NCBI RefSeq assembly: GCF_024296925.1
Contig: NZ_CP101125.1
Location: forward strand, 2,668,501-2,732,500
Length of the DNA stretch: 64,000 bases
Direction: 5' to 3'
Source of the DNA: Pseudomonas nunensis
GTDB taxonomy: Bacteria; Pseudomonadota; Gammaproteobacteria; Pseudomonadales; Pseudomonadaceae
This document shows positions 1 through 64,000 of this stretch, piece by piece. The stretch's first letter is position 1, and each line of letters opens with the position of its first letter. The position numbers and the translations under genes are program-made. A model generated the notes under the pieces. The model searched no databases. It was not told the origin of the DNA and saw only the letters and a list, made by a program, of their open reading frames with translations.

Positions 1-71
1 TGAACCAATGAAGGTTCTACCCCTCCTCACATGAGCTAAAGGAAGCGCTCGATGACTAAGGCGGGCAACAC

Positions 72-347
72 ATGAACAAAGGGTCATTCAGCAAAGTTAC
101 CTTTCCAAACGCCTGCCAGCTGATGCGCTGGCATTTTCATCCCATGGGTTTCGAGGCGAGCATGGACGCGCCGGGCAGCATGATTGCCCGTCTTTTTGAC
201 CGTGCCAGTGGCGAAACCATGATCGCCATTGCTGGCATTCCTTGCGCGACCGTGATGAATGCCGCAGATGTAGAACGAATAATCGAAGCGGTGGAAGATG
301 AACTTGAAACGTTCATTCCGCCGGTGGCGCTCAGGAGTTATGCCTGA
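72..347 (+). CDS. DUF1652 family protein
   Basis: A 91-residue protein of unknown function resembling the DUF1652 family that is common in Pseudomonas. What is seen is the family's typical order: a short N-terminal helix (CQLMRWHFHPMGFEASM), a 'RLFDRASGE' strand-turn near residue 40, an 'AGIPCATVMN' segment, then an acidic C-terminal helix (VERIIEAVEDELE). There is no signal peptide and no membrane segment. The ATG follows a weak purine stretch (AAGGCGGGC). The gene ends just before a strong terminator, so it appears monocistronic. No biochemical role is known for the family. Confidence 0.75.
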   Translation: MNKGSFSKVTFPNACQLMRWHFHPMGFEASMDAPGSMIARLFDRASGETMIAIAGIPCATVMNAADVERIIEAVEDELETFIPPVALRSYA

Positions 348-368
348 CACCGGATCCAGACAACAAGA

Positions 369-392
369 AGCCCACAGGATGTGGGCTTTTTT
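369..392 (+). terminator. Rho-independent terminator after the DUF1652 gene
   Basis: A perfect 8-bp stem (AGCCCACA / TGTGGGCT) with a 3-base loop is followed by a run of T. It lies 22 bases after the stop codon. Confidence 0.85.
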
Positions 393-429
393 GTGGGTGC
401 TGATTCATCCTGAATTGAAATGCCATACC

Positions 430-520
430 CCTGTGGGAGCGGGCTTGCTCGCGAAGGCGGTGAATCAGTCGACATTGATGCTGGATGACACACCGCCTTC
501 GCGAGCAAGCCCGCTCCCAC
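430..520. repeat. Inverted pair of REP-type palindromes
   Basis: Two copies of a ~31-bp element with core GGGAGCGGGCTTGCTCGCG face each other (430-460 and 493-520). This is the tail-to-tail REP doublet arrangement frequent in P. fluorescens intergenic DNA. It sits between two convergent genes. Confidence 0.85.
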
Positions 521-544
521 ATGGCTCCCACAGGAATTAGCGGT

Positions 545-3019
545 CTATGCGGATTTTGCGCTCTGCCGATGATCCGCAAAGAACGCCTTGCCCTGACCGA
601 CCTTGTCAGACGCCTTGGGCATATTGACGGTTTGGCCGTCCTGGCCATCGACATACCAATAGCAATGACTCACCGCCCGGGTGATCCCGACATAAGCCAG
701 CCGCAGAATCTCGTCTTTCTGCGCCGTGTCATAAGCCTCGCTGTCCCCAGCCTTGCCCAGCCCTGCCATGCGATACACCTGGTTCTTGTAAGGCGAGCTG
801 GTCAGATGCTGGCAATCGCCCAGCAAGAACACAGCGTCCGCCTGAAGCCCTTTGGCGCTGTGATAGGTCAATTGCTTGAGCCGGCGAGCGTCGTACGGCA
901 GGCTAGAATCAACATTAACTAAAGATTGAATATGCTGCTCTATCAATGACTTATCGCTACTTTTTCGATAAAGCATCAAGATTGAATCGCCGCGCCGATA
1001 GTGTTCCATCAACCGCTGCGCCATGCCTTGGTCATCCCGGTCCAGCACGTTCACCGGCTGGAGCGCCTTGGATTCACCGCAGGCCTTGGCCTTCTTGCCA
1101 GGGATGGCTGGCGCGGCTCGCACGATGTGTTCGGCGGCATCGATGATGTGCTGATGACTGCGATAATTGTCGCTGAGCATGACCCGAGTGGTGCTCGGCG
1201 ACGGGAATTCCTTGTTGAACTCCATAAAGTACGTCGGCGAACTGCCGCGCCAGCCATAGATCGACTGCCAATCATCGCCAACACACAGCAACGACGAACG
1301 CTGCGCACCACGCCCTACATGCATCGCCGGTCCACGACTGCGAATCTCGGCCAGGCTGGCGCGAATCCACGAGACAATCTGCGGCGATACGTCTTGAAAT
1401 TCGTCGATCATCAGGTGCGACAGCGGCCTGAGCAGCTCATCGCTCAGCAGCTTCAGGTTTTCGGGCGAATGCTCGCTGAACAGGGCAAACATCCGGTTAT
1501 AGGTCATCACCGGTGGCTTTTGATCGAGCAAGTGATCTTCCAGGGCGCGCCAGAACAGGCTCAAGGCTTCAAAGAAAAACCGGTCCGGGTCGTCCTTGGC
1601 AAAATTCATACGGCCCACGGCATCGGGAACGTCCAGCCCCAGGTTCTCGATAAACCCGGCGGCAGCGACGAAACAGTCCAGCAACGGTGAGGAGCCTAGC
1701 TCACCCTTGACCTTGTAATCGAACCCCGGCCCGGCACTGGCATCCCCGGCCAACGAGGCTAAAACACGTTTTGAAGATTCATAACTATCCAGCCATATCA
1801 ATGGCTTACGACAGAATGCTTGAAACAAGGTGCGCTTTACTGCCCATTCGGCGCGCACCGTCAGCTTGGCATTTGGACGGCTGACTTGCGGGTTTTCCCG
1901 AGGATCGAAGCCCAGCACCACCCAGGCGTCCAGGCTTGGAATGTAGCCGTGACAATGAAAGGTCGAGCCGTTGATATCGAACGTCTGACGATTCGGCTCG
2001 ATGCCCTTGATCGGCCAGGCACCCGCGCGAAACCACAGGTCTTCAATCGTGTCGCAGAGTTCTTCATCGCGCTTGGCCGCCAGTTCAGTCACGGCCACAC
2101 GCTTCTGTACATCAGGGTGATCGCGTTCCAGCTCCTTGAGCTGCAAGGCATGGCGAGATAAAGGCTGGATCAGCTCGCGAAAGCGTTCGTTGGTGGTGAA
2201 CAACGCGTGATAACAAGCGTTGAGCTGCTGGCGCTGGGCGTCGTTGATTCGCAGGTCGAATGGATTGCTGTCGACTTCCTCGTCACCGTTTTGTGGGCGA
2301 TTGCTGAGATTTTCGAAGGCCTGCAAGCGCTCGAATCCCGGCAAACTACGGACCATCGGCAGAATCCGCGAGTGAAAGGTGCGCACCAGTTCCCGGGCGT
2401 CTTTAAGGCTGAGTGCCCGGCCCCACAAGCCAAACAGCTCGATGAGTTTGTTGATGAAGTCTTTGCGCGATTCGCGGGTGAAGGTCACCACGGTCATCGA
2501 ACTCAATTCGAACCCTAAATAGTGGGTCAGCAACAGAATACGCAGTACCAGCGTCGTCGACTTGCCCGCACCCGCGCCGGCGATCACCGAGGTCGAAGGT
2601 GTATCGCTGAAGATCATCTTCCATTGCGCAACGCTGGGCTGAGCATGAGCAGGCAGCAGTCGCGCGACATCAGCCTTCATGCGTTTCTTGATCTCGGCAT
2701 TCAACGGCAGCCGCCAATCATCGAACAGGTTGTCGTCGACATTCGGCGGTCGGTGCTCGGTGGAGCGCGAGTCGCGGATCAACAACACCTGCCGGCCTTC
2801 TTCCAGCCCTTCGAGCTTGCCCTCCTTAAAGCCGTAATCCACCCCGGCACTGTGGCCGCTGCGAAAGCCGTCAGCCTGCCCGTGGAGCCACGATGCACGG
2901 TGTTGCGCGCGCATTTGGGTCAAGCCATACCCGAAAAAACGGGCGGCCAGGCGCTTGAGCCATGGCATCTCGGCGAGGGGACGTAGTTCGGGAGGGAGAT
3001 CGGGGGTGTGTTGCAGCAC
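545..3019 (-). CDS. UvrD/Rep-family superfamily 1 DNA helicase
   Basis: An 824-residue SF1A helicase. The N-terminal ~130 residues are specific to this protein and include a charged stretch. The Walker A motif (GAGAGKSTT) lies near residue 150, an 'MIDEFQDVSP' Walker B/DEAD-like box near 545, a 'VGDDWQSIYGWRGS' motif III region near 580, and the motif VI region 'LAYVGITRAVSHCYWY' at the C-terminus. This order is that of UvrD, Rep and helicase IV-type 3'-5' helicases. A nuclease domain is not evident. The GTG start is chosen because TGGAG lies 8 bases upstream; the next ATG (position 2968) lacks a ribosome site. Helicase IV (HelD) is the closest named relative by motif spelling, but orthology is not certain. 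Confidence 0.85.
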   Translation of the reverse strand: MLQHTPDLPPELRPLAEMPWLKRLAARFFGYGLTQMRAQHRASWLHGQADGFRSGHSAGVDYGFKEGKLEGLEEGRQVLLIRDSRSTEHRPPNVDDNLFDDWRLPLNAEIKKRMKADVARLLPAHAQPSVAQWKMIFSDTPSTSVIAGAGAGKSTTLVLRILLLTHYLGFELSSMTVVTFTRESRKDFINKLIELFGLWGRALSLKDARELVRTFHSRILPMVRSLPGFERLQAFENLSNRPQNGDEEVDSNPFDLRINDAQRQQLNACYHALFTTNERFRELIQPLSRHALQLKELERDHPDVQKRVAVTELAAKRDEELCDTIEDLWFRAGAWPIKGIEPNRQTFDINGSTFHCHGYIPSLDAWVVLGFDPRENPQVSRPNAKLTVRAEWAVKRTLFQAFCRKPLIWLDSYESSKRVLASLAGDASAGPGFDYKVKGELGSSPLLDCFVAAAGFIENLGLDVPDAVGRMNFAKDDPDRFFFEALSLFWRALEDHLLDQKPPVMTYNRMFALFSEHSPENLKLLSDELLRPLSHLMIDEFQDVSPQIVSWIRASLAEIRSRGPAMHVGRGAQRSSLLCVGDDWQSIYGWRGSSPTYFMEFNKEFPSPSTTRVMLSDNYRSHQHIIDAAEHIVRAAPAIPGKKAKACGESKALQPVNVLDRDDQGMAQRLMEHYRRGDSILMLYRKSSDKSLIEQHIQSLVNVDSSLPYDARRLKQLTYHSAKGLQADAVFLLGDCQHLTSSPYKNQVYRMAGLGKAGDSEAYDTAQKDEILRLAYVGITRAVSHCYWYVDGQDGQTVNMPKASDKVGQGKAFFADHRQSAKSA

Positions 3020-3299
3020 GCGGACGGACTCCAGGGTGTGAGGCTGTTGAGGGCTATGGTGTCTGCATTTGCCGTTTAGTTCTAGTGAAATGCTTACAGG
3101 TCATTGGCTTATGCGATGAAGTGAAGGCTGGATGAGAATGTTTCGAGGTTATTCAACATCAACTTATTAGATTGTTTTGAAGCACTTTTTACGCTTTTTA
3201 TCGATCATCGGCTGATAGATGATGCTCGCCATCAACCACCGGTTCTTGTTTCGTGGCTCAGGCGCACCGCCCCATGACGAACCTTTTCAGGAGACGATC

Positions 3300-3995
3300 A
3301 TGCTTGAACTCAGACCATTCAACACCTTGGGCGGCGCCCATCATGGCTGGTTGGATGCCCATCACCACTTTTCGTTCGCCGAGTACCATGACCCGAAACG
3401 CATGAACTGGGGCAACCTGCGGGTCTGGAACGATGACGTGATCGCCCCGGGTACTGGCTTCCCACAGCATCCGCACCGCGACATGGAAATCATCACTTAT
3501 GTGCGTGAAGGTGCGATTACCCACCAGGACAACCTGGGCAACAAGGGCCGTACTGAAGCGGGTGACGTGCAGGTCATGAGCGCAGGCACCGGGATCGCCC
3601 ACAGCGAGTACAACCTGGAATCCACCGAGACCCGGATTTTCCAGATCTGGATCATCCCCAACGAGGCCGGCTCGGCTCCGTCGTGGGGCGCCAAGCCTTT
3701 CCCGAAAGGTCAGCGCGAAGGTTTCGTGACCTTGGCCAGCGGCAAGACCGGCGACGATCAAAGCCTGCGGATTCGCGCTGATGCGCGGTTGGTGGCGGCG
3801 AATCTGAAGGCCGGGGAATCGGCGGAGTATCACCTTGATAACGGGCGCCGTGCCTACCTGGTTCCGGCCACCGGTGTGATTGAAGTCAACGGCTTGCGTG
3901 CACAAGCTCGAGACGGTGTAGCGGTCGCCGATGAGCAAGTGTTGCGTGTGACGGCGATTGAAGACAGTGAGATCGTGTTGGTGGATCTGGCTTAA
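3300..3995 (+). CDS. Pirin family protein (YhaK-like bicupin)
   Basis: A 231-residue pirin, the usual length for YhaK-type members. The N-terminal cupin carries the metal-site pattern of the family: 'HPHRDMEIITYVREG' near residue 60 and 'MSAGTGIAHSEYN' near residue 100, giving His/His/His/Glu ligands. Some bacterial pirins show quercetinase activity or act as redox sensors; which applies here cannot be told. The ATG at 3300 follows CAGGAGACGATC, a good ribosome site. An upstream in-frame ATG at 3219 would add 27 atypical residues and is rejected. The gene stands alone and ends at a strong terminator. Confidence 0.88.
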   Translation: MLELRPFNTLGGAHHGWLDAHHHFSFAEYHDPKRMNWGNLRVWNDDVIAPGTGFPQHPHRDMEIITYVREGAITHQDNLGNKGRTEAGDVQVMSAGTGIAHSEYNLESTETRIFQIWIIPNEAGSAPSWGAKPFPKGQREGFVTLASGKTGDDQSLRIRADARLVAANLKAGESAEYHLDNGRRAYLVPATGVIEVNGLRAQARDGVAVADEQVLRVTAIEDSEIVLVDLA

Positions 3996-4012
3996 ATACC
4001 AGGTAAAAAAAT

Positions 4013-4038
4013 GGGCGACCTTGTGGTCGCCCTTTTTT
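4013..4038 (+). terminator. Rho-independent terminator after the pirin gene
   Basis: Stem GGGCGACC / GGTCGCCC with loop TTGT, followed by six T. It lies 17 bases after the stop codon. Confidence 0.9.
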
Positions 4039-4050
4039 GTTTGTAGCGAT

Positions 4051-4180
4051 TGTGGCGAGGGGGCTTGCCCCCGTTCGACTGCGAAGAAGTCGCAAATCAA
4101 CACACACGGTATGCCTGGAAAACCGCAATGGCCGGATTAGGGTCGCTACGCAACCCAACGGGGGCAAGCCCCCTCGCCAC
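4051..4180. repeat. Inverted pair of REP-type palindromes, second family
   Basis: The core TGGCGAGGGGGCTTGCCCCCG at 4052-4073 recurs inverted at 4158-4180. The pair separates two convergent genes (pirin and pgm). The same family recurs after oprN. Confidence 0.85.
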
Positions 4181-4190
4181 AGGCCCTCAA

Positions 4191-5837
4191 TCACTTCGTT
4201 GAAATAGCGCCATCCACCAGGGTCTGAGCCTCAGCCACCAACTGCTTGAGATGCTCGTCGCTGATAAAGCTTTCCGCATAGATCTTATAGATGTCTTCAG
4301 TGCCCGACGGACGCGCCGCAAACCAGCCGTTCTCGGTCATGACCTTCAAGCCACCGATTGCCTGGTTGTTACCCGGCGCATGGCTGAGGATGCTCTGGAT
4401 CGCTTCGCCAGCCAGTTGGGTCGAGGTGACTTGGTCCGGGGACAATTTGCTCAGCAGTGCTTTCTGCTCAGGGTTGGCCTTGGCATCGACCCGCACCGAG
4501 AACGGTTCGCCCAACTCGTCAGTCAGTGCGCGATAGGCCTGGCTTGGGTCGCGACCGGTGCGGGCGGTCATTTCTGCCGCCAACAGCGCCGGAATCAGGC
4601 CGTCTTTGTCAGTGCTCCAGACACCACCGTCCTTGCGCAGGAAGGAAGCGCCGGCGCTCTCTTCGCCACCAAAGCCCAGGGAACCGTCGAACAGGCCATC
4701 GGCAAACCACTTGAAGCCGACCGGCACTTCGTACAGACGACGACCGAGGCGCTTGGCCACTCGATCGATCAAACCACTGCTGACCACGGTTTTGCCCACG
4801 CCAGCATCGGCACGCCAGTGCGGACGGTTCTGGAACAGGTAGTCGATTGTTACTGCGAGGTAGTTGTTCGGCGCCAACAGGCCGCCGGACGGGGTCACGA
4901 TGCCGTGACGGTCGTGATCCGGATCGCAGCCGAAGGCCACGTCAAAACGATCTTTCAGACCAATCAGGCCCTGCATGGCGTGGGTGGACGATGGGTCCAT
5001 GCGGATCTGCCCGTCCCAATCGACGGTCATGAAACGGAAGGTCGGATCGACCTCGGTGTTGACCACTTCCAGATCCAGGCGGTAATGCTCGGCAATCGCC
5101 GACCAGTAGCGCACCCCTGCTCCGCCCAACGGATCGACACCCAAATGCAGCTTGGCGTCACGAATGGCGTCGAAGTCGATCACGTTGATCAGGTCGGCGA
5201 CATAGGTGTTGACGTAGTCGTGGCGATGGGTGGTGCTGGCTTTCAATGCCTGCTCGTAGCTGATGCGCTTGACGCCGGCCAGCTTGTTGCCGAGCAGTTC
5301 GTTGGCCTTGGCTTCGATCCACTTGGTGATGTGGGTGTCGGCCGGACCGCCATTGGTAGGGTTGTATTTGTAGCCGCCGCTTTGTGGCGGGTTGTGGGAC
5401 GGCGTAATGACGATGCCATCCGCCAGGCCCGAGGTGCGGCCACGGTTGTAGCAAAGAATTGCATGGGAGATGGCCGGGGTCGGCGTGTACTCGTCGCCTT
5501 CGGCGATCATCACGGTGACGCCGTTGGCGGCCAACACTTCGAGGGCGCTGGCACCGGCTGGGGTCGACAGCGCGTGGGTGTCGATGCCGACAAACAGCGG
5601 GCCGTCGATGCCCTGGGCTTCACGGTACAGGCAAATGGCCTGGCTGATCGCCAGAACGTGCCATTCGTTGAAACTCAAGTCGAACGAACTGCCACGGTGA
5701 CCTGACGTGCCAAAGGCGACGCGCTGGGTAGAGATGTTGGCATCAGGCTGGCCGGTGTAATAAGCCGTTACCAGTCGCGGGATGTCGACCAACAATTCTG
5801 CCGGTGCCGGTTTGCCCGCAAAAGGACTGAGTGTCAT
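4191..5837 (-). CDS. pgm: Phosphoglucomutase, alpha-D-glucose phosphate-specific
   Basis: A 548-residue enzyme that interconverts glucose 1-phosphate and glucose 6-phosphate, feeding glycogen, trehalose and cell-envelope sugar synthesis. All family signatures are present: 'GTSGHRG' near residue 44, the phosphoserine loop '[11 protein letters not shown]' near 145, the metal-binding '[10 protein letters not shown]' near 305, the sugar-binding 'GGEESAG' near 390, and the phosphate-binding '[12 protein letters not shown]' near the C-terminus. The length matches the E. coli Pgm type rather than AlgC/ManB. The start ATG follows AGAGG at about 6 bases. No operon partner is seen. Confidence 0.97.
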
Positions 5838-6022
5838 GCAAAACCTCTGAAATAGAGTGGTTCAGGAATAGAGACGGAGTTTACTGGCAGTTTGACCACG
5901 GCGCGATAGCAACGATCCGCGCGGTCTACGACCTTTTTTAACCCAGGATGACTCCAGTACCGCATTTCGCTGGAATACGCCACAGCCTGCTACAGCAGGT
6001 TTATCAAGGAGTCAGGCGATAG

Positions 6023-6190
6023 AACTACGTCATCCCCCTGGCGATCCGTCTGCAATTCGAGTTTGCCGCCCGCCGCTGCGAAATCGTCACGCTCGAATGG
6101 GAATGGGTCCAAGCCCATGAGCGAAGAAGCCTATCGGCTGCTTTCGACAGCACCGATGCGTTCGCCGCGCGTGTCGAAGCACGCCGATAG
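6023..6190 (+). pseudogene. Possible remnant of a tyrosine recombinase
   Basis: The 468-bp gap between pgm and the next gene holds a 55-codon open stretch bounded by stops. It contains 'RLQFEFAARRCEIVTLEWEW', which resembles the region around the first catalytic Arg of phage-type integrases (usual form '..ARRSEI..LEW.W'). Similarity ends after ~30 residues and there is no start or other catalytic motif. If correct, it marks an old integration next to the accessory metabolic block. Nothing else is recognised in the gap. Confidence 0.35.
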
Positions 6191-6305
6191 CTGTTCATAT
6201 AGTCTTCGTGAGAAATCATATTGGGCAATAAATGCTGCGTAACGTGCACCAAATTCAATGAAATGGCGGGCCACAATGGGTAATCGTTAAAAGAGGTTAC
6301 CCCCT

Positions 6306-7145
6306 ATGACTGACAAGAAGGTTTGGCTCGTCACCGGCGCTGGCCGCGGGCTGGGCACCGAGATCGCCAAGTCGGCGCTGGCCGCAGGACATGCCGTGGT
6401 GGCAACCGGCCGCGATGTCGCCAAGGTCGGCGCGGCCATTGGCAAGCATGACAATCTGCTCACAGTCCAGCTCGACGTTACCCGTCCCGAAGATGCCCAG
6501 GCCGCGGTCGAGGCCGCCATCGGCAAGTTCGGCCGGATCGACGTTCTGGTCAACAACGCGGGCAATTTCTACGCAGGCTTCTTCGAAGAACTGAGCCCGG
6601 ATCAGGTGCGCAAGCAGATCGAGACCCTGCTGTTCGGTCCGATGAACGTCACCCGTGCCGTGCTGCCGGTGATGCGCCAGCAGCGCTCCGGCCTGTTGCT
6701 GAACATCTCTTCGACCGCGGGCATTGCCGGCGGCATGTTCTGCACCGCCTACGCGGCCGCCAAGTTCGGTATCGAAGGCTGGACCGAGTCCCTGACTCCC
6801 GAGATCGAACCCTACGGTATCCGCACAATGCTAGTGGAACCGGGGTTCTTTCGCACCGAACTGCTGAGCGCCGACTCCACCACCTACGCCGAGCCAGCCA
6901 TCGACGACTACGCCCAGCGCACGCGAGAGATCGTCGCGGCCTGGAGCGGCATGGACGGCAAACAGGGCGGCGACCCGGCCAAGCTTGCGGCCGCCATCGT
7001 ACAGCTCGCGGGACGAGATGAACCGCTGACGCGTTTCGCCGCTGGCGCCGATGCCGTGCAGACCTTCGAGGCCAAGGCCAAGGCGCTGCTCGATCAGGCC
7101 GAGGCGCATCGCGCGTTGTCGTCCTCGCTTGCCCACGACGGCTGA
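6306..7145 (+). CDS. Short-chain dehydrogenase/reductase, cytoplasmic copy
   Basis: A 279-residue SDR oxidoreductase. It shows the cofactor loop TGAGRGLG near residue 11, 'NNAG' near 87, the catalytic Ser in 'NISSTAG' and the YxxxK pair in 'YAAAK' near 155. The sequence belongs to the class often annotated as NADP-dependent ketoreductase with a C-terminal 'ADAVQTFEAKAK' substrate region. It lacks a signal peptide. The ATG follows AGAGGTTACCCCCT. The next gene encodes a close paralogue, and long identical stretches (for example FYAGFFEELSPDQVR) point to tandem duplication. The substrate is unknown. Confidence 0.9.
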   Translation: MTDKKVWLVTGAGRGLGTEIAKSALAAGHAVVATGRDVAKVGAAIGKHDNLLTVQLDVTRPEDAQAAVEAAIGKFGRIDVLVNNAGNFYAGFFEELSPDQVRKQIETLLFGPMNVTRAVLPVMRQQRSGLLLNISSTAGIAGGMFCTAYAAAKFGIEGWTESLTPEIEPYGIRTMLVEPGFFRTELLSADSTTYAEPAIDDYAQRTREIVAAWSGMDGKQGGDPAKLAAAIVQLAGRDEPLTRFAAGADAVQTFEAKAKALLDQAEAHRALSSSLAHDG

Positions 7146-7279
7146 CGCGATCGTTCGCAACATCAACCCGTGCAACGCATGTGGATGACTTCATGACGCT
7201 TGGTCTCGCCCTGCGCGCCCCCGCATTGCGGACCACGCCCACCATCCAGGCCTGGCCATCAACCCAAGGAGCCCTCACC

Positions 7280-8287
7280 ATGAGCAATCTACCCACCGAC
7301 CAAGTCGAATCCGACGACGCAGCAGGCCGTGAACGCCGGGAATTCATCAAGGCCGGCCTGGTCGTGACGGCCGCTGCCTTGCTGCCTGGTTTGGCTGCGA
7401 GTGCGTCGGCCGCGACCGCAACCGGCGCGCAAGCGCAAGGGCATCAAGGGGCAGGCAAGAAGGTGTGGATGATCACCGGCTCCAGCCGGGGCCTGGGCTT
7501 GGCGATCGCCAGATCGGCACTGGCTGCCGGCCATGCGGTCGTGGCTACCGGGCGCAATCCGCAACGGGTCGCGGCGGCGCTGGGCAACCACCATGACCTG
7601 CTCACCGTCAGGCTCGATGTCACCCGTCCGGAAGAGGCCTACACCGCGGTCGAAGCGGCCGTGGGCAGGTTCGGCCGGATCGATGTCCTGGTCAACAACG
7701 CGGGCAACTTCTACGCAGGCTTCTTCGAAGAGCTCAGCCCGGATCAGGTTCGCAGCCAGATCGAGACCCTGCTGTTCGGCCCCATGAACGTCGCCCGTGC
7801 CACGTTGCCGGTGATGCGCAAGCAGCGCTCGGGGCTGCTGCTCAATATCTCCTCGAGCGGTGGCATCACCGGCGGCATGTTCTGCACGGCGTATTCCGCC
7901 GCAAAGTTCGGCATCGAAGGATGGACGGAGTCGCTCATCCCGGAAATCGAGCCCTACGGCATCCGCACGATGCTGGTGGAGCCCGGCTTCTTTCGCACCG
8001 AACTGCTGACCCCGGCCTCAACCACGTACGCGGAACCCTCGATTGATGATTACGCCCCGCGTACGCGGGAGACCGTCACGGCGTGGAAGAGCATGGACGG
8101 CAAGCAGCCGGGAGATCCGGTCAAGCTCGCCAACGCCATCGTGCAACTCGCGGGGCGCGAACAACCGCCGCTCCGCTTCCCCGGCGGTGCCGATGCGGTG
8201 CAGACCTTCGAGGTTAAGTCCAAGAACCTGGCCGAGCAGGCCAATGCCAATCGCGCACTGTCGAGCGCCCTGGCGCATGACGCGTAG
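7280..8287 (+). CDS. Short-chain dehydrogenase/reductase with twin-arginine signal
   Basis: A 335-residue SDR, a paralogue of the gene before it but with ~60 extra N-terminal residues. These hold a twin-arginine signal (RREFIKAG followed by a hydrophobic stretch and 'LAASASA'). The SDR core is complete: 'TGSSRGLG', 'NNAG', Ser in 'NISSSGG' and 'YSAAK'. The ATG at 7280 follows AAGGAGCCCTCACC; an upstream in-frame start is rejected because the Tat signal would then be internal. Export of an NAD(P)-dependent enzyme is unexpected, since free nicotinamide cofactor is scarce in the periplasm. The cofactor could be bound before Tat export, as in glucose-fructose oxidoreductase. Confidence 0.88.
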   Translation: MSNLPTDQVESDDAAGRERREFIKAGLVVTAAALLPGLAASASAATATGAQAQGHQGAGKKVWMITGSSRGLGLAIARSALAAGHAVVATGRNPQRVAAALGNHHDLLTVRLDVTRPEEAYTAVEAAVGRFGRIDVLVNNAGNFYAGFFEELSPDQVRSQIETLLFGPMNVARATLPVMRKQRSGLLLNISSSGGITGGMFCTAYSAAKFGIEGWTESLIPEIEPYGIRTMLVEPGFFRTELLTPASTTYAEPSIDDYAPRTRETVTAWKSMDGKQPGDPVKLANAIVQLAGREQPPLRFPGGADAVQTFEVKSKNLAEQANANRALSSALAHDA

Positions 8288-8293
8288 GGCCGG

Positions 8294-8372
8294 GCCAACC
8301 AAGGCGTCTACAACATGACCAGGTTCGGCGTGAACGGCTTCACCGAATCGCTGCGCCAACCGCCGCTCTGGC
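8294..8372 (+). pseudogene. Fragment of another SDR, active-site region only
   Basis: Directly after the stop of the preceding SDR, an open stretch reads NQGVYNMTRFGVNGFTESLR. This matches the SDR consensus around YxxxK ('Y.atKfGv.GfteSLr') with the catalytic Lys replaced by Arg. There is no start and no Rossmann motif. It is not part of the neighbouring dehydrogenases, which have different sequence at this position, so it is a remnant of a third SDR. Confidence 0.5.
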
Positions 8373-8415
8373 GCTTGACCTCAATCTTGACCTCAATGCA
8401 GTGGACCCAACTCCA

Positions 8416-8790
8416 ATGAAGAAATACATCCTCACCGCAGCCGCCGTCATGGCGATGGCACTCTCTGCAACGGTTTACGCGCAGCCGCCCGGCTACATGA
8501 TCGCCAACTACACGATCACCGACCAGGCCGGCTTCCAGCGATACATGGATGCTGCGGGGCCGCTGGCCCCCAAGTACGGCGGCAAGATTATCGTGTTCAA
8601 CATGAACGCCACCGCCGTGGAGGGCAAGCCCAAGATGGTGATGGCCATCGCGGAATTCCCGAGCCTGGCCGACGCCCAGCGGTTCTACAACTCGCCGGAA
8701 TACACCGCCGCCAGAAGGCTGCGCATCGAGTCCACAGAAGGCTCGGTCGTCATCACCGAAGGCTTCGTCGCGCCGACGCAGAAGCCGTGA
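8416..8790 (+). CDS. Exported DUF1330 domain protein
   Basis: A 124-residue protein with a Sec signal peptide (MKKYILTAAAVMAMALSATVYA) and a DUF1330 ferredoxin-like fold. The fold is seen as 'GYMIANYTITDQAGFQRYMDA', 'GGKIIVFN' and 'EFPSLADAQRFYNSPEY', all typical of the family. DUF1330 proteins are small dimeric alpha/beta-barrel proteins without a settled activity. A GTG five codons upstream is possible, but the ATG places the lysines of the signal peptide correctly. It lies between two Tat-exported enzymes, so all three products may act outside the cytoplasm. Confidence 0.82.
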   Translation: MKKYILTAAAVMAMALSATVYAQPPGYMIANYTITDQAGFQRYMDAAGPLAPKYGGKIIVFNMNATAVEGKPKMVMAIAEFPSLADAQRFYNSPEYTAARRLRIESTEGSVVITEGFVAPTQKP

Positions 8791-8877
8791 CGCCCTTCGT
8801 GCCGCGGTTCTGACCGCGCCTCGGGAGAACGCGCCTCATCCAACACCGATATCTCACCTACATCGAAGGAATCCACC

Positions 8878-9960
8878 ATGAGCAATCCGGACAACTCTCC
8901 CGCTCTGCAGGAAGGCGCCTCATCCCATAGTCGCCGACAGATTCTGAAGGCCAGTGCATCGCTGGCTTCCCTCCCGTTGCTGGCCATGGCTGCGTCCGGC
9001 GTGGGTGCGGCGCAAAGCCAGGCCGCCGCACCGGCCGCTGCACCAGCCGCCGCGGCCACCGATGCCGGTACTGATGCCTTCATCAACGGCATGGCCGATC
9101 TCATGGCCCACTCGACCCGCACGCCCATCCTGCGTTGGCCCAACGAGTACGGCATGGAGTACGAAGATGTCTTCTTTCCCGCGATGGACGGCGTGACCAT
9201 CGAGGGCTGGTTCATCCCCGGCAACTCGGACCGGCTGCTGATCTTCAACCACCCGATGCCGTGCAACCGCTATGGCTATCCCGGCCACCTGGCCCCGTGG
9301 CAGGACTTCGGCGGCTTCGAGGTGAACTTCCTGCCCGAGTACAAGATCCTGCACGACGCCGGCTACAACATCCTGACCTACGACATGCGCAACCATGGTC
9401 GCAGCGGCATTGGCAGCGGCGGCGTCAACGGCCACGGGGTTCTGGAGTACCGCGACGTGATCGGCTCGATGCGCTACGCCAAGTCGCGGCCCGATACCCG
9501 CAAACTGAAGACCGCGCTGTACAGCCGTTGCCTGGGCGCCAACGCCACCATCGTCGGCATGCACAAGCACCCCAAGGAGTTCGCGCATATCAGGGCGATG
9601 ATCGCGCTGCAGCCGGTGTCGCCGGCGGTGTTCGTCCAGACCGCCGTCGAGAGCCAGAAGATTCCCAACGGCGTCGCACGGTTCGATGCCGCCTTCCACA
9701 AGCGCACCGGCTACCACCTCGCCGATGTATGGCCCATCGAGTACTCGCGGTCGGTCACCATTCCGACGTTCGTGTCTCAGGTGCGGCGGGACTTCCTGAC
9801 CAAGCAGTCCAACGTGCAGGAGATCTACGACCTGATCTCATCCAAGGACAAGAAGCTGTTCTGGATCGAAGAGACGGACAAGCGCTTCGAGGGCTACAAC
9901 TATTTCGGGCGAAACCCGCAGCTCGTCCTCGACTGGTTCGAGAGCCACATGCGCTCGTGA
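8878..9960 (+). CDS. Tat-exported alpha/beta hydrolase with Cys in nucleophile position
   Basis: A 360-residue alpha/beta hydrolase. Residues 18-46 form a twin-arginine signal (SRRQILK then a hydrophobic core), followed by an Ala/Pro-rich linker to ~residue 64. The 'YDMRNHGRSG' turn (~168-177) and the nucleophile elbow 'YSRCLGANA' (~215-223) are clear. The elbow centre is Cys218, as in dienelactone hydrolases, rather than Ser. A catalytic His near the C-terminus is not obvious: 'KRFEGYNYFG' stands where it is usually found. The product may be a hydrolase with unusual chemistry or a degenerate one. The start follows GAAGGAATCCACC. It is the last gene of the exported trio. Confidence 0.82.
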   Translation: MSNPDNSPALQEGASSHSRRQILKASASLASLPLLAMAASGVGAAQSQAAAPAAAPAAAATDAGTDAFINGMADLMAHSTRTPILRWPNEYGMEYEDVFFPAMDGVTIEGWFIPGNSDRLLIFNHPMPCNRYGYPGHLAPWQDFGGFEVNFLPEYKILHDAGYNILTYDMRNHGRSGIGSGGVNGHGVLEYRDVIGSMRYAKSRPDTRKLKTALYSRCLGANATIVGMHKHPKEFAHIRAMIALQPVSPAVFVQTAVESQKIPNGVARFDAAFHKRTGYHLADVWPIEYSRSVTIPTFVSQVRRDFLTKQSNVQEIYDLISSKDKKLFWIEETDKRFEGYNYFGRNPQLVLDWFESHMRS

Positions 9961-10088
9961 CGGGCTCCAGCAGCAACATCGGCTTCGCGATAGCCAAGGA
10001 TTCGGCAGACAGAGGCGCGCTGGTGATTCTCAACGGCCGCCATCAAGACAGCCTGTACAGGGCCGCCGCGGGCCTCAGCTCCGAAGTG
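9951..10088 (+). pseudogene. N-terminal fragment of an SDR
   Basis: Overlapping the last codons of the hydrolase in another frame, the sequence reads ALVTGSSSNIGFAIAK and then 'ALVILNGR'. This is the beta1-loop-alpha1-beta2 cofactor region of an SDR. It decays after ~45 codons with no catalytic residues. Together with the fragment at 8294 it shows that further dehydrogenase genes once stood here. Confidence 0.55.
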
Positions 10089-10213
10089 CGCAGCGCGATT
10101 GGCGCGTTCGTACTGGTCGCGTCAGAGTTCAGAGTGGTTGAAGCTGCCTCCGCAGACGATTCGAGAACCACTTCTGGCTTATCGCCGCGCGGCGTCTCTG
10201 CCACTCGGTGCAA

Positions 10214-11131
10214 TCAACTCAGTCGCATGCGTTTGATATCACGTTGAGGCGGTGCGCCGAACAGGCGGCTGTACTCGCGGTTGAACTGAGAGGCGCTTTC
10301 GTATCCAACGAGCCCGCCCGCGTAGCCGGCATCGAGGTTCTGGTTGAGCATCAGTTGCCTCGCCTCCTGCAGCCGCAGTTGCTTCTGGAACTGCAGCGGG
10401 CTCATGCCGGTGATGGCGCGAAAGTGCTGACGAAAAGTTGAAGGGCTCATGCGCGCACGCTCAGCCAACTCGTCGACGTGCAGCGGCTCTCTGAAATTCT
10501 GCTTGAGCCACGCTACCGCCTTGGCGATTTGCCGGCTCGGTGAGCCCGCCGCGACCAAGTGCTGCAGTTGTGCGCCGTGCGGGCCTGTGAGGAGGCGAAC
10601 GGTGATCTCGTGTCGAATCAACGGGGCCAGTTGAGGTATCACCTGCGGCTCGTCCAGCAGATTGACGAGACGGACCAGGGCATCACCCAAGGCGCCATCG
10701 AGCTTTTCGATGGTGACCGGTTGGCAGGAGCTACCCTTGTCCGGTTGCGACAGTTCCAGCTCCGAAGCGATCTGCATGATCAGGCGCATGTCCAGCGTCA
10801 GCATCATGCCGAGGAACGGCTCGCGCGTGGTCGCGTGCATGATGTGCGCCAGCACGGGGAGATCGATCGTCGTCAGCATGGACTGCCCCGGTCCGTAGTC
10901 CGCCACCTCTTCTCCAAGCGTGACCTGCTTGCCGCCCTGCACGACGACGCCAAGTCCCACGCCATAGATGCAGTGCAGCGGCGCGGTGGGTGCCTTGCGG
11001 CGATGCAAGGTCAAGCCGGGAATGACTGTGGCGTGATCACCGTCGCTTTGGGCAAATCTTCCGATGACACGCGCCAACGCCTCCACCGTCGTCGGAGTCG
11101 CCGATGGCTTGGGCGATTCATACTTGATCAT
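10214..11131 (-). CDS. AraC family transcriptional regulator
   Basis: A 305-residue regulator. Residues ~20-190 form the AraC N-terminal cupin-like ligand domain of the CmrA/'AraC_N' type ('PGLTLHRRKAPTAP', 'GVGLGVVVQGGKQV'). Residues ~205-300 hold the two helix-turn-helix motifs ('VDELAERARMSPSTFRQHF', 'QLMLNQNLDAGYAGGLVGYE..SQFNREYSRLFG'). The ATG at 11131 follows AAGAGAAGCTC; an upstream start adds residues unlike the family. It is transcribed towards the hydrolase gene. Related AraC genes often control neighbouring SDR and oxidoreductase genes, so it probably regulates the block at 6.3-10 kb. Confidence 0.9.
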   Translation of the reverse strand: MIKYESPKPSATPTTVEALARVIGRFAQSDGDHATVIPGLTLHRRKAPTAPLHCIYGVGLGVVVQGGKQVTLGEEVADYGPGQSMLTTIDLPVLAHIMHATTREPFLGMMLTLDMRLIMQIASELELSQPDKGSSCQPVTIEKLDGALGDALVRLVNLLDEPQVIPQLAPLIRHEITVRLLTGPHGAQLQHLVAAGSPSRQIAKAVAWLKQNFREPLHVDELAERARMSPSTFRQHFRAITGMSPLQFQKQLRLQEARQLMLNQNLDAGYAGGLVGYESASQFNREYSRLFGAPPQRDIKRMRLS

Positions 11132-11388
11132 GAGCTTCTCTTTTGCCTTGAGTACCACAGCCGAGCCTAGCATCGGCCCACATCACCCACACCGTGTTAC
11201 AACGATCATTAATCATTTTAGGCAAACATAAGGATGAATCCGGCAAGCAAAAAGAGGGCGCGATCCACAGGCGTGCGAGCGTCATGCTCGCCAAGTAGAA
11301 CGCATGCTGCGTCGATTCGACCGGGCGCCGATGATCGCCGAACAGGTCGCTTTTCAAAGAGCTTGATAGCGGACCTTTTTAACCCCGC

Positions 11389-12789
11389 TCAATCAATCGC
11401 TTCCAGACGTAATGCGTCACCCAGCAATCCCAGTGCGGTACCGAGGTCATGGTCACCGCTGAACGTATGGCTCAAGCGAAGATGCTGACCATACAGGCCT
11501 TGCAGGCTGAACAGCTCGCCTGGCGCAATCACCACTTGCTGCTTGAGCAAGCGCTGAAACACCCTGCGCACATCGACCTGACGCAACGAGCGCGCCCAGA
11601 TCGTCGCACCACCTTGCGGCTCGACCGGTTGCAGCGCGTCCCCCAGTCGTTCGTGCAACAGATGGATCATCTGCACCTGACGCTCCTTGAGCAGGCGCCG
11701 CAGTACTTGCAGGTGCTGGTCGATACGGCCATTGCTGTAGAGGCGGGCAATGGCTTTCTGGCGGATCGGCGACAGGCGAAACGCACGCAACAAAAAATGC
11801 CGCTGCAGTTCTTCGCCCAGTCGTCGTGAGAGCAGATAGCCGTACGGCGCTTCCGGCCCGATGATTTTCTCGAAAGTGGAGAACACGATCAGCCGATCAG
11901 GCGCCAGAAGGTCGCGAAACTTCGGCCCTTCTGGCTCGAAACCAAGCTCGCCATAGCAGTCGTTTTCCAGCACCCAGCAGTCATGCCGAGCCAGCAGCTG
12001 CGCGACCGACTGCCGGTTGTCATGCGGTACCTGGCTTCCCCGCGGCATGCTCAGCCCTGATGACAGCATCACCAGCCGCACCGACTCGATCTCCAACACG
12101 TCATTGAGCCGCTCCAGGTCCAACGCGCCGCAGGCTTGCAATGGCAACTCGATCACCCGCACCTCCGCCGTCTCAAGCAAACGCAGAATCACCCAATCAC
12201 ACGGCGACTCGACCACCACCGTGGCGCCTTTGAGGCAGAGGATGGTGATCAGTATTTCAAGCACGCCGCGAAGATCGGCGCCGATGTAAACCTCGTCGGC
12301 ATGCCAGTAACGCGCCGGTGACGTGGTGTAGCGCGCCGCCAGTGCCGTACGCAATTCAAGCTCGCCACAGGGTTGCGAGGCCGAGAGTGGCTGGCGCGGA
12401 TACTGGCGCAGCAGTTCGCGTTCCAGCGTCAGCAGCGGGCTGTCCAGTGGCTGCAACAGGGCCGGTTCATCGGCGCTCAACACCAGCATTTCTGGACGCC
12501 GAGCATTGAAATAGACGGTTTCAAGTAAATCATTGCCGCTGGCCAACGGACCAATGGCAGCTATCGGCTGCGAGTAATAACCGGACTTGGCCACCGAGTA
12601 GACCCGCCCTTCCTTCTCCAGCAGCGAATAGGCGTATTGAATGGTTGAAATCGACACGTTCAGGCGCAGCGCCAACTGCCTCAAAGAAGGCAGGCGAGTC
12701 GGTGTGCCGCAACCCGGTTCATTGATGAGGTGCGTCAAATATCGATACACCGCCTGATAAGCAAAGTCGGTTTCTCTGGGTCCTTTCAT
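11389..12789 (-). CDS. MocR-type GntR/aminotransferase regulator
   Basis: A 466-residue fusion of a GntR winged helix (residues ~10-75, 'LPSLRQLALRLNVSISTIQYAY') with a class I aminotransferase-like domain. The PLP-binding Lys is conserved in 'STFEKIIGPEAPYGYLLS', where most MocR proteins have a form like 'SFSKTL'. Family members use PLP as ligand or cofactor to control genes of amine, amino-acid or PLP metabolism. The start at 12789 was chosen because it begins the winged-helix domain; the ribosome site is weak. It lies 67 bases after the unrecognised 484-residue gene on the same strand, so the two may be co-transcribed. Confidence 0.85.
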   Translation of the reverse strand: MKGPRETDFAYQAVYRYLTHLINEPGCGTPTRLPSLRQLALRLNVSISTIQYAYSLLEKEGRVYSVAKSGYYSQPIAAIGPLASGNDLLETVYFNARRPEMLVLSADEPALLQPLDSPLLTLERELLRQYPRQPLSASQPCGELELRTALAARYTTSPARYWHADEVYIGADLRGVLEILITILCLKGATVVVESPCDWVILRLLETAEVRVIELPLQACGALDLERLNDVLEIESVRLVMLSSGLSMPRGSQVPHDNRQSVAQLLARHDCWVLENDCYGELGFEPEGPKFRDLLAPDRLIVFSTFEKIIGPEAPYGYLLSRRLGEELQRHFLLRAFRLSPIRQKAIARLYSNGRIDQHLQVLRRLLKERQVQMIHLLHERLGDALQPVEPQGGATIWARSLRQVDVRRVFQRLLKQQVVIAPGELFSLQGLYGQHLRLSHTFSGDHDLGTALGLLGDALRLEAID

Positions 12790-12856
12790 TGGTATTCGCC
12801 GGGCACGGTGCAGGTATTTGCTTGAACGGTTGTGGATGGCGACAGCCCCTGCACTT

Positions 12857-14311
12857 TCAATGCCCCGCTGACAGTTCGCCAATAGCGTCCGCGTCATCGT
12901 CCTGCGGGTCTTCGACGCAAACGTCTTCCTGCACGGTTACTGACCCCATGCGATAAAGCGTGGCAATCAGGTTGACTGGCAAGCCACTGACATCGACCAT
13001 CCATTGCACGACTTGCTCGGGCACCTGATGCCCCTGCATCGCCTTGTGCAGGTCCGGCATGGCCACCAGCATTCCGGGGTGGCAACTGCGCAGGAAACGC
13101 TCGAGTCCCGCTCCCCCATCGACAAAGGGCGCAAAGAGCAGGCAGATCAATTGAGCCTCGGTCAACCCGAGGGTTTTCAGCACCTCGTCCGCCGCCAGCA
13201 AGCGGCGCTCGGTCATGACGACCGGATTACCAAATGACTCCAGTGCCAATTCGCAAAAGCGCTCCGGCACCAGTTTGCGCCGCATCAACACCAGGGCTCG
13301 CTGCAAGTATTCAGCGATCCCGGTTTCATAACTGTCGCCCGACACAACGCTCGCCTGTAACCCGCGCAAATGCGCCGCAATCACTGGGCTGACGTATTCG
13401 CTATCGCTCAGGTGCGCCGCCATTTCGTCAATCTGGACACCGAGGAATTCGGTGAGCAGCGGCCAGCGCTCCTCGAGTTTGCCGACCACCATGTCGTGAA
13501 TATCGATATTGGTCGTGCGGCGGCAGGCTTCAAATCCGCCATACGGGCGCCATTGCGCGCGCTCATGGCCAGCATAAAATTCAAGATAATAGTCGCTGCC
13601 CAGGTCATCGAGCACGGCGAACAACCCGTCAAACCCCGCGATGTTGTTATTCAGGGTCCCGAGACCTGCCTTTTGCGCCGCGCGCTTCAAACCGTCGAGA
13701 AACTGCTTCTGTTGGCGCGGCGTTTCGCTGCTGATCAACGCATCGACCCCATTGCCCCATCTCGCGATCTGCCCGTAGAACTCGCCCGTTGTCAGGTAAC
13801 CATCATCCCAAAGATCAAGCGGCCCATCCCAGGCCCGGCGATGGCCGACCATCAACAGGTTGAGCCGGTTCGACTCGCGCCCGGCCTCGGAGATCGGCGC
13901 CAGATGGTTGAATGGCAGGACTTCACGGTTATCCACCATCAACAATTCGACCCGAGGATCGTCATAGAGGAACAGCGCCGCGTTGGTACGATGGATGTTC
14001 TCCAGCGCTGTAGAACCGGTCCCGTTCAGGCGCAACGTGGCCACGCGTAGCTGAAACGTCGCCGGTGCCCGGCTGGCGATGCTCAGTTGGGCGGCGCGCA
14101 ACAAGGCCAGGGTGTAACAACTGTCGAGCGTGCCGGACTGGATCGACATCACCTTGAATTCGCCGATGCGCTCCATACCGCCAGCCGACACCACCAGGCG
14201 CTGAATCATAAGCTGCAAGGCGGTGCGCTCGGCGCGCGAGAAAAAACTCAGCAGCCTTTGCAGTACTTGCTGGTAAACATAGTTCATTGCCTGATCGTGA
14301 ATTGTAGTCAT
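12857..14311 (-). CDS. Unrecognised 484-residue protein
   Basis: No family is recognised. The predicted protein is soluble, with no signal peptide and no membrane segment. It is rich in amphipathic helices in the first 70 residues (QQVLQRLLSFFSRAERTALQ) and has a very acidic tail (EDPQDDDADAIGE). The central part (residues ~90-260) alternates strands and helices, with conserved-looking aromatic segments such as 'WDGPLDLWDDGYLTTGEFY'. The ATG at 14311 follows AGGTAAAACACTG. Base composition is like that of its neighbours. The MocR-type gene downstream on the same strand suggests a shared role or regulation; the function is unknown. Confidence 0.7.
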   Translation of the reverse strand: MTTIHDQAMNYVYQQVLQRLLSFFSRAERTALQLMIQRLVVSAGGMERIGEFKVMSIQSGTLDSCYTLALLRAAQLSIASRAPATFQLRVATLRLNGTGSTALENIHRTNAALFLYDDPRVELLMVDNREVLPFNHLAPISEAGRESNRLNLLMVGHRRAWDGPLDLWDDGYLTTGEFYGQIARWGNGVDALISSETPRQQKQFLDGLKRAAQKAGLGTLNNNIAGFDGLFAVLDDLGSDYYLEFYAGHERAQWRPYGGFEACRRTTNIDIHDMVVGKLEERWPLLTEFLGVQIDEMAAHLSDSEYVSPVIAAHLRGLQASVVSGDSYETGIAEYLQRALVLMRRKLVPERFCELALESFGNPVVMTERRLLAADEVLKTLGLTEAQLICLLFAPFVDGGAGLERFLRSCHPGMLVAMPDLHKAMQGHQVPEQVVQWMVDVSGLPVNLIATLYRMGSVTVQEDVCVEDPQDDDADAIGELSAGH

Positions 14312-14458
14312 CAGTGTTTTACCTGGTATTCGGAAGTTCAACGTCACGCAAACAGTGATAGACACTGCGCGACCGATTCTCGCTGTGAAGTGCTTGATCC
14401 TGTCATAAAATGCTAGCACTTAAGTTTGGGGTAATTATTTGAAATGTTTGAACTCTGC

Positions 14459-14680
14459 CTATGCCAAGGCGACAGCCACCTCCTCGCAAAGCCCGACGGG
14501 GCAAGGCCCGCGAGGTTTGGCACGACTTCCTAGGAAACTTCCGACAGCGTCCCACAGACATTGAGTACAAAAAATAGAGAAAGAAGATACTGATTGGTCT
14601 TTAGTCTTCAAACGTTGTGACATTTGCCCGTCGTCTGTCGCAAACATGTGCTGATTAATATCAGCCGAACGCCCACTCAT
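14459..14680 (-). CDS. Possible small protein, unrecognised
   Basis: A 73-codon frame whose ATG is preceded by AAGGAATGAGTC, a good ribosome site. The second half (AKPRGPCPVGLCEEVAVALA) is repetitive and GC-rich and looks like translated repeat DNA. The 572-bp gap from 14312 to 14883 also holds an AT-rich segment near 14400-14450 and, at its right end, two terminators. I am not sure this frame is a gene. Confidence 0.22.
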   Translation of the reverse strand: MSGRSADINQHMFATDDGQMSQRLKTKDQSVSSFSIFCTQCLWDAVGSFLGSRAKPRGPCPVGLCEEVAVALA

Positions 14681-14760
14681 GACTCATTCCTTGAGATGAA
14701 AGTAATCATTCAATTATCAGGGCTTATATGATGATTAGAAGATACAGATCGAAAGCAAAA

Positions 14761-14785
14761 ACCGGTTCAGTTGCTGAAACCCGGT
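14761..14785 (-). terminator. Second (distal) terminator after mexS
   Basis: Read on the minus strand, ACCGG-(G)-TTCAG pairs with CTGAA-CCGGT around a CAA loop and is followed by TTTTGC. It lies ~20 bases beyond the first terminator and would back it up. Confidence 0.6.
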
Positions 14786-14800
14786 AGACAGAAACGAAAA

Positions 14801-14829
14801 TGCCCTCTGCGCAAGGAGCGCAGAGGGCA
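14801..14829 (-). terminator. Rho-independent terminator after mexS
   Basis: A perfect 12-bp stem (TGCCCTCTGCGC / GCGCAGAGGGCA) with a 5-base loop is followed on the minus strand by TTTTCGTTT. It lies 54 bases downstream of the mexS stop codon. Confidence 0.88.
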
Positions 14830-14883
14830 TCGGGAAAGCTTGAAGAGCAAGCGTACGTGAGGGCACGCACGCCTGCGTAAGGC

Positions 14884-15906
14884 TTACGCTGGCTCGACCT
14901 GCAGGGCGACCCGTTCGCGGCATGGGCATTCGTCCATGTAGCGATGCGCTTCGACAAACTCGGAAAACGGGAAGACCCGAGTCTTGAGCGGCAGCAGCAC
15001 GCGGTCGGCGGTCAACTGGTTGATATCGCGCAACGCCCGTTGCAACGCCACCTGATCCTGAATAATGCCCAGCTCCGGCTTGCCGGTGAAGTTACCGATA
15101 CAGTGCACGAAGAACTGAATGTTCTTCTGGAACGCTGCACACGCCGGGAATGGCGTCTGGTTGCCGCCTTGCAGGCCGTAAAGCACCAGGCTGCCACGCG
15201 GCGCCAGCACGTCACCGAGCATCGACATCTGTGGCCCGCCAAGCCCATCGAACACCACATCGACGCCACGGTTGTCGGTGATCTTGTTGATCTGCATCAG
15301 CAGATCCTGTTCTTCGGTGACGATGACTTTCTCGGCACCGAGGGACAGCAGGTAGTCACGTTCTTCCGCGCTTTTGGTCGCTGCGATCACTCGCACACCC
15401 AGGGCTTTGCCCAGTTGTACAAAGGACGGCCCTGCGCAATGGCTTGCGTCGGTTACCAATGCAAACTGCCCTGGTTTGACCCGCGCCAGATCGACGTAGG
15501 CAAAATAGGCGATCAGCAGCGGCGTGTAATGCACGCTGGCTTCGATCGGGCTGAGCACGTCCGGGTAGCGGGTCAGTGCCGAGCGCGGCAGAACAATCTG
15601 TTCACCGTAGACCGGATAATCGTTAGGACTCTCGGCTGGGAAGCTGGCGACCTTGTCACCCACCGCCAAGTCATCAACACCGTCGCCGACCGCCGTCACA
15701 ACACCCGACATTTCATGGCCGAGGCCTGAAGGCAGACGAGCGTGGGACGAAGCCAGGTTCTGGCGCCAGAGAATGTCGTACCAGCTGATGCCGATTGCTT
15801 CGACGCGCACCTGCACTTCACCTGGTGCAGGCAGAGCGGCCGCATGCTCTTCGCATTTGAGCACCTCGGCTGGACCAAACTTGTGAAAACGGATCGTGCG
15901 GGACAT
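14884..15906 (-). CDS. mexS: MexS, zinc-free MDR-family oxidoreductase
   Basis: A 340-residue quinone-oxidoreductase-like MDR protein matching MexS (PA2491, also called Qrh) of P. aeruginosa. It starts MSRTIRFHKFGPAEVLK, has the 'GLGHEMSGVVTAVG' catalytic-domain motif near residue 65, and a nucleotide-binding fold from ~140. The usual zinc ligands are absent, as expected. In P. aeruginosa, loss of MexS activates MexT and hence the MexEF-OprN pump, probably through accumulation of a metabolite that MexS detoxifies. The ATG follows GAGGTTTGCG. It is divergent from mexT across 270 bp, the same arrangement as in P. aeruginosa, which supports the assignment. Confidence 0.9.
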   Translation of the reverse strand: MSRTIRFHKFGPAEVLKCEEHAAALPAPGEVQVRVEAIGISWYDILWRQNLASSHARLPSGLGHEMSGVVTAVGDGVDDLAVGDKVASFPAESPNDYPVYGEQIVLPRSALTRYPDVLSPIEASVHYTPLLIAYFAYVDLARVKPGQFALVTDASHCAGPSFVQLGKALGVRVIAATKSAEERDYLLSLGAEKVIVTEEQDLLMQINKITDNRGVDVVFDGLGGPQMSMLGDVLAPRGSLVLYGLQGGNQTPFPACAAFQKNIQFFVHCIGNFTGKPELGIIQDQVALQRALRDINQLTADRVLLPLKTRVFPFSEFVEAHRYMDECPCRERVALQVEPA

Positions 15907-16176
15907 CGCAAACCTCGTCAAAGTAACCTCTAGTGCCACGAACTCTATCTGGGCTTTCTACCCAAGACCATCAGTGGCTATTAATAGTCGACATGCCTGT
16001 CATTGATTCCGCAGCGCCGGCGGCATCACCAGATGCCGTAAAAAACCGAAGCAGCCATTTAAGTAAAAAGTGAATTACACGGTGCAGAGTAGCAGCCTTT
16101 GCCCGTAAGATTCATGCCGGCCATTGTTCTCATATGGCCGCCCACGTCAAGTTTGCTGACTCTGCCAGGACTCCAG

Positions 16177-17094
16177 ATGAATCGTAATGACCTGCGTCGT
16201 GTCGACCTGAACCTGTTGATCGTTTTCGAAACATTAATGCATGAACGCAGTGTGACCCGTGCTGCGGAGAAATTGTTCCTTGGACAACCCGCGATCAGTG
16301 CGGCGCTCTCGCGCCTGCGCGGGCTGTTCGATGACCCGCTGTTCGTGCGCACCGGCCGCAGCATGGAACCGTCGGCCCGGGCAGTGGAGATCTTCGCCCT
16401 GCTCTCCCCGGCGCTGGACTCGATTTCCACGGCGGTCAGCCGTGCGGCGGAATTCGATCCAGCCACCAGCACTGCGGTGTTTCGTATAGGTTTGTCGGAC
16501 GACGTCGAATTCGCCTTGCTGCCCATGCTGCTCAAACGTCTGCGCGCCGAATCACCGGGCATCGTGCTGGTCGTTCGCCGGGCCAACTACATCCTGATGC
16601 CAAGCCTGCTGGCCTCGGGTGAAATCTCCATCGGCGTCAGCTACACCGCCGACCTGCCGGCCAACGCCAAGCGCAAAGTACTGCGCCGCAGCATGCCCAA
16701 GCTGTTGCGAGCCGACACCGTGCCGGGCCCGCTGAGCCTGGACGACTTCTGCGCGCGACCCCATGCGCTGGTGTCGTTCGCCGGCGACTTGAGCGGCTTC
16801 ATAGATGAAGAACTAGAGAAGCTCGGGCGCAAACGCCATGTCGTCCTTGCAGTGCCGCAATTCAACGGGCTGAGCACGCTCATCAGCGGGACGGATATTG
16901 TCGCCACCGTGCCTGATTACACGGCTGAGGCGTTGACAGCCGCAGGTGGTGTGCGGGCGGAAGATCCGCCGTTGCCGGTGCGAACCTTTGAACTGCACAT
17001 GGCGTGGCGTGGGTCGCAGGATAATGATCCGGGCGAGCGTTGGTTGCGGTCGAGGATTCAGATGTTTTTTGGGGATCCGGATAGTCTCGCCTGA
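16177..17094 (+). CDS. mexT: MexT, LysR-type activator of mexEF-oprN
   Basis: A 305-residue LysR regulator that I recognise as MexT from near-continuous agreement with the P. aeruginosa protein. The N-terminal helix-turn-helix (RSVTRAAEKLFLGQPAIS) is followed by 'GLFDDPLFVRTGRSMEP' and 'GLSDDVEFALLPMLLKRLR', and the C-terminus reads 'DNDPGERWLRSRI'. MexT activates mexEF-oprN and mexS and lowers expression of other pumps and quorum-sensing traits. The reading frame is complete, with no sign of the inactivating insertion known from P. aeruginosa PAO1. The ATG at 16177 follows CAGGACTCC. Unlike in P. aeruginosa, the next genes are an integrative element; the pump genes begin at 40354. Confidence 0.93.
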   Translation: MNRNDLRRVDLNLLIVFETLMHERSVTRAAEKLFLGQPAISAALSRLRGLFDDPLFVRTGRSMEPSARAVEIFALLSPALDSISTAVSRAAEFDPATSTAVFRIGLSDDVEFALLPMLLKRLRAESPGIVLVVRRANYILMPSLLASGEISIGVSYTADLPANAKRKVLRRSMPKLLRADTVPGPLSLDDFCARPHALVSFAGDLSGFIDEELEKLGRKRHVVLAVPQFNGLSTLISGTDIVATVPDYTAEALTAAGGVRAEDPPLPVRTFELHMAWRGSQDNDPGERWLRSRIQMFFGDPDSLA

Positions 17095-17182
17095 ACGCGA
17101 CCTTCAAGCATAAAATCCAGAAAACAATGGGAAATACTGGTCCGCACTTGTTCGTTACTGTTCTTATTTTTCCGTGTTCGTC

Positions 17183-17239
17183 CAGGGTATCTGGGGGTAT
17201 TATCTAGGGTATCTTGCCCTGGCAGCTCCACGGATACCC
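17183..17239. other. Clustered GGGTATC repeats before the integrase (possible att or arm sites)
   Basis: GGGTAT(C/T) occurs three times in direct orientation at 17185, 17195 and 17207 and once inverted at 17233 (GATACCC). An outer CCAGGG/CCCTGG pair also spans the cluster. Such clustered short repeats next to an integrase gene are typical of arm-type integrase or excisionase binding sites, or of attL. No matching copy was found at the other end of the element, and no tRNA gene is present. Confidence 0.4.
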
Positions 17240-17246
17240 CTACATC

Positions 17247-18524
17247 ATGCCTGCTTCCGACAGTCCCACAGCCAACCCGTCATCTCCCAGAAGCCTCAGT
17301 GATGCCCGCCTTAGATCGCTGTTCGAGCCCGGTAGGTACACAGACGGCACTGTGCCCGGCCTCTATCTGCAAGTCTCGAAGAGCGGCGGCAAGTTGTGGC
17401 GGCTGAAGTACCGCCTGCACGGCAAGGAATACGTGTATGCGATCGGTACCTACCCTGCCATAGGCCTGAAGAAAGCTCGCGATTTGGCTTGGTTAGCTAG
17501 AACAGAGGTATCTGAAGGCAAACACCCTCTGAAAGAGAAGAAAGCCAAGCTCGAGGAAAAACGACTCGCGGAAGACCGGACGTTCCAGTTCGTCGCCGAG
17601 CAATGGTTGAAGATCAAAGGGCCTAAGCTGGTCGAAAAGTCTCTCGCCGGCTTCAACGGTGCACTGACCAACCACATCTACCCTACCCTCGGCCAAATGG
17701 CGGTGGCCGACATCAAGCTTGAGCACATCAGTGCCGTGATCGGCAGACTCACCGGCAAGGGCATGATGGCGATGGCCAAGCGGTGCCGGACGATCATGCG
17801 GGCCGTGTTAGGGTTTGCGCTGGGGCGTAGCTGGGTGCCGCACAACGTGGCACTGGGCAAAAGCGACGAACTGGAAATCAGCCACGTCGTGACCCACTCC
17901 GCCGCGCTGGAAACACCTGAAGAGCTGGGGCGCTACCTGCGACGGCTGGAGACTTCTGGCGACGGCAGTGTGACGCAAGCACTGCGACTGTCGGCCCTGC
18001 TCCCCTGCCGCCCCGGTGAGCTGGCGGTGATGCGCTGGGAAGACACCAATCTCGCCGGTGGCGACTGGCGTTACGTGGTCGGCAAGACCAAGCACCTGAG
18101 TAAGGAGAAGCACATCGTACCGCTGCCGACACAAGCGCTGGCAATCCTGCGTGAGTTGCACGAAAGCCGTGTCGTCAACGCCAAGGGAGAAGGCTGGGTA
18201 TTTCCGAGCCCGGTCCACCCTGGCGAGCCCATCAACCCCACCTCACTGTTGAAAGCGGCACAGCGCCTGTGGCCGGACGGGAAGATAACCGCCCACGGTT
18301 TCCGCAGCGTGTTTCGCAGCATGGCCCACGAGCATCTAGGGATTGATTTCGTGGTGCTTGAACTGATGCTGTCGCACAAGATGCCCGGTCCGCTCGGTGC
18401 CACCTACGCACGGGCGCAGTTGCTGAAGCAACGTCGAGAGGCGGCGCAGGAGTGGGCCGATTACCTCGACCGCCTGCGCTCAACGCCAGAACAAAACAAT
18501 GACCGGATGAACGGCATTGAATGA
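17247..18524 (+). CDS. Tyrosine-type site-specific integrase
   Basis: A 425-residue integrase of the P4/CP4-57 class. Residues ~18-100 are the DUF4102 arm-binding domain ('DGTVPGLYLQVSKSGGKLWRLKYR'). Residues ~115-205 are the core-binding SAM-like domain. The catalytic domain shows Arg in 'PCRPGELAVMRWED', His-x-x-Arg in 'HGFRSVFRS', a second His in 'LSHKMPG' and the nucleophile Tyr in 'GATYARAQLLKQRR'. All catalytic residues are present, so it should be active. The ATG at 17247 is chosen over an earlier ATG at 17214, which overlaps the GGGTATC repeat region. This class usually targets tRNA 3' ends, but no tRNA is seen here. Confidence 0.92.
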   Translation: MPASDSPTANPSSPRSLSDARLRSLFEPGRYTDGTVPGLYLQVSKSGGKLWRLKYRLHGKEYVYAIGTYPAIGLKKARDLAWLARTEVSEGKHPLKEKKAKLEEKRLAEDRTFQFVAEQWLKIKGPKLVEKSLAGFNGALTNHIYPTLGQMAVADIKLEHISAVIGRLTGKGMMAMAKRCRTIMRAVLGFALGRSWVPHNVALGKSDELEISHVVTHSAALETPEELGRYLRRLETSGDGSVTQALRLSALLPCRPGELAVMRWEDTNLAGGDWRYVVGKTKHLSKEKHIVPLPTQALAILRELHESRVVNAKGEGWVFPSPVHPGEPINPTSLLKAAQRLWPDGKITAHGFRSVFRSMAHEHLGIDFVVLELMLSHKMPGPLGATYARAQLLKQRREAAQEWADYLDRLRSTPEQNNDRMNGIE

Positions 18525-18742
18525 TATTGCACAGCTGAAAAAACAGGAATAAGGTGCCGGCCAATCCCGACAGGAAAGGGATTGACCAGCAAACCAAACC
18601 AGATACACGTAGTCCCGCCCCAAGGTCCGCCATAGGAACCTGACAGGTACACACAAATCGAAACGGAACAGACATTCGATTTGGACTGGGATCAAGTGAC
18701 CGGTGCCAACAGCGCCGGGTTCAGTTGATTTCGAGGTGCACC

Positions 18743-19063
18743 ATGTCAGCAGCAACCCTCACCGCCACAACACCCCCTACTCTCGCGTCGGAATCGGCCT
18801 ACAACCATGGCCACAGCCCACTCATGCCCCTTAGAGAAGCATTGGCCATCTACGGCGCGGGACGCACTGCCTTCTACGCCAGCATCGCGCGTGGCGACTT
18901 CCCTGCCCCTGTCTCGCTCGGCCCCCGGCGCTCAAACGGCTACGCCGGTAAATCCATGTGGGTTCGCACTGAGATCATGGCCTGGCTCGAAGCCAAGATT
19001 TCCGAGCCTCGCGCACTAGGACCGACCGCAAAGTCCTGTCGCGCTGCCGAGCAACCGGCGTAG
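18743..19063 (+). CDS. AlpA-family helix-turn-helix regulator/excisionase
   Basis: A 106-residue protein. The central part (residues ~32-90) has the AlpA/MerR-like winged-helix pattern 'MPLREALAIYGAGRTAFYAS', 'GDFPAPVSLGPRR' and 'WVRTEIMAWLEAKI'. The start at 18743 follows GAGGTGCACC. AlpA proteins activate integrase genes or act as excisionases of P4-type islands. The gap from the integrase (218 bp) shows no other gene. Confidence 0.82.
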   Translation: MSAATLTATTPPTLASESAYNHGHSPLMPLREALAIYGAGRTAFYASIARGDFPAPVSLGPRRSNGYAGKSMWVRTEIMAWLEAKISEPRALGPTAKSCRAAEQPA

Positions 19064-19130
19064 TCAACCTTCGGACAAAAGAAAGCCCCGGCAAGCGGCT
19101 AACTTCCGAGGCTGAATCAGGTATTCCAAT

Positions 19131-20867
19131 ATGAAAAATTCTAGCACTTTTGCGCCAGGAAATCAGCCGGGCGCTGTGTCGCCGAGGCATCTTGACGACG
19201 AACAGTACATCCCTCATTTCAATGAGAAACGCGACGAGCTTCTGCGGTCAGGATTGTGCTCGAAAGGCTCTGTGTCCGCAAAGGCGGTCATGTTGCTGGC
19301 GCATGTAGGCCTATTGCGTGCTGCGAATGACCATCCCACAAACAATCATCAACACCCTGCGCCAGGCATTGCTGGCGAGCACGGTGGTGCACCAGTTGTT
19401 GACGATCACCCCGCCTCTACCCAGTCGCAACGCCGTCCTGCAACGTCTGACAAAAGGAAAAAGGCCAATCCAATAACGACGATTGATGCTGAATCGAAGG
19501 AGATTTTGCGCTACATCAGCGAAGACTTTGTCATGTTGGGCAGCGCTTCCAGCTTGGTGGCGTACCACATCGAAAGCGGCGACAAGCTGGGTAAAGAGGC
19601 ATTCATCCAATACTGTGCCAAGCATTACGGCGAGGTGCTATTCGTCGATAGCGATGGCAATCAGGTTGATCGGGCATCGAGCGGGCAAATCTGGTGGGCG
19701 TGGAGCGATCCGAGCAGGCGTGTGGTGAAGTCCATCATTATGGAGCCGTCCAGCAAGCCCGAGCACGAAGGCGACCCGACCGCCTACAACCGCTGGTACA
19801 CACTGCGCAAGAGCATGGTCGAGCCGAACTACGCCGCCACCGTAGACGACGTGAAGGTACTCACAGATCATTTGATGTTCATCAGCGACGGTGACGAAGT
19901 AGCGGTGATGTACTTTCTGTGCTGGCTGGCACAGCTATACCAATTCCCTGAAACCAAGATCCCTGTCGCGATCCTGATGTACTCGCGAGTGGGCGGTGTG
20001 GGCAAGAACCTGATTCAACGGCTGCTGACCAAGGTCTTCGGGAAACCGCTGGTGACAGGCTGCACCGGCAAAATGCTGCAAAGCAATTTCATGGACGCCA
20101 TCGAACACCGCCGCATGGTGTTCATCAATGAAGTGGCCAAGTCCGAAAAGGCCGACGGGTATGAAAATTTCAAGAGCCAGATATCCGAAGAATCCGTCTC
20201 GTTCGAGGGCAAGGGGCGCGCAGCCCGTGAAATCAAAAACATCGCGCATTACATCATCACCACCAACAACCTGGATGCCTTGCCGTTGATGCAAGGCGAT
20301 CGGCGCATTGCTGTGCTGATGTGCGACTCGGTGCCGAAGTCCACGATCTATTACAAAACGCTGGTCGAGTGGATTGACGGACCAGGAGGGCCGGCACTGG
20401 CCAACGTACTGCGCACCTGGGAGTTCCCAGCCAGTTGGAACCCGCACGCACCAGCACCACAGACCGAGGCCGCTCGCATCATGCAACGTGAGTCACGGGG
20501 CGCACTGCATGCAATGGTTGAGGAATTAATTGAAGGCCACAGGGCACCGTTTGACCGCGACCTGGTGACGATCAATGCTACCTGTTTGGCTCTCGAAACG
20601 CAGTACGGAAAGATACTCCAGAGGGAAATCAACCCGGTCAAGTTGGGCAGGGTCTTGAATGACATTTGCGGCAAACCCAGCCAGAAAGACATCAAACGCC
20701 CAGGACAGGCCACCGAAAGGAAGGTGCGGTACTACGTCGTCCGTAACGGCGAAAAATGGGAAAAATCCACGCCGGAGCAGCGCGGCGACCACCTCGAAAA
20801 AGGTACTCCGCTGTTCGCTGTGTCAACCGAAACCCGAGGCAGTGAGGTAGGAAGTCATGAAATTTGA
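19131..20867 (+). CDS. DUF5906-type replication helicase (SF3 ATPase)
   Basis: A 578-residue protein with an unstructured N-terminal third and a viral/plasmid-type superfamily 3 ATPase domain. Walker A is 'SRVGGVGKNLIQ' (~residues 285-296), Walker B 'MVFINEV' follows ~45 residues later, and 'YIITTNNLDALPL' fits motif C. This arrangement is that of PF19263/DUF5906 proteins, which serve as replication initiator-helicases of satellites and islands. A primase active site is not evident, so this may be a helicase-only version. The gene overlaps the next by 11 bases, which suggests translational coupling. Confidence 0.82.
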   Translation: MKNSSTFAPGNQPGAVSPRHLDDEQYIPHFNEKRDELLRSGLCSKGSVSAKAVMLLAHVGLLRAANDHPTNNHQHPAPGIAGEHGGAPVVDDHPASTQSQRRPATSDKRKKANPITTIDAESKEILRYISEDFVMLGSASSLVAYHIESGDKLGKEAFIQYCAKHYGEVLFVDSDGNQVDRASSGQIWWAWSDPSRRVVKSIIMEPSSKPEHEGDPTAYNRWYTLRKSMVEPNYAATVDDVKVLTDHLMFISDGDEVAVMYFLCWLAQLYQFPETKIPVAILMYSRVGGVGKNLIQRLLTKVFGKPLVTGCTGKMLQSNFMDAIEHRRMVFINEVAKSEKADGYENFKSQISEESVSFEGKGRAAREIKNIAHYIITTNNLDALPLMQGDRRIAVLMCDSVPKSTIYYKTLVEWIDGPGGPALANVLRTWEFPASWNPHAPAPQTEAARIMQRESRGALHAMVEELIEGHRAPFDRDLVTINATCLALETQYGKILQREINPVKLGRVLNDICGKPSQKDIKRPGQATERKVRYYVVRNGEKWEKSTPEQRGDHLEKGTPLFAVSTETRGSEVGSHEI

Positions 20868-21102
20868 TTGGATTGAATGGCTCGGTCGAGGAATGCAGCT
20901 CGCACTGGTTGTGCTGGCCGTCGGTGGGATTTATGAGTGCTCCGCCGACAGTAGCCGAAAACAGGAAGCGCTGTGCGGCGTGGCGCAGTCATACGTGGAA
21001 GCCCTAGATACTCGGTCGCAGGTGTCCCGACAGGAAATTAAACGCGCCGAGAAGACTATCAGCGACGCCTGTGATCAGAATGACGACTACCGGGACTACT
21101 GA
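20857..21102 (+). CDS. Small protein with one membrane segment, unrecognised
   Basis: An 81-residue protein. Residues ~13-28 (MQLALVVLAVGGIYEC) form one hydrophobic segment, followed by a charged, likely cytoplasmic or periplasmic helix with two later Cys. The ATG lies inside the end of the helicase gene and follows GAGGTAGGAAGTC. It could be a lysis-, anchoring- or immunity-type accessory; there is no basis to choose. Confidence 0.6.
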   Translation: MKFDWIEWLGRGMQLALVVLAVGGIYECSADSSRKQEALCGVAQSYVEALDTRSQVSRQEIKRAEKTISDACDQNDDYRDY

Positions 21103-21164
21103 CCATATGCTGCTACGCTTCCAGCTCTCAAGCGACATCCGTCGTGAACATAAGGAGATGGACA

Positions 21165-21958
21165 GTGTACATTTTCGAGATCGTTGTTCCGGGTGAATCG
21201 CTAGAGCTGCCCGGACTAAGCCCGCGTGCCAAATGGGATATGGAAGACATGCTCCATGCGCTCACTGCACAGTTTTTTGAGGCTAACTTTGCACTCAACT
21301 TGTTCGAGCAGACACGGCTGAAGGAGGACGCGAGCCCCACCATTGAAAAGTGGCAGCGCAGGGTAAACCGTAGTCGAGAGATAGAAGAGATCGTCGAACA
21401 AGAACGTGGACCATCAACGGATTTTTCAAAACGGATATAAAATTTGAGGCCGACATACGCCTCAAACGCGAGGAGTGGGCATCAGGCAAGCTGCCATCCG
21501 AGTTCGAACATCAGCTTTCTTTTTTGTATGCTAAAGAGTTTCTCAGCGCGCTGGACGGCTTCGAAAAACATCTTGGGAAAATCCAGAAAGCTGAAGGTGC
21601 GCCACCAGTTATCGCGGACCTTCACAGCAGAACGATCGCCGCTTTTCCAGACTTGCGTGCGGTTCGAAATTCAGTCCAACACAATGAGGAGCGCGTACGC
21701 TCGAAGGGTTTCAAAGAAAAAAACCTTGATTTGCAACCCCTCCCCAATGGAATGGCGCCGCCTGAGCTCAAAGTGCTAGCGCTCAAAAACTTACATGGTT
21801 CAAAGTTCTGCACAACCATGGACAATGGAAGCTACGGTGAAGTGGATATTTCTCCCGAGTCCATGGAAATAATGCGAGGGCTTCTTCAAGAAGCATTGAG
21901 CGCGTTCATCTGGACCGGGCCGATGCGTCACCTACCAAGCGCACCAAAACTCGTCTAG
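21165..21958 (+). pseudogene. HEPN-like protein gene with one-base frameshift
   Basis: Two adjoining frames form what looks like one ~265-residue protein. The first runs from a GTG at 21165 (AAGGAG 8 bases upstream) to a stop at 21440. The second runs open from ~21422, with no good start of its own, to 21958. Adding one T to the five-T run at 21422-21426 joins them without other change (…GPSTDFFKTDIKFEADIR…). The second part carries 'AVRNSVQHNEERV' (codons at 21665-21682), an R-x4-H motif of the kind that forms the RNase site of HEPN domains. The N-terminal part is helical without a known motif. The shift may be a true mutation or a sequencing error. A canonical -1 slippery heptamer is absent. 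Confidence 0.6.
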
Positions 21959-22128
21959 CTGCCCCGTCGATCCAAGAGGGCGCTCTCCGTGGCGCCCTGC
22001 AAGCGATTGGCAAGAACGCTGGGCACATCAAGCAAGGACTGGCCAAGCTGTTGCAGCAGTTAAAATAAAGGGCGATCGCCATAGGCGCCTCGACTACTAC
22101 AGCTCAACACTTACAAAGGGAATCTCCA

Positions 22129-23181
22129 ATGCGGTTAACACTGTCGTGCATGCAGTGCTTACAAGAAAGCGGACGACTAGGCGGTGCTTCGCACGTCGAA
22201 ATTCGGGACGATGGTTGCTACACGGCAACCTGCCTGAACGGCCATAAGACTGTGACCGTCCTTCAGCAGCAAAAATTCGAAGTCCTGTTTGAGATTGGCG
22301 CCCACGCGATACTGGACGGTTACTACCGAGAAGCGGTTTCCTCTTTTACTTCGAGCCTCGAACGCTTCTACGAATACACCATCCGAATACTCCTCGAAAA
22401 ATCCTCGGGTAGTGACAACCTTTTCCAGGCTGCATGGAAAAATGTCTCGAACATGTCGGAGCGGCAGCTCGGTGCGTTTATCTTCCTTTGGGCCCACAAC
22501 TTCAAAGAACCCCCTGCGCTACTGCCCGATAATATGATTAAGTTCAGAAATGAGGTAATCCATAAAGGCAAAATTCCATCGCGAGACAAGGCTTTGGAAT
22601 ACGGAGATGCGGTCCTGGACGTGCTGCGGCCGAAGCTAAGTAAAATTCTTGAGGCGTTCCCAGAGCAAGTGCAAAGCTCAAGCATCCGGCAAATTATGGC
22701 TAGTGCAGGAAAAGCCGACACCCCGAATAGCGTATCGACAATGTCCATCAATACAATCCTAGGTCAAGGCAATGTTGAGGGCCCAGAAAAACGCCTCGAA
22801 GAGCACCTGGTTTTGGTAGATGACATGCGCACTCGACTTGGTAACCTTCAGGATTACTTCAATCAGATGCAGGCGCCGCAAGGCCCCATTATGTCGCCTG
22901 ATGAAATTCGTGATTTCCTCGGCCGAAAATTCCCTGAGCTGGTAGCAGAGGGTCGCAACGACCCCGACGGCTGGGATTTCTTTCTGGGGGCACCACAGCA
23001 AGAGCCAAACTCCAATTGCATCGTCCGCACTGTGCAACACCCACAAGGGGGCACCCAATTCGAGCTGTCGGTATCATCACGACTTGAAGGCACAGAAAAG
23101 ATGGTCATGTTCAGCGGGAATGAGGACGCATTGCGTCAAGTTGTCGATGCGCAGCTACGCATCTATCGCGACCACCTGTAA
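22129..23181 (+). CDS. Zinc-ribbon plus HEPN-like protein
   Basis: A 350-residue protein of unknown family. Residues 7-39 hold Cys7-x2-Cys10 and Cys30/Cys35/His39, a likely zinc-binding ribbon. A helical domain follows (residues ~45-175) with 'IKFRNEVIHKGKIP', where Arg140-x4-His145 is the HEPN signature; 'RNEVIHKG' is the typical spelling in HEPN/MAE_28990-like proteins. The C-terminal ~140 residues are mixed alpha/beta and unrecognised. The start follows AAGGGAATCTCC. It is the last forward gene of the element, after the frameshifted R-x4-H gene, and ends at a hairpin. HEPN proteins of this kind are often RNases in antiviral or toxin-antitoxin systems; that role is inferred here. Confidence 0.65.
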   Translation: MRLTLSCMQCLQESGRLGGASHVEIRDDGCYTATCLNGHKTVTVLQQQKFEVLFEIGAHAILDGYYREAVSSFTSSLERFYEYTIRILLEKSSGSDNLFQAAWKNVSNMSERQLGAFIFLWAHNFKEPPALLPDNMIKFRNEVIHKGKIPSRDKALEYGDAVLDVLRPKLSKILEAFPEQVQSSSIRQIMASAGKADTPNSVSTMSINTILGQGNVEGPEKRLEEHLVLVDDMRTRLGNLQDYFNQMQAPQGPIMSPDEIRDFLGRKFPELVAEGRNDPDGWDFFLGAPQQEPNSNCIVRTVQHPQGGTQFELSVSSRLEGTEKMVMFSGNEDALRQVVDAQLRIYRDHL

Positions 23182-23191
23182 GCAAAATAAA

Positions 23192-23214
23192 GGGCGCTCT
23201 CCAAAAGCGCCCTT
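23192..23214 (+). terminator. Hairpin terminator after the zinc-ribbon/HEPN gene
   Basis: Stem GGGCGCT / AGCGCCC with a 7-base loop, 10 bases after the stop. Only a short T stretch (TTGT) follows, so it may be weak. Confidence 0.6.
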
Positions 23215-23235
23215 GTCGTCTGTGCTGCACACCGG

Positions 23236-23358
23236 TCATCTGCCACGCTTCCCGCCCTTGCCGGCCTCACCTCTCGGACGCTTGCCGGGGTTGGCCTGCG
23301 GGAAGTACTCCTGCGTCTTGACCGGTTTCCTGGTCGTACCATCGCGCTTGTCGATCAT
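23236..23358 (-). CDS. Very small basic protein (40 residues)
   Basis: The ATG overlaps the stop of the preceding gene as TGATG. The product is Lys/Arg/Gly-rich (PGKRPRGEAGKGGKRGR at the end) and could bind nucleic acid. Tight coupling to two upstream small genes argues that it is real. Confidence 0.5.
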   Translation of the reverse strand: MIDKRDGTTRKPVKTQEYFPQANPGKRPRGEAGKGGKRGR

Positions 23359-23600
23359 CACTTCACCTCGCTGATGTGCCGGCGTGGCACAGATTCGGAA
23401 AACAACTCACTGCGTAACTCGGCCTCGAACTGATCAAGCGGCAAGCAGGGAGCATGTACCAGCGCCCACGCCGTCATCCGAACGCCCTTCATGATCAGCC
23501 GGCGACGAACCCGCAGTGCTTCGCTCGGGCCGCTCTCCACGTCCCGCTGAAGGCGGCTCAGAATGCGTTCGAGGCGTATTTCCTTAGCTTCAACGCTCAT
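23358..23600 (-). CDS. Small protein of the element, unrecognised
   Basis: An 80-residue, largely helical, charged protein ('IRLERILSRLQRDVESGPSEALRVRRRLIMKG'). Its ATG at 23600 lies two bases after the TGA of the preceding gene, and its own stop overlaps the next start. An earlier start at 23648 would overlap the upstream gene and is less likely. No family is recognised. Confidence 0.5.
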   Translation of the reverse strand: MSVEAKEIRLERILSRLQRDVESGPSEALRVRRRLIMKGVRMTAWALVHAPCLPLDQFEAELRSELFSESVPRRHISEVK

Positions 23601-23602
23601 GA

Positions 23603-23788
23603 TCAGTACGCCGGACGCACAGTGGAGGCGTCCTTCATCGAGTTCCACAGCTTGTCGAACTCAGCGTTGCTCATGCTGGCGACGTCTTTCGCACTGATCC
23701 TCCCCGACTCGTCCGGCGCACGGCCAGCGGCTGGTAAATTGCTCAGGCTGGTGGGCGCTTGGCGAGCGGGTTGGCGGGTTGCAGGCAC
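23603..23788 (-). CDS. C-terminal part of an element gene, probably 5'-truncated
   Basis: A 61-codon frame whose end reads 'ISAKDVASMSNAEFDKLWNSM', a style seen near the C-termini of phage-type structural proteins. The frame is open up to the junction with the livH-like gene and has only a GTG at 23788. The true N-terminus was therefore probably removed when the element's right end was lost. It is the first of three coupled minus-strand genes. Confidence 0.4.
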   Translation of the reverse strand: MPATRQPARQAPTSLSNLPAAGRAPDESGRISAKDVASMSNAEFDKLWNSMKDASTVRPAY

Positions 23789-23792
23789 ATGA

Positions 23793-23996
23793 GTTCAAGC
23801 CCAGGTAGTTGAGCCCAAGTACGGCGATGAAGGCACCCAACATGTACTGGGCGCCGTGGGCGAAGTTGATGATCCGCAGGAGCCCGAAAATGATCGCCAG
23901 GCCCAGGCTGAGCAAAGCATAGAAGGCCCCGTTGATCAGCCCCAGGAGCACCTGGCCGAACAATACACTCAGGGGAATACCGAATACGACAGTCAT
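23793..23996 (-). pseudogene. Truncated LivH-type branched-chain amino-acid ABC permease
   Basis: The frame begins as a normal LivH permease: 'MTVVFGIPLSVLFGQVLLGL', then 'INGAFYALLSLGLAIIFGLL' and 'RIINFAHGAQYMLGAF'. Homology stops after residue 68 at 'LGLN', and the sequence continues into element DNA as CACNPPTRS with no membrane segments. Full LivH proteins have ~290 residues and eight or so helices, so this copy cannot form a channel. The partner permease LivM is not found anywhere in the window. Confidence 0.85.
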
Positions 23997-24025
23997 GATT
24001 TACCACCCGCTGAAAGTCAGTGACA

Positions 24026-24045
24026 CCCGGCTGGTCGCAGCCGGG
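24026..24045 (-). terminator. Intercistronic hairpin between binding-protein and permease genes
   Basis: A perfect 7-bp stem (CCCGGCT / AGCCGGG) with a 6-base loop, 23 bases after the binding-protein stop. There is no T-run. Such hairpins often stabilise the abundant binding-protein message and reduce read-through. Confidence 0.55.
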
Positions 24046-24067
24046 GCATAGCTGGAGTCACACCTGT

Positions 24068-25282
24068 TTAGTTTGTGGTGACCAGCTTGCACTTGCTTTC
24101 AGCCAGAGGGCGGTAGGCTTCCTCGCCAGGAATCGTGCGAACGATTTTGTACAGGTCCCACTCCCCTTTTGATTCCGCTGGAGTCTTGACCTGAGCCAGG
24201 TACATGTCGTGAACCATTCGGCCATCGACACGAATTTTTCCGTTCTTGGCGAACATGTCATTGACCGGTGTCGCCACCATCTGTGCGCGTACCGTCTGCG
24301 CATCATCGCTGCCAGTCGCCTTGATGGCGTTCAGGTAATGAGTAGTCGCCGAGTAGATGCCTGCCGGCACCATGCCCGGCATCTTGCCGGTGCGTTTGAA
24401 GTAGCGCTGAGCCCATGCACGGCTTTCATCGTTCATGTCCCAGTACCAGCCAGTGGTCAGCATCAGACCCTGAGTCACCTCCAAACCCATGGCATGGATG
24501 TCGTTGAGGAACACCACCATGCCGGCCAGTTTTTGTCCGGACTGCGCGACGCCAAACTGGCTGGCAGTCATCAGCGAATTGACCGTATCGGAGCCGGCGT
24601 TGGCCAATGCAATCACTTCTGCACCAGACCCCTGGGCCTGCAAGATGTAGGAAGAGAAGTCGCTGGTCGGGAATGGATGACGAACCTTGCCAACCACCTT
24701 GCCGCCATCAGCCTCGACGACCTTGATGATGTCCGCTTCCATCGCATGGCCGAAGGCATAGTCGGCGGTCAGGATGAACCAGCTCTTGCCGCCAGACGCG
24801 AGCACAGCCTTCGCGGTTCCATTGGCTAACGCGTAGGAGTCGTAGGTCCAATGAATGTGATTGGGTGAGCAAAACTCATTGGTCAGGCTGGAGGCCGCTG
24901 CACCAGAAATCAGCGCCAGCTTACCGGCCTGCTCAACCACCTTGCTTGCCGCCAGCACTACCGAGGAAGCCACCATGCCGGTAACCATGTCGACATTGCG
25001 CTCATCCACCCATTGGCGAACGGTGTTAGCGCCGACATCAGGCTTATTCAGGTCATCGGCACTGAAGACCACGATTTTCTTGCCATTGACCTGACCGCCG
25101 AAGTCCTCGATGGCCATGTTCAGCGCTTCCAGACCGCCGGGGCCGGAGAGGTCGCGGTAAGTCCCGGACATATCGGCCAGATAACCGATTCGAATCTCGT
25201 CATTGCTGATCTGAGCCTGGGCGGCGCTGACAAGCAGGCTGGAGACGAGAATGGCACGTGCAGTCTTCTGAAAAACCTTCAT
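24068..25282 (-). CDS. Branched-chain/amide-type ABC substrate-binding protein
   Basis: A 404-residue periplasmic protein with a Sec signal (MKVFQKTARAILVSSLLVSAAQA) and the Peripla_BP_6 fold of the HAAT family ('IRIGYLADMSGTYRDLSGPGG', 'DYAFGHAMEADI'). Members bind leucine-type amino acids, amides, or aromatic and other carboxylates. Several relatives with 'CSPNHIHWTYD'-like segments are annotated for non-amino-acid ligands. It lies between the two ATPase genes and the truncated permease, all on the minus strand. Since the permease is broken, the protein may have no transport partner unless another system supplies one. Confidence 0.88.
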   Translation of the reverse strand: MKVFQKTARAILVSSLLVSAAQAQISNDEIRIGYLADMSGTYRDLSGPGGLEALNMAIEDFGGQVNGKKIVVFSADDLNKPDVGANTVRQWVDERNVDMVTGMVASSVVLAASKVVEQAGKLALISGAAASSLTNEFCSPNHIHWTYDSYALANGTAKAVLASGGKSWFILTADYAFGHAMEADIIKVVEADGGKVVGKVRHPFPTSDFSSYILQAQGSGAEVIALANAGSDTVNSLMTASQFGVAQSGQKLAGMVVFLNDIHAMGLEVTQGLMLTTGWYWDMNDESRAWAQRYFKRTGKMPGMVPAGIYSATTHYLNAIKATGSDDAQTVRAQMVATPVNDMFAKNGKIRVDGRMVHDMYLAQVKTPAESKGEWDLYKIVRTIPGEEAYRPLAESKCKLVTTN

Positions 25283-25390
25283 TTAGCTCACCCATTCTTC
25301 ACAGTTATTGTTGTTGTTTCGGGCAAAACGATCCCGTATCGGCGGGTCTTGAGCCACGTCGACACCTATGTCGCAGGGATAAAACGGATC

Positions 25391-26113
25391 TCAGACGCCG
25401 AGACAGCTCTGCAGGAGTTCTTGTTTCGACTCCAGTTCAGCAGCGCTGATTTCTTCCACGATCTGACCGTGGTCCATCAAGTAATGGCGGTCAGCCAAAG
25501 GTGCTGCGAAGCGAAAATTCTGCTCCACCAACACAATGGTCAAGCCTTGCTTCTTGAGCTTGATCAGCACTTCGGCCAGCTTCTGCACAATCACCGGGGC
25601 CAGGCCTTCGGTGATCTCATCCAGCAACAACAGATTGGCGCCCGTGCGCAGGATCCGCGCCATGGCCAGCATCTGCTGTTCGCCGCCGGACAGGCGTGTG
25701 CCCTGGCTGAAACGCCGTTCATAAAGATTGGGAAACATCTCGTAGATTTCGTCGAGGCTCATGCCGTCGTTGCGCACCGTCGGTGGCAGCAGCAGGTTCT
25801 CCTCGACATTGAGACTGGCGAAAATACCGCGCTCTTCCGGGCAGTAGCCGACACCCAATCGTGGGATCAGGTGCGCGGCGAGACCGATGGTCTCGTTGCC
25901 ATTGAGCACAATCGAGCCGGTGCGACGGCCGACCATATTCATGATTGCGCGCAGCGTGGTGGATCGCCCGGAGCCGTTGCGCCCAAGCAAGGTGATGAGT
26001 TCGCCACGCCGTACCTGCAGGTCGATGCCGTGCAAGATGTGAGATTCGCCATAGAAAGCATGCAGGTCGCTGATCCGCAGTTGCTTGAAATCCGGAGCGT
26101 GCAGACTGTTCAT
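25391..26113 (-). CDS. LivF-type ABC transporter ATPase with Arg in Walker A
   Basis: A 240-residue ATPase of the LivF class. The signature motif is 'LSGGEQQMLAMARIL', Walker B 'LLLLDEITEGLAP', and the H-loop region 'IVLVEQNFRFA'. The Walker A reads GRNGSGRSTT, with Arg (codon CGA) where the invariant Lys is normal. This may lower ATP hydrolysis, although the subunit could still work paired with its intact LivG partner. It overlaps that gene by four bases. Confidence 0.88.
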   Translation of the reverse strand: MNSLHAPDFKQLRISDLHAFYGESHILHGIDLQVRRGELITLLGRNGSGRSTTLRAIMNMVGRRTGSIVLNGNETIGLAAHLIPRLGVGYCPEERGIFASLNVEENLLLPPTVRNDGMSLDEIYEMFPNLYERRFSQGTRLSGGEQQMLAMARILRTGANLLLLDEITEGLAPVIVQKLAEVLIKLKKQGLTIVLVEQNFRFAAPLADRHYLMDHGQIVEEISAAELESKQELLQSCLGV

Positions 26114-26886
26114 GCGTGCTCTCCTGCAAGGCTGACAGCTTCACTGCCAAGGTAGGCCTCGCGCACCAACGGATTAGCGGAGACGCTGGCATAGTCTCCT
26201 TCGGCGAGAATCGCCCCGCGTGCCAGGACGGTGATGCGGTCGCACAGCTCGCTGACCACTCCCAGGTTATGCTCGACCATCAATACCGTGCGCCCTACGG
26301 CGGCCTGACGTATCAGGTCAATGACCATGTTGACGTCCTCGTGCCCCATGCCTTGGGTCGGCTCGTCGAGCAGCAACACCTCCGGATCCAGTGCCAGGGT
26401 AGTGGCCAACTCCAGTGCGCGTTTACGACCGTAAGGCAGTTCGATGGTCAGGGTATCGGCGGCGTCGAGCAGACCGACCTGCTCCAACATCTGTAAAGCC
26501 CGCTCATTAAGACCCTCGAGGCTGCGTTCGGACTTCCAGAAGTGAAAGGAGTTACCCAGCTTGCGCTGCAAGGCCACCCGCACGTTCTCCACCACACTCA
26601 TATGGCCAAACACTGCGGATATCTGAAATGACCGCACCAAACCCAAGCGGGCAATTTCATTGGGCTTCAAACGGGTGATCGACTGGCCACGGTAGAGGAT
26701 CTCACCACGGGTGGGCGGGAGAAACTTGGTGAGGAGGTTGAAAACGGTGGTTTTGCCGGCACCGTTAGGCCCGATCAGTGCGTGAATATGGCCCGTCTGC
26801 ACACGTAGATCGACCGAATCCACCGCAGTGAAACCGCGAAACTCTTTGGTCAAGCCACGCGTTTCCAGCACGATTTCTGACGACAT
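26110..26886 (-). CDS. LivG-type ABC transporter ATPase
   Basis: A 258-residue ATPase of the LivG class. Walker A is GPNGAGKTT, the Q-loop region follows with 'RLGLVRSFQISAVFGHMSV', and Walker B is 'LLLDEPTQGMG', close to the LivG form. 'VEHNLGVVSELCDRI' is the H-loop region. It is the first gene of the operon ATPase-ATPase-binding protein-permease, behind a region with a GTTTACGTAAAC palindrome. The motifs are intact. Confidence 0.9.
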   Translation of the reverse strand: MSSEIVLETRGLTKEFRGFTAVDSVDLRVQTGHIHALIGPNGAGKTTVFNLLTKFLPPTRGEILYRGQSITRLKPNEIARLGLVRSFQISAVFGHMSVVENVRVALQRKLGNSFHFWKSERSLEGLNERALQMLEQVGLLDAADTLTIELPYGRKRALELATTLALDPEVLLLDEPTQGMGHEDVNMVIDLIRQAAVGRTVLMVEHNLGVVSELCDRITVLARGAILAEGDYASVSANPLVREAYLGSEAVSLAGEHA

Positions 26887-26944
26887 TTGAAGCCCTCTAA
26901 CCTTAGTTATTTTTATTGGTTATGGTGCTACTGCGCGATTTGAC

Positions 26945-26956
26945 GTTTACGTAAAC
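26945..26956. promoter_or_regulatory. Perfect 12-bp palindrome upstream of the ABC operon
   Basis: GTTTACGTAAAC is fully palindromic and lies 59 bp upstream of the LivG-type start. Operators of several TetR- and MerR-type regulators of acyl-CoA and amino-acid degradation have this type of sequence. No matching regulator gene is next to it. The rest of the 462-bp gap (26887-27348) holds only a 36-codon frame (27121-27231) without a recognisable product. Confidence 0.45.
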
Positions 26957-27348
26957 GAAACCGCTCATTCAAAAAAAATCTACTTAATACAAACTCTCCA
27001 GCTGGCCTCAGGCACGCTGATGGAACAGCTCCAGATTGATCAATCGACGCTCATCCCGCATGCCTAAAATGGCGAATTTGTTGCACGATCCGAGGTATGC
27101 GCGATCCCTGTCCTCTGCCGATGCGCCTGGCGGTGCATCACCCGAAACTCAACGTGCCGGTGTTGTGTTGGCGCAACGTGGAGGCCCTCACGGGTAAGTC
27201 GGTGCGTGAGTTGCTCTTCAGGCTGGCGTGACAGAGCTGGGATCGACGAGTCTGGATTTCACTCGATTAATGAATGGGCCAAGATGCTTCAGCGGCCAAA
27301 GAAAACGTACCGTCAACGGTGGTTTGATGGGAAAACCAGCACAAAGAC

Positions 27349-27783
27349 CTAAGGCGCAGTAACGCCGTTGCCACCAGCACGCAGCAACTCTTCAACAGCC
27401 AACCGCGCCACTTCGGCATCCTGCTCCGCCTTGACACCGGACACACCGACAGCGCCAATGCAGTGGCCTTCGTGCCAGATGGCAACGCCGCCCTCGAGCA
27501 TGCCTTGCAGGTTGGGTGCGCTGAGGAAGGCGTGTCGCCCGCCGTTGATCATGTCTTCATACGCCTTGCTGTCGCGACGACCCAACGCTGCGGTGCGGGC
27601 CTTTTCGGTGGCGATGTAGCCGGCGATCGGCGCCGCACCGTCCAGACGCAGCAGCCCCAGCGGATGCCCGCCGTCGTCGACGACAGCAATCGCCACGCCC
27701 CAGTTGCGCGCCTGTGCCAACTGTTTTGCCGTAGACAGCAGGTGTGAAACCTCTTGTTCACTGAGAAAAGCCTTGGTTTGCAT
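27349..27783 (-). CDS. GlcG/HbpS family protein
   Basis: A 144-residue protein of the GlcG/HbpS fold, recognised by 'VVDDGGHPLGLLRLDGA', 'ATEKARTAALGRRDS' and the C-terminal 'IGAVGVSGVKAEQDAEVAR'. Members bind haem or small ligands or accompany catabolic operons; enzymatic roles are unsettled. A ribosome site (GGAGGCGGG) precedes the ATG. It follows the amino-acid binding-protein gene on the same strand, so it may be the last gene of the opine-oxidase-like operon. Confidence 0.85.
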   Translation of the reverse strand: MQTKAFLSEQEVSHLLSTAKQLAQARNWGVAIAVVDDGGHPLGLLRLDGAAPIAGYIATEKARTAALGRRDSKAYEDMINGGRHAFLSAPNLQGMLEGGVAIWHEGHCIGAVGVSGVKAEQDAEVARLAVEELLRAGGNGVTAP

Positions 27784-27849
27784 CCCGCCTCCTGATCAAA
27801 AAGAACGGCACGCCGGCTCAAGCAAGCGTGCCGATAGAACACACGCGGC

Positions 27850-28632
27850 TTAATCGCCGTAGATGTCGAAGTCGAAATACTTCTGGCGAATTTTGTCGTA
27901 GGTGCCATCAGCCCGAATCGCCGCCAAGGCCTGGTTGAAACGGTCTGCCAGCGGATCGTTCTTGGGCACGGCAATGCCGATGCCTGTGCCGAAGAATAGC
28001 TCTTCAGTGAAGTTCGGGCCGACGAATTCGTAATCCTGCCCTTCCGGCCGCTTCAACAGGCTTTCATCGATCACCACCGAACTGGCCATGGTTGCGTCGA
28101 GGCGCCCGCCCAGCAGGTCGAGGAAGATTTCGTTCTGCGAGCCGTAGCGCACCACTTCGGCACCCGCCGGGGCGAATTTCTCGGTGACGTAACGATCGAA
28201 GTTGGTTGCGCGCTGAACGCCAATGCGTTTGCCCTTGAGCTGCGCCGGAATGTCGACGATGCCGCTGCCTTTCTTGAACACCAGGCGCGCCGGAATGCGG
28301 TAGTAGCGATTGCTGAAATCGACCGACTTGAGGCGCTCCGGGGTCATCGACATCGAAGAAATCACCGCGTCGACTTTCTTCACCTTGAGCGCGGGTATCA
28401 GGCCGTCGAACTCTTGCTCCTTCCACTCGCACTGGACTTTCATTTGCGCGCACAAGGCCTGGCCGATGTCGTAGTCGAAACCGACAATCTGGTTATCGGG
28501 AGTCTTCGACGCGAACGGCGGATAAGCCGCTTCGATGCCCAGGCGCAGCGGCTGCTCCGCCGCGTGCAGGTTGCCGGCCAATGCCAGCAGCGAGATGAGA
28601 CAAGCCTTCAATAGCGTATTTTTTACGTTCAT
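27850..28632 (-). CDS. Polar amino-acid/opine ABC substrate-binding protein
   Basis: A 260-residue periplasmic binding protein of the SBP_bac_3 family. A signal peptide ends at 'GNLHA', and 'LRLGIEAAYPPFASKTPD' and 'IVGFDYDIGQALCAQMK' begin the mature domain; the C-terminal 'YDKIRQKYFDFDIYGD' is typical of lysine/arginine/ornithine and octopine/nopaline binding proteins. The start follows TGGAG at 8 bases. No permease or ATPase gene is next to it; the permeases at 36.8-38.2 kb are the nearest of the matching class. Confidence 0.9.
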   Translation of the reverse strand: MNVKNTLLKACLISLLALAGNLHAAEQPLRLGIEAAYPPFASKTPDNQIVGFDYDIGQALCAQMKVQCEWKEQEFDGLIPALKVKKVDAVISSMSMTPERLKSVDFSNRYYRIPARLVFKKGSGIVDIPAQLKGKRIGVQRATNFDRYVTEKFAPAGAEVVRYGSQNEIFLDLLGGRLDATMASSVVIDESLLKRPEGQDYEFVGPNFTEELFFGTGIGIAVPKNDPLADRFNQALAAIRADGTYDKIRQKYFDFDIYGD

Positions 28633-28788
28633 ACATGGCTCCAGATGCGATGTTGTTTGTGTCGGGCGCTCCGCAAAGGAAGTCGTCCGTTATGGCAGCG
28701 GAAATGTGAACAGGCGGAGATGGCGGCTCTGATGGCCCCTGCTCCGTTGTTGCGCCGCGTGGAACCGGCGCAACGGGTCGAGAAACAC

Positions 28789-29142
28789 TCAGACGGCGGC
28801 GGTGACGATCAACTCCAGCAGGATCTGCGGGTCATCGAACATCACCTGGGCGGTGGCGCGTGCCGGCGTTTGCGCGGCATCGACCCAGGCACTCCAGGTT
28901 TCATTCATGCCGGCGAAATCGGCACTCATGTCTTTCATCCAGATCTGCACACTGAGCAGCCGGCTCTTGTCACTGCCGGAGATTTCCAGCAATTCGTCGA
29001 CCCGTTGCAGCACCTGGCGCGTCTGGCCACGGATGTCCTGGCTGCAATCGGCGGCGACGATGCCGCTCAGCCAGGCAACGCCGTTGTGCACGACGCTGCG
29101 GCTCAGGCGTGGGTTGCTTTCGATGCGTTGGATAAGGCTCAT
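28789..29142 (-). CDS. RidA family protein
   Basis: A 117-residue RidA/YjgF member ('RIESNPRLSRSVVHNGVAWL' and 'LLSVQIWMKDMSADFAGMNE'). Members hydrolyse reactive enamine/imine intermediates to ketones and ammonia. It overlaps the preceding oxidoreductase gene by four bases. This fits a role in clearing imines made by the amine- or opine-oxidising enzyme of the operon. The Arg that binds the carboxylate in canonical RidA is present near the end as 'PARATAQV'. Confidence 0.88.
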   Translation of the reverse strand: MSLIQRIESNPRLSRSVVHNGVAWLSGIVAADCSQDIRGQTRQVLQRVDELLEISGSDKSRLLSVQIWMKDMSADFAGMNETWSAWVDAAQTPARATAQVMFDDPQILLELIVTAAV

Positions 29143-30539
29143 ACAGGCTCCTGGGTCAAAGGTGTCTCGGTTGATAGTTGGGCAAGGGTGATGGGTTTGA
29201 GCGGTGATCGAATGCGGTAGTAGCCGACTTCTGTGGCAGACACCTGGCGTTGCGCGGCAATGATTTCAGTGACGCTCAAGCCACACTGGCGCCCCTGGCA
29301 AGGCCCCATGCCACAGCGACCGAAGGCCTTGGCTTGATTGGGCCCCAGGCACCCCAGCTCGACGTACTGGCGAATCGAACCGGCGCTGACTTCTTCGCAG
29401 CGACAGACAATCACCTCGTCGGCGGGTATGCGGTTTTGCTGCTGCGGGCGGTACAAGGCATCGATCAGTGGCCGCGCGGCAAGCTGGCGACGCAACGCCT
29501 TGCGATAAGGTGCGGCGAGTCGTTGCGCCTGTTGCGCATCGAGCTTTCCCGAGCGGGCGGCAATCGCCAGCCCGACCAGACGGCCTTCGAGCCGCGCCAC
29601 GTGCGCCCCGCCGATTGCCCCGCCATCACCGGCGATGTAAATGCCCGGCAGGCTGGTTTCACCTTGGCTGTCACGGCGCGCGATCCAGCACAATTGCTGC
29701 TCGCTCCAATCGTGTTCCAAGCGCAACGACCAACTGATCTGTGTGTTGGGTACCACGCCTTGATGCAGCAGGATCAACGAAGCGCGAATGGTCCTGTTCC
29801 GACCGTGACTGACGAAGCTCAAGGCGTTGGCGTGCGCCTGCCCTTCGATACGCAAATCCCGCGCATCGCGAAAATGTTTGACGCCGGCGCGCTTCAGTTC
29901 CGCCAGCAATTGCAGGCCCTTGAGCAAATCGCGCCAGCCGCGCAGGGCGCTTGGGATGTTGCGCCAGGCGCGCGGCAGATCGTTGCGGCCGCTGGTGTCC
30001 ACCAGCGCTTCAATCGCAACCCCGGCGCGCAGGTATTGCACCGCCAGCAGGTACAGCAACGGTCCGCAACCAGCGAGTACCACGGGGCCTTGCGGCACCA
30101 GTGCGGCATTTTTCAGCAGGATCTGTCCGGCACCGGCGGTCATCACGCCCGGCAAGGTCCAGCCCGGAATCGGCATGGGTCGCTCGAACGCCCCGGTGGC
30201 GATCAACACCTGCCGCCCCTGGAGGATTTGCGCCCGCCCCTCGATCAGGAAATGCACCTGACGCTGGGTTGTCACCTGCCAGATCGCCGCGTTGGGCAGG
30301 TATCGGGCGGCGCATTGCAGAAACTTCGCAACCAATGGCGCACCCGCTTCATAGTCGCGTCCCAACAGCTGGCGGCTGCGCGCGTCGGCCTGCTGGATGT
30401 TGCGATAGATCTGCCCTCCCGGGCTGCCCTGCTCATCCAGCACCGCCACCGAAAGGCCGCGCTCCGTAGCCTCAAGGGCGGCACTCATGCCGGCCGGGCC
30501 GGCGCCAATCACGATGAGATCGACCGTTTGCTCATTCAT
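29139..30539 (-). CDS. FAD/[2Fe-2S] oxidoreductase, opine-oxidase alpha-type subunit
   Basis: A 466-residue flavoprotein. The FAD loop 'VIGAGPAGMSAALEATERG' stands at residue ~10, a second nucleotide loop near 'GCGPLLYLLAVQYLRAG', and 'GIYIAGDGGAIGGA' is the C-terminal FAD contact. The end holds a BFD-like iron-sulphur site: Cys-x-Cys in 'IVCRCEEV' and Cys-x4-Cys in 'GRCGMGPCQGRQC'. This layout is that of OoxA/NoxA, HcnB and the alpha subunit of hydroxyproline or D-proline dehydrogenases. The ATG at 30539 follows AGGAGG; it overlaps the small 2Fe-2S subunit gene by 8 bases. Confidence 0.9.
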   Translation of the reverse strand: MNEQTVDLIVIGAGPAGMSAALEATERGLSVAVLDEQGSPGGQIYRNIQQADARSRQLLGRDYEAGAPLVAKFLQCAARYLPNAAIWQVTTQRQVHFLIEGRAQILQGRQVLIATGAFERPMPIPGWTLPGVMTAGAGQILLKNAALVPQGPVVLAGCGPLLYLLAVQYLRAGVAIEALVDTSGRNDLPRAWRNIPSALRGWRDLLKGLQLLAELKRAGVKHFRDARDLRIEGQAHANALSFVSHGRNRTIRASLILLHQGVVPNTQISWSLRLEHDWSEQQLCWIARRDSQGETSLPGIYIAGDGGAIGGAHVARLEGRLVGLAIAARSGKLDAQQAQRLAAPYRKALRRQLAARPLIDALYRPQQQNRIPADEVIVCRCEEVSAGSIRQYVELGCLGPNQAKAFGRCGMGPCQGRQCGLSVTEIIAAQRQVSATEVGYYRIRSPLKPITLAQLSTETPLTQEPV

Positions 30540-30864
30540 CAGCCACCTCCTCCTCTCCCCCCAGCACATCGCGAGCGCCACGCTGACGCTGCACTCGCAT
30601 GCCCGCTCGAACTGGCAGCAAACAGGCCTGACAGTTGGCTTGGCCGTCGACCTCGACCAGGCATTCGAAGCACACCCCCATCATGCAAAAGGGCGCGCCG
30701 AGTCGGCCGTTGACCGCGCTTTCACGGGTATGAGTGACGCCGCTGCCGAGCAATGCTGCGGCCAGTGACACACCGGCCGGCACTGACAATGGCGCGCCTT
30801 CGAATTCGATCTGCACGGTGTTTTGCCCAGGGTCGATCACCCGAAACAACGAATCAACCGACAT
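30532..30864 (-). CDS. Small [2Fe-2S] subunit of an opine-oxidase-type complex
   Basis: A 110-residue ferredoxin-like protein (Fer2_4 type). Ligand cysteines are seen in 'FCMMGVCFECLVEV' and 'NCQACLLPV'. Such proteins form the gamma subunit between the two flavin subunits of HcnABC-like and opine/hydroxyproline oxidases and pass electrons from substrate oxidation towards the respiratory chain. It overlaps both neighbours by 8-11 bases, so the three are translated together. Confidence 0.9.
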   Translation of the reverse strand: MSVDSLFRVIDPGQNTVQIEFEGAPLSVPAGVSLAAALLGSGVTHTRESAVNGRLGAPFCMMGVCFECLVEVDGQANCQACLLPVRAGMRVQRQRGARDVLGGEEEVADE

Positions 30865-31978
30865 GGCGCACCTCGCTTTTGTGGTGAAAGCGCTTAAGGC
30901 CGAAAGCCGCTACCGCCGGATCGTCGAACTCGCCGTCGATCCACGGCGCCAGGCGCAAGGCGTGAATCGCCGCCAGGGTCACGCCGCTGTGGCAGCTGAC
31001 CACTACGGCTCCCGGACATGCCTGGGAGGCTTCATAAATGGGATAGCCATCGGCGCTCATTACCCGCAGCGCGCCCCAGGCCCGGACCAGGCGCACTTGC
31101 CCCAAACGGGGGAAACAGCGCACCGCGCGCGCGGCGATCGTCGCCATCACTTCGCTGCAAGTGCCGTCATCGAGCCCGGCGGACTCATGGGAGTCGCCCA
31201 ACTGCACCGTGCCTTCGTCGGTCTGGCGTATGTAGGTGGTGGGGTAATGCAGAAAAGGTTTGAGGCGCTCGGTGACCAGGATTTGCCCACGGTTAGGACT
31301 CACGGGCACGTCGATCCCCAACTGAGCGCCCAGCTCACGATTGCCGAGCCCGGCGGCCAAAATTACCCGCCCGGCATACCAGCGTTGTTCACCGGCCTGC
31401 AGCTCGAAGCCCGAGGCGCATTGGCCGATGGCGCTGACCCGATGACCATTGATGATCCTGACTCCACGCGCCCGGCAGGCGGCGTACAGCGAACGCAGCA
31501 GCTTGAGCGGATTGACGTGCCCGTCCATGGGCGAATAGCAGGCACCCACGACCGTCGGCCCCACGCCCGGCAGACGCGCCTTCAGTTGTTCGCCATCCAG
31601 CAACTCGAAGGGGTAATCGCCCTGCATGGCATCGCGCAGCCAGAGCAGCCGACGGCTTTCCTCGGCCATTTCCTCGTCACTCAAACACAGCTGGAAACCG
31701 CCCGGCTGGCGCAGATGAAGGTCGATGCCAGTATCGGCCTGCAACGAGGCCGCCAAGCGTGGCCACAGCGCCACCGCTTCACGCGTCCATTGCGCATAGG
31801 CACTCATCCCGTACCCCTTGCCCTGCACCCACAGCAAACCGAAGTTGCCACGGGCCGCGCGCAAGGCATCGTCGCCTTCGTCCAGTACGCTGACCTGGCG
31901 CCCCATCAAGGCCAGCCCATAAGCAATGGACAGCCCGACCAAACCACCGCCGACGATCATGACATCAGTTTTTTGCAT
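30854..31978 (-). CDS. FAD-dependent amine/opine oxidase, beta-type (DadA-like) subunit
   Basis: A 374-residue DAO-family flavoprotein with 'VMIVGGGLVGLSIAYGL' at the N-terminus and 'HSGVTLAAIHALRLAPWI' at the C-terminus. It resembles OoxB/HcnC, the substrate-oxidising subunit that splits C-N bonds of opines, sarcosine-like amines or D-amino acids. The ATG at 31978 starts the FAD domain directly; a GTG three codons earlier is possible. It is the first gene of the minus-strand operon, divergent from a LysR gene 166 bp away. Confidence 0.88.
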   Translation of the reverse strand: MQKTDVMIVGGGLVGLSIAYGLALMGRQVSVLDEGDDALRAARGNFGLLWVQGKGYGMSAYAQWTREAVALWPRLAASLQADTGIDLHLRQPGGFQLCLSDEEMAEESRRLLWLRDAMQGDYPFELLDGEQLKARLPGVGPTVVGACYSPMDGHVNPLKLLRSLYAACRARGVRIINGHRVSAIGQCASGFELQAGEQRWYAGRVILAAGLGNRELGAQLGIDVPVSPNRGQILVTERLKPFLHYPTTYIRQTDEGTVQLGDSHESAGLDDGTCSEVMATIAARAVRCFPRLGQVRLVRAWGALRVMSADGYPIYEASQACPGAVVVSCHSGVTLAAIHALRLAPWIDGEFDDPAVAAFGLKRFHHKSEVRHVG

Positions 31979-32144
31979 GAGCTTCACTACCGCCCTTTCA
32001 ACGCCAGGGATTCAGCCCAGGCGCAGGCATTACGCCTGGATAATCTTGATAGGGACGATGCTAAACAGCAGACAAGCGCTTGAAAAATGCTTTATTTTGG
32101 CAAGGCCATGTCTTTTTGTTATGGCTTTTCTGAAGGACATCACC

Positions 32145-33050
32145 ATGAATCTTCGCCAGCTGGAAGCCTTCCGCGCGGTCATCCTCGGCCAGACCGTCAC
32201 CCGCGCTGCCGAGATGCTGCACATTTCGCAACCGGCGGCGACGCGCCTGATTGCCAGCCTCGAGGAGGACATCGGCTTCGATTTGTTTGTCCGCGCCAAG
32301 GGCCGACTGCAACCGACCGCCGAGGCCATGACGCTGTATCAGGAAGTGCAACGCTCACTGCTCGGGGTCGAGCGCATTGCCCGAGCGGCACAAGACATCC
32401 GCAGCTTGAAACGCGGTTCACTGCACATCGCTTGCGCGCCGGCCATGGGCCTGTCATTCCTGCCGCGAGCCATCGCTGCGTTCATGGCTGAGCATGATCA
32501 AGTGCAGATCTCGCTGGTAGTGCATTCATCGCGCGAGATCGTTGATCTGGTGGTCGGTCAGCGCTGCGATCTGGGCATCATCGTACTGCCCAACACCTAC
32601 CCCAGCCCGCGCGCAGAAAAACTGCTGGCAACCCGGATGCTCTGTGCACTGCCGGCCAATCATCGCTTACAGGACAAGGCCACCATTCGCCCGGAGGATC
32701 TGCAAGGCGAGGCGTTTATTTCGTATCCACAATCCATCGGCTCGCGCCAACACATCGACTCTATATTTGCCGCACACGGGGTCGAGCGTGAACTGCGCCT
32801 GGAGACCCAGCTGTCGCTACCGATGTGCATGTTTGTCGAACAAGGATTGGGGATAGCGCTGGTCGATGCCATCAGCGCGGTCGAGTACCGGGGCAATGGC
32901 ATCGTGTTCAGAGCGTTCGAGCCGGCCATCGAGATGGACTTCAACATGCTGTTGCCGGTTCAAGGACCGGCGTCGAAACTGCAAATCAGCTTTCTCGAAC
33001 ACATGCAGCACTTCATCGCTCGGGAGGTGCCGGCGGATTATCGGTTTTAG
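32145..33050 (+). CDS. LysR regulator, NocR/OccR-like
   Basis: A 301-residue LysR protein with the helix-turn-helix 'QTVTRAAEMLHISQPAATRL' and the effector domain from ~90. The beginning 'MNLRQLEAFRAVILGQTVTRAAEMLHIS' is close to NocR/OccR-type opine regulators. The ATG at 32145 follows AAGGACATCACC. It is divergent from the opine-oxidase-like operon and most likely controls it with an opine or amino acid as co-inducer. Its end overlaps the convergent GntR gene by four bases. Confidence 0.87.
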   Translation: MNLRQLEAFRAVILGQTVTRAAEMLHISQPAATRLIASLEEDIGFDLFVRAKGRLQPTAEAMTLYQEVQRSLLGVERIARAAQDIRSLKRGSLHIACAPAMGLSFLPRAIAAFMAEHDQVQISLVVHSSREIVDLVVGQRCDLGIIVLPNTYPSPRAEKLLATRMLCALPANHRLQDKATIRPEDLQGEAFISYPQSIGSRQHIDSIFAAHGVERELRLETQLSLPMCMFVEQGLGIALVDAISAVEYRGNGIVFRAFEPAIEMDFNMLLPVQGPASKLQISFLEHMQHFIAREVPADYRF

Positions 33051-33832
33051 ACGCGAAAGCTGTTGACCCGACTGTCTGCCAGTTTGAACACCACACGCTG
33101 CGGGTGGTTGATCGAGACCAGATACTCCACCGGCTGGCCTTGGGTGTCGAAAATCACGCCCCGATACACCAACGCGGCCGTCCCGGGATCGACCTCCAGC
33201 AGACGCGCCTCCTGGTCATTCATCGTGGCAATGCTTAACGTCCCCTCGTCGCTTTCTATTTCGATCTGATAGCGCGACAGCAACAACGCATACAACGAGC
33301 CGCCCTCGATCAAATCCCCCGCCACCAGCTCGGGTACCCGGGCCGCAGGAATGTAACTGGTCTCGATGCAGAACGGCTTTTGGTCCACGGTGCGCAGACG
33401 CCTGATGGTCAGCAACACATCGCCTTCCTGAATCTTCAGCAGTTTGGCGACGCGGACGCTGGCCTGGGTTTGTTCGAAATAGAGCAATTTGCTGCCGGAT
33501 CGGGCTCCAGCTTGTTCAACCACTTCGGCAATGCCTTTACGCGCCACCGTATTGAGCGGCCGTTCGACGCCCGGTGCGGTCACGAAGGTTCCGCGATTGC
33601 CACGGCGCTCCAGGACACCGCGATCGATCAGTGTTTGCAGCGCCTTGCGCAAGGTCATCCGGCTGATCCCCAGGTGTTCGGCCAGGTCCCTTTCTGCCGG
33701 GATTCGCTCAGCCGGTCCGAACTCCGGGCGCTCGAGCATTTCAAGCAACGCCTGAACCGCCTGCCAGGCCACCTGTTTGCGCTGGGGCGCGGGAAACGCC
33801 ATGTCGGAGGGTTTTTCGCTGGTCACTTTCAT
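33047..33832 (-). CDS. GntR/HutC-family regulator of the Amadori gene set
   Basis: A 261-residue regulator with an N-terminal winged helix (residues ~15-85, 'IPAERDLAEHLGISRMTLRKAL') and a C-terminal UTRA ligand domain. The UTRA domain shows 'KPFCIETSYIPAARVPELVAG' and 'ATMNDQEARLLEVDPGTAALVYRGV'. Family members such as NagR, DasR and FrlR sense sugar phosphates and repress the adjacent operon. It is divergent from the SIS/PfkB genes. TGGTCTA half-sites overlap its own start codon and lie in the shared promoter, which suggests autoregulation. Confidence 0.92.
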   Translation of the reverse strand: MKVTSEKPSDMAFPAPQRKQVAWQAVQALLEMLERPEFGPAERIPAERDLAEHLGISRMTLRKALQTLIDRGVLERRGNRGTFVTAPGVERPLNTVARKGIAEVVEQAGARSGSKLLYFEQTQASVRVAKLLKIQEGDVLLTIRRLRTVDQKPFCIETSYIPAARVPELVAGDLIEGGSLYALLLSRYQIEIESDEGTLSIATMNDQEARLLEVDPGTAALVYRGVIFDTQGQPVEYLVSINHPQRVVFKLADSRVNSFRV

Positions 33833-34025
33833 GGTCTACATCCTGGAATATTTTTCTGGCGATCCACTGCGACTGTAAAAACCGAAAACCGACGCAAACC
33901 CGCCAACTGGGCTATGACAAAGAATACCCGGTTCAGCAAAACCTTGAAAACCGCGTATTTGGCCCATTAGACCACGGGCAAAAAGCCTTGTAATGGTATT
34001 TTTCGTGGTATAGCTTTTGGTCTAA
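33832..34025. promoter_or_regulatory. Three TGGTCTA half-sites in the GntR/SIS divergent promoter
   Basis: TGGTCTA occurs at 33832-33838, inverted as TTAGACCA at 33967-33974, and again as TGGTCTAA at 34018-34025. HutC-type regulators (NagR, DasR) bind TGGTCTAGACCA, so these are good candidates for sites of the adjacent GntR protein. The pair at 33967 and 34018 flanks a possible promoter, and the first overlaps the regulator's own start. Confidence 0.6.
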
Positions 34026-34080
34026 ATGGTGGTCGTGAACAGCAACATGCACCGCCGCAACAAGGCACCCAGGAGTCCAC

Positions 34081-35094
34081 ATGGCGATCCAGTTCAACCG
34101 GGAAGGCTTCATCAATTCCTTGCAACAATCCGTTCAAATCGTCGACGACGCCCAGCAGTTTGGCCAAGAGCTGGCAACGCGGATTGACCGCATCTATTTC
34201 GTCAGCTGCGGCGCTCCCAACCGCATCATGCTCGGCCTGCAGTACTGGCTTGAGCGCTACAGCCATTCACTGGAGGTGCGCCGTTACTTCCCGGCCGATT
34301 TCATGGACATCGACCCGCCGCGCCTGGATGAGCGCACCCTGGTCGTGCTCGCATCCAAATCCGGAACGACGCAGGAAACCATCGCCGCTGCACGCTTCCT
34401 GCAAGACAAACCCTGCCTCACGGTGGGCGTGACACAGACCGCCGAGTTGCCGCTGGCCCAAGCCGTTCAACATTGCTTCCTGCTGGGCCGCACGGACGAG
34501 GCGTACTTCGGCTGCTTCATGATCCTTCAGGCGTTGATCGGCGGTATTTTGGCCAAACGCGAAGGCTGGCCGCTGTTGGATAAGCTCACTCGCTCACTCA
34601 AAGCGCTGCCGCAAGCGCTGGCCGATGCGGCGATCAACAACGACCAACGAGCGACCGAAGAGGCGCGGCTCTATAAAGATGATCGCGTCATGTACTTCCT
34701 CGCGTCGGGTCCGATGTTCACCACCGCCTATGTATTTGGCGTGTGCGTGGTGATGGAAAGCCAATGGCTGCACTGCCTGCCGGTGGAGGCCGCGGAGTTT
34801 TTCCATGGTCCGTTCGAAGCCATCGATGCCTCCACCCCGCTGCTTCTGCTGGTCGGCGAAGACCCGAGCCGAGCGCAGATGGAACGGGTCGTGAACTTCT
34901 GCCAGCGCTACACCGAACGAGTCATGGTCTACGACTCCAAAGATTTTCCAATGGAAGGGATCGACCCGGAAATCCGCGCGATGGTCGCGCCCTACATCGT
35001 CGGCATCGCCGCTGAACGCATCGCGGCTCATCTGGCGGTCTGGCATCAACAACCGCTGACGACTCGCCGCTACATGTGGAAAACGGAGTATTGA
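34081..35094 (+). CDS. SIS-domain deglycase, FrlB-like
   Basis: A 337-residue protein with two SIS (sugar isomerase) domains. The first has 'RIYFVSCGAPNRIM' and 'LVVLASKSGTTQETIAAAR', a sugar-phosphate-binding loop. The second has 'EFFHGPFEAIDASTPLLLLVGEDPSR', whose His/Glu are typical of FrlB. FrlB splits fructosamine 6-phosphates (Amadori products) into glucose 6-phosphate and an amino acid; MocD/AgaE are related opine enzymes. The ATG is 8 bases after AGGAG. It is followed after two bases by the kinase gene. The exact amino-acid moiety cannot be told. Confidence 0.87.
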   Translation: MAIQFNREGFINSLQQSVQIVDDAQQFGQELATRIDRIYFVSCGAPNRIMLGLQYWLERYSHSLEVRRYFPADFMDIDPPRLDERTLVVLASKSGTTQETIAAARFLQDKPCLTVGVTQTAELPLAQAVQHCFLLGRTDEAYFGCFMILQALIGGILAKREGWPLLDKLTRSLKALPQALADAAINNDQRATEEARLYKDDRVMYFLASGPMFTTAYVFGVCVVMESQWLHCLPVEAAEFFHGPFEAIDASTPLLLLVGEDPSRAQMERVVNFCQRYTERVMVYDSKDFPMEGIDPEIRAMVAPYIVGIAAERIAAHLAVWHQQPLTTRRYMWKTEY

Positions 35095-35096
35095 GC

Positions 35097-35951
35097 ATGG
35101 CCAGCCTGATCGCGGTCGGCGACAACACGACGGATGTGTACCTGGACCGGAACATCGAATACCCGGGCGGGAATGCGCTCAACGTTGCGGTATTCGCCTC
35201 CCGGCTGGGCACTCGTAGCGCCTACCTGGGCTGCGTGGGCGATGACCGCTATGGCCAGCGCCTGCTCGATTGCCTGCAACAAGAAGACGTCGATGCATCC
35301 CGTTGCCGAACGCTGCCGGGCGCCAATGGTTGGGCGTGTGTCGACAACATCGACGGCGAGCGCGTGTTTCTCGGCAGCGACCCTGGTGTTTGCCGTCAAC
35401 TACGACTCAACGCCGAGGATTTGGCCTACATCTCGACGTTCCCGCTGGCGCACAGCAGCCTCTACAGCGGCCTCGAAAACCAACTGGCGCAGATTCGTCA
35501 CGCCAGCGGCTGCCTGTCCTTCGACTTCTCGGACAACTGGGTCGAATTCGATTGGCCGGCCCTGATCAAGCATGTCGATATCGCCTTTTTCTCGGCGGCG
35601 GACCTGTCTTCGCGAGAAGCCTATGAACTGGCGCACTCGATGCGGGCTCTGGGCCCCTCGATTGTGGTCATCACTCGCGGTGCACTAGGCGCCCTCGCGG
35701 TCGATGTCCACGGCGTCCATGAACAGCCCAGCCTGCCCTGCACGGTTGTCGACAGCATGGGCGCCGGTGACGGCTTCATTGCCGCATTTCTGCTGGCATG
35801 GCAAGCCCGGCACAGCCTCGCCGACTGCCTATTACGCGGCGTCGATTATGCCGGCCAGGTGTGTGGCTGGTCGGGTGGTTTCGGCCATGGGCAAGCCCTG
35901 GACGCCGAACGTTCCGAGCATCTGAAACAAGCCTTGAACATTCGAGGCTGA
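35097..35951 (+). CDS. PfkB-family sugar kinase, FrlD-like
   Basis: A 284-residue ribokinase-fold enzyme. The N-terminal 'GGNALNVAVFASRLG' is the substrate-side glycine motif and the C-terminal 'DSMGAGDGFIAAFL' carries the catalytic Asp. The length and the start 'GDNTTDVYLDRNIEYPGGNALNVAV' resemble fructoselysine 6-kinase FrlD. It should phosphorylate the imported Amadori compound to give the substrate of the SIS enzyme encoded just upstream. The start was placed at 35097, two bases after the previous stop. Confidence 0.88.
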   Translation: MASLIAVGDNTTDVYLDRNIEYPGGNALNVAVFASRLGTRSAYLGCVGDDRYGQRLLDCLQQEDVDASRCRTLPGANGWACVDNIDGERVFLGSDPGVCRQLRLNAEDLAYISTFPLAHSSLYSGLENQLAQIRHASGCLSFDFSDNWVEFDWPALIKHVDIAFFSAADLSSREAYELAHSMRALGPSIVVITRGALGALAVDVHGVHEQPSLPCTVVDSMGAGDGFIAAFLLAWQARHSLADCLLRGVDYAGQVCGWSGGFGHGQALDAERSEHLKQALNIRG

Positions 35952-36011
35952 TCCGTGCTGCCTCGGCCAATCCCGGGGCGGCTCAACCAACCTGTCGTGG
36001 ATACCCTGTCG

Positions 36012-36782
36012 ATGAAAAAATATCTGATCGGTTTGATGCTCGTGACCAGCCCGCTGATGAGCTGGGGCGCCAGCGAAGAGTTGCGCTTCGGGGTCGACCC
36101 CACCTATCCACCGTTTGAGTCCAAGCGGCCAGACGGCTCGCTGACAGGTTTCGATATCGAGTTGGGTGAAAGCCTGTGCACCGAGTTGAAACGTCGTTGC
36201 GTCTGGGTTGAAAACGCCTTCGACGGAATGGTCTCAGCCCTTAAAGGCAAAAAATTCGACGGCATCCTGTCTGCCTTGTCGATCACCGAAGAACGCAAAA
36301 CCGAAATCGCCTTTTCCAATACGCTGTATGACACCCCGGCTCGTCTGGTGGCACCTGAGGGCAGCGCCTTGCAACCGACCGCCGAATCCTTGCGCGGCAA
36401 GCGTATCGGCGTGCAGCAAGGCAGCGTTTTCGAGGTCTATGCCAAGCGGATGTGGGGTTTGAAAGGCGTGGAAGTGGTGCCGTATCAAAGCAGTGATTTG
36501 ACCTACTCGGACTTGATCAACGGCCGGCTCGATGCGGCATTCGATGACGCCATCGCGGTCTCCGAAGGCCTGCTCAAGAAGCCGATGGGCAAAGGCTTCA
36601 GCTATGCCGGCGAGGTGGTTAAATCCCCTGAAATCTTCGGGCCGGGAACCGGGATCGGCTTGCGCAAAAGCGATACCGAGCTGGCTGGGGACATCAATCA
36701 GGCGCTCGAGCGAATCCACCAGAACGGCACCTACGAACGCATCGCCAAAAAGTACTTCGACTTCGACATCTCGCCTAAATAA
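36012..36782 (+). CDS. ABC substrate-binding protein for the Amadori set
   Basis: A 256-residue SBP_bac_3 protein with a signal peptide ending near 'SWGA' and 'LRFGVDPTYPPFESKRPDGS' at the mature N-terminus. The C-terminus 'YERIAKKYFDFDIS' is nearly the same as in the binding protein at 27.8 kb. Related proteins bind basic amino acids, opines and fructosyl amino acids (SocA-type). The ATG at 36012 begins the signal peptide; a frame open from 35955 has no better start. Its neighbours make import of an Amadori compound the likely role. Confidence 0.88.
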   Translation: MKKYLIGLMLVTSPLMSWGASEELRFGVDPTYPPFESKRPDGSLTGFDIELGESLCTELKRRCVWVENAFDGMVSALKGKKFDGILSALSITEERKTEIAFSNTLYDTPARLVAPEGSALQPTAESLRGKRIGVQQGSVFEVYAKRMWGLKGVEVVPYQSSDLTYSDLINGRLDAAFDDAIAVSEGLLKKPMGKGFSYAGEVVKSPEIFGPGTGIGLRKSDTELAGDINQALERIHQNGTYERIAKKYFDFDISPK

Positions 36783-36806
36783 ACCACCATCGCGGAGCCT
36801 GGAACC

Positions 36807-37496
36807 ATGTTTCTTGAGGGATACGGCCATCTTATTTTTCAGGGCGCGTGGTTGACGGTGCAGGTGGCCACCTGGGCTGCCTGCGTGGCTATCGCGCTTG
36901 GCCTGCTCGGGGCCTTGGCGAAACTCTCGCCACTGGCGCCGCTCAGGCTGATCGCAACGGTCTATACCACGCTGGTGCGCAGCGTCCCGGATCTGGTCTT
37001 GATGCTGCTCATTTACTACAGCGCACAAATCGGGCTGAACCAGGTGGCGGAAGCGTTCGGCCAGGAATCGTTGCAGTTGAACCCTTACGGCACCGCGATC
37101 GGTACGCTGGGATTCATCTACGGCGCCTACTGCACCGAGACCTTTCGCGGGGCCTTCCAGGCCATCCCGTTCGGGCAACTGGAAGCGGCTCGCGCCTACG
37201 GCATGAGCCACTGGCAAGTGCTGCGACGTATCCGCTTCCCGCAGATGATGCGATTCGCATTGCCCGGCATCGGCAACATCTGGCAAGTACTGTTGAAAAG
37301 TGCCGGCCTGATCTCGCTGCTGGGTCTCAACGACATGGTGCAGGTCGCCAAACAGGCGGGCAACGCGACCTCAAGGCAGATGTTTTTCTACCTGGTGATT
37401 GCCGCGATATTTTTCGCCTTTGCGATCCTTTCAAGCCTGGCGCTCAAACAGCTTGAGCGGCGCTACAGCGTCGAGCCGCAGCGGAGAGCGTCATGA
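36807..37496 (+). CDS. ABC permease, HisQ/ArtQ type
   Basis: A 229-residue inner-membrane permease of the polar amino-acid family with about five helices. The BPD_transp_1 loop that contacts the ATPase is seen as 'EAARAYGMSHWQVLRRIRFP' near residue 130. It starts 24 bases after the binding-protein gene and overlaps the second permease by four bases. The ATPase subunit is not encoded here. Confidence 0.92.
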   Translation: MFLEGYGHLIFQGAWLTVQVATWAACVAIALGLLGALAKLSPLAPLRLIATVYTTLVRSVPDLVLMLLIYYSAQIGLNQVAEAFGQESLQLNPYGTAIGTLGFIYGAYCTETFRGAFQAIPFGQLEAARAYGMSHWQVLRRIRFPQMMRFALPGIGNIWQVLLKSAGLISLLGLNDMVQVAKQAGNATSRQMFFYLVIAAIFFAFAILSSLALKQLERRYSVEPQRRAS

Positions 37497-38194
37497 TCGA
37501 GATACTGAAAGAGTTCGGGCCAAATTTCCTGTGGTCCGACGGCTACCGCTGGAGTGGTCTGTCCATCACGTTATGGCTGTTGGTGACGTCAGCCGTCATC
37601 GGTCTGTGTGCGGCGATACCGCTGGCACTGATTCGCACCTATGGCAGTCCATGGCTCGCACTGCCCATTCGGCTCTACACCCTGGTGTTTCGCGGCACAC
37701 CGTTGTTCGTGCAGCTGCTGATCATCTACAGCGGCCTGGCCAGTTTGAGCTTCATCCGAGAGTCATCGAGCCTGTGGTGGTTCTTTCGTGACGGCATGCA
37801 CTGCGTGATTCTCGCGCTGGCCTTGAATACGTGCGCTTACACCATCGAAATTCTTGCCGGCATACTGCGCACGACCCCACGCGGCGAGATCGAGGCGGCG
37901 CTGGCTTTGGGCATGACTCGCAGCCAACTGTTCATCCACGTGCTGATACCAAGCATGCTGCGCCGCGCACTCCCCGCTTACAGCAACGAAGTAATTTTTG
38001 TCCTGCACGCCACCGCCATCGCCTTCACCGCAACCGTGCCCGACATCCTGAAAATAGCAGCCGATGTTAATGCGGCGACCTTCAAAACCTTTCAGGCGTA
38101 TGGGATTGCCGCTCTGCTCTACATGTTGGTGGCGTGTGCGCTGGTGGGCATATTCCGATTGGCTGAGCGCCGTTTGCTGACCTATCAGCGATGA
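37493..38194 (+). CDS. ABC permease, HisM/ArtM type
   Basis: A 233-residue permease and partner of the gene before it. The conserved loop is 'EIEAALALGMTRSQLFIHVLIP'. The overlap ATGATCG...TGA shows translational coupling. It is the last gene of the set, and no ATP-binding subunit follows before the aldo/keto reductase. The transporter therefore probably uses an ATPase encoded elsewhere, as sharing of HisP-like ATPases is known. Confidence 0.92.
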   Translation: MIEILKEFGPNFLWSDGYRWSGLSITLWLLVTSAVIGLCAAIPLALIRTYGSPWLALPIRLYTLVFRGTPLFVQLLIIYSGLASLSFIRESSSLWWFFRDGMHCVILALALNTCAYTIEILAGILRTTPRGEIEAALALGMTRSQLFIHVLIPSMLRRALPAYSNEVIFVLHATAIAFTATVPDILKIAADVNAATFKTFQAYGIAALLYMLVACALVGIFRLAERRLLTYQR

Positions 38195-38236
38195 AACAGG
38201 CCAGCAGGTTAATGGCGCGGGCGGCGCTGAATAAAC

Positions 38237-39100
38237 CTACGCCATGTCTTCCAGCTCTGCCAAAAGGTCAGGTGCAATCACCAAATCACTCGCCTTCAGA
38301 TTTTCCTCCAGGTGCTTGACCGAGGAGGTGCCGGGAATCAGCAAGATGTTGGGCGCACGCTGTAGCAACCAGGCCAATGCCACCTGGTTGGGCGAAGTGC
38401 CCAGGCGCGTCGCAACACTGGTCAGCGTTTGCGACTGCAGCGGTGTGAAGCCGCCCAGCGGGAAGAACGGCACATAGGCTATTCCTTGAGCGCCAAGCTC
38501 GCTGATCAGCAACTCGTCATTGCGGTGGGACAGGTTGTAATGATTCTGCACGCAGACAATATCGGCTATCCCCTGCGCCTGCCTGACTTGCGTGGCGGTG
38601 ACATTGCTGACGCCGAGGTGGCGGATGAGGCCCTGACGCTGGAGTTCTGCCAGGGCAGTGAACTGTTCTTCAATGGACTCGTCGCCAGGCGAGTGCAAAT
38701 TGCCCCAGGCACGGTAATTCACCACTTCCATGACATCGAGCCCCAGATTACGCAGGTTGTCATGCACTGCCTGGACCAGTTCAGCCGGGGTTTGCGCCGG
38801 GTTCCAGGAGCCATCGGTTCCCCGCTGTGCGCCCATTTTGGTCACGATCACCAAGTCATCTGCGTAGGGATGCAAGGCTTCCCGAATCAGTTTGTTGGTG
38901 ACGTGCGGGCCGTAGAAGTCGGAGGTATCAATGTGGTTCACCCCCGCCGCGATCGCTGCGCGTAAAACGGAAATCGCCGCCTCGGGGTCTTTGGGAGGTC
39001 CGAACACGCCCGGACCGGCTAGCTGCATGGCGCCGTAGCCCATTCGGTTTACGGTCCGGTCGCCCAGTGAAAAAGTACCGGCCTGGATTGCTTGGCTCAT
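38237..39100 (-). CDS. Aldo/keto reductase
   Basis: A 287-residue AKR with a TIM-barrel fold. The catalytic Asp/Tyr are in 'HIDTSDFYGPHVTNKLI' and the Lys in 'LVIVTKMGAQRG'; 'RHLGVSNVTATQV' is the cofactor side. It starts MSQAIQAGTFSLGD and resembles YdbC-like oxidoreductases of pyridoxal or aldehyde type. The start at 39100 is chosen by family length. A divergent LysR gene begins 99 bp away and is its likely regulator. Confidence 0.9.
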   Translation of the reverse strand: MSQAIQAGTFSLGDRTVNRMGYGAMQLAGPGVFGPPKDPEAAISVLRAAIAAGVNHIDTSDFYGPHVTNKLIREALHPYADDLVIVTKMGAQRGTDGSWNPAQTPAELVQAVHDNLRNLGLDVMEVVNYRAWGNLHSPGDESIEEQFTALAELQRQGLIRHLGVSNVTATQVRQAQGIADIVCVQNHYNLSHRNDELLISELGAQGIAYVPFFPLGGFTPLQSQTLTSVATRLGTSPNQVALAWLLQRAPNILLIPGTSSVKHLEENLKASDLVIAPDLLAELEDMA

Positions 39101-39199
39101 TTCGTGTGCGTCCTTCAATGTATGTGGGGGCACTATAGGCATTGACGACTGCACTGATAATCCGCTGCAATCTGCACGGGCCGTACGGGTGAGCGAACA

Positions 39200-40108
39200 A
39201 TGGCGACTGATATTCAAGACTTGTTGGCCTTCGTGGCCGTGGTGAAGGCGGGTGGATTTCGCGAGGGTTCACGCTCAAGCGGCCGATCGGCTTCAAGCCT
39301 CAGCGATGCCGTGCGGCGGATTGAAGCGGGCCTGGGTGTGCGCCTGCTTAACCGGACGACCCGCAGCGTAGTGCCGACCGAGGCCGGAGCGCGGTTGATG
39401 GAGCGTATTGTTCCTGCACTGGGCGAAGTCGAGTCGGCACTGGATGTGGTCAACGACTTCCGCGACCGTCCTTCCGGCACACTGAGGCTCAACGTTCCCG
39501 TGAGCGCGGCGCGCCTGGTGTTGCCGAAAATCATCACGCCTTTTTTGCAAACCTATCCTGATATCTGTGTCGAGGTCGTTACCGAAGAGAGCTTCGTCGA
39601 CATGCTCGCGGCCGGGTGTGATGCCGGCATTCGCTACGACGACCGCCTGGAGCAGGACATGATTGCCGTCCCAATCGGCCCACGATTTCAGCGCTTCGCC
39701 ACGGCGGCATCACCGTCCTACCTGAATGCCAGAGGGCGCCCCGAGCACCCACGAGACCTGCTCGCTCATGCCTGCCTGCTCGGCAAGTTCCCCAGTGGCG
39801 CCGTGCCGCTCTGGGAGTATGAACGTGACGGCGAAGTTGTCCGCATCGACCCGACAGGCCCATTGATCGTGCGGATTGGAGGGGCGATGGACCTGGCCGT
39901 ACAGTCCGCTATTGATGGCTTGGGAATTGTTCATCTGTTCGAGGACTGGTTGCAACCTCACCTGGAAAGCGGTGTGCTTGAACGGGTGCTCGAGCCCTGG
40001 TGGCAGCGCTTTACCGGGCCGTATCTCTATTATCCCGGACGCCGATACCTGCCCTCTCCGCTAAGAGCATTTGTGGACTTTATTCATTCAGAACCTTGGG
40101 CTGACTGA
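39200..40108 (+). CDS. LysR regulator, AKR-linked
   Basis: A 302-residue LysR protein with the DNA-binding helix around 'GGFREGSRSSGRSASSLSD' and the CrgA-like effector domain ('GTLRLNVPVSAARLVLPKI'). Pairs of such regulators with divergent aldo/keto reductase or oxidoreductase genes are frequent. It lies before mexE but is not MexT; the MexT sequence is at 16177. Confidence 0.87.
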   Translation: MATDIQDLLAFVAVVKAGGFREGSRSSGRSASSLSDAVRRIEAGLGVRLLNRTTRSVVPTEAGARLMERIVPALGEVESALDVVNDFRDRPSGTLRLNVPVSAARLVLPKIITPFLQTYPDICVEVVTEESFVDMLAAGCDAGIRYDDRLEQDMIAVPIGPRFQRFATAASPSYLNARGRPEHPRDLLAHACLLGKFPSGAVPLWEYERDGEVVRIDPTGPLIVRIGGAMDLAVQSAIDGLGIVHLFEDWLQPHLESGVLERVLEPWWQRFTGPYLYYPGRRYLPSPLRAFVDFIHSEPWAD

Positions 40109-40192
40109 CACGATAGAAAACAGGCACGCCGCCTGCCAGCGAGCACCAGGCGCTTATCGAGACCTTTGCACATCCCGCAACACAGATTTGTC

Positions 40193-40278
40193 ATCAATCC
40201 GATTGATAGCCCCCTAACTAAAGGTGCATGCTAGAGGGCTCGCTCGATGCTTATATCATTCCGAATGATAGTTACCTT
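40193..40278 (+). promoter_or_regulatory. Two nod-box-like MexT sites upstream of mexE
   Basis: Two perfect 6-3-6 palindromes, ATCAATCCGATTGAT at 40193-40207 and ATCATTCCGAATGAT at 40255-40269, both of the LysR form ATC-N9-GAT, start 62 bp apart. The second continues AGTTACCTT, giving ATCA-N5-xxxGAT-N4-AC(C/T), close to the MexT consensus described for P. aeruginosa (ATCA-N5-GTCGAT-N4-ACYAT). They lie 85-161 bp before the mexE start. Confidence 0.72.
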
Positions 40279-40353
40279 TGCCTCATTCGATTCGTGCGAT
40301 ACAGCCCTGCCGAGCATCATCCGTCCATTCTCAATACATTGGCGGATGCATCC

Positions 40354-41607
40354 ATGGAACAGTCACTTAAACATTTGCGCTTCCCGTTGGCCTTGTTGGC
40401 CGTTCTGGTGATGAGCGCTTGCGGCAAGGCTCCTGAGACCGCCGCCACCATGCCGGCGGCCAAGGTCAGCGTGGCGAAGGTGTTGGAGCAACCTGTCAAC
40501 GAGTGGGACGAATTCACCGGGCGCCTCGAAGCGCCAGAAACCGTAGAAATTCGTCCACGGGTCTCCGGTCAGATCGATGAAGTTGCTTTCACTGAAGGCG
40601 CATTGGTCAAGAAAGGCGACGTGCTGTTCCAGATTGACCCCCGCCCATTCCAGGCTGAAGTCCGCCGCCTTGAAGCACTGGTCGCCCAGTCCCGCGCCAA
40701 CGCCACCCGCAGCGAAAACGAAGCCCAGCGCGGTGAACGCCTGCGCACCAGCAACGCGATCTCAGCCGAACTGGCCGATTCGCGCACCAGCGCTTCGCAA
40801 GAAGCCCGCGCAGCAGTTGGCGCCCTCCAGGCTCAACTGGACCTGGCCAAACTGAACCTGAGCTTTACCCGCGTCACTTCCCCAATCAGCGGTCGCGTCA
40901 GCCGTGCGGAAATCACCGCCGGTAACCTGGTGACCGCCGATACCACCGCACTCACCAGCGTCGTGTCCACCGACAAGGTCTACGCCTACTTCGACGCTGA
41001 CGAGCGTGTGTTCCTCAAATACACCCAGCTCGCTCGCCAGGGCAAACGCGGCGCCACTACCCCGGTTTATCTCGGTCTGTCCAACGAAGACGGCAACCCG
41101 CACCAGGGCGTGATGAACTTCGTCGACAACCAGGTCAACCCGAAGACCGGCACCATCCGCGGTCGCGCTGTGTTTGATAACACCGACGGGCAATACACGC
41201 CTGGTCTGTACGCTCGCCTGAAACTGGTCGGCAGCGGCACCTACTCCGCCGTGTTGATCAATGACGAAGCGGTCGGCACCGACCTCGGCAAGAAGTTCGT
41301 ACTGGTGATGGATGCGGACAACAAGACTGTGTACCGCTCGGTCGAGCTGGGTCCGAAGATCGAAGGCTTGCGCATCGTACGTAGCGGCCTGAACAAGGAC
41401 GACACCGTGATCGTCAAGGGTCTGCAACGGGTTCGTCCTGGTTCGCCAGTCACGCCTGAAGTGATCCCGATGGCCACCAAGGAAACCCTCGCCGCTCTGG
41501 CTCAACAACGACAAGCGCTGGAAGCCAGCAACCTGCCTCAAGTCGCACCTGCCAAGGTCGCGCCGGGTGCGGTTGTGAAACTGGCTGCTACGACCCCACG
41601 CGGTTAA
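40354..41607 (+). CDS. mexE: MexE, RND efflux periplasmic adaptor
   Basis: A 417-residue membrane-fusion protein. A lipoprotein signal (LALLAVLVMSAC) is followed by the barrel/lipoyl segments 'WDEFTGRLEAPETVEIRPRV' and 'EGALVKKGDVLFQIDPRPF', then the coiled-coil hairpin. The sequence agrees closely with P. aeruginosa MexE. It connects the inner-membrane pump MexF to OprN. The start at 40354 follows GGCGGA at 8 bases. The operon mexE-mexF-oprN exports chloramphenicol, fluoroquinolones, trimethoprim and quinolone-signal precursors in P. aeruginosa. Confidence 0.95.
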   Translation: MEQSLKHLRFPLALLAVLVMSACGKAPETAATMPAAKVSVAKVLEQPVNEWDEFTGRLEAPETVEIRPRVSGQIDEVAFTEGALVKKGDVLFQIDPRPFQAEVRRLEALVAQSRANATRSENEAQRGERLRTSNAISAELADSRTSASQEARAAVGALQAQLDLAKLNLSFTRVTSPISGRVSRAEITAGNLVTADTTALTSVVSTDKVYAYFDADERVFLKYTQLARQGKRGATTPVYLGLSNEDGNPHQGVMNFVDNQVNPKTGTIRGRAVFDNTDGQYTPGLYARLKLVGSGTYSAVLINDEAVGTDLGKKFVLVMDADNKTVYRSVELGPKIEGLRIVRSGLNKDDTVIVKGLQRVRPGSPVTPEVIPMATKETLAALAQQRQALEASNLPQVAPAKVAPGAVVKLAATTPRG

Positions 41608-41619
41608 GGGATCTCTACG

Positions 41620-44600
41620 ATGAATTTTTCCCAATTCTTCATTTCACGGCCGATCTTTGCAGCGGTACTTTCGCTGCTGATCCTGATCGCCGGTGCCATC
41701 TCGCTGTTCCAGTTGCCGATCAGCGAATACCCGGAAGTGGTTCCGCCGACCGTTGTGGTCCGCGCCAACTTCCCGGGTGCCAACCCTAAAGTCATCGGCG
41801 AAACCGTGGCCGCTCCACTGGAGCAAGCCATCACCGGCGTCGAGAACATGCTGTACATGTCCTCGCAGTCGACGGCCGACGGCAAGATCACCCTGACCAT
41901 CACCTTCGCCCTGGGTACCGACCTGGATAACGCGCAGGTACAGGTTCAGAACCGTGTCACCCGGACCGAGCCGAAGCTTCCAGAGGAAGTGACGCGCATT
42001 GGTATCACCGTGGACAAGGCTTCTCCGGACCTGACCATGGTGGTCCACTTGACCTCGCCGGACAAACGCTACGACATGCTCTACCTGTCCAACTACGCCT
42101 TGCTCAACATCAAGGATGAGCTGGCACGTCTGGGCGGTGTCGGTGATGTGCAGCTGTTCGGTATGGGCGACTACTCCTTGCGGGTATGGCTCGATCCAAA
42201 CAAGACCGCGTCACGTAACCTGACTGCCACCGATGTGGTCAACGCCATTCGCGAGCAGAACCGTCAGGTCGCTGCCGGTGCCTTGGGCGCGCCTCCTGCG
42301 CCGAATGCCACCAGCTTCCAGTTGTCGGTTAACACCCAGGGTCGTCTGGTTTCCGAGGAAGAGTTCGAGAACATCATCATTCGCTCCGGCGACAACGGTG
42401 AAATCACTCGCCTCAAAGACATCGCTCGCGTTGAACTGGGTTCCAGCCAATACGCCCTGCGTTCCTTGCTGAACAACCAGCCTGCGGTAGCGATCCCGAT
42501 CTTCCAGCGTCCTGGCTCCAACGCGATCCAGATCTCCAACGAAGTTCGCGACAAGATGGCTGAACTGAAAAAGAGCTTCCCGGAAGGCATGGACTTCAGC
42601 ATCGTCTATGACCCGACGATCTTCGTGCGCGGCTCCATCGAGGCGGTGGTTCACACCCTGTTCGAAGCACTGATCCTGGTTGTTTTGGTAGTAATTCTGT
42701 TCCTGCAAACCTGGCGCGCCTCGATCATTCCGTTGGTGGCGGTGCCGGTTTCGTTGATCGGTACGTTTGCGGTGATGCACCTGTTCGGCTTCTCGCTGAA
42801 CGCCCTCTCGCTATTCGGACTGGTACTGGCCATCGGTATCGTGGTGGACGACGCCATCGTGGTGGTGGAGAACGTCGAGCGCAACATCGAGCTTGGGCTA
42901 ACGCCTGTCGAAGCCACCAAGCGCGCCATGCGTGAAGTAACTGGCCCGATCATCGCCACGGCACTGGTGTTGTGTGCTGTTTTTATCCCGGCAGCCTTTA
43001 TCTCCGGGTTGACCGGGCAGTTCTATAAGCAGTTCGCCCTGACCATCGCGATTTCGACCGTGATCTCGGCCTTCAACTCGCTGACCCTGTCGCCAGCATT
43101 GGCTGCGGTGTTGCTCAAGAGCCACGACGCTCCGAAAGACCGTTTCTCCAAGGTGCTCGACAAGATCTTCGGTGGCTGGTTGTTCCGTCCGTTCAACCGC
43201 TTCTTTGAAAAGGCCAGTCATGGCTACGTCGGCACCGTCGGCCGGGTTATCCGCAGCAGCGGTATCGCCCTGCTCTTGTACGCTGGCCTGATGGTGCTGA
43301 CCTTCTTCGGTTTCGCCAATACCCCGACCGGTTTCGTACCCGGCCAGGACAAGCAATACCTGGTGGCCTTCGCGCAATTGCCGGATGCCTCGAGCCTGGA
43401 CCGTACCGAAGACGTGATCAAACGCATGTCCGACCTGGCCTTGAAACAGCCTGGCGTGGAAAGTGCGGTGGCCTTCCCTGGCCTGTCGATCAACGGCTTC
43501 ACCAACAGCCCGAACGCCGGCATCGTGTTCGTGACGCTGAAACCGTTCGACGAGCGTAAAGACCCGAGCATGTCCGCCGGTGCGATTGCCGGTGCATTGA
43601 ACGGCAAGTTCGCCGGGATCGAAGAAGCCTACATGGCGATCTTCCCGCCGCCGCCAGTACAAGGCTTGGGCACCATCGGTGGTTTCCGCCTGCAGATCGA
43701 AGACCGGGGCAACCTGGGCTACGACGAGCTGTACAAAGAAACCATGAACATCATTACCAAGAGCCACAACGTGCCGGAACTGGCCGCCCTGTTCACTAGC
43801 TACACCGTGAACGTGCCGCAGGTCGATGCCGCTATCGACCGTGAGAAAGCCAAGACCCACGGCGTGGCCGTCAGCGACATCTTCGACACCCTGCAGATTT
43901 ACCTGGGCTCGCTGTATGCCAACGACTTCAACCGCTTCGGTCGTACTTACCAGGTCAACGTTCAGGCCGAGCAACAGTTCCGCCTCGAACCGGACCAGAT
44001 CGGTCAGCTGAAAGTGCGTAACAACAAAGGCGAGATGATCCCGCTGGCGACCTTCATCAAGGTCAGCGACACCTCGGGCCCGGACCGCGTGATGCACTAC
44101 AACGGCTTCATCACTGCTGAAATCAACGGTGCGGCAGCCCCAGGCTACAGCTCCGGCCAGGCTCAGACGGCCATCGAGAAACTGCTCAAGGATGAACTTC
44201 CTAACGGCATGACCTACGAATGGACCGACCTGACCTACCAGCAGATTCTGTCCGGCAACACCGCGCTGTTCGTGTTCCCGCTCTGCGTATTGCTGGCGTT
44301 CCTGGTGCTCGCGGCGCAATACGAAAGCTGGAGCCTGCCACTGGCGGTGATCCTGATCGTGCCGATGACCCTGCTGTCGGCCATCACTGGTGTGATTGCT
44401 TCGGGAGGCGACAACAACATCTTCACCCAGATCGGCTTGATCGTACTGGTGGGGCTTGCCTGTAAGAACGCGATTCTGATCGTCGAGTTTGCCAAGGATA
44501 AACAGCAGGAAGGCCTCGGCCCCCTGGCTGCGGTACTCGAAGCATGCCGTCTGCGTCTGCGGCCGATCCTGATGACCTCTTTCGCGTTCATCATGGGTGT

Positions 44601-44799
44601 TGTGCCACTGGTTTTCTCCAGCGGTGCCGGTGCCGAAATGCGTCATGCCATGGGTGTGGCGGTGTTCTCCGGGATGCTCGGGGTGACCTTCTTCGGTCTG
44701 TTGCTGACGCCAGTGTTCTACGTATTGATTCGTAACTTTGTGGAGCGCGGTGAAGCGCGCAAAGCGGCCAAGGCCCTGAAACTGGAGTCGCAACAATGA
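41620..44799 (+). CDS. mexF: MexF, RND efflux transporter
   Basis: A 1059-residue HAE1-type RND pump with twelve predicted membrane helices. The N-terminal helix starts MNFSQFFISRPIFAAVLS, the proton-relay region is 'GIVVDDAIVVVENVERN' (Asp pair, residue ~405) and the second is 'GLACKNAILIVEFAKD' with Lys ~940. The length matches MexF (1062) and the sequence is close throughout. It starts 12 bp after mexE and overlaps oprN by four bases. It forms trimers and takes up substrate from the periplasm or membrane, driven by proton entry. Confidence 0.96.
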   Translation: MNFSQFFISRPIFAAVLSLLILIAGAISLFQLPISEYPEVVPPTVVVRANFPGANPKVIGETVAAPLEQAITGVENMLYMSSQSTADGKITLTITFALGTDLDNAQVQVQNRVTRTEPKLPEEVTRIGITVDKASPDLTMVVHLTSPDKRYDMLYLSNYALLNIKDELARLGGVGDVQLFGMGDYSLRVWLDPNKTASRNLTATDVVNAIREQNRQVAAGALGAPPAPNATSFQLSVNTQGRLVSEEEFENIIIRSGDNGEITRLKDIARVELGSSQYALRSLLNNQPAVAIPIFQRPGSNAIQISNEVRDKMAELKKSFPEGMDFSIVYDPTIFVRGSIEAVVHTLFEALILVVLVVILFLQTWRASIIPLVAVPVSLIGTFAVMHLFGFSLNALSLFGLVLAIGIVVDDAIVVVENVERNIELGLTPVEATKRAMREVTGPIIATALVLCAVFIPAAFISGLTGQFYKQFALTIAISTVISAFNSLTLSPALAAVLLKSHDAPKDRFSKVLDKIFGGWLFRPFNRFFEKASHGYVGTVGRVIRSSGIALLLYAGLMVLTFFGFANTPTGFVPGQDKQYLVAFAQLPDASSLDRTEDVIKRMSDLALKQPGVESAVAFPGLSINGFTNSPNAGIVFVTLKPFDERKDPSMSAGAIAGALNGKFAGIEEAYMAIFPPPPVQGLGTIGGFRLQIEDRGNLGYDELYKETMNIITKSHNVPELAALFTSYTVNVPQVDAAIDREKAKTHGVAVSDIFDTLQIYLGSLYANDFNRFGRTYQVNVQAEQQFRLEPDQIGQLKVRNNKGEMIPLATFIKVSDTSGPDRVMHYNGFITAEINGAAAPGYSSGQAQTAIEKLLKDELPNGMTYEWTDLTYQQILSGNTALFVFPLCVLLAFLVLAAQYESWSLPLAVILIVPMTLLSAITGVIASGGDNNIFTQIGLIVLVGLACKNAILIVEFAKDKQQEGLGPLAAVLEACRLRLRPILMTSFAFIMGVVPLVFSSGAGAEMRHAMGVAVFSGMLGVTFFGLLLTPVFYVLIRNFVERGEARKAAKALKLESQQ

Positions 44800-46217
44800 G
44801 CCTGAAAGCCTTCCTGCCGAGCTTGCTGGTACTGGCCCTGAGTGCCTGCGCCGTCGGCCCGGACTACAAAACCCCAGCCACGGAGCCGGCCAATATCACG
44901 GCCGTCACCGATGGCGCCAGCGGTCAGAAGAACTATGACCGCTCGCGTTTCGAAGGCATCTGGTGGCAACAGTTTGAAGACCCGACCCTCAACCAGTTGG
45001 TGATGCAATCGCTGCAAGGCAACCGTGATCTGCGCGTCGCCTTCGCCCGCTGGAAAGCCGCGCGAGCGATTCGCGATGACGTCAGCAACGACGCGATGCC
45101 GACCATCACCAGCCGGGCCAGCAGTGACCTGGCCAAGGGCCAAATCCCTGGCCAGACCACCAAACGGGTGAATAGCGAACGCTATGACCTGGGTCTGGAC
45201 ATGGCGTGGGAACTGGACCTCTTCGGCCGGATCCAGCGCAACCTGGAATCCAGCGACGCCGAGCAACAAGCGGCTGAAGCCGATCTTTACCAACTGCAAG
45301 TCAGCATGATTGCCGAACTGGTGGACGCCTACGGTCAACTGCGCGGTGCGCAACTGCGAGAAAAGATCGCCCTGGCCAACCTGAACAACCAGCAGGAATC
45401 GAGCAAGATCACCGTCAGCCTGCGTGATGCCGGCGTCGGCGATCAGCTCGATGTGGTCCGCGCCGATGCACGCCTGGCCTCTGTAGAAGCCAGCGTGCCG
45501 CAACTGCAGGCCGAACAGGTTCGGCAGAAAAACCGTATCGCCACCCTGTTGGGTGAACGTCCGGACAAGCTGACCGTCGACCTGAGCCCGAAAGATTTGC
45601 CAGCCATCGCCAAGGCGCTGCCGATCGGTGATCCGGGTGAACTGCTGCAACGTCGCCCAGACATCCTCAGCGCGGAACGCAAACTGGCTTCCGCCACCGC
45701 CCGTATCGGCGTGGCCAAGGCTGATTTGTTCCCGCGTGTCAGTCTCAGCGGCTTCCTCGGCTTTACCGCCGGGCGTGGTTCGCAGATCGGCTCCTCGGCA
45801 GCCAATGCCTGGGCGCTGGGCCCAAGCATCACCTGGGCTGCATTTGACCTGGGCAGCGTGCGGGCCCGTTTGCGCGGTGCCGACGCCGAAGCCGAAGGCG
45901 CCCTGGCGACCTACGAGCAACAAGTGCTGCTGGCCCTGGAAGAATCGGAAAACGCTTTCAGCGACTACGGCAAACGTCAGCAACGCTTGATTTCACTGAT
46001 TCGTCAGAGCGAATCCAGCCGCGCCGCTGCCGATCTGGCGGAAATTCGCTACCGCGAAGGCACGGCGGACTTCCTCGTCCTGCTCGATGCCCAGCGTGAA
46101 CGCCTGGCGGCCGAAGATTCCCAGGCCCAGGCCGAAGTGGATCTGTATCGCGGCATCGTCGCGATCTACAAGGCCCTCGGTGGCGGCTGGCAGCCGGAGA
46201 CGGTCGCCAGCAAGTAA
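44796..46217 (+). CDS. oprN: OprN, outer-membrane efflux channel
   Basis: A 473-residue OEP/TolC-like lipoprotein. The lipobox is 'LVLALSACAVGPDY', and the two OEP repeats follow, each with long helices (for example 'LRVAFARWKAARAIRDDV' and 'LRQKNRIATLLGERP'-like sequence in the first, 'SRAAADLAEIRYREGTADFL' in the second). It forms the trimeric exit duct for MexEF. It ends 51 bases before a strong terminator. Confidence 0.95.
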   Translation: MSLKAFLPSLLVLALSACAVGPDYKTPATEPANITAVTDGASGQKNYDRSRFEGIWWQQFEDPTLNQLVMQSLQGNRDLRVAFARWKAARAIRDDVSNDAMPTITSRASSDLAKGQIPGQTTKRVNSERYDLGLDMAWELDLFGRIQRNLESSDAEQQAAEADLYQLQVSMIAELVDAYGQLRGAQLREKIALANLNNQQESSKITVSLRDAGVGDQLDVVRADARLASVEASVPQLQAEQVRQKNRIATLLGERPDKLTVDLSPKDLPAIAKALPIGDPGELLQRRPDILSAERKLASATARIGVAKADLFPRVSLSGFLGFTAGRGSQIGSSAANAWALGPSITWAAFDLGSVRARLRGADAEAEGALATYEQQVLLALEESENAFSDYGKRQQRLISLIRQSESSRAAADLAEIRYREGTADFLVLLDAQRERLAAEDSQAQAEVDLYRGIVAIYKALGGGWQPETVASK

Positions 46218-46268
46218 GCAGGTTTTTAAAGAGCTCCTTTGGTTGGCCGCAACCAACCAAATTTTTTG

Positions 46269-46303
46269 GCCCCGCGTCTCATTCGGTCGCGGGGCTTTTT
46301 TTT
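46269..46303 (+). terminator. Rho-independent terminator after oprN
   Basis: Stem GCCCCGCG / CGCGGGGC with an 11-base loop, followed by nine T. It closes the mexEF-oprN operon. Confidence 0.92.
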
Positions 46304-46324
46304 GCCTGCTGAAAACACCCGCCC

Positions 46325-46490
46325 CTGTAGGAGCGAAGCTTGTGTGGCGAGGGGGCTTGCCCCCGTTGGGTCGCGAAGCGGCGCCAAAACCTGCAACTAT
46401 GATATGTCAGGCAAACAGAGTGAATTGTTCACGACTGCTTCGCAGCCGAACGGGGGCAAGCCCCCTCGCCACACAAGCCCGCTCCCACAA
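46325..46490. repeat. REP-type palindrome cluster
   Basis: A copy of GGCGAGGGGGCTTGCCCCCG at 46347-46366 recurs inverted at 46450-46471. Each side also has a GGAGCGAAGCTTG- or CAAGCCCGCTCCCAC-type half, so two REP families are nested here between convergent genes. Confidence 0.8.
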
Positions 46491-46495
46491 GGGGT

Positions 46496-47446
46496 TTAGT
46501 GGTGCCCCTCCATCACGGTGACGGTTGCCGTGGTACCCGCACGCAACCGGTTCTTGGCCGCATAGTCCGCATCAATCTGTATCCGCACCGGCACCCTTTG
46601 CGCCAGTTTTACCCACGTATAACTGGGGTTGATGCTGGCCAGCAGGCGACCGCCGGGGGCGTTTTCACGGTCGGCGATGGCGAACGCAATGCTTTGCACC
46701 GTCCCGCCAAAGGTTTCGCCGCTCATCAACTCGATCCGCACCCGATCGCCCTCCTCGATTCGCGGCAGCTTGGTTTCTTCGAAGTATCCGCTGACATAAA
46801 AGGAATCGCTGTCCACCAGCGCCAACAACGCACCGCCGGCCGTGGCGTAATCACCCTGACGGGTCAGCAGGTTGGTGACATAACCACTGACCGGCGCTTC
46901 GACCCGAGTGCGCTGCAAATCGAGTTCGGCCTGGGTCAACGCGGCGATCGCCAATTGCACATTCGCCTGCGCCAGACCGAGATTGGCCTGGTTGCGCAGC
47001 AACTCGGCCTGGGCCACGGCGACTTCGGTACTGGATTTTTCCCACTCCTCGCCGGAGATCGCGAACCCCAGTTTCAACTTGCGCCGCCGCTGCTCTTCGC
47101 TTTGACGCTGCTTAAGCAAGGCTTCGCTGGAGACAATCGAAGCCTGTGATTGGCCGAGGGTCGCTTTCGACACTTCCACCGAACGCTTGGCCCGCTCCAC
47201 CGCCAGGCTGTAGCGCGCCGGATCGATCTCCAGCAATAACTGGCCTTTCTCCACATGTTGGTTGTCCTGCACGCCCAGGCTGACGATGCGCCCCGCCACG
47301 TCGGCCGACAACGTCACCACATCCGCACGCACCCGTGCATCCCGGGTCCAGGGCGCGCGGGTGTAATGTTCCCAGGCGAACCAGCCAAGGATGAAAGCCA
47401 GCAACACCACTGCGACAGTCGCGAGTCGGGCAAGGATCTTCTTCAA
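46496..47446 (-). CDS. HlyD/AaeA-type efflux adaptor
   Basis: A 316-residue membrane-fusion protein anchored by one N-terminal helix (VAVVLLAFILGWFAWEHY). The biotinyl-lipoyl halves 'DVAGRIVSLGVQDNQHVEKG' and 'VEAPVSGYVTNLLTRQGDYA' flank a coiled coil. Together with the FUSC and DUF1656 proteins it makes an AaeAB-like exporter of aromatic carboxylic acids or similar weak acids. The C-terminus ends in 'VMEGHH'. It is the last gene of the three, four bases after the DUF1656 gene. Confidence 0.9.
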   Translation of the reverse strand: MKKILARLATVAVVLLAFILGWFAWEHYTRAPWTRDARVRADVVTLSADVAGRIVSLGVQDNQHVEKGQLLLEIDPARYSLAVERAKRSVEVSKATLGQSQASIVSSEALLKQRQSEEQRRRKLKLGFAISGEEWEKSSTEVAVAQAELLRNQANLGLAQANVQLAIAALTQAELDLQRTRVEAPVSGYVTNLLTRQGDYATAGGALLALVDSDSFYVSGYFEETKLPRIEEGDRVRIELMSGETFGGTVQSIAFAIADRENAPGGRLLASINPSYTWVKLAQRVPVRIQIDADYAAKNRLRAGTTATVTVMEGHH

Positions 47447-47450
47447 GGCA

Positions 47451-47651
47451 TCAGGCTCCCATGACCAGGATCAGCGTGGCGCAAACGCAGGCATACAAGG
47501 CTCCTTCGAACAGCGCTTCATGCCAGACGAAACGCAACACACCCAAGCGCCGCAGCAACCAATCCAGCAGCAGGAAAATCGGCAAGGCCAGCAACAGGGC
47601 CTGGGCAATCGGCGGCAGATAGACCCCGCCTACTTCCAGATCAATGGGCAA
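47451..47651 (-). CDS. DUF1656 small membrane protein
   Basis: A 66-residue protein with two membrane helices ('[19 protein letters not shown]' and '[20 protein letters not shown]'). DUF1656 proteins almost always lie between FUSC and HlyD genes of efflux operons. The TTG at 47651 gives the usual family start ([13 protein letters not shown]) and follows GGAG at 9 bases; the ATG at 47693 would extend it by 14 residues inside the FUSC gene. It overlaps FUSC by 11 bases. Confidence 0.85.
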
Positions 47652-49788
47652 GGGCCGGTACTCCTTGTGCGTTTGCAGGTTGAAAGTAGTCACGGTAGCG
47701 CTGCAGAAACGACACCACGATCAGCAACGCTACACGCATGCGGAACACCGACCACAGGTGCTCATGGACATCCACGTGCAGGTCGTCCATTTCATCGCCC
47801 AAGACCCGCAAGATGCTCAACAGTCGTTCAACATCAATCCCGGGCCGCCCGGCGACCAACCTTCCGGTATCACGGACCGCGCCCAATAAGCGATTTTGTT
47901 GATCGGTACTGAGCAAGGTGTTGCCCTGCCCTTGCTGCCTGAGCTGATTCAACGCCACCCCCAGCGCCATGCAACCGAGGCTGACTTCGAACAGCTCGCG
48001 GGAACGCCGATCCTCAATCGCCGGGAGCAAGCCGAGCATCATGGTCAGGCGATCGACCATGCGGCTTTCAAAGGCAAACTGCTGCTCATCGGTGGCCGGC
48101 GTCTTCATCAAGGCGTAGACCTGCTCGCAGTTCTCATTGAACAACCGGCGCATCCGCAACACCGGTCTGAACGGGAAGATCAGCGCATAGACACTCAACG
48201 CGAGGACGGTGGCGCAGGTATAAGCGCCGGCAAACTCGAACCACTGGATCGCAGTGTTCTGGCCGCTCCCGATGTTTTGCGGCCCCAACAGCAGAAACGT
48301 CGACAACCCAAGCCCAATCGCGGTGCCGGTGGTGGCCGGCGTGGTCAGGCCGACCGCCACGGCGTACAGCAATGGCGCTAACAGCAACGCGAGCAATTCG
48401 AAGTTACTGATCATCGGAAACAGCAGAAACAGATAGAGCGCCGAAGCCACTAATGCCAATACCAGGCCTCTCGCATAAGCCTGGGCGGCTAGCAGCGGGC
48501 GCGGGAATGTCGCCATCAGCGAGCAGAGAATGCCGACCAGCACCATTCCGCCACGGGCGCCATCCCAACCCGTTTCAATCCAGATCAGGCCCGCGACCAC
48601 CAAAGCAGTAAAGGCGCGGATGGCATTCATTGCTGCCAAGGTGAAATCCAGGTGCAGCGGATTTTCCTGGCCGCGAAACATGCAGCTCGCTTCGCGCCCA
48701 TCCTGTATCGCGTCGCTCAGCTCCAGAATCTGCTCCAGTTGCTGCAACATCCGCGCTTGCTCCCACCGCAGTGCCCAGGCCAGAGAGCGCAAAGTGGCGG
48801 TCATGGTTTCGGTCAGTTGCTCGGCCTTATAAGCCAGGTTATCGAACCGTTGTTGCAGCGCGACGAAATGCTGGCGAGCTTCGGGCGACAGCGAGCGCCC
48901 CTGCACCGCCAGTTCATCGAGAAAGGCCAGCTCTTCGGCACGCAATGCCTGTATGTCCACGGGCAATGCGCCTTGCCAGCGCTCGGCCAATAACTCCCGC
49001 TGGTGACGCAACGCCGTCAGCCGTGAGGTCAGCAACACCAGCTGATTGCCCAGCAACTGCACCAGGCTATTGGCACTGCGCAGCCGTGGCGCGTCGAAGT
49101 ACAAATGCCTGCGCAACCCTTCCAGCGCGCTGATCTCACCCAGCAGTTGCATCTGTCGACGATGGAAATCGGCTTCGCTTTCCTCAGTACGAATCACCGC
49201 CGCCGCGTGGGTCGCCAACAGCTTGATCACCTGATCGACCTTGGCGAAATAGTTGCGGGCCACCGTCTCCGGTCGCGCGGTCAGCAAGCTGACCACGCAT
49301 ACGCAAGCGACGGCCAACAAGGTTTCGGTCACCCGCGTTACCGCGAGCAGGAACGTGCCGTCCTGGTCCGGCACCGACAGCAGCGCGACCACCACCGCCG
49401 TATAGCCGCTGAGCACAAACGCCTGGGAACTGGTGTAGCGCAACAAGGTGCCGCCAGCGGTACACAGCGCCAGCCACAAGGCCAGGGTAATAATGAAAGG
49501 CAACGGCGCCTGGGGGAAAATCGCCATGATCAACACCGCGACCGCCGCGCCCATGGTGGTGCCGATCACTTGGCCGAAGCTTCGGGCCAAGGCCATGCCG
49601 CCCAATGGCTGACTGACGATGACCACTGCCATGATCGACCACTTGGGTTGGTCGAGGTCGAACACAAATGCCAGGTACAACGTCAGCAACCCGGCCGAGA
49701 TGGTTCTCAGGGCAAACAGCAACACCCCTTGGCCGGGGTTGAGCATCATCCTGAAGTATTGAAGCAGCGGTTGCATGGGCGCACTCAT
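47641..49788 (-). CDS. FUSC family efflux protein (AaeB-like)
   Basis: A 715-residue inner-membrane protein with two blocks of about five or six helices. The first is near residues 20-170 ('[20 protein letters not shown]') and the second near 390-540, each followed by a cytoplasmic helical domain. This is the FUSC/AaeB architecture. It should exchange weak-acid or aromatic substrates against protons, with HlyD and DUF1656 as partners. It is the first gene of the operon. The gap to the divergent bestrophin gene is 204 bp. Confidence 0.9.
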
Positions 49789-49992
49789 TGAGTCATCTCA
49801 AGCAAGCGTAGTCACTGCATCAAGACCTCGACAGGTTTCAAAGTCGACAGAAGTCGTAGGCAATTTCGCCGATGAGCCACCTGTTTTCGATAGATGCGCT
49901 CGATAACCCCGTCAGCCATAGCAATTGGACAGAAGCGCACTGGCCCCCTAGGCTTGAATCGCTGCGAAAGCGTCTTTGAATAAGCCTTACCC

Positions 49993-50892
49993 ATGATCGT
50001 GCGTCCCAAGCCGAACCTGATCGGCATCCTGTTTTCCCTTAAAGGCTCGATTGCCAAGCGCATTGCCTTGCGCAGTCTTTTAGTGACCCTGCTCGCCTCG
50101 GTGATTGTGCTGGTGGAAACCTGGCACCCGGACTCCTTCTCCAAGGTCAGCGCCACGCCGTTCACGCTGCTGGGTTTGTCGCTGTCGATCTTCATGAGCT
50201 TTCGCAACAACGCCTGCTATGACCGTTGGTGGGAGGGTCGCAAGCAATTGGGCCAGTTGATCATCGAGGTGCGCTCGCTGATCCGCCAGACACAAGGCTT
50301 GATGGACGCCGATGAACGCGAACTGCTGTTGCGTGAACTCTGCGGCTTCGCCCATGGACTGGTTGCCCGCCTGCGCTTTGAAAGTGAACGTCAAGCCGTC
50401 GCGCCCTGGACGCCCGACCCCATCGATCATCAACACCCGAACATCCCCGACGCCTTGTTGCAGCGAATCGGCGCGCGCTGCTCGGAACTCGCCGAGCTCG
50501 GCCGCATCAGCGAATGGCGCTACACCCAACTCGAGTCGCGGCTGGTCAGCCTGAGCCAGGTCCAGGCCAGTTGCGAGCGGATCAAAAGCACGCCACTGCC
50601 CTTCCCTTACACCCTGCTGCTGCACCGCACCATTTACCTGTTTTGCATCTTGTTGCCGTTTGCCATGGCCGAACCGCTGGGATGGCTGACGCCGGTGTTC
50701 ACCGCCATCGTCAGTTACACCTTTTTCGGCCTCGACGAGATCGGCGACGACCTCGAAGACCCGTTCGGCTTCGATGAAAACGATTTACCGTGTAACGCGA
50801 TATTGCGTACGCTGGAGCGCGAAGTGCTGGCCGCGTTGGGCCAAACCGATTTGCCGCCAGCCCTGGAGCCTGTCGAGTACGTTTTGAACTGA
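49993..50892 (+). CDS. Bestrophin-like (UPF0187) anion channel
   Basis: A 299-residue bestrophin homologue like E. coli YneE. The N-terminus 'MIVRPKPNLIGILFSLKGSI' and 'LSIFMSFRNNACYDRWWEGRK' near residue 75 carry the family signature, and 'FTAIVSYTFFGLDEIGDDLEDPFG' holds the acidic cluster near 250. Bacterial members are pentameric channels for chloride or cations. It is monocistronic. Confidence 0.9.
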   Translation: MIVRPKPNLIGILFSLKGSIAKRIALRSLLVTLLASVIVLVETWHPDSFSKVSATPFTLLGLSLSIFMSFRNNACYDRWWEGRKQLGQLIIEVRSLIRQTQGLMDADERELLLRELCGFAHGLVARLRFESERQAVAPWTPDPIDHQHPNIPDALLQRIGARCSELAELGRISEWRYTQLESRLVSLSQVQASCERIKSTPLPFPYTLLLHRTIYLFCILLPFAMAEPLGWLTPVFTAIVSYTFFGLDEIGDDLEDPFGFDENDLPCNAILRTLEREVLAALGQTDLPPALEPVEYVLN

Positions 50893-50968
50893 GCCAGGGT
50901 TTGACTCGACGCCGCGCCTGACCGAAGCTGACGGCTTTGCAAAAGCTCGCCAGCTCCCGGATCCGTGC

Positions 50969-52024
50969 ATGCCCCAGTCCCGCCGCTACCTGCTTATCAG
51001 CCTCTGCGTCCTGTTTGCCGTTGCCCTCGCCTGGTTTTTCCTGCGCAGTACCACGCCCGTGGTGCCGGAGGCGATCAAACATGGCTACAGCGAAGCGCTG
51101 GCCCAGGCGCGCGCCGGTCAACCGGGTGCGGCTCGGGTGCTCTACCAGCAATTGGGCCGTCCTGACTTGTCGGCCAAACGTCGCATCTGGCTGCTCGCCG
51201 AACTGCCGAACTACCCCAGCCCGCAAGCCCTGAAACTGGCCGGCACCGATTTGCAAAACACTTCGGTGGATGTGCGGATCGCGGCGATCAAAAGCGTGGT
51301 CGGCCTGGTTCCCGGCGGGCAGCGCAGTCTGCTGCTCGGTCCCTTGCTCGACGACAGTGAGCAGACGGTGCGCTTTGCCGCCGTCAACGCGCTGTTGGGT
51401 TTGTCGCCGGATGACCTGGGCTTGTATTTCGCGCCGTTGCAGCAGGCCATCGATGCTTGGGAACAGGTCCTCAAGGACGAGCCCGAAAGCGCCAATACTC
51501 ACTACCAACTGGCGCGGCTGTATTTGCACAATGCTGAGTTGAAAGAAGCGCAACTGGCGCTGGAGGGCACCTTGCAGCTTGAGCCCGGCAATCTGCCGGC
51601 GCTGGTGATGCAAATCGAAGTGCTGGACAAGCAAGGCCAAAGCGATGCCGCTCGCCAGTTGCTGGCCAAACAGCTGAAGGCCCAGCCGGACTCAGCCTAC
51701 CTGCAACATGCGCTCGGGCTCTGGTTGCTGCACCACGGGCAGAGTGAATTCGCCGTGCTCGGCCTGTCGAAAGCGGTTGAGCTGGAGCCGGACAACAAGG
51801 AATACCGCTACGACTTGGCCACCACGCTGCACAGCGAGGAAGAGCTGGAAGCGGCGCAAAAGCAGCTGCAGGAAATCGTCCAGCGCCACCCTGCCGACCG
51901 CAAGGCGCGGGTGTTACTGATCAATTACTGGACGGAAAGCGGACAGTTGCAGAACGTGCAGATTCTGCTGGCGCAACTGGAGCAAATGAACCCGGATGAT
52001 CCGGCGTTGCAGCAGGGTCTTTAA
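50969..52024 (+). CDS. Membrane-anchored HEAT/TPR repeat protein
   Basis: A 351-residue protein. Residues ~7-26 form one membrane segment (LLISLCVLFAVALAWFF). Two HEAT-like repeats follow (residues ~85-145, 'SVDVRIAAIKSVVGLV' and 'EQTVRFAAVNALLGLS') and then about five TPR units from ~155 to the end ('SANTHYQLARLYLHNAELKEAQ'). HEAT plus TPR of this type often scaffold cytochrome or maturation complexes, but no partner gene is nearby. A REP doublet follows. Confidence 0.75.
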   Translation: MPQSRRYLLISLCVLFAVALAWFFLRSTTPVVPEAIKHGYSEALAQARAGQPGAARVLYQQLGRPDLSAKRRIWLLAELPNYPSPQALKLAGTDLQNTSVDVRIAAIKSVVGLVPGGQRSLLLGPLLDDSEQTVRFAAVNALLGLSPDDLGLYFAPLQQAIDAWEQVLKDEPESANTHYQLARLYLHNAELKEAQLALEGTLQLEPGNLPALVMQIEVLDKQGQSDAARQLLAKQLKAQPDSAYLQHALGLWLLHHGQSEFAVLGLSKAVELEPDNKEYRYDLATTLHSEEELEAAQKQLQEIVQRHPADRKARVLLINYWTESGQLQNVQILLAQLEQMNPDDPALQQGL

Positions 52025-52039
52025 AAGATCACCCACGCC

Positions 52040-52110
52040 CTGTAGGAGCACGGCTTGCCTGCGATGGCGTTCCTGAGATCGCCATCGCGAGCAAGCTTTG
52101 CTCCTACAAG
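52040..52110. repeat. REP-type inverted doublet
   Basis: TGTAGGAGCACGGCTTGCCTGCGATGG-type arm and its inverted partner (CCATCGCGAGCAAGCTTTGCTCCTACA) around a 15-base centre, between the TPR gene and the KaiC-like gene. Confidence 0.8.
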
Positions 52111-52249
52111 ATACGTGTCGATAGGTGTTGGTGGTCCCGGAAAAAAAGGTTTGAACCGTCGTCTCGGCCAAGGGTCAAGAGAAACAGGCAGTCAATTCAG
52201 GCACTTCAGGCCTGCTGCCTCGCTTCCCCTAGTCATGAGAGGGCTTTTT

Positions 52250-53752
52250 TTGTCTACATCTAACGAGTTGTTCAGTGCAAAAGCCGCCACCGGCATCGAA
52301 GGTCTGGATGACATCCTGGCCGGTGGGTTGTCCCGCGGACATGTGTTTCTGCTGGAGGGTGAGCCGGGAACCGGTAAAACCACCGTCGCGTTGCATTTTC
52401 TCCTTGCCGGCGCCCGAGCCGGCGAGCGCTCGTTGTACATCACTCTGTCAGAAACCGAACGGGAGCTGCGCCAAGGCGCGTTGTCCCACGGTTGGGAGCT
52501 GGATGAAAACATCCATATCTTTGAGCTGACGCCCCCGGAAAGCCTGCTCAACGCCGAGCACCAGCAAAGTTTGCTGTACTCCTCGGACCTGGAACTGGGC
52601 GAAGCGACCAAGCAGATTTTCGAAGTGGTCGAGCGGGTCAAGCCGACCCGTGTAGTACTCGACAGCCTTTCAGAAATTCGCCTGCTGGCCCAAAGCTCAC
52701 TGCGCTATCGCCGGCAAATCCTCGCCATCAAACACTACTTCGTGCGCTATGACGCCACCGTGGTGCTGCTCGATGACTTGACCACCGAGTCCCTCGACAA
52801 GACCGTGCACAGCGTCGCCCACGGGGTGATTCGCCTTGAAGAGTTGACTCCGAACTACGGCGCCGAACGCCGACGCATTCGCGTGGTGAAATACCGCGGG
52901 CAGAAATACCGTGGCGGCTACCATGACTTCACCATCATGGGCGACGGTATCCACGTGTTCCCGCGTTTAGTTGCGGCCGAACACCGTGGCGGCTACGTGC
53001 GCCAGCAATTGACCAGTGGCATCAAGGAAATGGACGCCCTGCTCGGCGGCGGTATCGAAACCGGCTCCAGCACCTTGATTCTCGGCCCGGCCGGTACCGG
53101 CAAGTCGCTGATCTCGATGATCTTCGCCGCTGCGGCCGTCGCCCGGGGCGAGAAAGCGGCACTGTTTATCTTCGATGAAGAACTGGGCTTGCTGTTCGAG
53201 CGCATGAAAAACATGGGCATCGACCTACAGGCGCTGCAAGACACCGGCAACTTGCTGATCGAACAAGTAGATGCGGCTGAACTGTCCCCCGGCGAGTTTT
53301 CCCACCGGGTTCGCCGCTGCGTCGATGAGCGCAATATCAAGACCGTGGTCATCGACAGCATCAACGGCTATCAAGCCGCGATGCCTGAGGAAAACGCGCT
53401 GGTGCTGCACATGCACGAGTTGCTGCTGTACCTCAATCGCCGAGGCGCCGCGACGTTCATGACCGTTGCCCAACACGGGCTGGTCGGCGACATGCAGGCG
53501 CCGGTGGACATCACCTACCTGGCCGACACGGTCATTTTGCTGCGCTACTTCGAAGCCTTGGGCAAAGTGCGCCGGGCCATCTCTATCATCAAGAAACGTA
53601 CCGGCAGCCATGAATCAACCATCCGCGAATACCGCATCAGCAGCCAGGGCATGACCATCGGCGAACCGCTGGACGCGTTCCAGGGTGTGTTGCGTGGAGT
53701 GCCGACCTACCTGGGCGCAAGCAATCCGCTGCTCAAGGACGACAAGCAATGA
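52250..53752 (+). CDS. KaiC-like tandem RecA/RAD55 ATPase
   Basis: A 500-residue protein with two KaiC/RAD55 domains. The first Walker A is 'EGEPGTGKTTVAL' with the Glu pair replaced by 'TLSETERELR'; the second is 'GPAGTGKSLISM' with 'IFDEELGLLFERM', the CII-like glutamates. Cyanobacterial KaiC is a clock kinase. Many non-cyanobacterial homologues act in stress or c-di-GMP/chemosensory signalling without KaiA and KaiB, which are also absent here. The TTG at 52250 follows GAGAGGG at 6 bases; an ATG at 52235 is the alternative. It overlaps the kinase gene by four bases. Confidence 0.88.
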   Translation: MSTSNELFSAKAATGIEGLDDILAGGLSRGHVFLLEGEPGTGKTTVALHFLLAGARAGERSLYITLSETERELRQGALSHGWELDENIHIFELTPPESLLNAEHQQSLLYSSDLELGEATKQIFEVVERVKPTRVVLDSLSEIRLLAQSSLRYRRQILAIKHYFVRYDATVVLLDDLTTESLDKTVHSVAHGVIRLEELTPNYGAERRRIRVVKYRGQKYRGGYHDFTIMGDGIHVFPRLVAAEHRGGYVRQQLTSGIKEMDALLGGGIETGSSTLILGPAGTGKSLISMIFAAAAVARGEKAALFIFDEELGLLFERMKNMGIDLQALQDTGNLLIEQVDAAELSPGEFSHRVRRCVDERNIKTVVIDSINGYQAAMPEENALVLHMHELLLYLNRRGAATFMTVAQHGLVGDMQAPVDITYLADTVILLRYFEALGKVRRAISIIKKRTGSHESTIREYRISSQGMTIGEPLDAFQGVLRGVPTYLGASNPLLKDDKQ

Positions 53753-55419
53753 CTGCGCTGGCGGCGACCTCCGAGCGCGCGATCATTCTCGCGCCGCTGG
53801 GGCGCGACAGCCAGATTGCACTGATGATGCTCAATGAAGCGGGCTACGACGGTGTAATCAGCCGCGACCTGCCGGGTTTGTGCAGTGAACTCGAGAAAGG
53901 TGCCGGCCTGTTGCTGATCTCTTCCGAGGCATTACTCGGCGGCGATCTGGAGCCGTTGCTTGGCTTGATAGAACAACAACCGGCTTGGTCAGATTTGCCG
54001 ATTGTGTTGCTGACGTACCACGGCGGCCCGGAACAGAACCCCGCCTCTCGTTATGGTCCGCAACTGGGTAACGTGACCTTTCTAGAGCGACCTTTCCATC
54101 CGGTGACGTTGATCAGTCTGGTGACCACCGCGTTGCGCGGGCGCCGACGACAGTATGAAGCCAGGGACCGGCTGATCGATCTGAGCCAAAGCGAGCTGCG
54201 GCTGCAAAACACGCTGGAAACCCTTGAGCAACAGGTCGAGGAGCGCACCGCCGAGCTGCGCAATAACGAAGAAGCGCTGCGCCAGTCACAGAAAATGGAG
54301 GCCGTTGGCCAGTTGACCGGCGGCATCGCTCACGACTTCAACAACATGCTGACCGGGATCATCGGCAGCCTGGAGTTGTTGCGCCGACGCTTGGCTCGCG
54401 GGCGCACCGAAGACCTCGACAGCCTGATTGACTTGGGCGTGACTTCGGCCAACCGAGCGGCCGGCCTGACTCACCGCTTGCTGGCGTTTTCCCGACGCCA
54501 GTCGCTGGACTCCAAACCGGTTGTGATGAACACCTTGGTGAGGTCGATGGGCGAGTTGCTGGAACGCAGCATCAACGAGAGTATTCAGTTGGACATGCAG
54601 TTGAGCGAACAACTGTGGGTCGCCGAAGCCGACCCCAATCAACTGGAAAGCGCCCTGCTCAACCTGGTGCTGAATGCCCGCGACGCGATGCCAAACGGCG
54701 GCAAGTTGGTGGTGAAATCCTTCAATCAGCACTTGGACACCGGTTTTACCGAAGCCCACGGCAATCTCCAACCCGGGGACTACGTGGTGCTGAGCGTCAC
54801 TGACACTGGCTGCGGCATGCCGCAAAGCACCATCAGCCGGGCGTTTGATCCGTTCTTCACGACTAAACCCATCGGCCAGGGCACCGGACTCGGCTTGTCG
54901 ATGATTTACGGGTTCAGTAAACAGTCCCGAGGCCATGTCACCATCAACAGCGAGGTCGACCGGGGCACCACCGTCAACCTGTACCTGCCGCGTTACAGCG
55001 GCAACCTGGCGCAGGATCCCATGATGGAAGTCCAGCAGACGCCTTACGCCCAGGACGGCGAGACGGTGCTGATCGTCGAGGACGATCCGGCGGTGCGGGT
55101 GTTGGTGAGTGCGGTGTTGAGCGAGTTGGGCTATGCGTTTGTCGAGGCTGGGGATGCCGACAGTGCAGTGCCGATTCTCGATTCCGCCCAGCGCATTGAT
55201 CTACTGATCAGCGACGTCGGGTTGCCCGGGATGAATGGCCGGCAGCTCGCGGAAATCGGCCGTCAGTACCGGCCGGATCTCAAAGTCTTGTTCATTACCG
55301 GGTATGCCGAGCACGCAGCAGTGCGCGGTGGTTTCCTCGACCCGGGCATGCAGATGATCACCAAGCCGTTTACCTTCGATCTGTTGACAGCGAAGGTGCG
55401 GGAGATGATCCGGATCTGA
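53749..55419 (+). CDS. Hybrid histidine kinase coupled to the KaiC-like gene
   Basis: A 556-residue soluble kinase. Residues ~8-125 look like a degenerate receiver without the phospho-acceptor Asp ('LLLISSEALLGG' in its place). A coiled coil leads to the HisKA H-box 'GGIAHDFNNMLTGIIGSLEL' (~205) and an HATPase_c domain ('TDTGCGMPQ', 'GTGLGLSMIYGF'). The C-terminal receiver has 'LIVEDDPAVRVLVSAVL' and the Asp in 'LLISDVGLPGMNG'. It is translated with the KaiC-like protein, suggesting a common complex. Confidence 0.9.
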   Translation: MTALAATSERAIILAPLGRDSQIALMMLNEAGYDGVISRDLPGLCSELEKGAGLLLISSEALLGGDLEPLLGLIEQQPAWSDLPIVLLTYHGGPEQNPASRYGPQLGNVTFLERPFHPVTLISLVTTALRGRRRQYEARDRLIDLSQSELRLQNTLETLEQQVEERTAELRNNEEALRQSQKMEAVGQLTGGIAHDFNNMLTGIIGSLELLRRRLARGRTEDLDSLIDLGVTSANRAAGLTHRLLAFSRRQSLDSKPVVMNTLVRSMGELLERSINESIQLDMQLSEQLWVAEADPNQLESALLNLVLNARDAMPNGGKLVVKSFNQHLDTGFTEAHGNLQPGDYVVLSVTDTGCGMPQSTISRAFDPFFTTKPIGQGTGLGLSMIYGFSKQSRGHVTINSEVDRGTTVNLYLPRYSGNLAQDPMMEVQQTPYAQDGETVLIVEDDPAVRVLVSAVLSELGYAFVEAGDADSAVPILDSAQRIDLLISDVGLPGMNGRQLAEIGRQYRPDLKVLFITGYAEHAAVRGGFLDPGMQMITKPFTFDLLTAKVREMIRI

Positions 55420-55463
55420 AATGCCCTGTGTAGCGCGGCTTACTGGCGATGGTGCTTTGAAGA

Positions 55464-55565
55464 ATGCCTTCGCGGGCAAGCCTCGCTCCTACAGGGGCTG
55501 CACGTCCTTGCCCGCGAAGGCGCCTGCACGTCCTTGTAGGAGCGAAGCTTGCTCGCGAAGGCGGC
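55464..55565. repeat. REP cluster, three partial copies
   Basis: Copies of TTCGCGGGCAAGCCTCGCTCCTAC (55470-55493), CCTTGCCCGCGAAGGC (55506-55521) and TGTAGGAGCGAAGCTTGCTCGCGAAGG (55535-55561), with a repeated CTGCACGTCCTTG at 55498 and 55524. It separates convergent signalling genes. Confidence 0.75.
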
Positions 55566-55602
55566 CTCAAGGACGCCATCACCAGTAAACCTTACCCTGT
55601 GC

Positions 55603-55980
55603 TCAGGACAGCATCTGCTGCATCAATTCCTGTAACACATCCAGATCAAACGGCTTGCCAAGGATCGGCGCCTTGCGGGTAATCGGGCTGTCGGTCTCGC
55701 GGATTTCCTGCGGATAACCGCTGATGAAAATCACTTTGAGCTCCGGTCGGAGCTTGACCGCCGGCTCGGCGATCTGCACGCCGGAGATCCCGCCAGGCAG
55801 GCGGAAGTCGGTGATCATCATGTCCAGGTGCGGTTTGCTGGCAAGGATCTCGAAGGCTTGCTCGCCGTTTTCGGCCTGCAAGACCCGATAACCCTCGCCC
55901 GATAGATAGGCAGACAACACCATCAAAATCGAGGGATCGTCCTCGACAATGAGTACTACATCTTGCGCATCTTCACTCAT
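55603..55980 (-). CDS. Single-domain response regulator
   Basis: A 125-residue receiver with no output domain. 'LIVEDDPSILMVLSAYL' carries the acidic pair, 'MMITDFRLPGG' the phospho-acceptor Asp, and 'ILGKPFDLDVL' the conserved Lys. It is probably a phospho-transfer or CheY-like partner of the adjacent kinases. The ATG at 55980 is the family start; a start at 56001 is also open. Confidence 0.88.
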   Translation of the reverse strand: MSEDAQDVVLIVEDDPSILMVLSAYLSGEGYRVLQAENGEQAFEILASKPHLDMMITDFRLPGGISGVQIAEPAVKLRPELKVIFISGYPQEIRETDSPITRKAPILGKPFDLDVLQELMQQMLS

Positions 55981-56057
55981 GGGAAGCCTTTGTTCGGTCA
56001 ATTGCTGCTGATACGACCGTGAGGTCGATCAGAGGTTGCGTTTATCTGGCTGCTTTC

Positions 56058-57239
56058 CTACAACGGCAGACAAACGCGAAATAAGGCGCCTTCGTTGATT
56101 TTGCTCTCGACGACGATGGATCCGCCATGGGCGGCAACGATTTGTTCGGAAATAAACAGTCCCAGCCCAAGTCCCGCGACCACGGTCTTGGCGGAAACCC
56201 GTTCGAACTGTTGAAAAATACGCTTCTGGTTTTCTTCACTGATGCCAATGCCACGGTCCTGAACCTCGACCCGGGCCTGGCCCTCGTGACTGTACACCCG
56301 CACATCAATCGGACCTTTGCCGCCATAACGCAAGGCGTTGGTCAGCAGGTTGGAAATCACCTGCTCGATGCGGAACTCGTCCCACGGCCCTTCCACGGGC
56401 GCATCGGCGGTAAACGTCACCGTGGACTCAGCGGCATCGAATTGTGGCGCAAAGTTTTGCAGCAGGTTGGCCACCAGCTTCACCAGGTCAAAGCGGCTCG
56501 GCCGGATCGACAGCTTGCCTGTACGAATCCGCGACACATCGAGCATGTCTTCGATCAGGCGGATCAGGCTTTTGATCTGGCGTTCATCCCGCTCGACCAT
56601 GGCGTGCATCTTGTCCAGGGTGAACGCTGAGGCGTTGTCCCGGGCCAAGTGCATCTTGCGCAACTGGGTTTCGAGGATCAGGCCGTTGAGCGGCGTGCGC
56701 ACTTCGTGGGCGACGATGGACATGAAGTCATCGCGCATACGCACCGCTTGCTCCAGTTCATTCTGGGTGGCCTGCAATTTCTTCAGCAGCGCCTCCTGTT
56801 CGCGGCGGCTCTGCTCCAGCGCTTCGACCTGTTGCTTCATGGCCTTGCTCTGGCGATACAGGTCGACGAACACATTGACCTTGCTCTTGACCGCGTGGAT
56901 ATCCAGCGGCTTGTGCAGGAAGTCCACGGCACCGCTTTCGTAGCCTTTGAACGCGTAGTTCAACTCACGCCCGGCGGCACTGACAAACACGATCGGGATG
57001 TTCTTGGTCTTTTCTGTGCCACGCATCAATTCGGCCAGTTCGAAGCCGTTCATGCCCGGCATCTGCACGTCGAGAATGGCCATGGCAAATTCGTGTTGCA
57101 GCAACAGCGACAAGGCCTCGTCGGCCGACAGCGCTTTATAGACCATGCGATCTTCACGCTTGATCAGCGCTTCTAGAGCCAGCAGGTTTTCCGGCAGATC
57201 GTCGACGATCAGCAGTTTGGCTTGGATGTTACTCAGCAT
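56058..57239 (-). CDS. Receiver-histidine kinase hybrid
   Basis: A 393-residue soluble protein. An N-terminal receiver (residues ~8-125) has 'LLIVDDLPENLLALEALI' and Asp in 'MAILDVQMPGMNGFEL'. A coiled coil precedes the HisKA H-box 'FMSIVAHEVRTPLNGLILE' (~172) and HATPase_c ('VQDRGIGISEENQKRIF', 'GLGLGLFISEQIV'). It lacks membrane segments, so its input is intracellular, likely via the receiver. The last gene of the che-like trio, it overlaps cheB by seven bases. Confidence 0.92.
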   Translation of the reverse strand: MLSNIQAKLLIVDDLPENLLALEALIKREDRMVYKALSADEALSLLLQHEFAMAILDVQMPGMNGFELAELMRGTEKTKNIPIVFVSAAGRELNYAFKGYESGAVDFLHKPLDIHAVKSKVNVFVDLYRQSKAMKQQVEALEQSRREQEALLKKLQATQNELEQAVRMRDDFMSIVAHEVRTPLNGLILETQLRKMHLARDNASAFTLDKMHAMVERDERQIKSLIRLIEDMLDVSRIRTGKLSIRPSRFDLVKLVANLLQNFAPQFDAAESTVTFTADAPVEGPWDEFRIEQVISNLLTNALRYGGKGPIDVRVYSHEGQARVEVQDRGIGISEENQKRIFQQFERVSAKTVVAGLGLGLFISEQIVAAHGGSIVVESKINEGALFRVCLPL

Positions 57240-57826
57240 GCTATTCGTTCCAGCTCGACAAGCAGACGGCCGATGCCGCGTATAGGGAGAATGTGGTCAG
57301 GTTGATGCAAGTCCAGCGCCGCTTGGGGCATGGTTGAAACCTGGGCTTCGTCCGGGTCTTGCACGACGGTAAATCCGCCACGGTGCTTGACCTGGGCCAG
57401 CCCGTTGGCGCCATCACGGTTGGCGCCGGTCAGCAGCACGGCGGCCAGCGCCGGCCCGTAGGCGTCGGCGGCAGATTCAAAGAGGAAATCGATGGCCGGC
57501 CGCGAGTAGTGCACGCGGTCTTCCAGGCTCAACGAGAAACTGCGGTCCTGCTCCACCGAGAGGTGATAGCCCGGCGCGGCGAAATACAGGGTTCCGGCCT
57601 CGACCAGTGTCTTGTCGACCGCCTCCAGAACCGGCAGCGCCACTCGCCGCGCAAACACCTCGGCCAGTTGGCTGCGGCGTTCGTCAGGCAAATGCAGTAC
57701 CACGATGATCGGCAGCACAAAGCCTTCGCGCAGCGGGCTGAGGATGTTCAGCAGCGCCTCGACTCCACCGGCCGAGGCGCCAATCACGATAGCCTCTACG
57801 GTCGGCAAACCGGCTTCGTTGTTCAT
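57233..57826 (-). CDS. CheB-type protein-glutamate methylesterase without receiver
   Basis: A 197-residue CheB catalytic domain only. The catalytic Ser is in 'VIGASAGGVEALLNIL', His in 'VVLHLPDERRSQ' and Asp near 'LLTGANRDGANGLAQVKHRG'. The N-terminal receiver of chemotaxis CheB proteins is missing. With CheR it forms a methylation/demethylation pair of the kind that accompanies hybrid kinases in place of classical chemotaxis receptors. It overlaps cheR by four bases. Confidence 0.92.
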   Translation of the reverse strand: MNNEAGLPTVEAIVIGASAGGVEALLNILSPLREGFVLPIIVVLHLPDERRSQLAEVFARRVALPVLEAVDKTLVEAGTLYFAAPGYHLSVEQDRSFSLSLEDRVHYSRPAIDFLFESAADAYGPALAAVLLTGANRDGANGLAQVKHRGGFTVVQDPDEAQVSTMPQAALDLHQPDHILPIRGIGRLLVELERIAC

Positions 57827-58638
57827 GATTTACGGTAGATCCGTTCTTGTTTGACCAAAGGCTCGAACTGTTTGCCGAATGCCGAGAAATCCGGGGTTTC
57901 CTTGCTGCCCAACACCAGGAAGCCACGATGGCACAGGGATTCATGGAACAAACCAAATGCACGATCCTGAAGCTTTTTATTGAAGTAAATCATCACATTA
58001 CGGCACGAAATTAATTGAGTCTCTGAAAAGACACTGTCGGTTGCCAGGCTGTGGTCGGCGAACGTCACGTTTTCGCACAATGTCTTGTCGAAAATCGCGT
58101 AACCGTACGCTGCCGTGTAGTAGTCGGCAAACGAGCGCTGGCCACCGGCCTGCTGGTAGTTAGCAGTGTAGGCGCGGACGTTCTCCATGGAGAAAATCCC
58201 CTGTTTGGCCTTCTCCAGCGAACGCGGATTGATGTCAGTGGCGTAGATGATGGTGCGATCGAGCAAACCCTCTTCACGCAACAGGATCGCCATCGAATAG
58301 ACCTCTTCGCCAGTGCTGCACCCGGCGATCCAGATCTTGATCGACGGATAAGTCTTGAGCAGCGGCACCACTTCCTGACGGATCGCCAGGAAGTGCGAAG
58401 GATCACGGAACATCTCGCTGACCGGAATCGTCAGCAATTGCAGCAGTTGCATGAACGCGGTCGGATCGTGCAGGACCTTTTCCTGCAGCGCCGAGATAGT
58501 CGCGCATTCGAATTGAGCCAACGCATGTGCGACCCGGCGCTTGATCGACGCGCCAGAGTAGTCACGAAAGTCATAGCTGTATTTGAGGTAGATCGCCTCG
58601 ATCAGCAGCCGCAATTCGATTTCGGTATTCTTTTCCAC
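57823..58638 (-). CDS. CheR-type methyltransferase
   Basis: A 271-residue CheR. The N-terminal helical domain ('YSYDFRDYSGASIKRRVAHAL') and the SAM-binding site 'IWIAGCSTGEEVYSMAILL' (residue ~105) are clear, as is 'LISCRNVMIYFNKKLQDR' near 210. No receptor gene is present; the methylated target could be the large sensor kinase encoded just upstream. Confidence 0.92.
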   Translation of the reverse strand: MEKNTEIELRLLIEAIYLKYSYDFRDYSGASIKRRVAHALAQFECATISALQEKVLHDPTAFMQLLQLLTIPVSEMFRDPSHFLAIRQEVVPLLKTYPSIKIWIAGCSTGEEVYSMAILLREEGLLDRTIIYATDINPRSLEKAKQGIFSMENVRAYTANYQQAGGQRSFADYYTAAYGYAIFDKTLCENVTFADHSLATDSVFSETQLISCRNVMIYFNKKLQDRAFGLFHESLCHRGFLVLGSKETPDFSAFGKQFEPLVKQERIYRKS

Positions 58639-58665
58639 TAAAAGCTTTCCACTAAGTGCTTTCCT

Positions 58666-61600
58666 TTAAATGCGTTCCATCTTCGGCAACCACACGCGGA
58701 TCAGCGAGAACAGGCGATCCAGGTCGATCGGCTTGGCCAGATAATCGTTGGAACCCGCCGCCAGGCAGCGCTCCTGATCGTCCTTCATGGCCTTGGCCGT
58801 CACCGCGATGATCGGCAGTTTGCGCCAGCGCGGATCCTGGCGGATCAAGGTCGTGGCCTCGAAACCGTCCATCTCCGGCATCATCACATCCATCAACACC
58901 AGGTCGATGTCCTCGACCTCATTCAGTTTTTCAATCGCTTCACGACCGTTACGACCGATCACCACGACTGCGCCTTTTTGTTCCAGTGCACTGGTCAGGG
59001 CGAAGATGTTGCGCACATCGTCGTCCACCAGCAGCACCTTGCGGCCCTCGAAGACCTTGTCGCGACTGCGCGCGGTCTTGAGCATCTTCTGCCGCTCATG
59101 GGACAACTGGGATTCAACTTTGTGCAGAAAGAGTGTCACCTCATCCAGCAGTCGTTCTGGCGAGCGGGCGCCCTTGATGATGATCGAGCGCGAATACTTG
59201 CGCAGCTCGGCTTCTTCATCCCGCGTGAGGTTACGCCCGGTGTAGACGATCACCGGCGGGAACGAGCAGATGTCTTCGGTGGACATGCGCTTGAGCAAAT
59301 CGTTGCCGAGCATGTCCGGCAGTTTCAGGTCGATGATCATGCAATCGAAAATCGTCGTGCGCAGCAGGTCCAGCGCTTCCTGGGCGAAACCGACCGCGGT
59401 GATCTCGATGTCTTCGTCGCCGATCAGGCGGGCAATGCTGTCGCGCTGCAAATCGTCATCTTCCACCAGCAAGACCTTCTTGACCTTCTGGGTCAGCTTG
59501 GCCTCAAGGCGGGCAAACACGTCCTTGAGCTCTTCGCGGGTGGTCGGCTTGACCGCATAACCGATCGCACCCATGTGCATCGCGGCTTCGACCCGGTCTT
59601 CGACCGAGATAACGTGGACAGGGATGTGGCGGGTTTCGGCGTGTTCCTTCAGACGCTGCAATACCGTCAGCCCGGAATGATCCGGCAGGCGCATGTCCAG
59701 CAGAATGGCGTCGGGGATGAATTCCCTGGCCAGGTCATAACCTTCGTCGGCACCGTGGGCCACCAGGCACTGATAACCCAGTTCATGGGCGAGGTCATAG
59801 AGGATGTGCGCGAAATTCACCTCATCTTCCACCACCAGAATGCAGCGCGTGGCGAACGGTGCCTTGGCGCGGTCGTCGTTGAAACGCGGGATGTCGACTT
59901 CAGCAATCAACGGCACCGGAGCGGCTACCGGGACGCTTGGCACGTAGGCCACCGGCGTCGCGCGCATCGGTTCGATTGGCTCATCGCCGGGTTCGACGTA
60001 CTGCTGCGGCAACACCAGGGTGAATGCACTGCCCTGCCCCGGTTCGCTGGTGACGCTGATCGAGCCACCAAGCAGATTCGCCAGGTCGCGGGAAATCGAC
60101 AGGCCCAACCCCGTGCCGCCATAACGACGATTGGTGGTGCCGTCGGCCTGACGGAACGCTTCGAAGATGCTTTCCTGCTGATCAGGAGCGATGCCGATCC
60201 CGGAATCGCGCACGATGAAGGCAATCCCGTCGCCCGGTTGACTGGTCACGGTCAGGCTGACGCTGCCTTTTTCGGTGAACTTCACCGCGTTCGACAGCAG
60301 GTTCTTGATCACCTGCTCCAGGCGTTGGCGGTCGGTGTAGATCATCATCGGCGAGCCAGGCTGCAACTCGATCTGGAAGTCCAGATTCTTGTCCGTGGCC
60401 ATCGGCTGGAACATCCCGCGCAAACCGTCCACCAAGCGCGCGACGCTGGTGTTTTCCGGACGCATGTCCAGCTTGCCGGCCTCGACTTTGGAAATGTCGA
60501 GAATGTCGTTGATCAGGTTGAGCAAGTCATTGCCAGCCGAATAAATCGACTCGGCGAACTTGACCTGTTCGGCAGTGAGGTTGTCCTGCGGGTTCTCCGC
60601 CAACAGCTTGGCCAGGATCAGCGAACTGTTCAGCGGCGTGCGCAGTTCATGGGACATGTTGGCGAGGAATTCGGACTTGTACTTGCTGGAGCGCTGCAAT
60701 TCTTCGGCGCGGTCTTCCAGCTGAATCTGCACCTGATTGAGCTCGGTGTTCTTCTGGTCCATGGCGTCGCGCTGATCGGCGAGGATCTGCGCCTGTTCGG
60801 CCAGTTGCTCGTTGGTCTGCTCCAGCTCCACTTGCTGGGTCTCCAGGTGCGCCTGGGACTCCTTGAGAATTCGCGACTGCTCTTCCAGCTCTTCGTTGGC
60901 AGTCTTGAGTTCTTCCTGCTGGACCTGGAGTTCTTCGTTGAGCTGCTGGGTTTCGGCCAACACTTCCTGCAAGCGTTGACGGTAGCGAGCAGCTTCGATC
61001 GAAGTGCCGATGTTGCCGGCAATCAGCTCGAGCAGCTCGATATCACGTTCATCCAATGGGCGCAGGAAGCCCAGTTCGATCACGCCATTGACCCGGTCAT
61101 CGTCGCTGGTCGGCACCACCAGCACACTGTGTGGCAAGCCTTCACCCAGGCCAGAGCTGACCTTGAAGTAATCGGCAGGTACGTCGTCCAGGCGAATCAG
61201 CCGCCCCTGTTTGACCGCTTGGCCGACAATCCCTTCGCCGTCATAGATCGACTGATCCTGTGCCTCCTGCTCACGGGACAAACCGTAAGAAGCCACGCGC
61301 TTGAGGCCGCCATGTTCTTCGCGCACATAAATGGCCGCCACGGCGGTGCCCAGGTATTGCGCACAGAATTGCAGGATGTTGCGTCCCAGCAAGTTAAGGG
61401 TCAGTTGCCCCAGCACTTGCTCAGCCAGTTCGGTCTGGCCACTGCGCAGCCAGCCTTGTTTCTCCAGGCGCGCGGCGCTGGCCTGTTGGGCCGCCATGTT
61501 GGCGCTGTAGTTCTGCGAAAGATTCAGCAAGTCGCGACGGCCAATGTAGGCCAGCAAGGCACTGATACCCGCCACGAACAGCAAGTACAGGGTGATGCTC

Positions 61601-62157
61601 CAGATCGTGGTGCGGCGCACTTCTTCGTTGCGCGTGGTGCGCAACTGCTGCTCCATGTCGATCACATCCTGGAACTGGGCACGGATTTCATCGGTCAGGC
61701 GCTTGCCGCGCCCGGCCTTGACCGCGCCGCGGTAGTCACCGCTGCTGCGCTGCAAATCGATCATCGATTGCGCGTAGGTGGCCCATTCGGTTTGCAGGGC
61801 CTGAAGGCGGCGCAAACGGTCGGTCTGCACCGGGTTATCAGCGGTCAGTTCGAGCAAGGTATTGAGGGCGACCGCGATTCTCGGCCTGGCCGTTTCGTAA
61901 GGGTCCAGGAAGTGCTCGTCACCGCTGAGCAGGAAACCGCGCATCCCGGTTTCCAGATCCACCGTCAGCTTCACCGCTTCATTGGCGTTATTGATCACCC
62001 GGTCGGTGTGCTCCACCCACTGGATGACCGACAACAGGTACGTGATCAGCGCTACAAAGAAAACCGCGCTGATTGCACCTACGCCAAGCGGCAAACTGAC
62101 GTTGCGGCTCAGGAGTTTACGGAAGCGTTGCTCGTCAACCGAAGACGCAGAGGTCAT
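58666..62157 (-). CDS. Large hybrid sensor kinase (CHASE3-GAF-HisKA-HATPase-3xREC)
   Basis: A 1163-residue membrane-bound sensor. Two membrane helices (~22-44 and ~185-207) flank a CHASE3 domain ('ETGMRGFLLSGDEHFLDPY'). A GAF domain (~240-390) is followed by a Gln/Glu-rich coiled coil (~395-500), the H-box 'FLANMSHELRTPLNSSLIL' (~520) and HATPase_c ('GTGLGLSISRDLA'). Three receivers follow, each with its acceptor Asp ('LLDMRLPDHSG', 'IIDLKLPDMLG', 'LMDVMMPEMDG'). It resembles the CHASE3-type kinases of P. fluorescens stress/biofilm clusters. The ATG at 62157 is chosen because upstream residues do not fit. It leads the operon with cheR, cheB and the RR-kinase. Confidence 0.93.
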   Translation of the reverse strand: MTSASSVDEQRFRKLLSRNVSLPLGVGAISAVFFVALITYLLSVIQWVEHTDRVINNANEAVKLTVDLETGMRGFLLSGDEHFLDPYETARPRIAVALNTLLELTADNPVQTDRLRRLQALQTEWATYAQSMIDLQRSSGDYRGAVKAGRGKRLTDEIRAQFQDVIDMEQQLRTTRNEEVRRTTIWSITLYLLFVAGISALLAYIGRRDLLNLSQNYSANMAAQQASAARLEKQGWLRSGQTELAEQVLGQLTLNLLGRNILQFCAQYLGTAVAAIYVREEHGGLKRVASYGLSREQEAQDQSIYDGEGIVGQAVKQGRLIRLDDVPADYFKVSSGLGEGLPHSVLVVPTSDDDRVNGVIELGFLRPLDERDIELLELIAGNIGTSIEAARYRQRLQEVLAETQQLNEELQVQQEELKTANEELEEQSRILKESQAHLETQQVELEQTNEQLAEQAQILADQRDAMDQKNTELNQVQIQLEDRAEELQRSSKYKSEFLANMSHELRTPLNSSLILAKLLAENPQDNLTAEQVKFAESIYSAGNDLLNLINDILDISKVEAGKLDMRPENTSVARLVDGLRGMFQPMATDKNLDFQIELQPGSPMMIYTDRQRLEQVIKNLLSNAVKFTEKGSVSLTVTSQPGDGIAFIVRDSGIGIAPDQQESIFEAFRQADGTTNRRYGGTGLGLSISRDLANLLGGSISVTSEPGQGSAFTLVLPQQYVEPGDEPIEPMRATPVAYVPSVPVAAPVPLIAEVDIPRFNDDRAKAPFATRCILVVEDEVNFAHILYDLAHELGYQCLVAHGADEGYDLAREFIPDAILLDMRLPDHSGLTVLQRLKEHAETRHIPVHVISVEDRVEAAMHMGAIGYAVKPTTREELKDVFARLEAKLTQKVKKVLLVEDDDLQRDSIARLIGDEDIEITAVGFAQEALDLLRTTIFDCMIIDLKLPDMLGNDLLKRMSTEDICSFPPVIVYTGRNLTRDEEAELRKYSRSIIIKGARSPERLLDEVTLFLHKVESQLSHERQKMLKTARSRDKVFEGRKVLLVDDDVRNIFALTSALEQKGAVVVIGRNGREAIEKLNEVEDIDLVLMDVMMPEMDGFEATTLIRQDPRWRKLPIIAVTAKAMKDDQERCLAAGSNDYLAKPIDLDRLFSLIRVWLPKMERI

Positions 62158-62421
62158 GGGGAAGGCCTTGTCGAACTGTTGAAAACCAAGGAGTTTGCCC
62201 CAAAACGGCCCCATTGATCTAATTTTCTGACTGCTTTGTTAGCAAATTCCAGCAATTAACTGCTCTTGATCAATGCCGCGCGTTATCCTTGCCTATTGTT
62301 GTACAGCGATTGTTTTTTGCATCGGGTCGGGAACTTGTCGGGGTCTTGCATTTACTCAAGCAAGAGACCGGCGATTTCGATCGACCGCCGACCCGTAAAT
62401 CCACCATTGAGAGCCCCTACT

Positions 62422-62781
62422 ATGTCCTCCAACGCGTCCATCATTCTTGTCGTCGAAGACGATGCCATCGTGCGCATGCTGATCGTCGATGTGCTGGAGG
62501 AACTTGAATTCAAGGTTCTCGAAGCAGATGGCAGCGAGCAAGCCCTGGAGTTTCTCAATGACGAAGACCAGTACATCGACCTGATGATGACCGACGTCGG
62601 CCTGCCAGTGATGGATGGACGTGAACTGGCCACCCAGGCGCGGATGCTGCGCCCCGAACTGCCAATCCTGTTTGCCAGCGGGTATGCCGAAAGCATCGAC
62701 GTGCCGGCGGGCATGCAGGTGATTGGCAAACCGTTTTCGATTGACCAGTTGCGGGACAAGGTAAAGGGCATGCTGGCTTGA
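62422..62781 (+). CDS. Single-domain response regulator
   Basis: A 119-residue receiver ('ILVVEDDAIVRMLIVDVLEE', Asp in 'LMMTDVGLPVMDG', Lys in 'VIGKPFSIDQL'). No output domain. It is divergent from the large kinase with 264 bp between starts and is a likely partner in its phosphorelay. The ATG at 62422 follows GAGAGCCCCTACT; an open frame from 62266 has no domain. Confidence 0.9.
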   Translation: MSSNASIILVVEDDAIVRMLIVDVLEELEFKVLEADGSEQALEFLNDEDQYIDLMMTDVGLPVMDGRELATQARMLRPELPILFASGYAESIDVPAGMQVIGKPFSIDQLRDKVKGMLA

Positions 62782-62920
62782 GTGTTCAAATACGCTGAGG
62801 CTTCATCGCAACAACGATTGTCAGGATTCTCCAGACACGTATCCGCATCATGTGCCGCCTGAACTTGACGGCATGCCGTTTTGCAACACACTGCCCGTCC
62901 CCCAAACTAACAAACCAGCA

Positions 62921-62959
62921 CACGACAATTCCGGAATTGATTAATCCGGGATTGTCGTG
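62921..62959 (+). terminator. Long hairpin after the response regulator
   Basis: A 15-bp stem with one G-T wobble (CACGACAATTCCGGA / TCCGGGATTGTCGTG) and a 9-base loop. No strong T-run follows. The 331-bp gap (62782-63112) shows otherwise only AT-rich sequence and no gene. Confidence 0.55.
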
Positions 62960-63112
62960 CCTGTTATTACTTCAACACTCCAACTTGGAAACAATCCGTC
63001 GAAGTAACTTGCTAGCCATAACTAACGCCAGATAATAACTTGCCCCTCAGCAGCGCACCGCTGCTTAATTAAAACACTTCACACCTATAACAAAACCGTT
63101 CAAGGATTGAAC

Positions 63113-64000
63113 ATGACCATGCTTAGCTTTTCGGCTGAATTAAAAAACGCCGACGAAAAAACCGCCATCATCGCAAAGATGACGGCACTGGAAAAACTAT
63201 ACCCTGCAAAGGTCACGATAGATGATCTGCTGGTCCCGCGCCTAATGGGATCTTCCTTGGATATTGCACACGAGAAAGAGCGCAGCGTACTGCTGGACAT
63301 GATGAGCAGTCCCGAATTCATGCTTGTACGGCAGCTGTTCAGCATTCCCGAAGGTGCCATCCTTTACTGTGATACGAACAGAAACTTTTATATGAGTGTC
63401 GGTACTCAACGCAGAAATCTTGCACCGATCATGGATAACAACAGTTATCTAAGCCGCCGACTTGATGAACTATCCCTATTGGCGGAAAACTCTGGTGGCT
63501 GTGTCTATGCCGGCGCAACTATCAGCGTCGACCAATGGCATAACTTCCATGGAGTTCCGTTCCCAGAGCATTTAAAGCAGCATTTGGCAACGATCAAGCC
63601 TCAACGCTTCCCTCGAGCAAAAGGCGTTGTGCTCGGCAACTACATGGCCTTATTGGATCAACAATCGCCATCTTCTCTAACCCTGACCGACGCACAACGA
63701 TCCCGACTCCAGCCTCCGAAAACACTGGATGAAACAATGCTCTATCGTCTACTGGATCGCTCACGTACAGCGCAGGCTATCCGCTTCGATGCGCGCTCGG
63801 CGCTGGAATCGGGTTTGAAAAGCTCCAGGGCCAAGAGTCACGCACGTGACATTCTCAACAGTGTCGAGTGGTACGGTTCCGGCTTCGGGCAGACGGCATC
63901 GGATGAAGACCTGAACCTGCTGCTGATGGCGCGCATCCTGCTCGACATCAACCCGGCCATCGGGCAAGAGCTCGAAGAGCATCGACTGTTCGGGTTTGAG
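63113..64000 (+). CDS. 5' part of a large unrecognised protein
   Basis: An open frame of 296 codons runs from an ATG (CAAGGATTGAAC upstream) to the window edge with no stop. No family is recognised. The first ~200 residues are encoded with A/T-ending codons (cta, tta, ata, aaa), unlike the GC-rich genes around. From about 63740 the frame switches to host-like GC-rich codons ('FDARSALESGLKSSRAKSHA', 'LNLLLMARILLDINPAIG'). There is no signal peptide. Size and mosaic look recall large secreted or insecticidal-type toxins of Pseudomonas, but nothing in the visible part proves it. Confidence 0.6.
   Translation, partial: MTMLSFSAELKNADEKTAIIAKMTALEKLYPAKVTIDDLLVPRLMGSSLDIAHEKERSVLLDMMSSPEFMLVRQLFSIPEGAILYCDTNRNFYMSVGTQRRNLAPIMDNNSYLSRRLDELSLLAENSGGCVYAGATISVDQWHNFHGVPFPEHLKQHLATIKPQRFPRAKGVVLGNYMALLDQQSPSSLTLTDAQRSRLQPPKTLDETMLYRLLDRSRTAQAIRFDARSALESGLKSSRAKSHARDILNSVEWYGSGFGQTASDEDLNLLLMARILLDINPAIGQELEEHRLFGFE

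Follow-up and report, generated by a model that had tools for sequence, protein, structure and literature searches.

Among described systems, the closest tested precedent for the two genes considered here is Tha, a HEPN RNase carried by a prophage of S. aureus, which blocks phages and is triggered by minor tail proteins (PMC11087260). The likeness, drawn from the published description only, lies in carriage by a prophage, in similar size (301 aa) and in an R-N-x3-H motif (RNSIMH) within a HEPN RNase; by that same account Tha differs from our genes in that its HEPN domain is C-terminal (184–296), in that it has no discernible N-terminal domain, and in that it is linked to an inhibitor gene (PMC11087260). 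DS-11 is described as a one-protein HEPN defence system (PMC13092281), HEPN is among the domains named in the P4-satellite hotspot (PMC9122126), and a functional selection in E. coli yielded 21 systems, among them a zinc-finger-like protein joined to an extended-ribonuclease-family domain which, as far as its description goes, resembles the second of our genes in general layout (PMC9519451). The table of PMC3710099 names three layouts that combine a zinc ribbon with HEPN (DUF4145, EC042_2821 and Npun_R5629), and the anti-phage protein BxaP is reported to contain DUF4145 (PMC10799925). The zinc-ribbon-HEPN layout of the second gene, which a sequence-only reading of our locus could not name, thus has named precedents.

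The locus lies in a stretch of 64,000 nucleotides of Pseudomonas nunensis (hereafter the window), within a single contig of 7.33 Mb. Two adjacent genes, P1 and P2, each encode an R-x4-H motif, and both follow an integrase, an AlpA-type regulator and a DUF5906/primase-type protein (Table 1), much as the sequence-only reading had placed them, behind an integrase/AlpA/helicase core. The account that we favour, by a modest balance of probability, is that of a remnant element with two unrelated cargo genes, the one an intact zinc-ribbon HEPN gene (P2) whose product would be an anti-phage RNase, the other a frameshifted HEPN-like gene (P1).

Table 1. Features of the element carrying P1 and P2, in window coordinates
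Feature	Position	Strand	Evidence
Tyrosine integrase	17214..18524	+	Pfam Arm-DNA-bind_3, Phage_int_M, Phage_integrase; 40% identity with the G605-element integrase across 429 aa
AlpA-type regulator	18725..19063	+	PF05930 Phage_AlpA, 22.8 bits (cut-off 21)
Primase/helicase-type replication protein	19131..20867	+	DUF5906 57.6 bits; phrog_1156 DNA primase E 1.8e-25; 52% identity to G605
Small ORF, 81 aa, between primase and P1	20857..21102	+	ORF list and family scans
P1, N-terminal part of broken frame	21165..21440	+	83% identity with P0121, an intact relative, across 89 aa
P1, C-terminal part in another frame, bearing the HEPN-type motif	21386..21958	+	phrog_5322 E 2.5e-57
P1 R-N-x3-H motif RNSVQH	21665..21682	+	Translation; alignment of relatives
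Hairpin repeat 3' of P1	22062..22089	+	Direct repeat D1, 86% identity to the hairpin 3' of P2; weak fold, z -1.2
P2, 350 aa, zinc-ribbon HEPN protein, phrog_19381	22129..23181	+	Single open frame
P2 putative zinc-ribbon ligands C7, C10, C35, H39	22147..22245	+	Alignment
P2 HEPN domain, residues 46–176	22264..22656	+	AlphaFold2 block means 88–99 pLDDT; VIA-align matches 2q00, LinB, Csm6, AbiV
P2 R-N-x3-H motif RNEVIH (R140..H145), end of helix 134–146	22546..22563	+	Translation, model, alignment
P2 C-terminal domain, residues 245–350	22861..23178	+	Only in members of 344–351 aa
Hairpin 3' of P2	23184..23211	+	-16.6 kcal/mol, z -3.5; no T run on the + strand
Small ORF common to the related G605 element	23361..23648	-	33–35% identity over 83 aa
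C-terminal fragment of a 329-aa protein, marking truncation of the element	23606..23788	-	60% identity over 43 aa to G605

In P2 the motif is preceded by C7-x2-C10 and C35-x3-H39, at the place where the sequence-only reading had put a putative zinc ribbon, and these four residues would bind zinc. An alignment of 102 rows (88 of the 120 listed proteins plus 14 loci) shows C35 and H39 in every row, C10 in all 99 rows ungapped at that position and C7 in all 87. R140, N141 and H145 are likewise invariant (102/102); E82 is found in 99 rows and R or K at position 86 in 96, which together give an acidic residue in an E-x3-[KR] setting within helix 66–93. Of the 85 P2 loci fetched from outside the genome of the window, 82 have the motif; of the remaining three, two had no gene called and one, close to the end of its contig, is a fragment of 141 aa. 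It is this conservation that carries the case, because the motif alone is weak evidence: among 2000 residue shuffles R-x4-H arose by chance in 40% (P2) and 29% (P0121, an intact P1 relative), and the stricter R-[NDH]-x3-H in 5.4% and 3.5%, respectively.

The predicted model of P2 has four helices in the order of a HEPN fold (49–62, 66–93, 134–146 and 152–176), with two insert helices (96–106 and 110–125), and at the head of its VIA structural matches stand known HEPN folds, AbiV and Csm6 among them; these matches agree with the assignment and are not decisive. Csm6 differs from P2 in having a CARF sensor. AbiV differs, according to the title of its structure entry, in being part of a two-component system. 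Profile comparison gave P values of 0.0033 to HEPN_RiboL-PSP (PF18735) and 0.0026, over 23 columns, to DUF4145 (PF13643), as against 0.0059 for a known pair and 0.58–0.94 for shuffled controls; hhalign probabilities were low throughout (9.7%, 11.6% and 6.3%). The RiboL-PSP profile aligns with that of P2 motif on motif, and Pfam matches it weakly in 12 of the 102 members (best E 7.9e-4); the scores are marginal, however, and inspection by eye showed no N-terminal zinc ribbon in the RiboL-PSP members examined. DUF4145, like P2, has versions joined to a zinc ribbon (PMC3710099, in its account of this family); several of the members that we fetched have G-N-x3-H instead (L137, L138, L140), and one (L149) has RNEAAH, like P2. 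Membership of P2 in DUF4145 was considered and rejected: only two of the 102 members match that family (best E 0.02), and P2 itself has no match to it over the Pfam gathering score. We consider the HEPN assignment of P2 well supported: motif, helix order and profile all speak for it, and the fold matches are consistent with it though not decisive. The C-terminal domain occurs in just seven of the 102 aligned proteins, and a search with that region returned the same seven.

P1 differs in that it is not one open frame: the motif RNSVQH is there, as RNEVIH is in P2, and it lies in a different frame from the one that begins at the start of the gene, so that of the two R-x4-H genes described by the sequence-only reading the motifs stand and the integrity of the first gene does not. 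A search at E ≤ 0.001 gave 16 proteins, the window piece itself and 15 others, these 15 being single frames of 236–273 aa; the window copy is therefore broken, apparently by a frameshift, and intact copies exist elsewhere. The best relative, P0121, is a single frame of 264 aa with 89% identity over 92% of the part searched. A 144-aa piece of the window copy is listed in three contigs, perhaps from one strain.

The P1 alignment comprises 40 rows (15 proteins plus 25 of 42 viral loci). R168, N169 and H173 are invariant throughout, D131 is present in 37 rows and K or R at position 135 in 39 (D131-x3-[KR]135, helix 112–142); the motif is found at all 46 fetched loci outside the window's own genome. 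The predicted model (pLDDT 92.4) has helices at 112–142, 149–160 and 164–172, the motif sitting at the end of the last of these, followed by a beta insert and a helix at 231–246. Profile comparison with known HEPN families gave P values of 0.15 and 0.043, and structural matches were generic helical ones; the VIA structural rows held none recognised as a clear HEPN match, a result that we do not count as evidence against P1. On motif, acidic residue and helix order P1 is probably a HEPN protein, with neither fold nor profile matches reaching significance. The sequence-only reading had given both genes a HEPN domain; for P2 this holds, and for P1 it is probable. Neither family has a match above cut-off in Pfam, NCBIfam or PADLOC; by score P1 falls to phrog_5322 and P2 to phrog_19381, both listed as of unknown function.

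The hairpin after P2 is terminator-like on the minus strand only by terminator scoring, and terminator-like sites in the region are not in excess (3 found against 3.0 expected). Between P1 and P2 (21959–22068) a third frame resembles the C-terminal tail of another protein and stops just 5' of the hairpin; it is possibly a recombination scar.

The setting of the two genes was compared with that in relatives. At seven of 11 relatives' loci inspected, the gene to the left is followed, after 76–142 bases, by sequence matching the window from 40162 onward; at the other four there was no such match within 1.5 kb. Of these four, one (G053) has the match 5.9 kb further on, with other DNA of about that length at the site; in another (G604) a further 11 kb held no match, and at L189 integrase-like sequence occupies the spot (DNA identity 66% across 373 columns). 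Since seven relatives lack the interval, the window from 17.1 to 40.16 kb (17095–40160, about 23 kb) is extra DNA relative to those seven and the site is variable; with the integrase-like sequence of L189 and the other DNA of G053, it looks like an insertion hot spot.

A related element in genome G605 shares the integrase (40%), the primase (52%), AlpA (35%) and two small minus-strand ORFs (33–35% and 60%, the latter the counterpart of a 329-aa protein in G605), beyond which lies a gene for an internal virion protein. Its slot between primase and minus-strand ORFs holds three other genes where the window has P1 and P2, and the proposal of the sequence-only reading that both are mobile-element cargo is upheld by this exchange. 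In the G605 slot is a 136-aa ORF (L259, 5268–5678, plus strand) with 43% identity over 123 aa to residues 230–350 of P2 and without the HEPN part. A C-terminal domain standing alone in this way suggests that in P2 it is probably a fused cargo gene; the 136-aa ORF may itself be the remnant of a P2. The phage part of the window is cut off near 23.77 kb, where a LivH-like fragment begins. That fragment (23661–23996, minus strand) we take, by eye, to be the N-terminal part of a gene resembling the LivH permease, beside LivK-, LivF- and LivG-like genes. The rest of livH was not seen between the LysR-type gene and the integrase, and so the host gene may have disappeared along with the right part of the element. 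Overall, the element has the look of a worn-down, prophage-like integrative remnant that retains an integrase, AlpA, a primase, a cargo slot and a cut-off phage gene.

A class-wide search found P1 in 3 of 369 genomes, the window's own included. Two E. coli variants were found in 23 and 25 of 5426 genomes; a third query (L098) had no match in the genome search. At 21 of the 46 loci the gene directly upstream encodes a Q antiterminator, always in the same direction, and at most of these 21, lysis, HNH or terminase genes then follow. In E. coli JE86-ST05 and SCU-482, P1 is the single gene between Q and the holin; the DNA homology of JE86-ST05 to SfV and 720R4 ends just past one terminator-like hairpin and restarts inside the next, with P1 alone between them. 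In SfV and 720R4 its place is taken by a DNA methylase and a small ORF, and SKA5, whose lysis genes also differ, has neither methylase nor P1. The Q–holin interval of SfV-like coliphages is a small accessory-gene slot. Bounded by two terminator-like hairpins (L203:3928–4824, L202:3430–4967), it was seen to hold the methylase, P1 or neither. Terminator-like hairpins on both sides mark P1 at 16 of 45 loci tested, as against 13 of the 720 further genes at these loci, counts that are not independent because many P1 loci are near-copies; for P2 the corresponding figures are 0 of 82 and 6 of 942. Beyond phages, P1 matches eight plasmid records, six with 80% or more of its length covered. The 4.2-kb plasmid pA53P1 has four annotated genes (rep, P1 and two for mobilisation), of which P1 is the sole cargo-type gene. 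P1 is, then, a cassette of one gene that temperate phages carry, often at the junction of Q and the lysis genes, and that occurs on small plasmids as well. Two loci carry it twice: on a 33.6-kb viral contig (L087 and L088) the P1 region occurs once in each orientation, which may be an artefact of assembly, and on a 12-kb Klebsiella plasmid (L176) a P1 relative is present twice, several other genes being annotated twice as well.

The frequency with which P1 directly follows Q, with late genes next in line, invites the thought that its relatives serve the lytic phase itself, cutting host or phage RNA late in infection so as to shut off the host or to time late genes. Against this, the E. coli cassette is bounded by terminator-like hairpins, sibling phages lack it or have something else in its place, P1 also resides on small plasmids without late genes, and P2 would be left unexplained; we hold a lytic-phase function to be improbable, if the best placed of the alternatives to an anti-phage role.

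P2 is sporadic. Its relatives number over 1,100 in several bacterial phyla, and they lie at 56 loci in named genomes of several phyla, on seven plasmids, at 21 viral-contig loci and in two Bacillus phages; a phylum-wide search found P2 in 2 of 349 genomes, the window's own included. In Bacillus phage SPbetaL4 (L011, 8001–8726) the P2 relative of an SPbeta-like phage runs in the opposite direction to both its neighbours. We scanned the immediate neighbours at 78 loci, 145 of the 150 listed (of the five left out, four repeat other rows, L123 and L126, and one lies inside a match, L069). The best 25 of 125 Pfam and 25 of 138 PADLOC families include integrases (4 members), resolvases (2), AbiQ/ToxN (2) and RES (2), together with an oligonucleotide cyclase, restriction-modification genes and many ordinary metabolic genes; as family tallies rather than per-gene counts, taken without a control, these are suggestive only. 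No recurrent partner of P2 emerged within 5 kb, where the largest neighbour cluster covers 6 of 85 loci. P2 is a sporadic accessory gene with no fixed partner.

The lack of a partner bears on a further possibility, in which P2 or P1 is the RNase half of a toxin-antitoxin system, restrained by a neighbouring antitoxin and serving to maintain the element. HEPN toxins of this kind are known (described in PMC3710099) and P1 is carried by small plasmids, some of which bear other toxin-antitoxin genes; set against this are the small size of the largest P2 neighbour cluster, the fact that P1 stands alone between its hairpins in both E. coli prophages examined, and pA53P1, where P1 has only rep and mobilisation genes beside it. 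A toxin-antitoxin role is accordingly judged unlikely. Of similarly low standing is the view that P2 is a non-catalytic or housekeeping HEPN protein, passively carried, which binds nucleic acid or processes cellular RNA. Zinc ribbons may bind nucleic acid, which speaks for it. So does the observation that HEPN proteins without the motif can still be effective toxins or play other roles (PMC3710099, in its treatment of such proteins). The motif residues of P2 are, however, invariant, and its occurrence is patchy (6 of 199 and 2 of 349 genomes), with phages, plasmids and viral contigs among its carriers; this too we think an unlikely explanation.

Finally, the sequence-only reading had seen in the pair an undescribed defence module. 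Co-occurrence was surveyed at 46 P1 and 85 P2 loci besides the window's own (a few being the same place fetched twice), with flanks of up to 10 kb, less at contig ends, and of 1.5 kb for loci from genome searches; outside the window's own genome the two genes were together at none. Among 199 genomes of the genus P2 occurs in six and P1 in three, and both only in the window's own, which is counted in each. Joint action as one two-gene defence module, for which the adjacency, shared direction and similar hairpins of P1 and P2 might speak, is very hard to credit given these counts and a window P1 that is frameshifted. P1 and P2 are unrelated accessory genes, not a two-gene module, and represent uncharacterised families carried by phages, plasmids and islands.

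Our best guess for both families is that each may act as a single-gene anti-phage RNase. P2 would form a homodimeric, metal-independent RNase whose active site would comprise R140, N141, H145 and an acidic residue of helix 2 (E78 or E82). It would stay silent until an infection-specific signal reached the zinc ribbon or the C-terminal part; once triggered it would cut RNA and halt the infected cell, such that other phages or elements could not replicate. Intact relatives of P1 would do an equivalent job for the prophages and plasmids that bear them. Given the known HEPN defence proteins and the zinc-ribbon-HEPN layouts already on record, both families are new, of a known kind, and defence would be their likeliest role. 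More tentatively, and at a little short of an even chance, we propose two HEPN RNase families absent from PADLOC: a zinc-ribbon HEPN one-gene anti-phage effector, whose Pseudomonas-type members would have gained a C-terminal domain, and a HEPN one-gene cassette swapped in and out at the Q-to-lysis junction of temperate phages and shared with an integrative element and with small plasmids.

Among phage-defence effectors HEPN RNases form a major class, and if the P1 and P2 families do defend, they add one-gene systems to that class that are easily tested. The prophage copies of P1 in E. coli, together with a cassette site at the Q-lysis junction that holds a methylase in sibling phages, make the defence idea directly testable, and the Q-lysis slot of SfV-like prophages is a place in which to seek further accessory genes.
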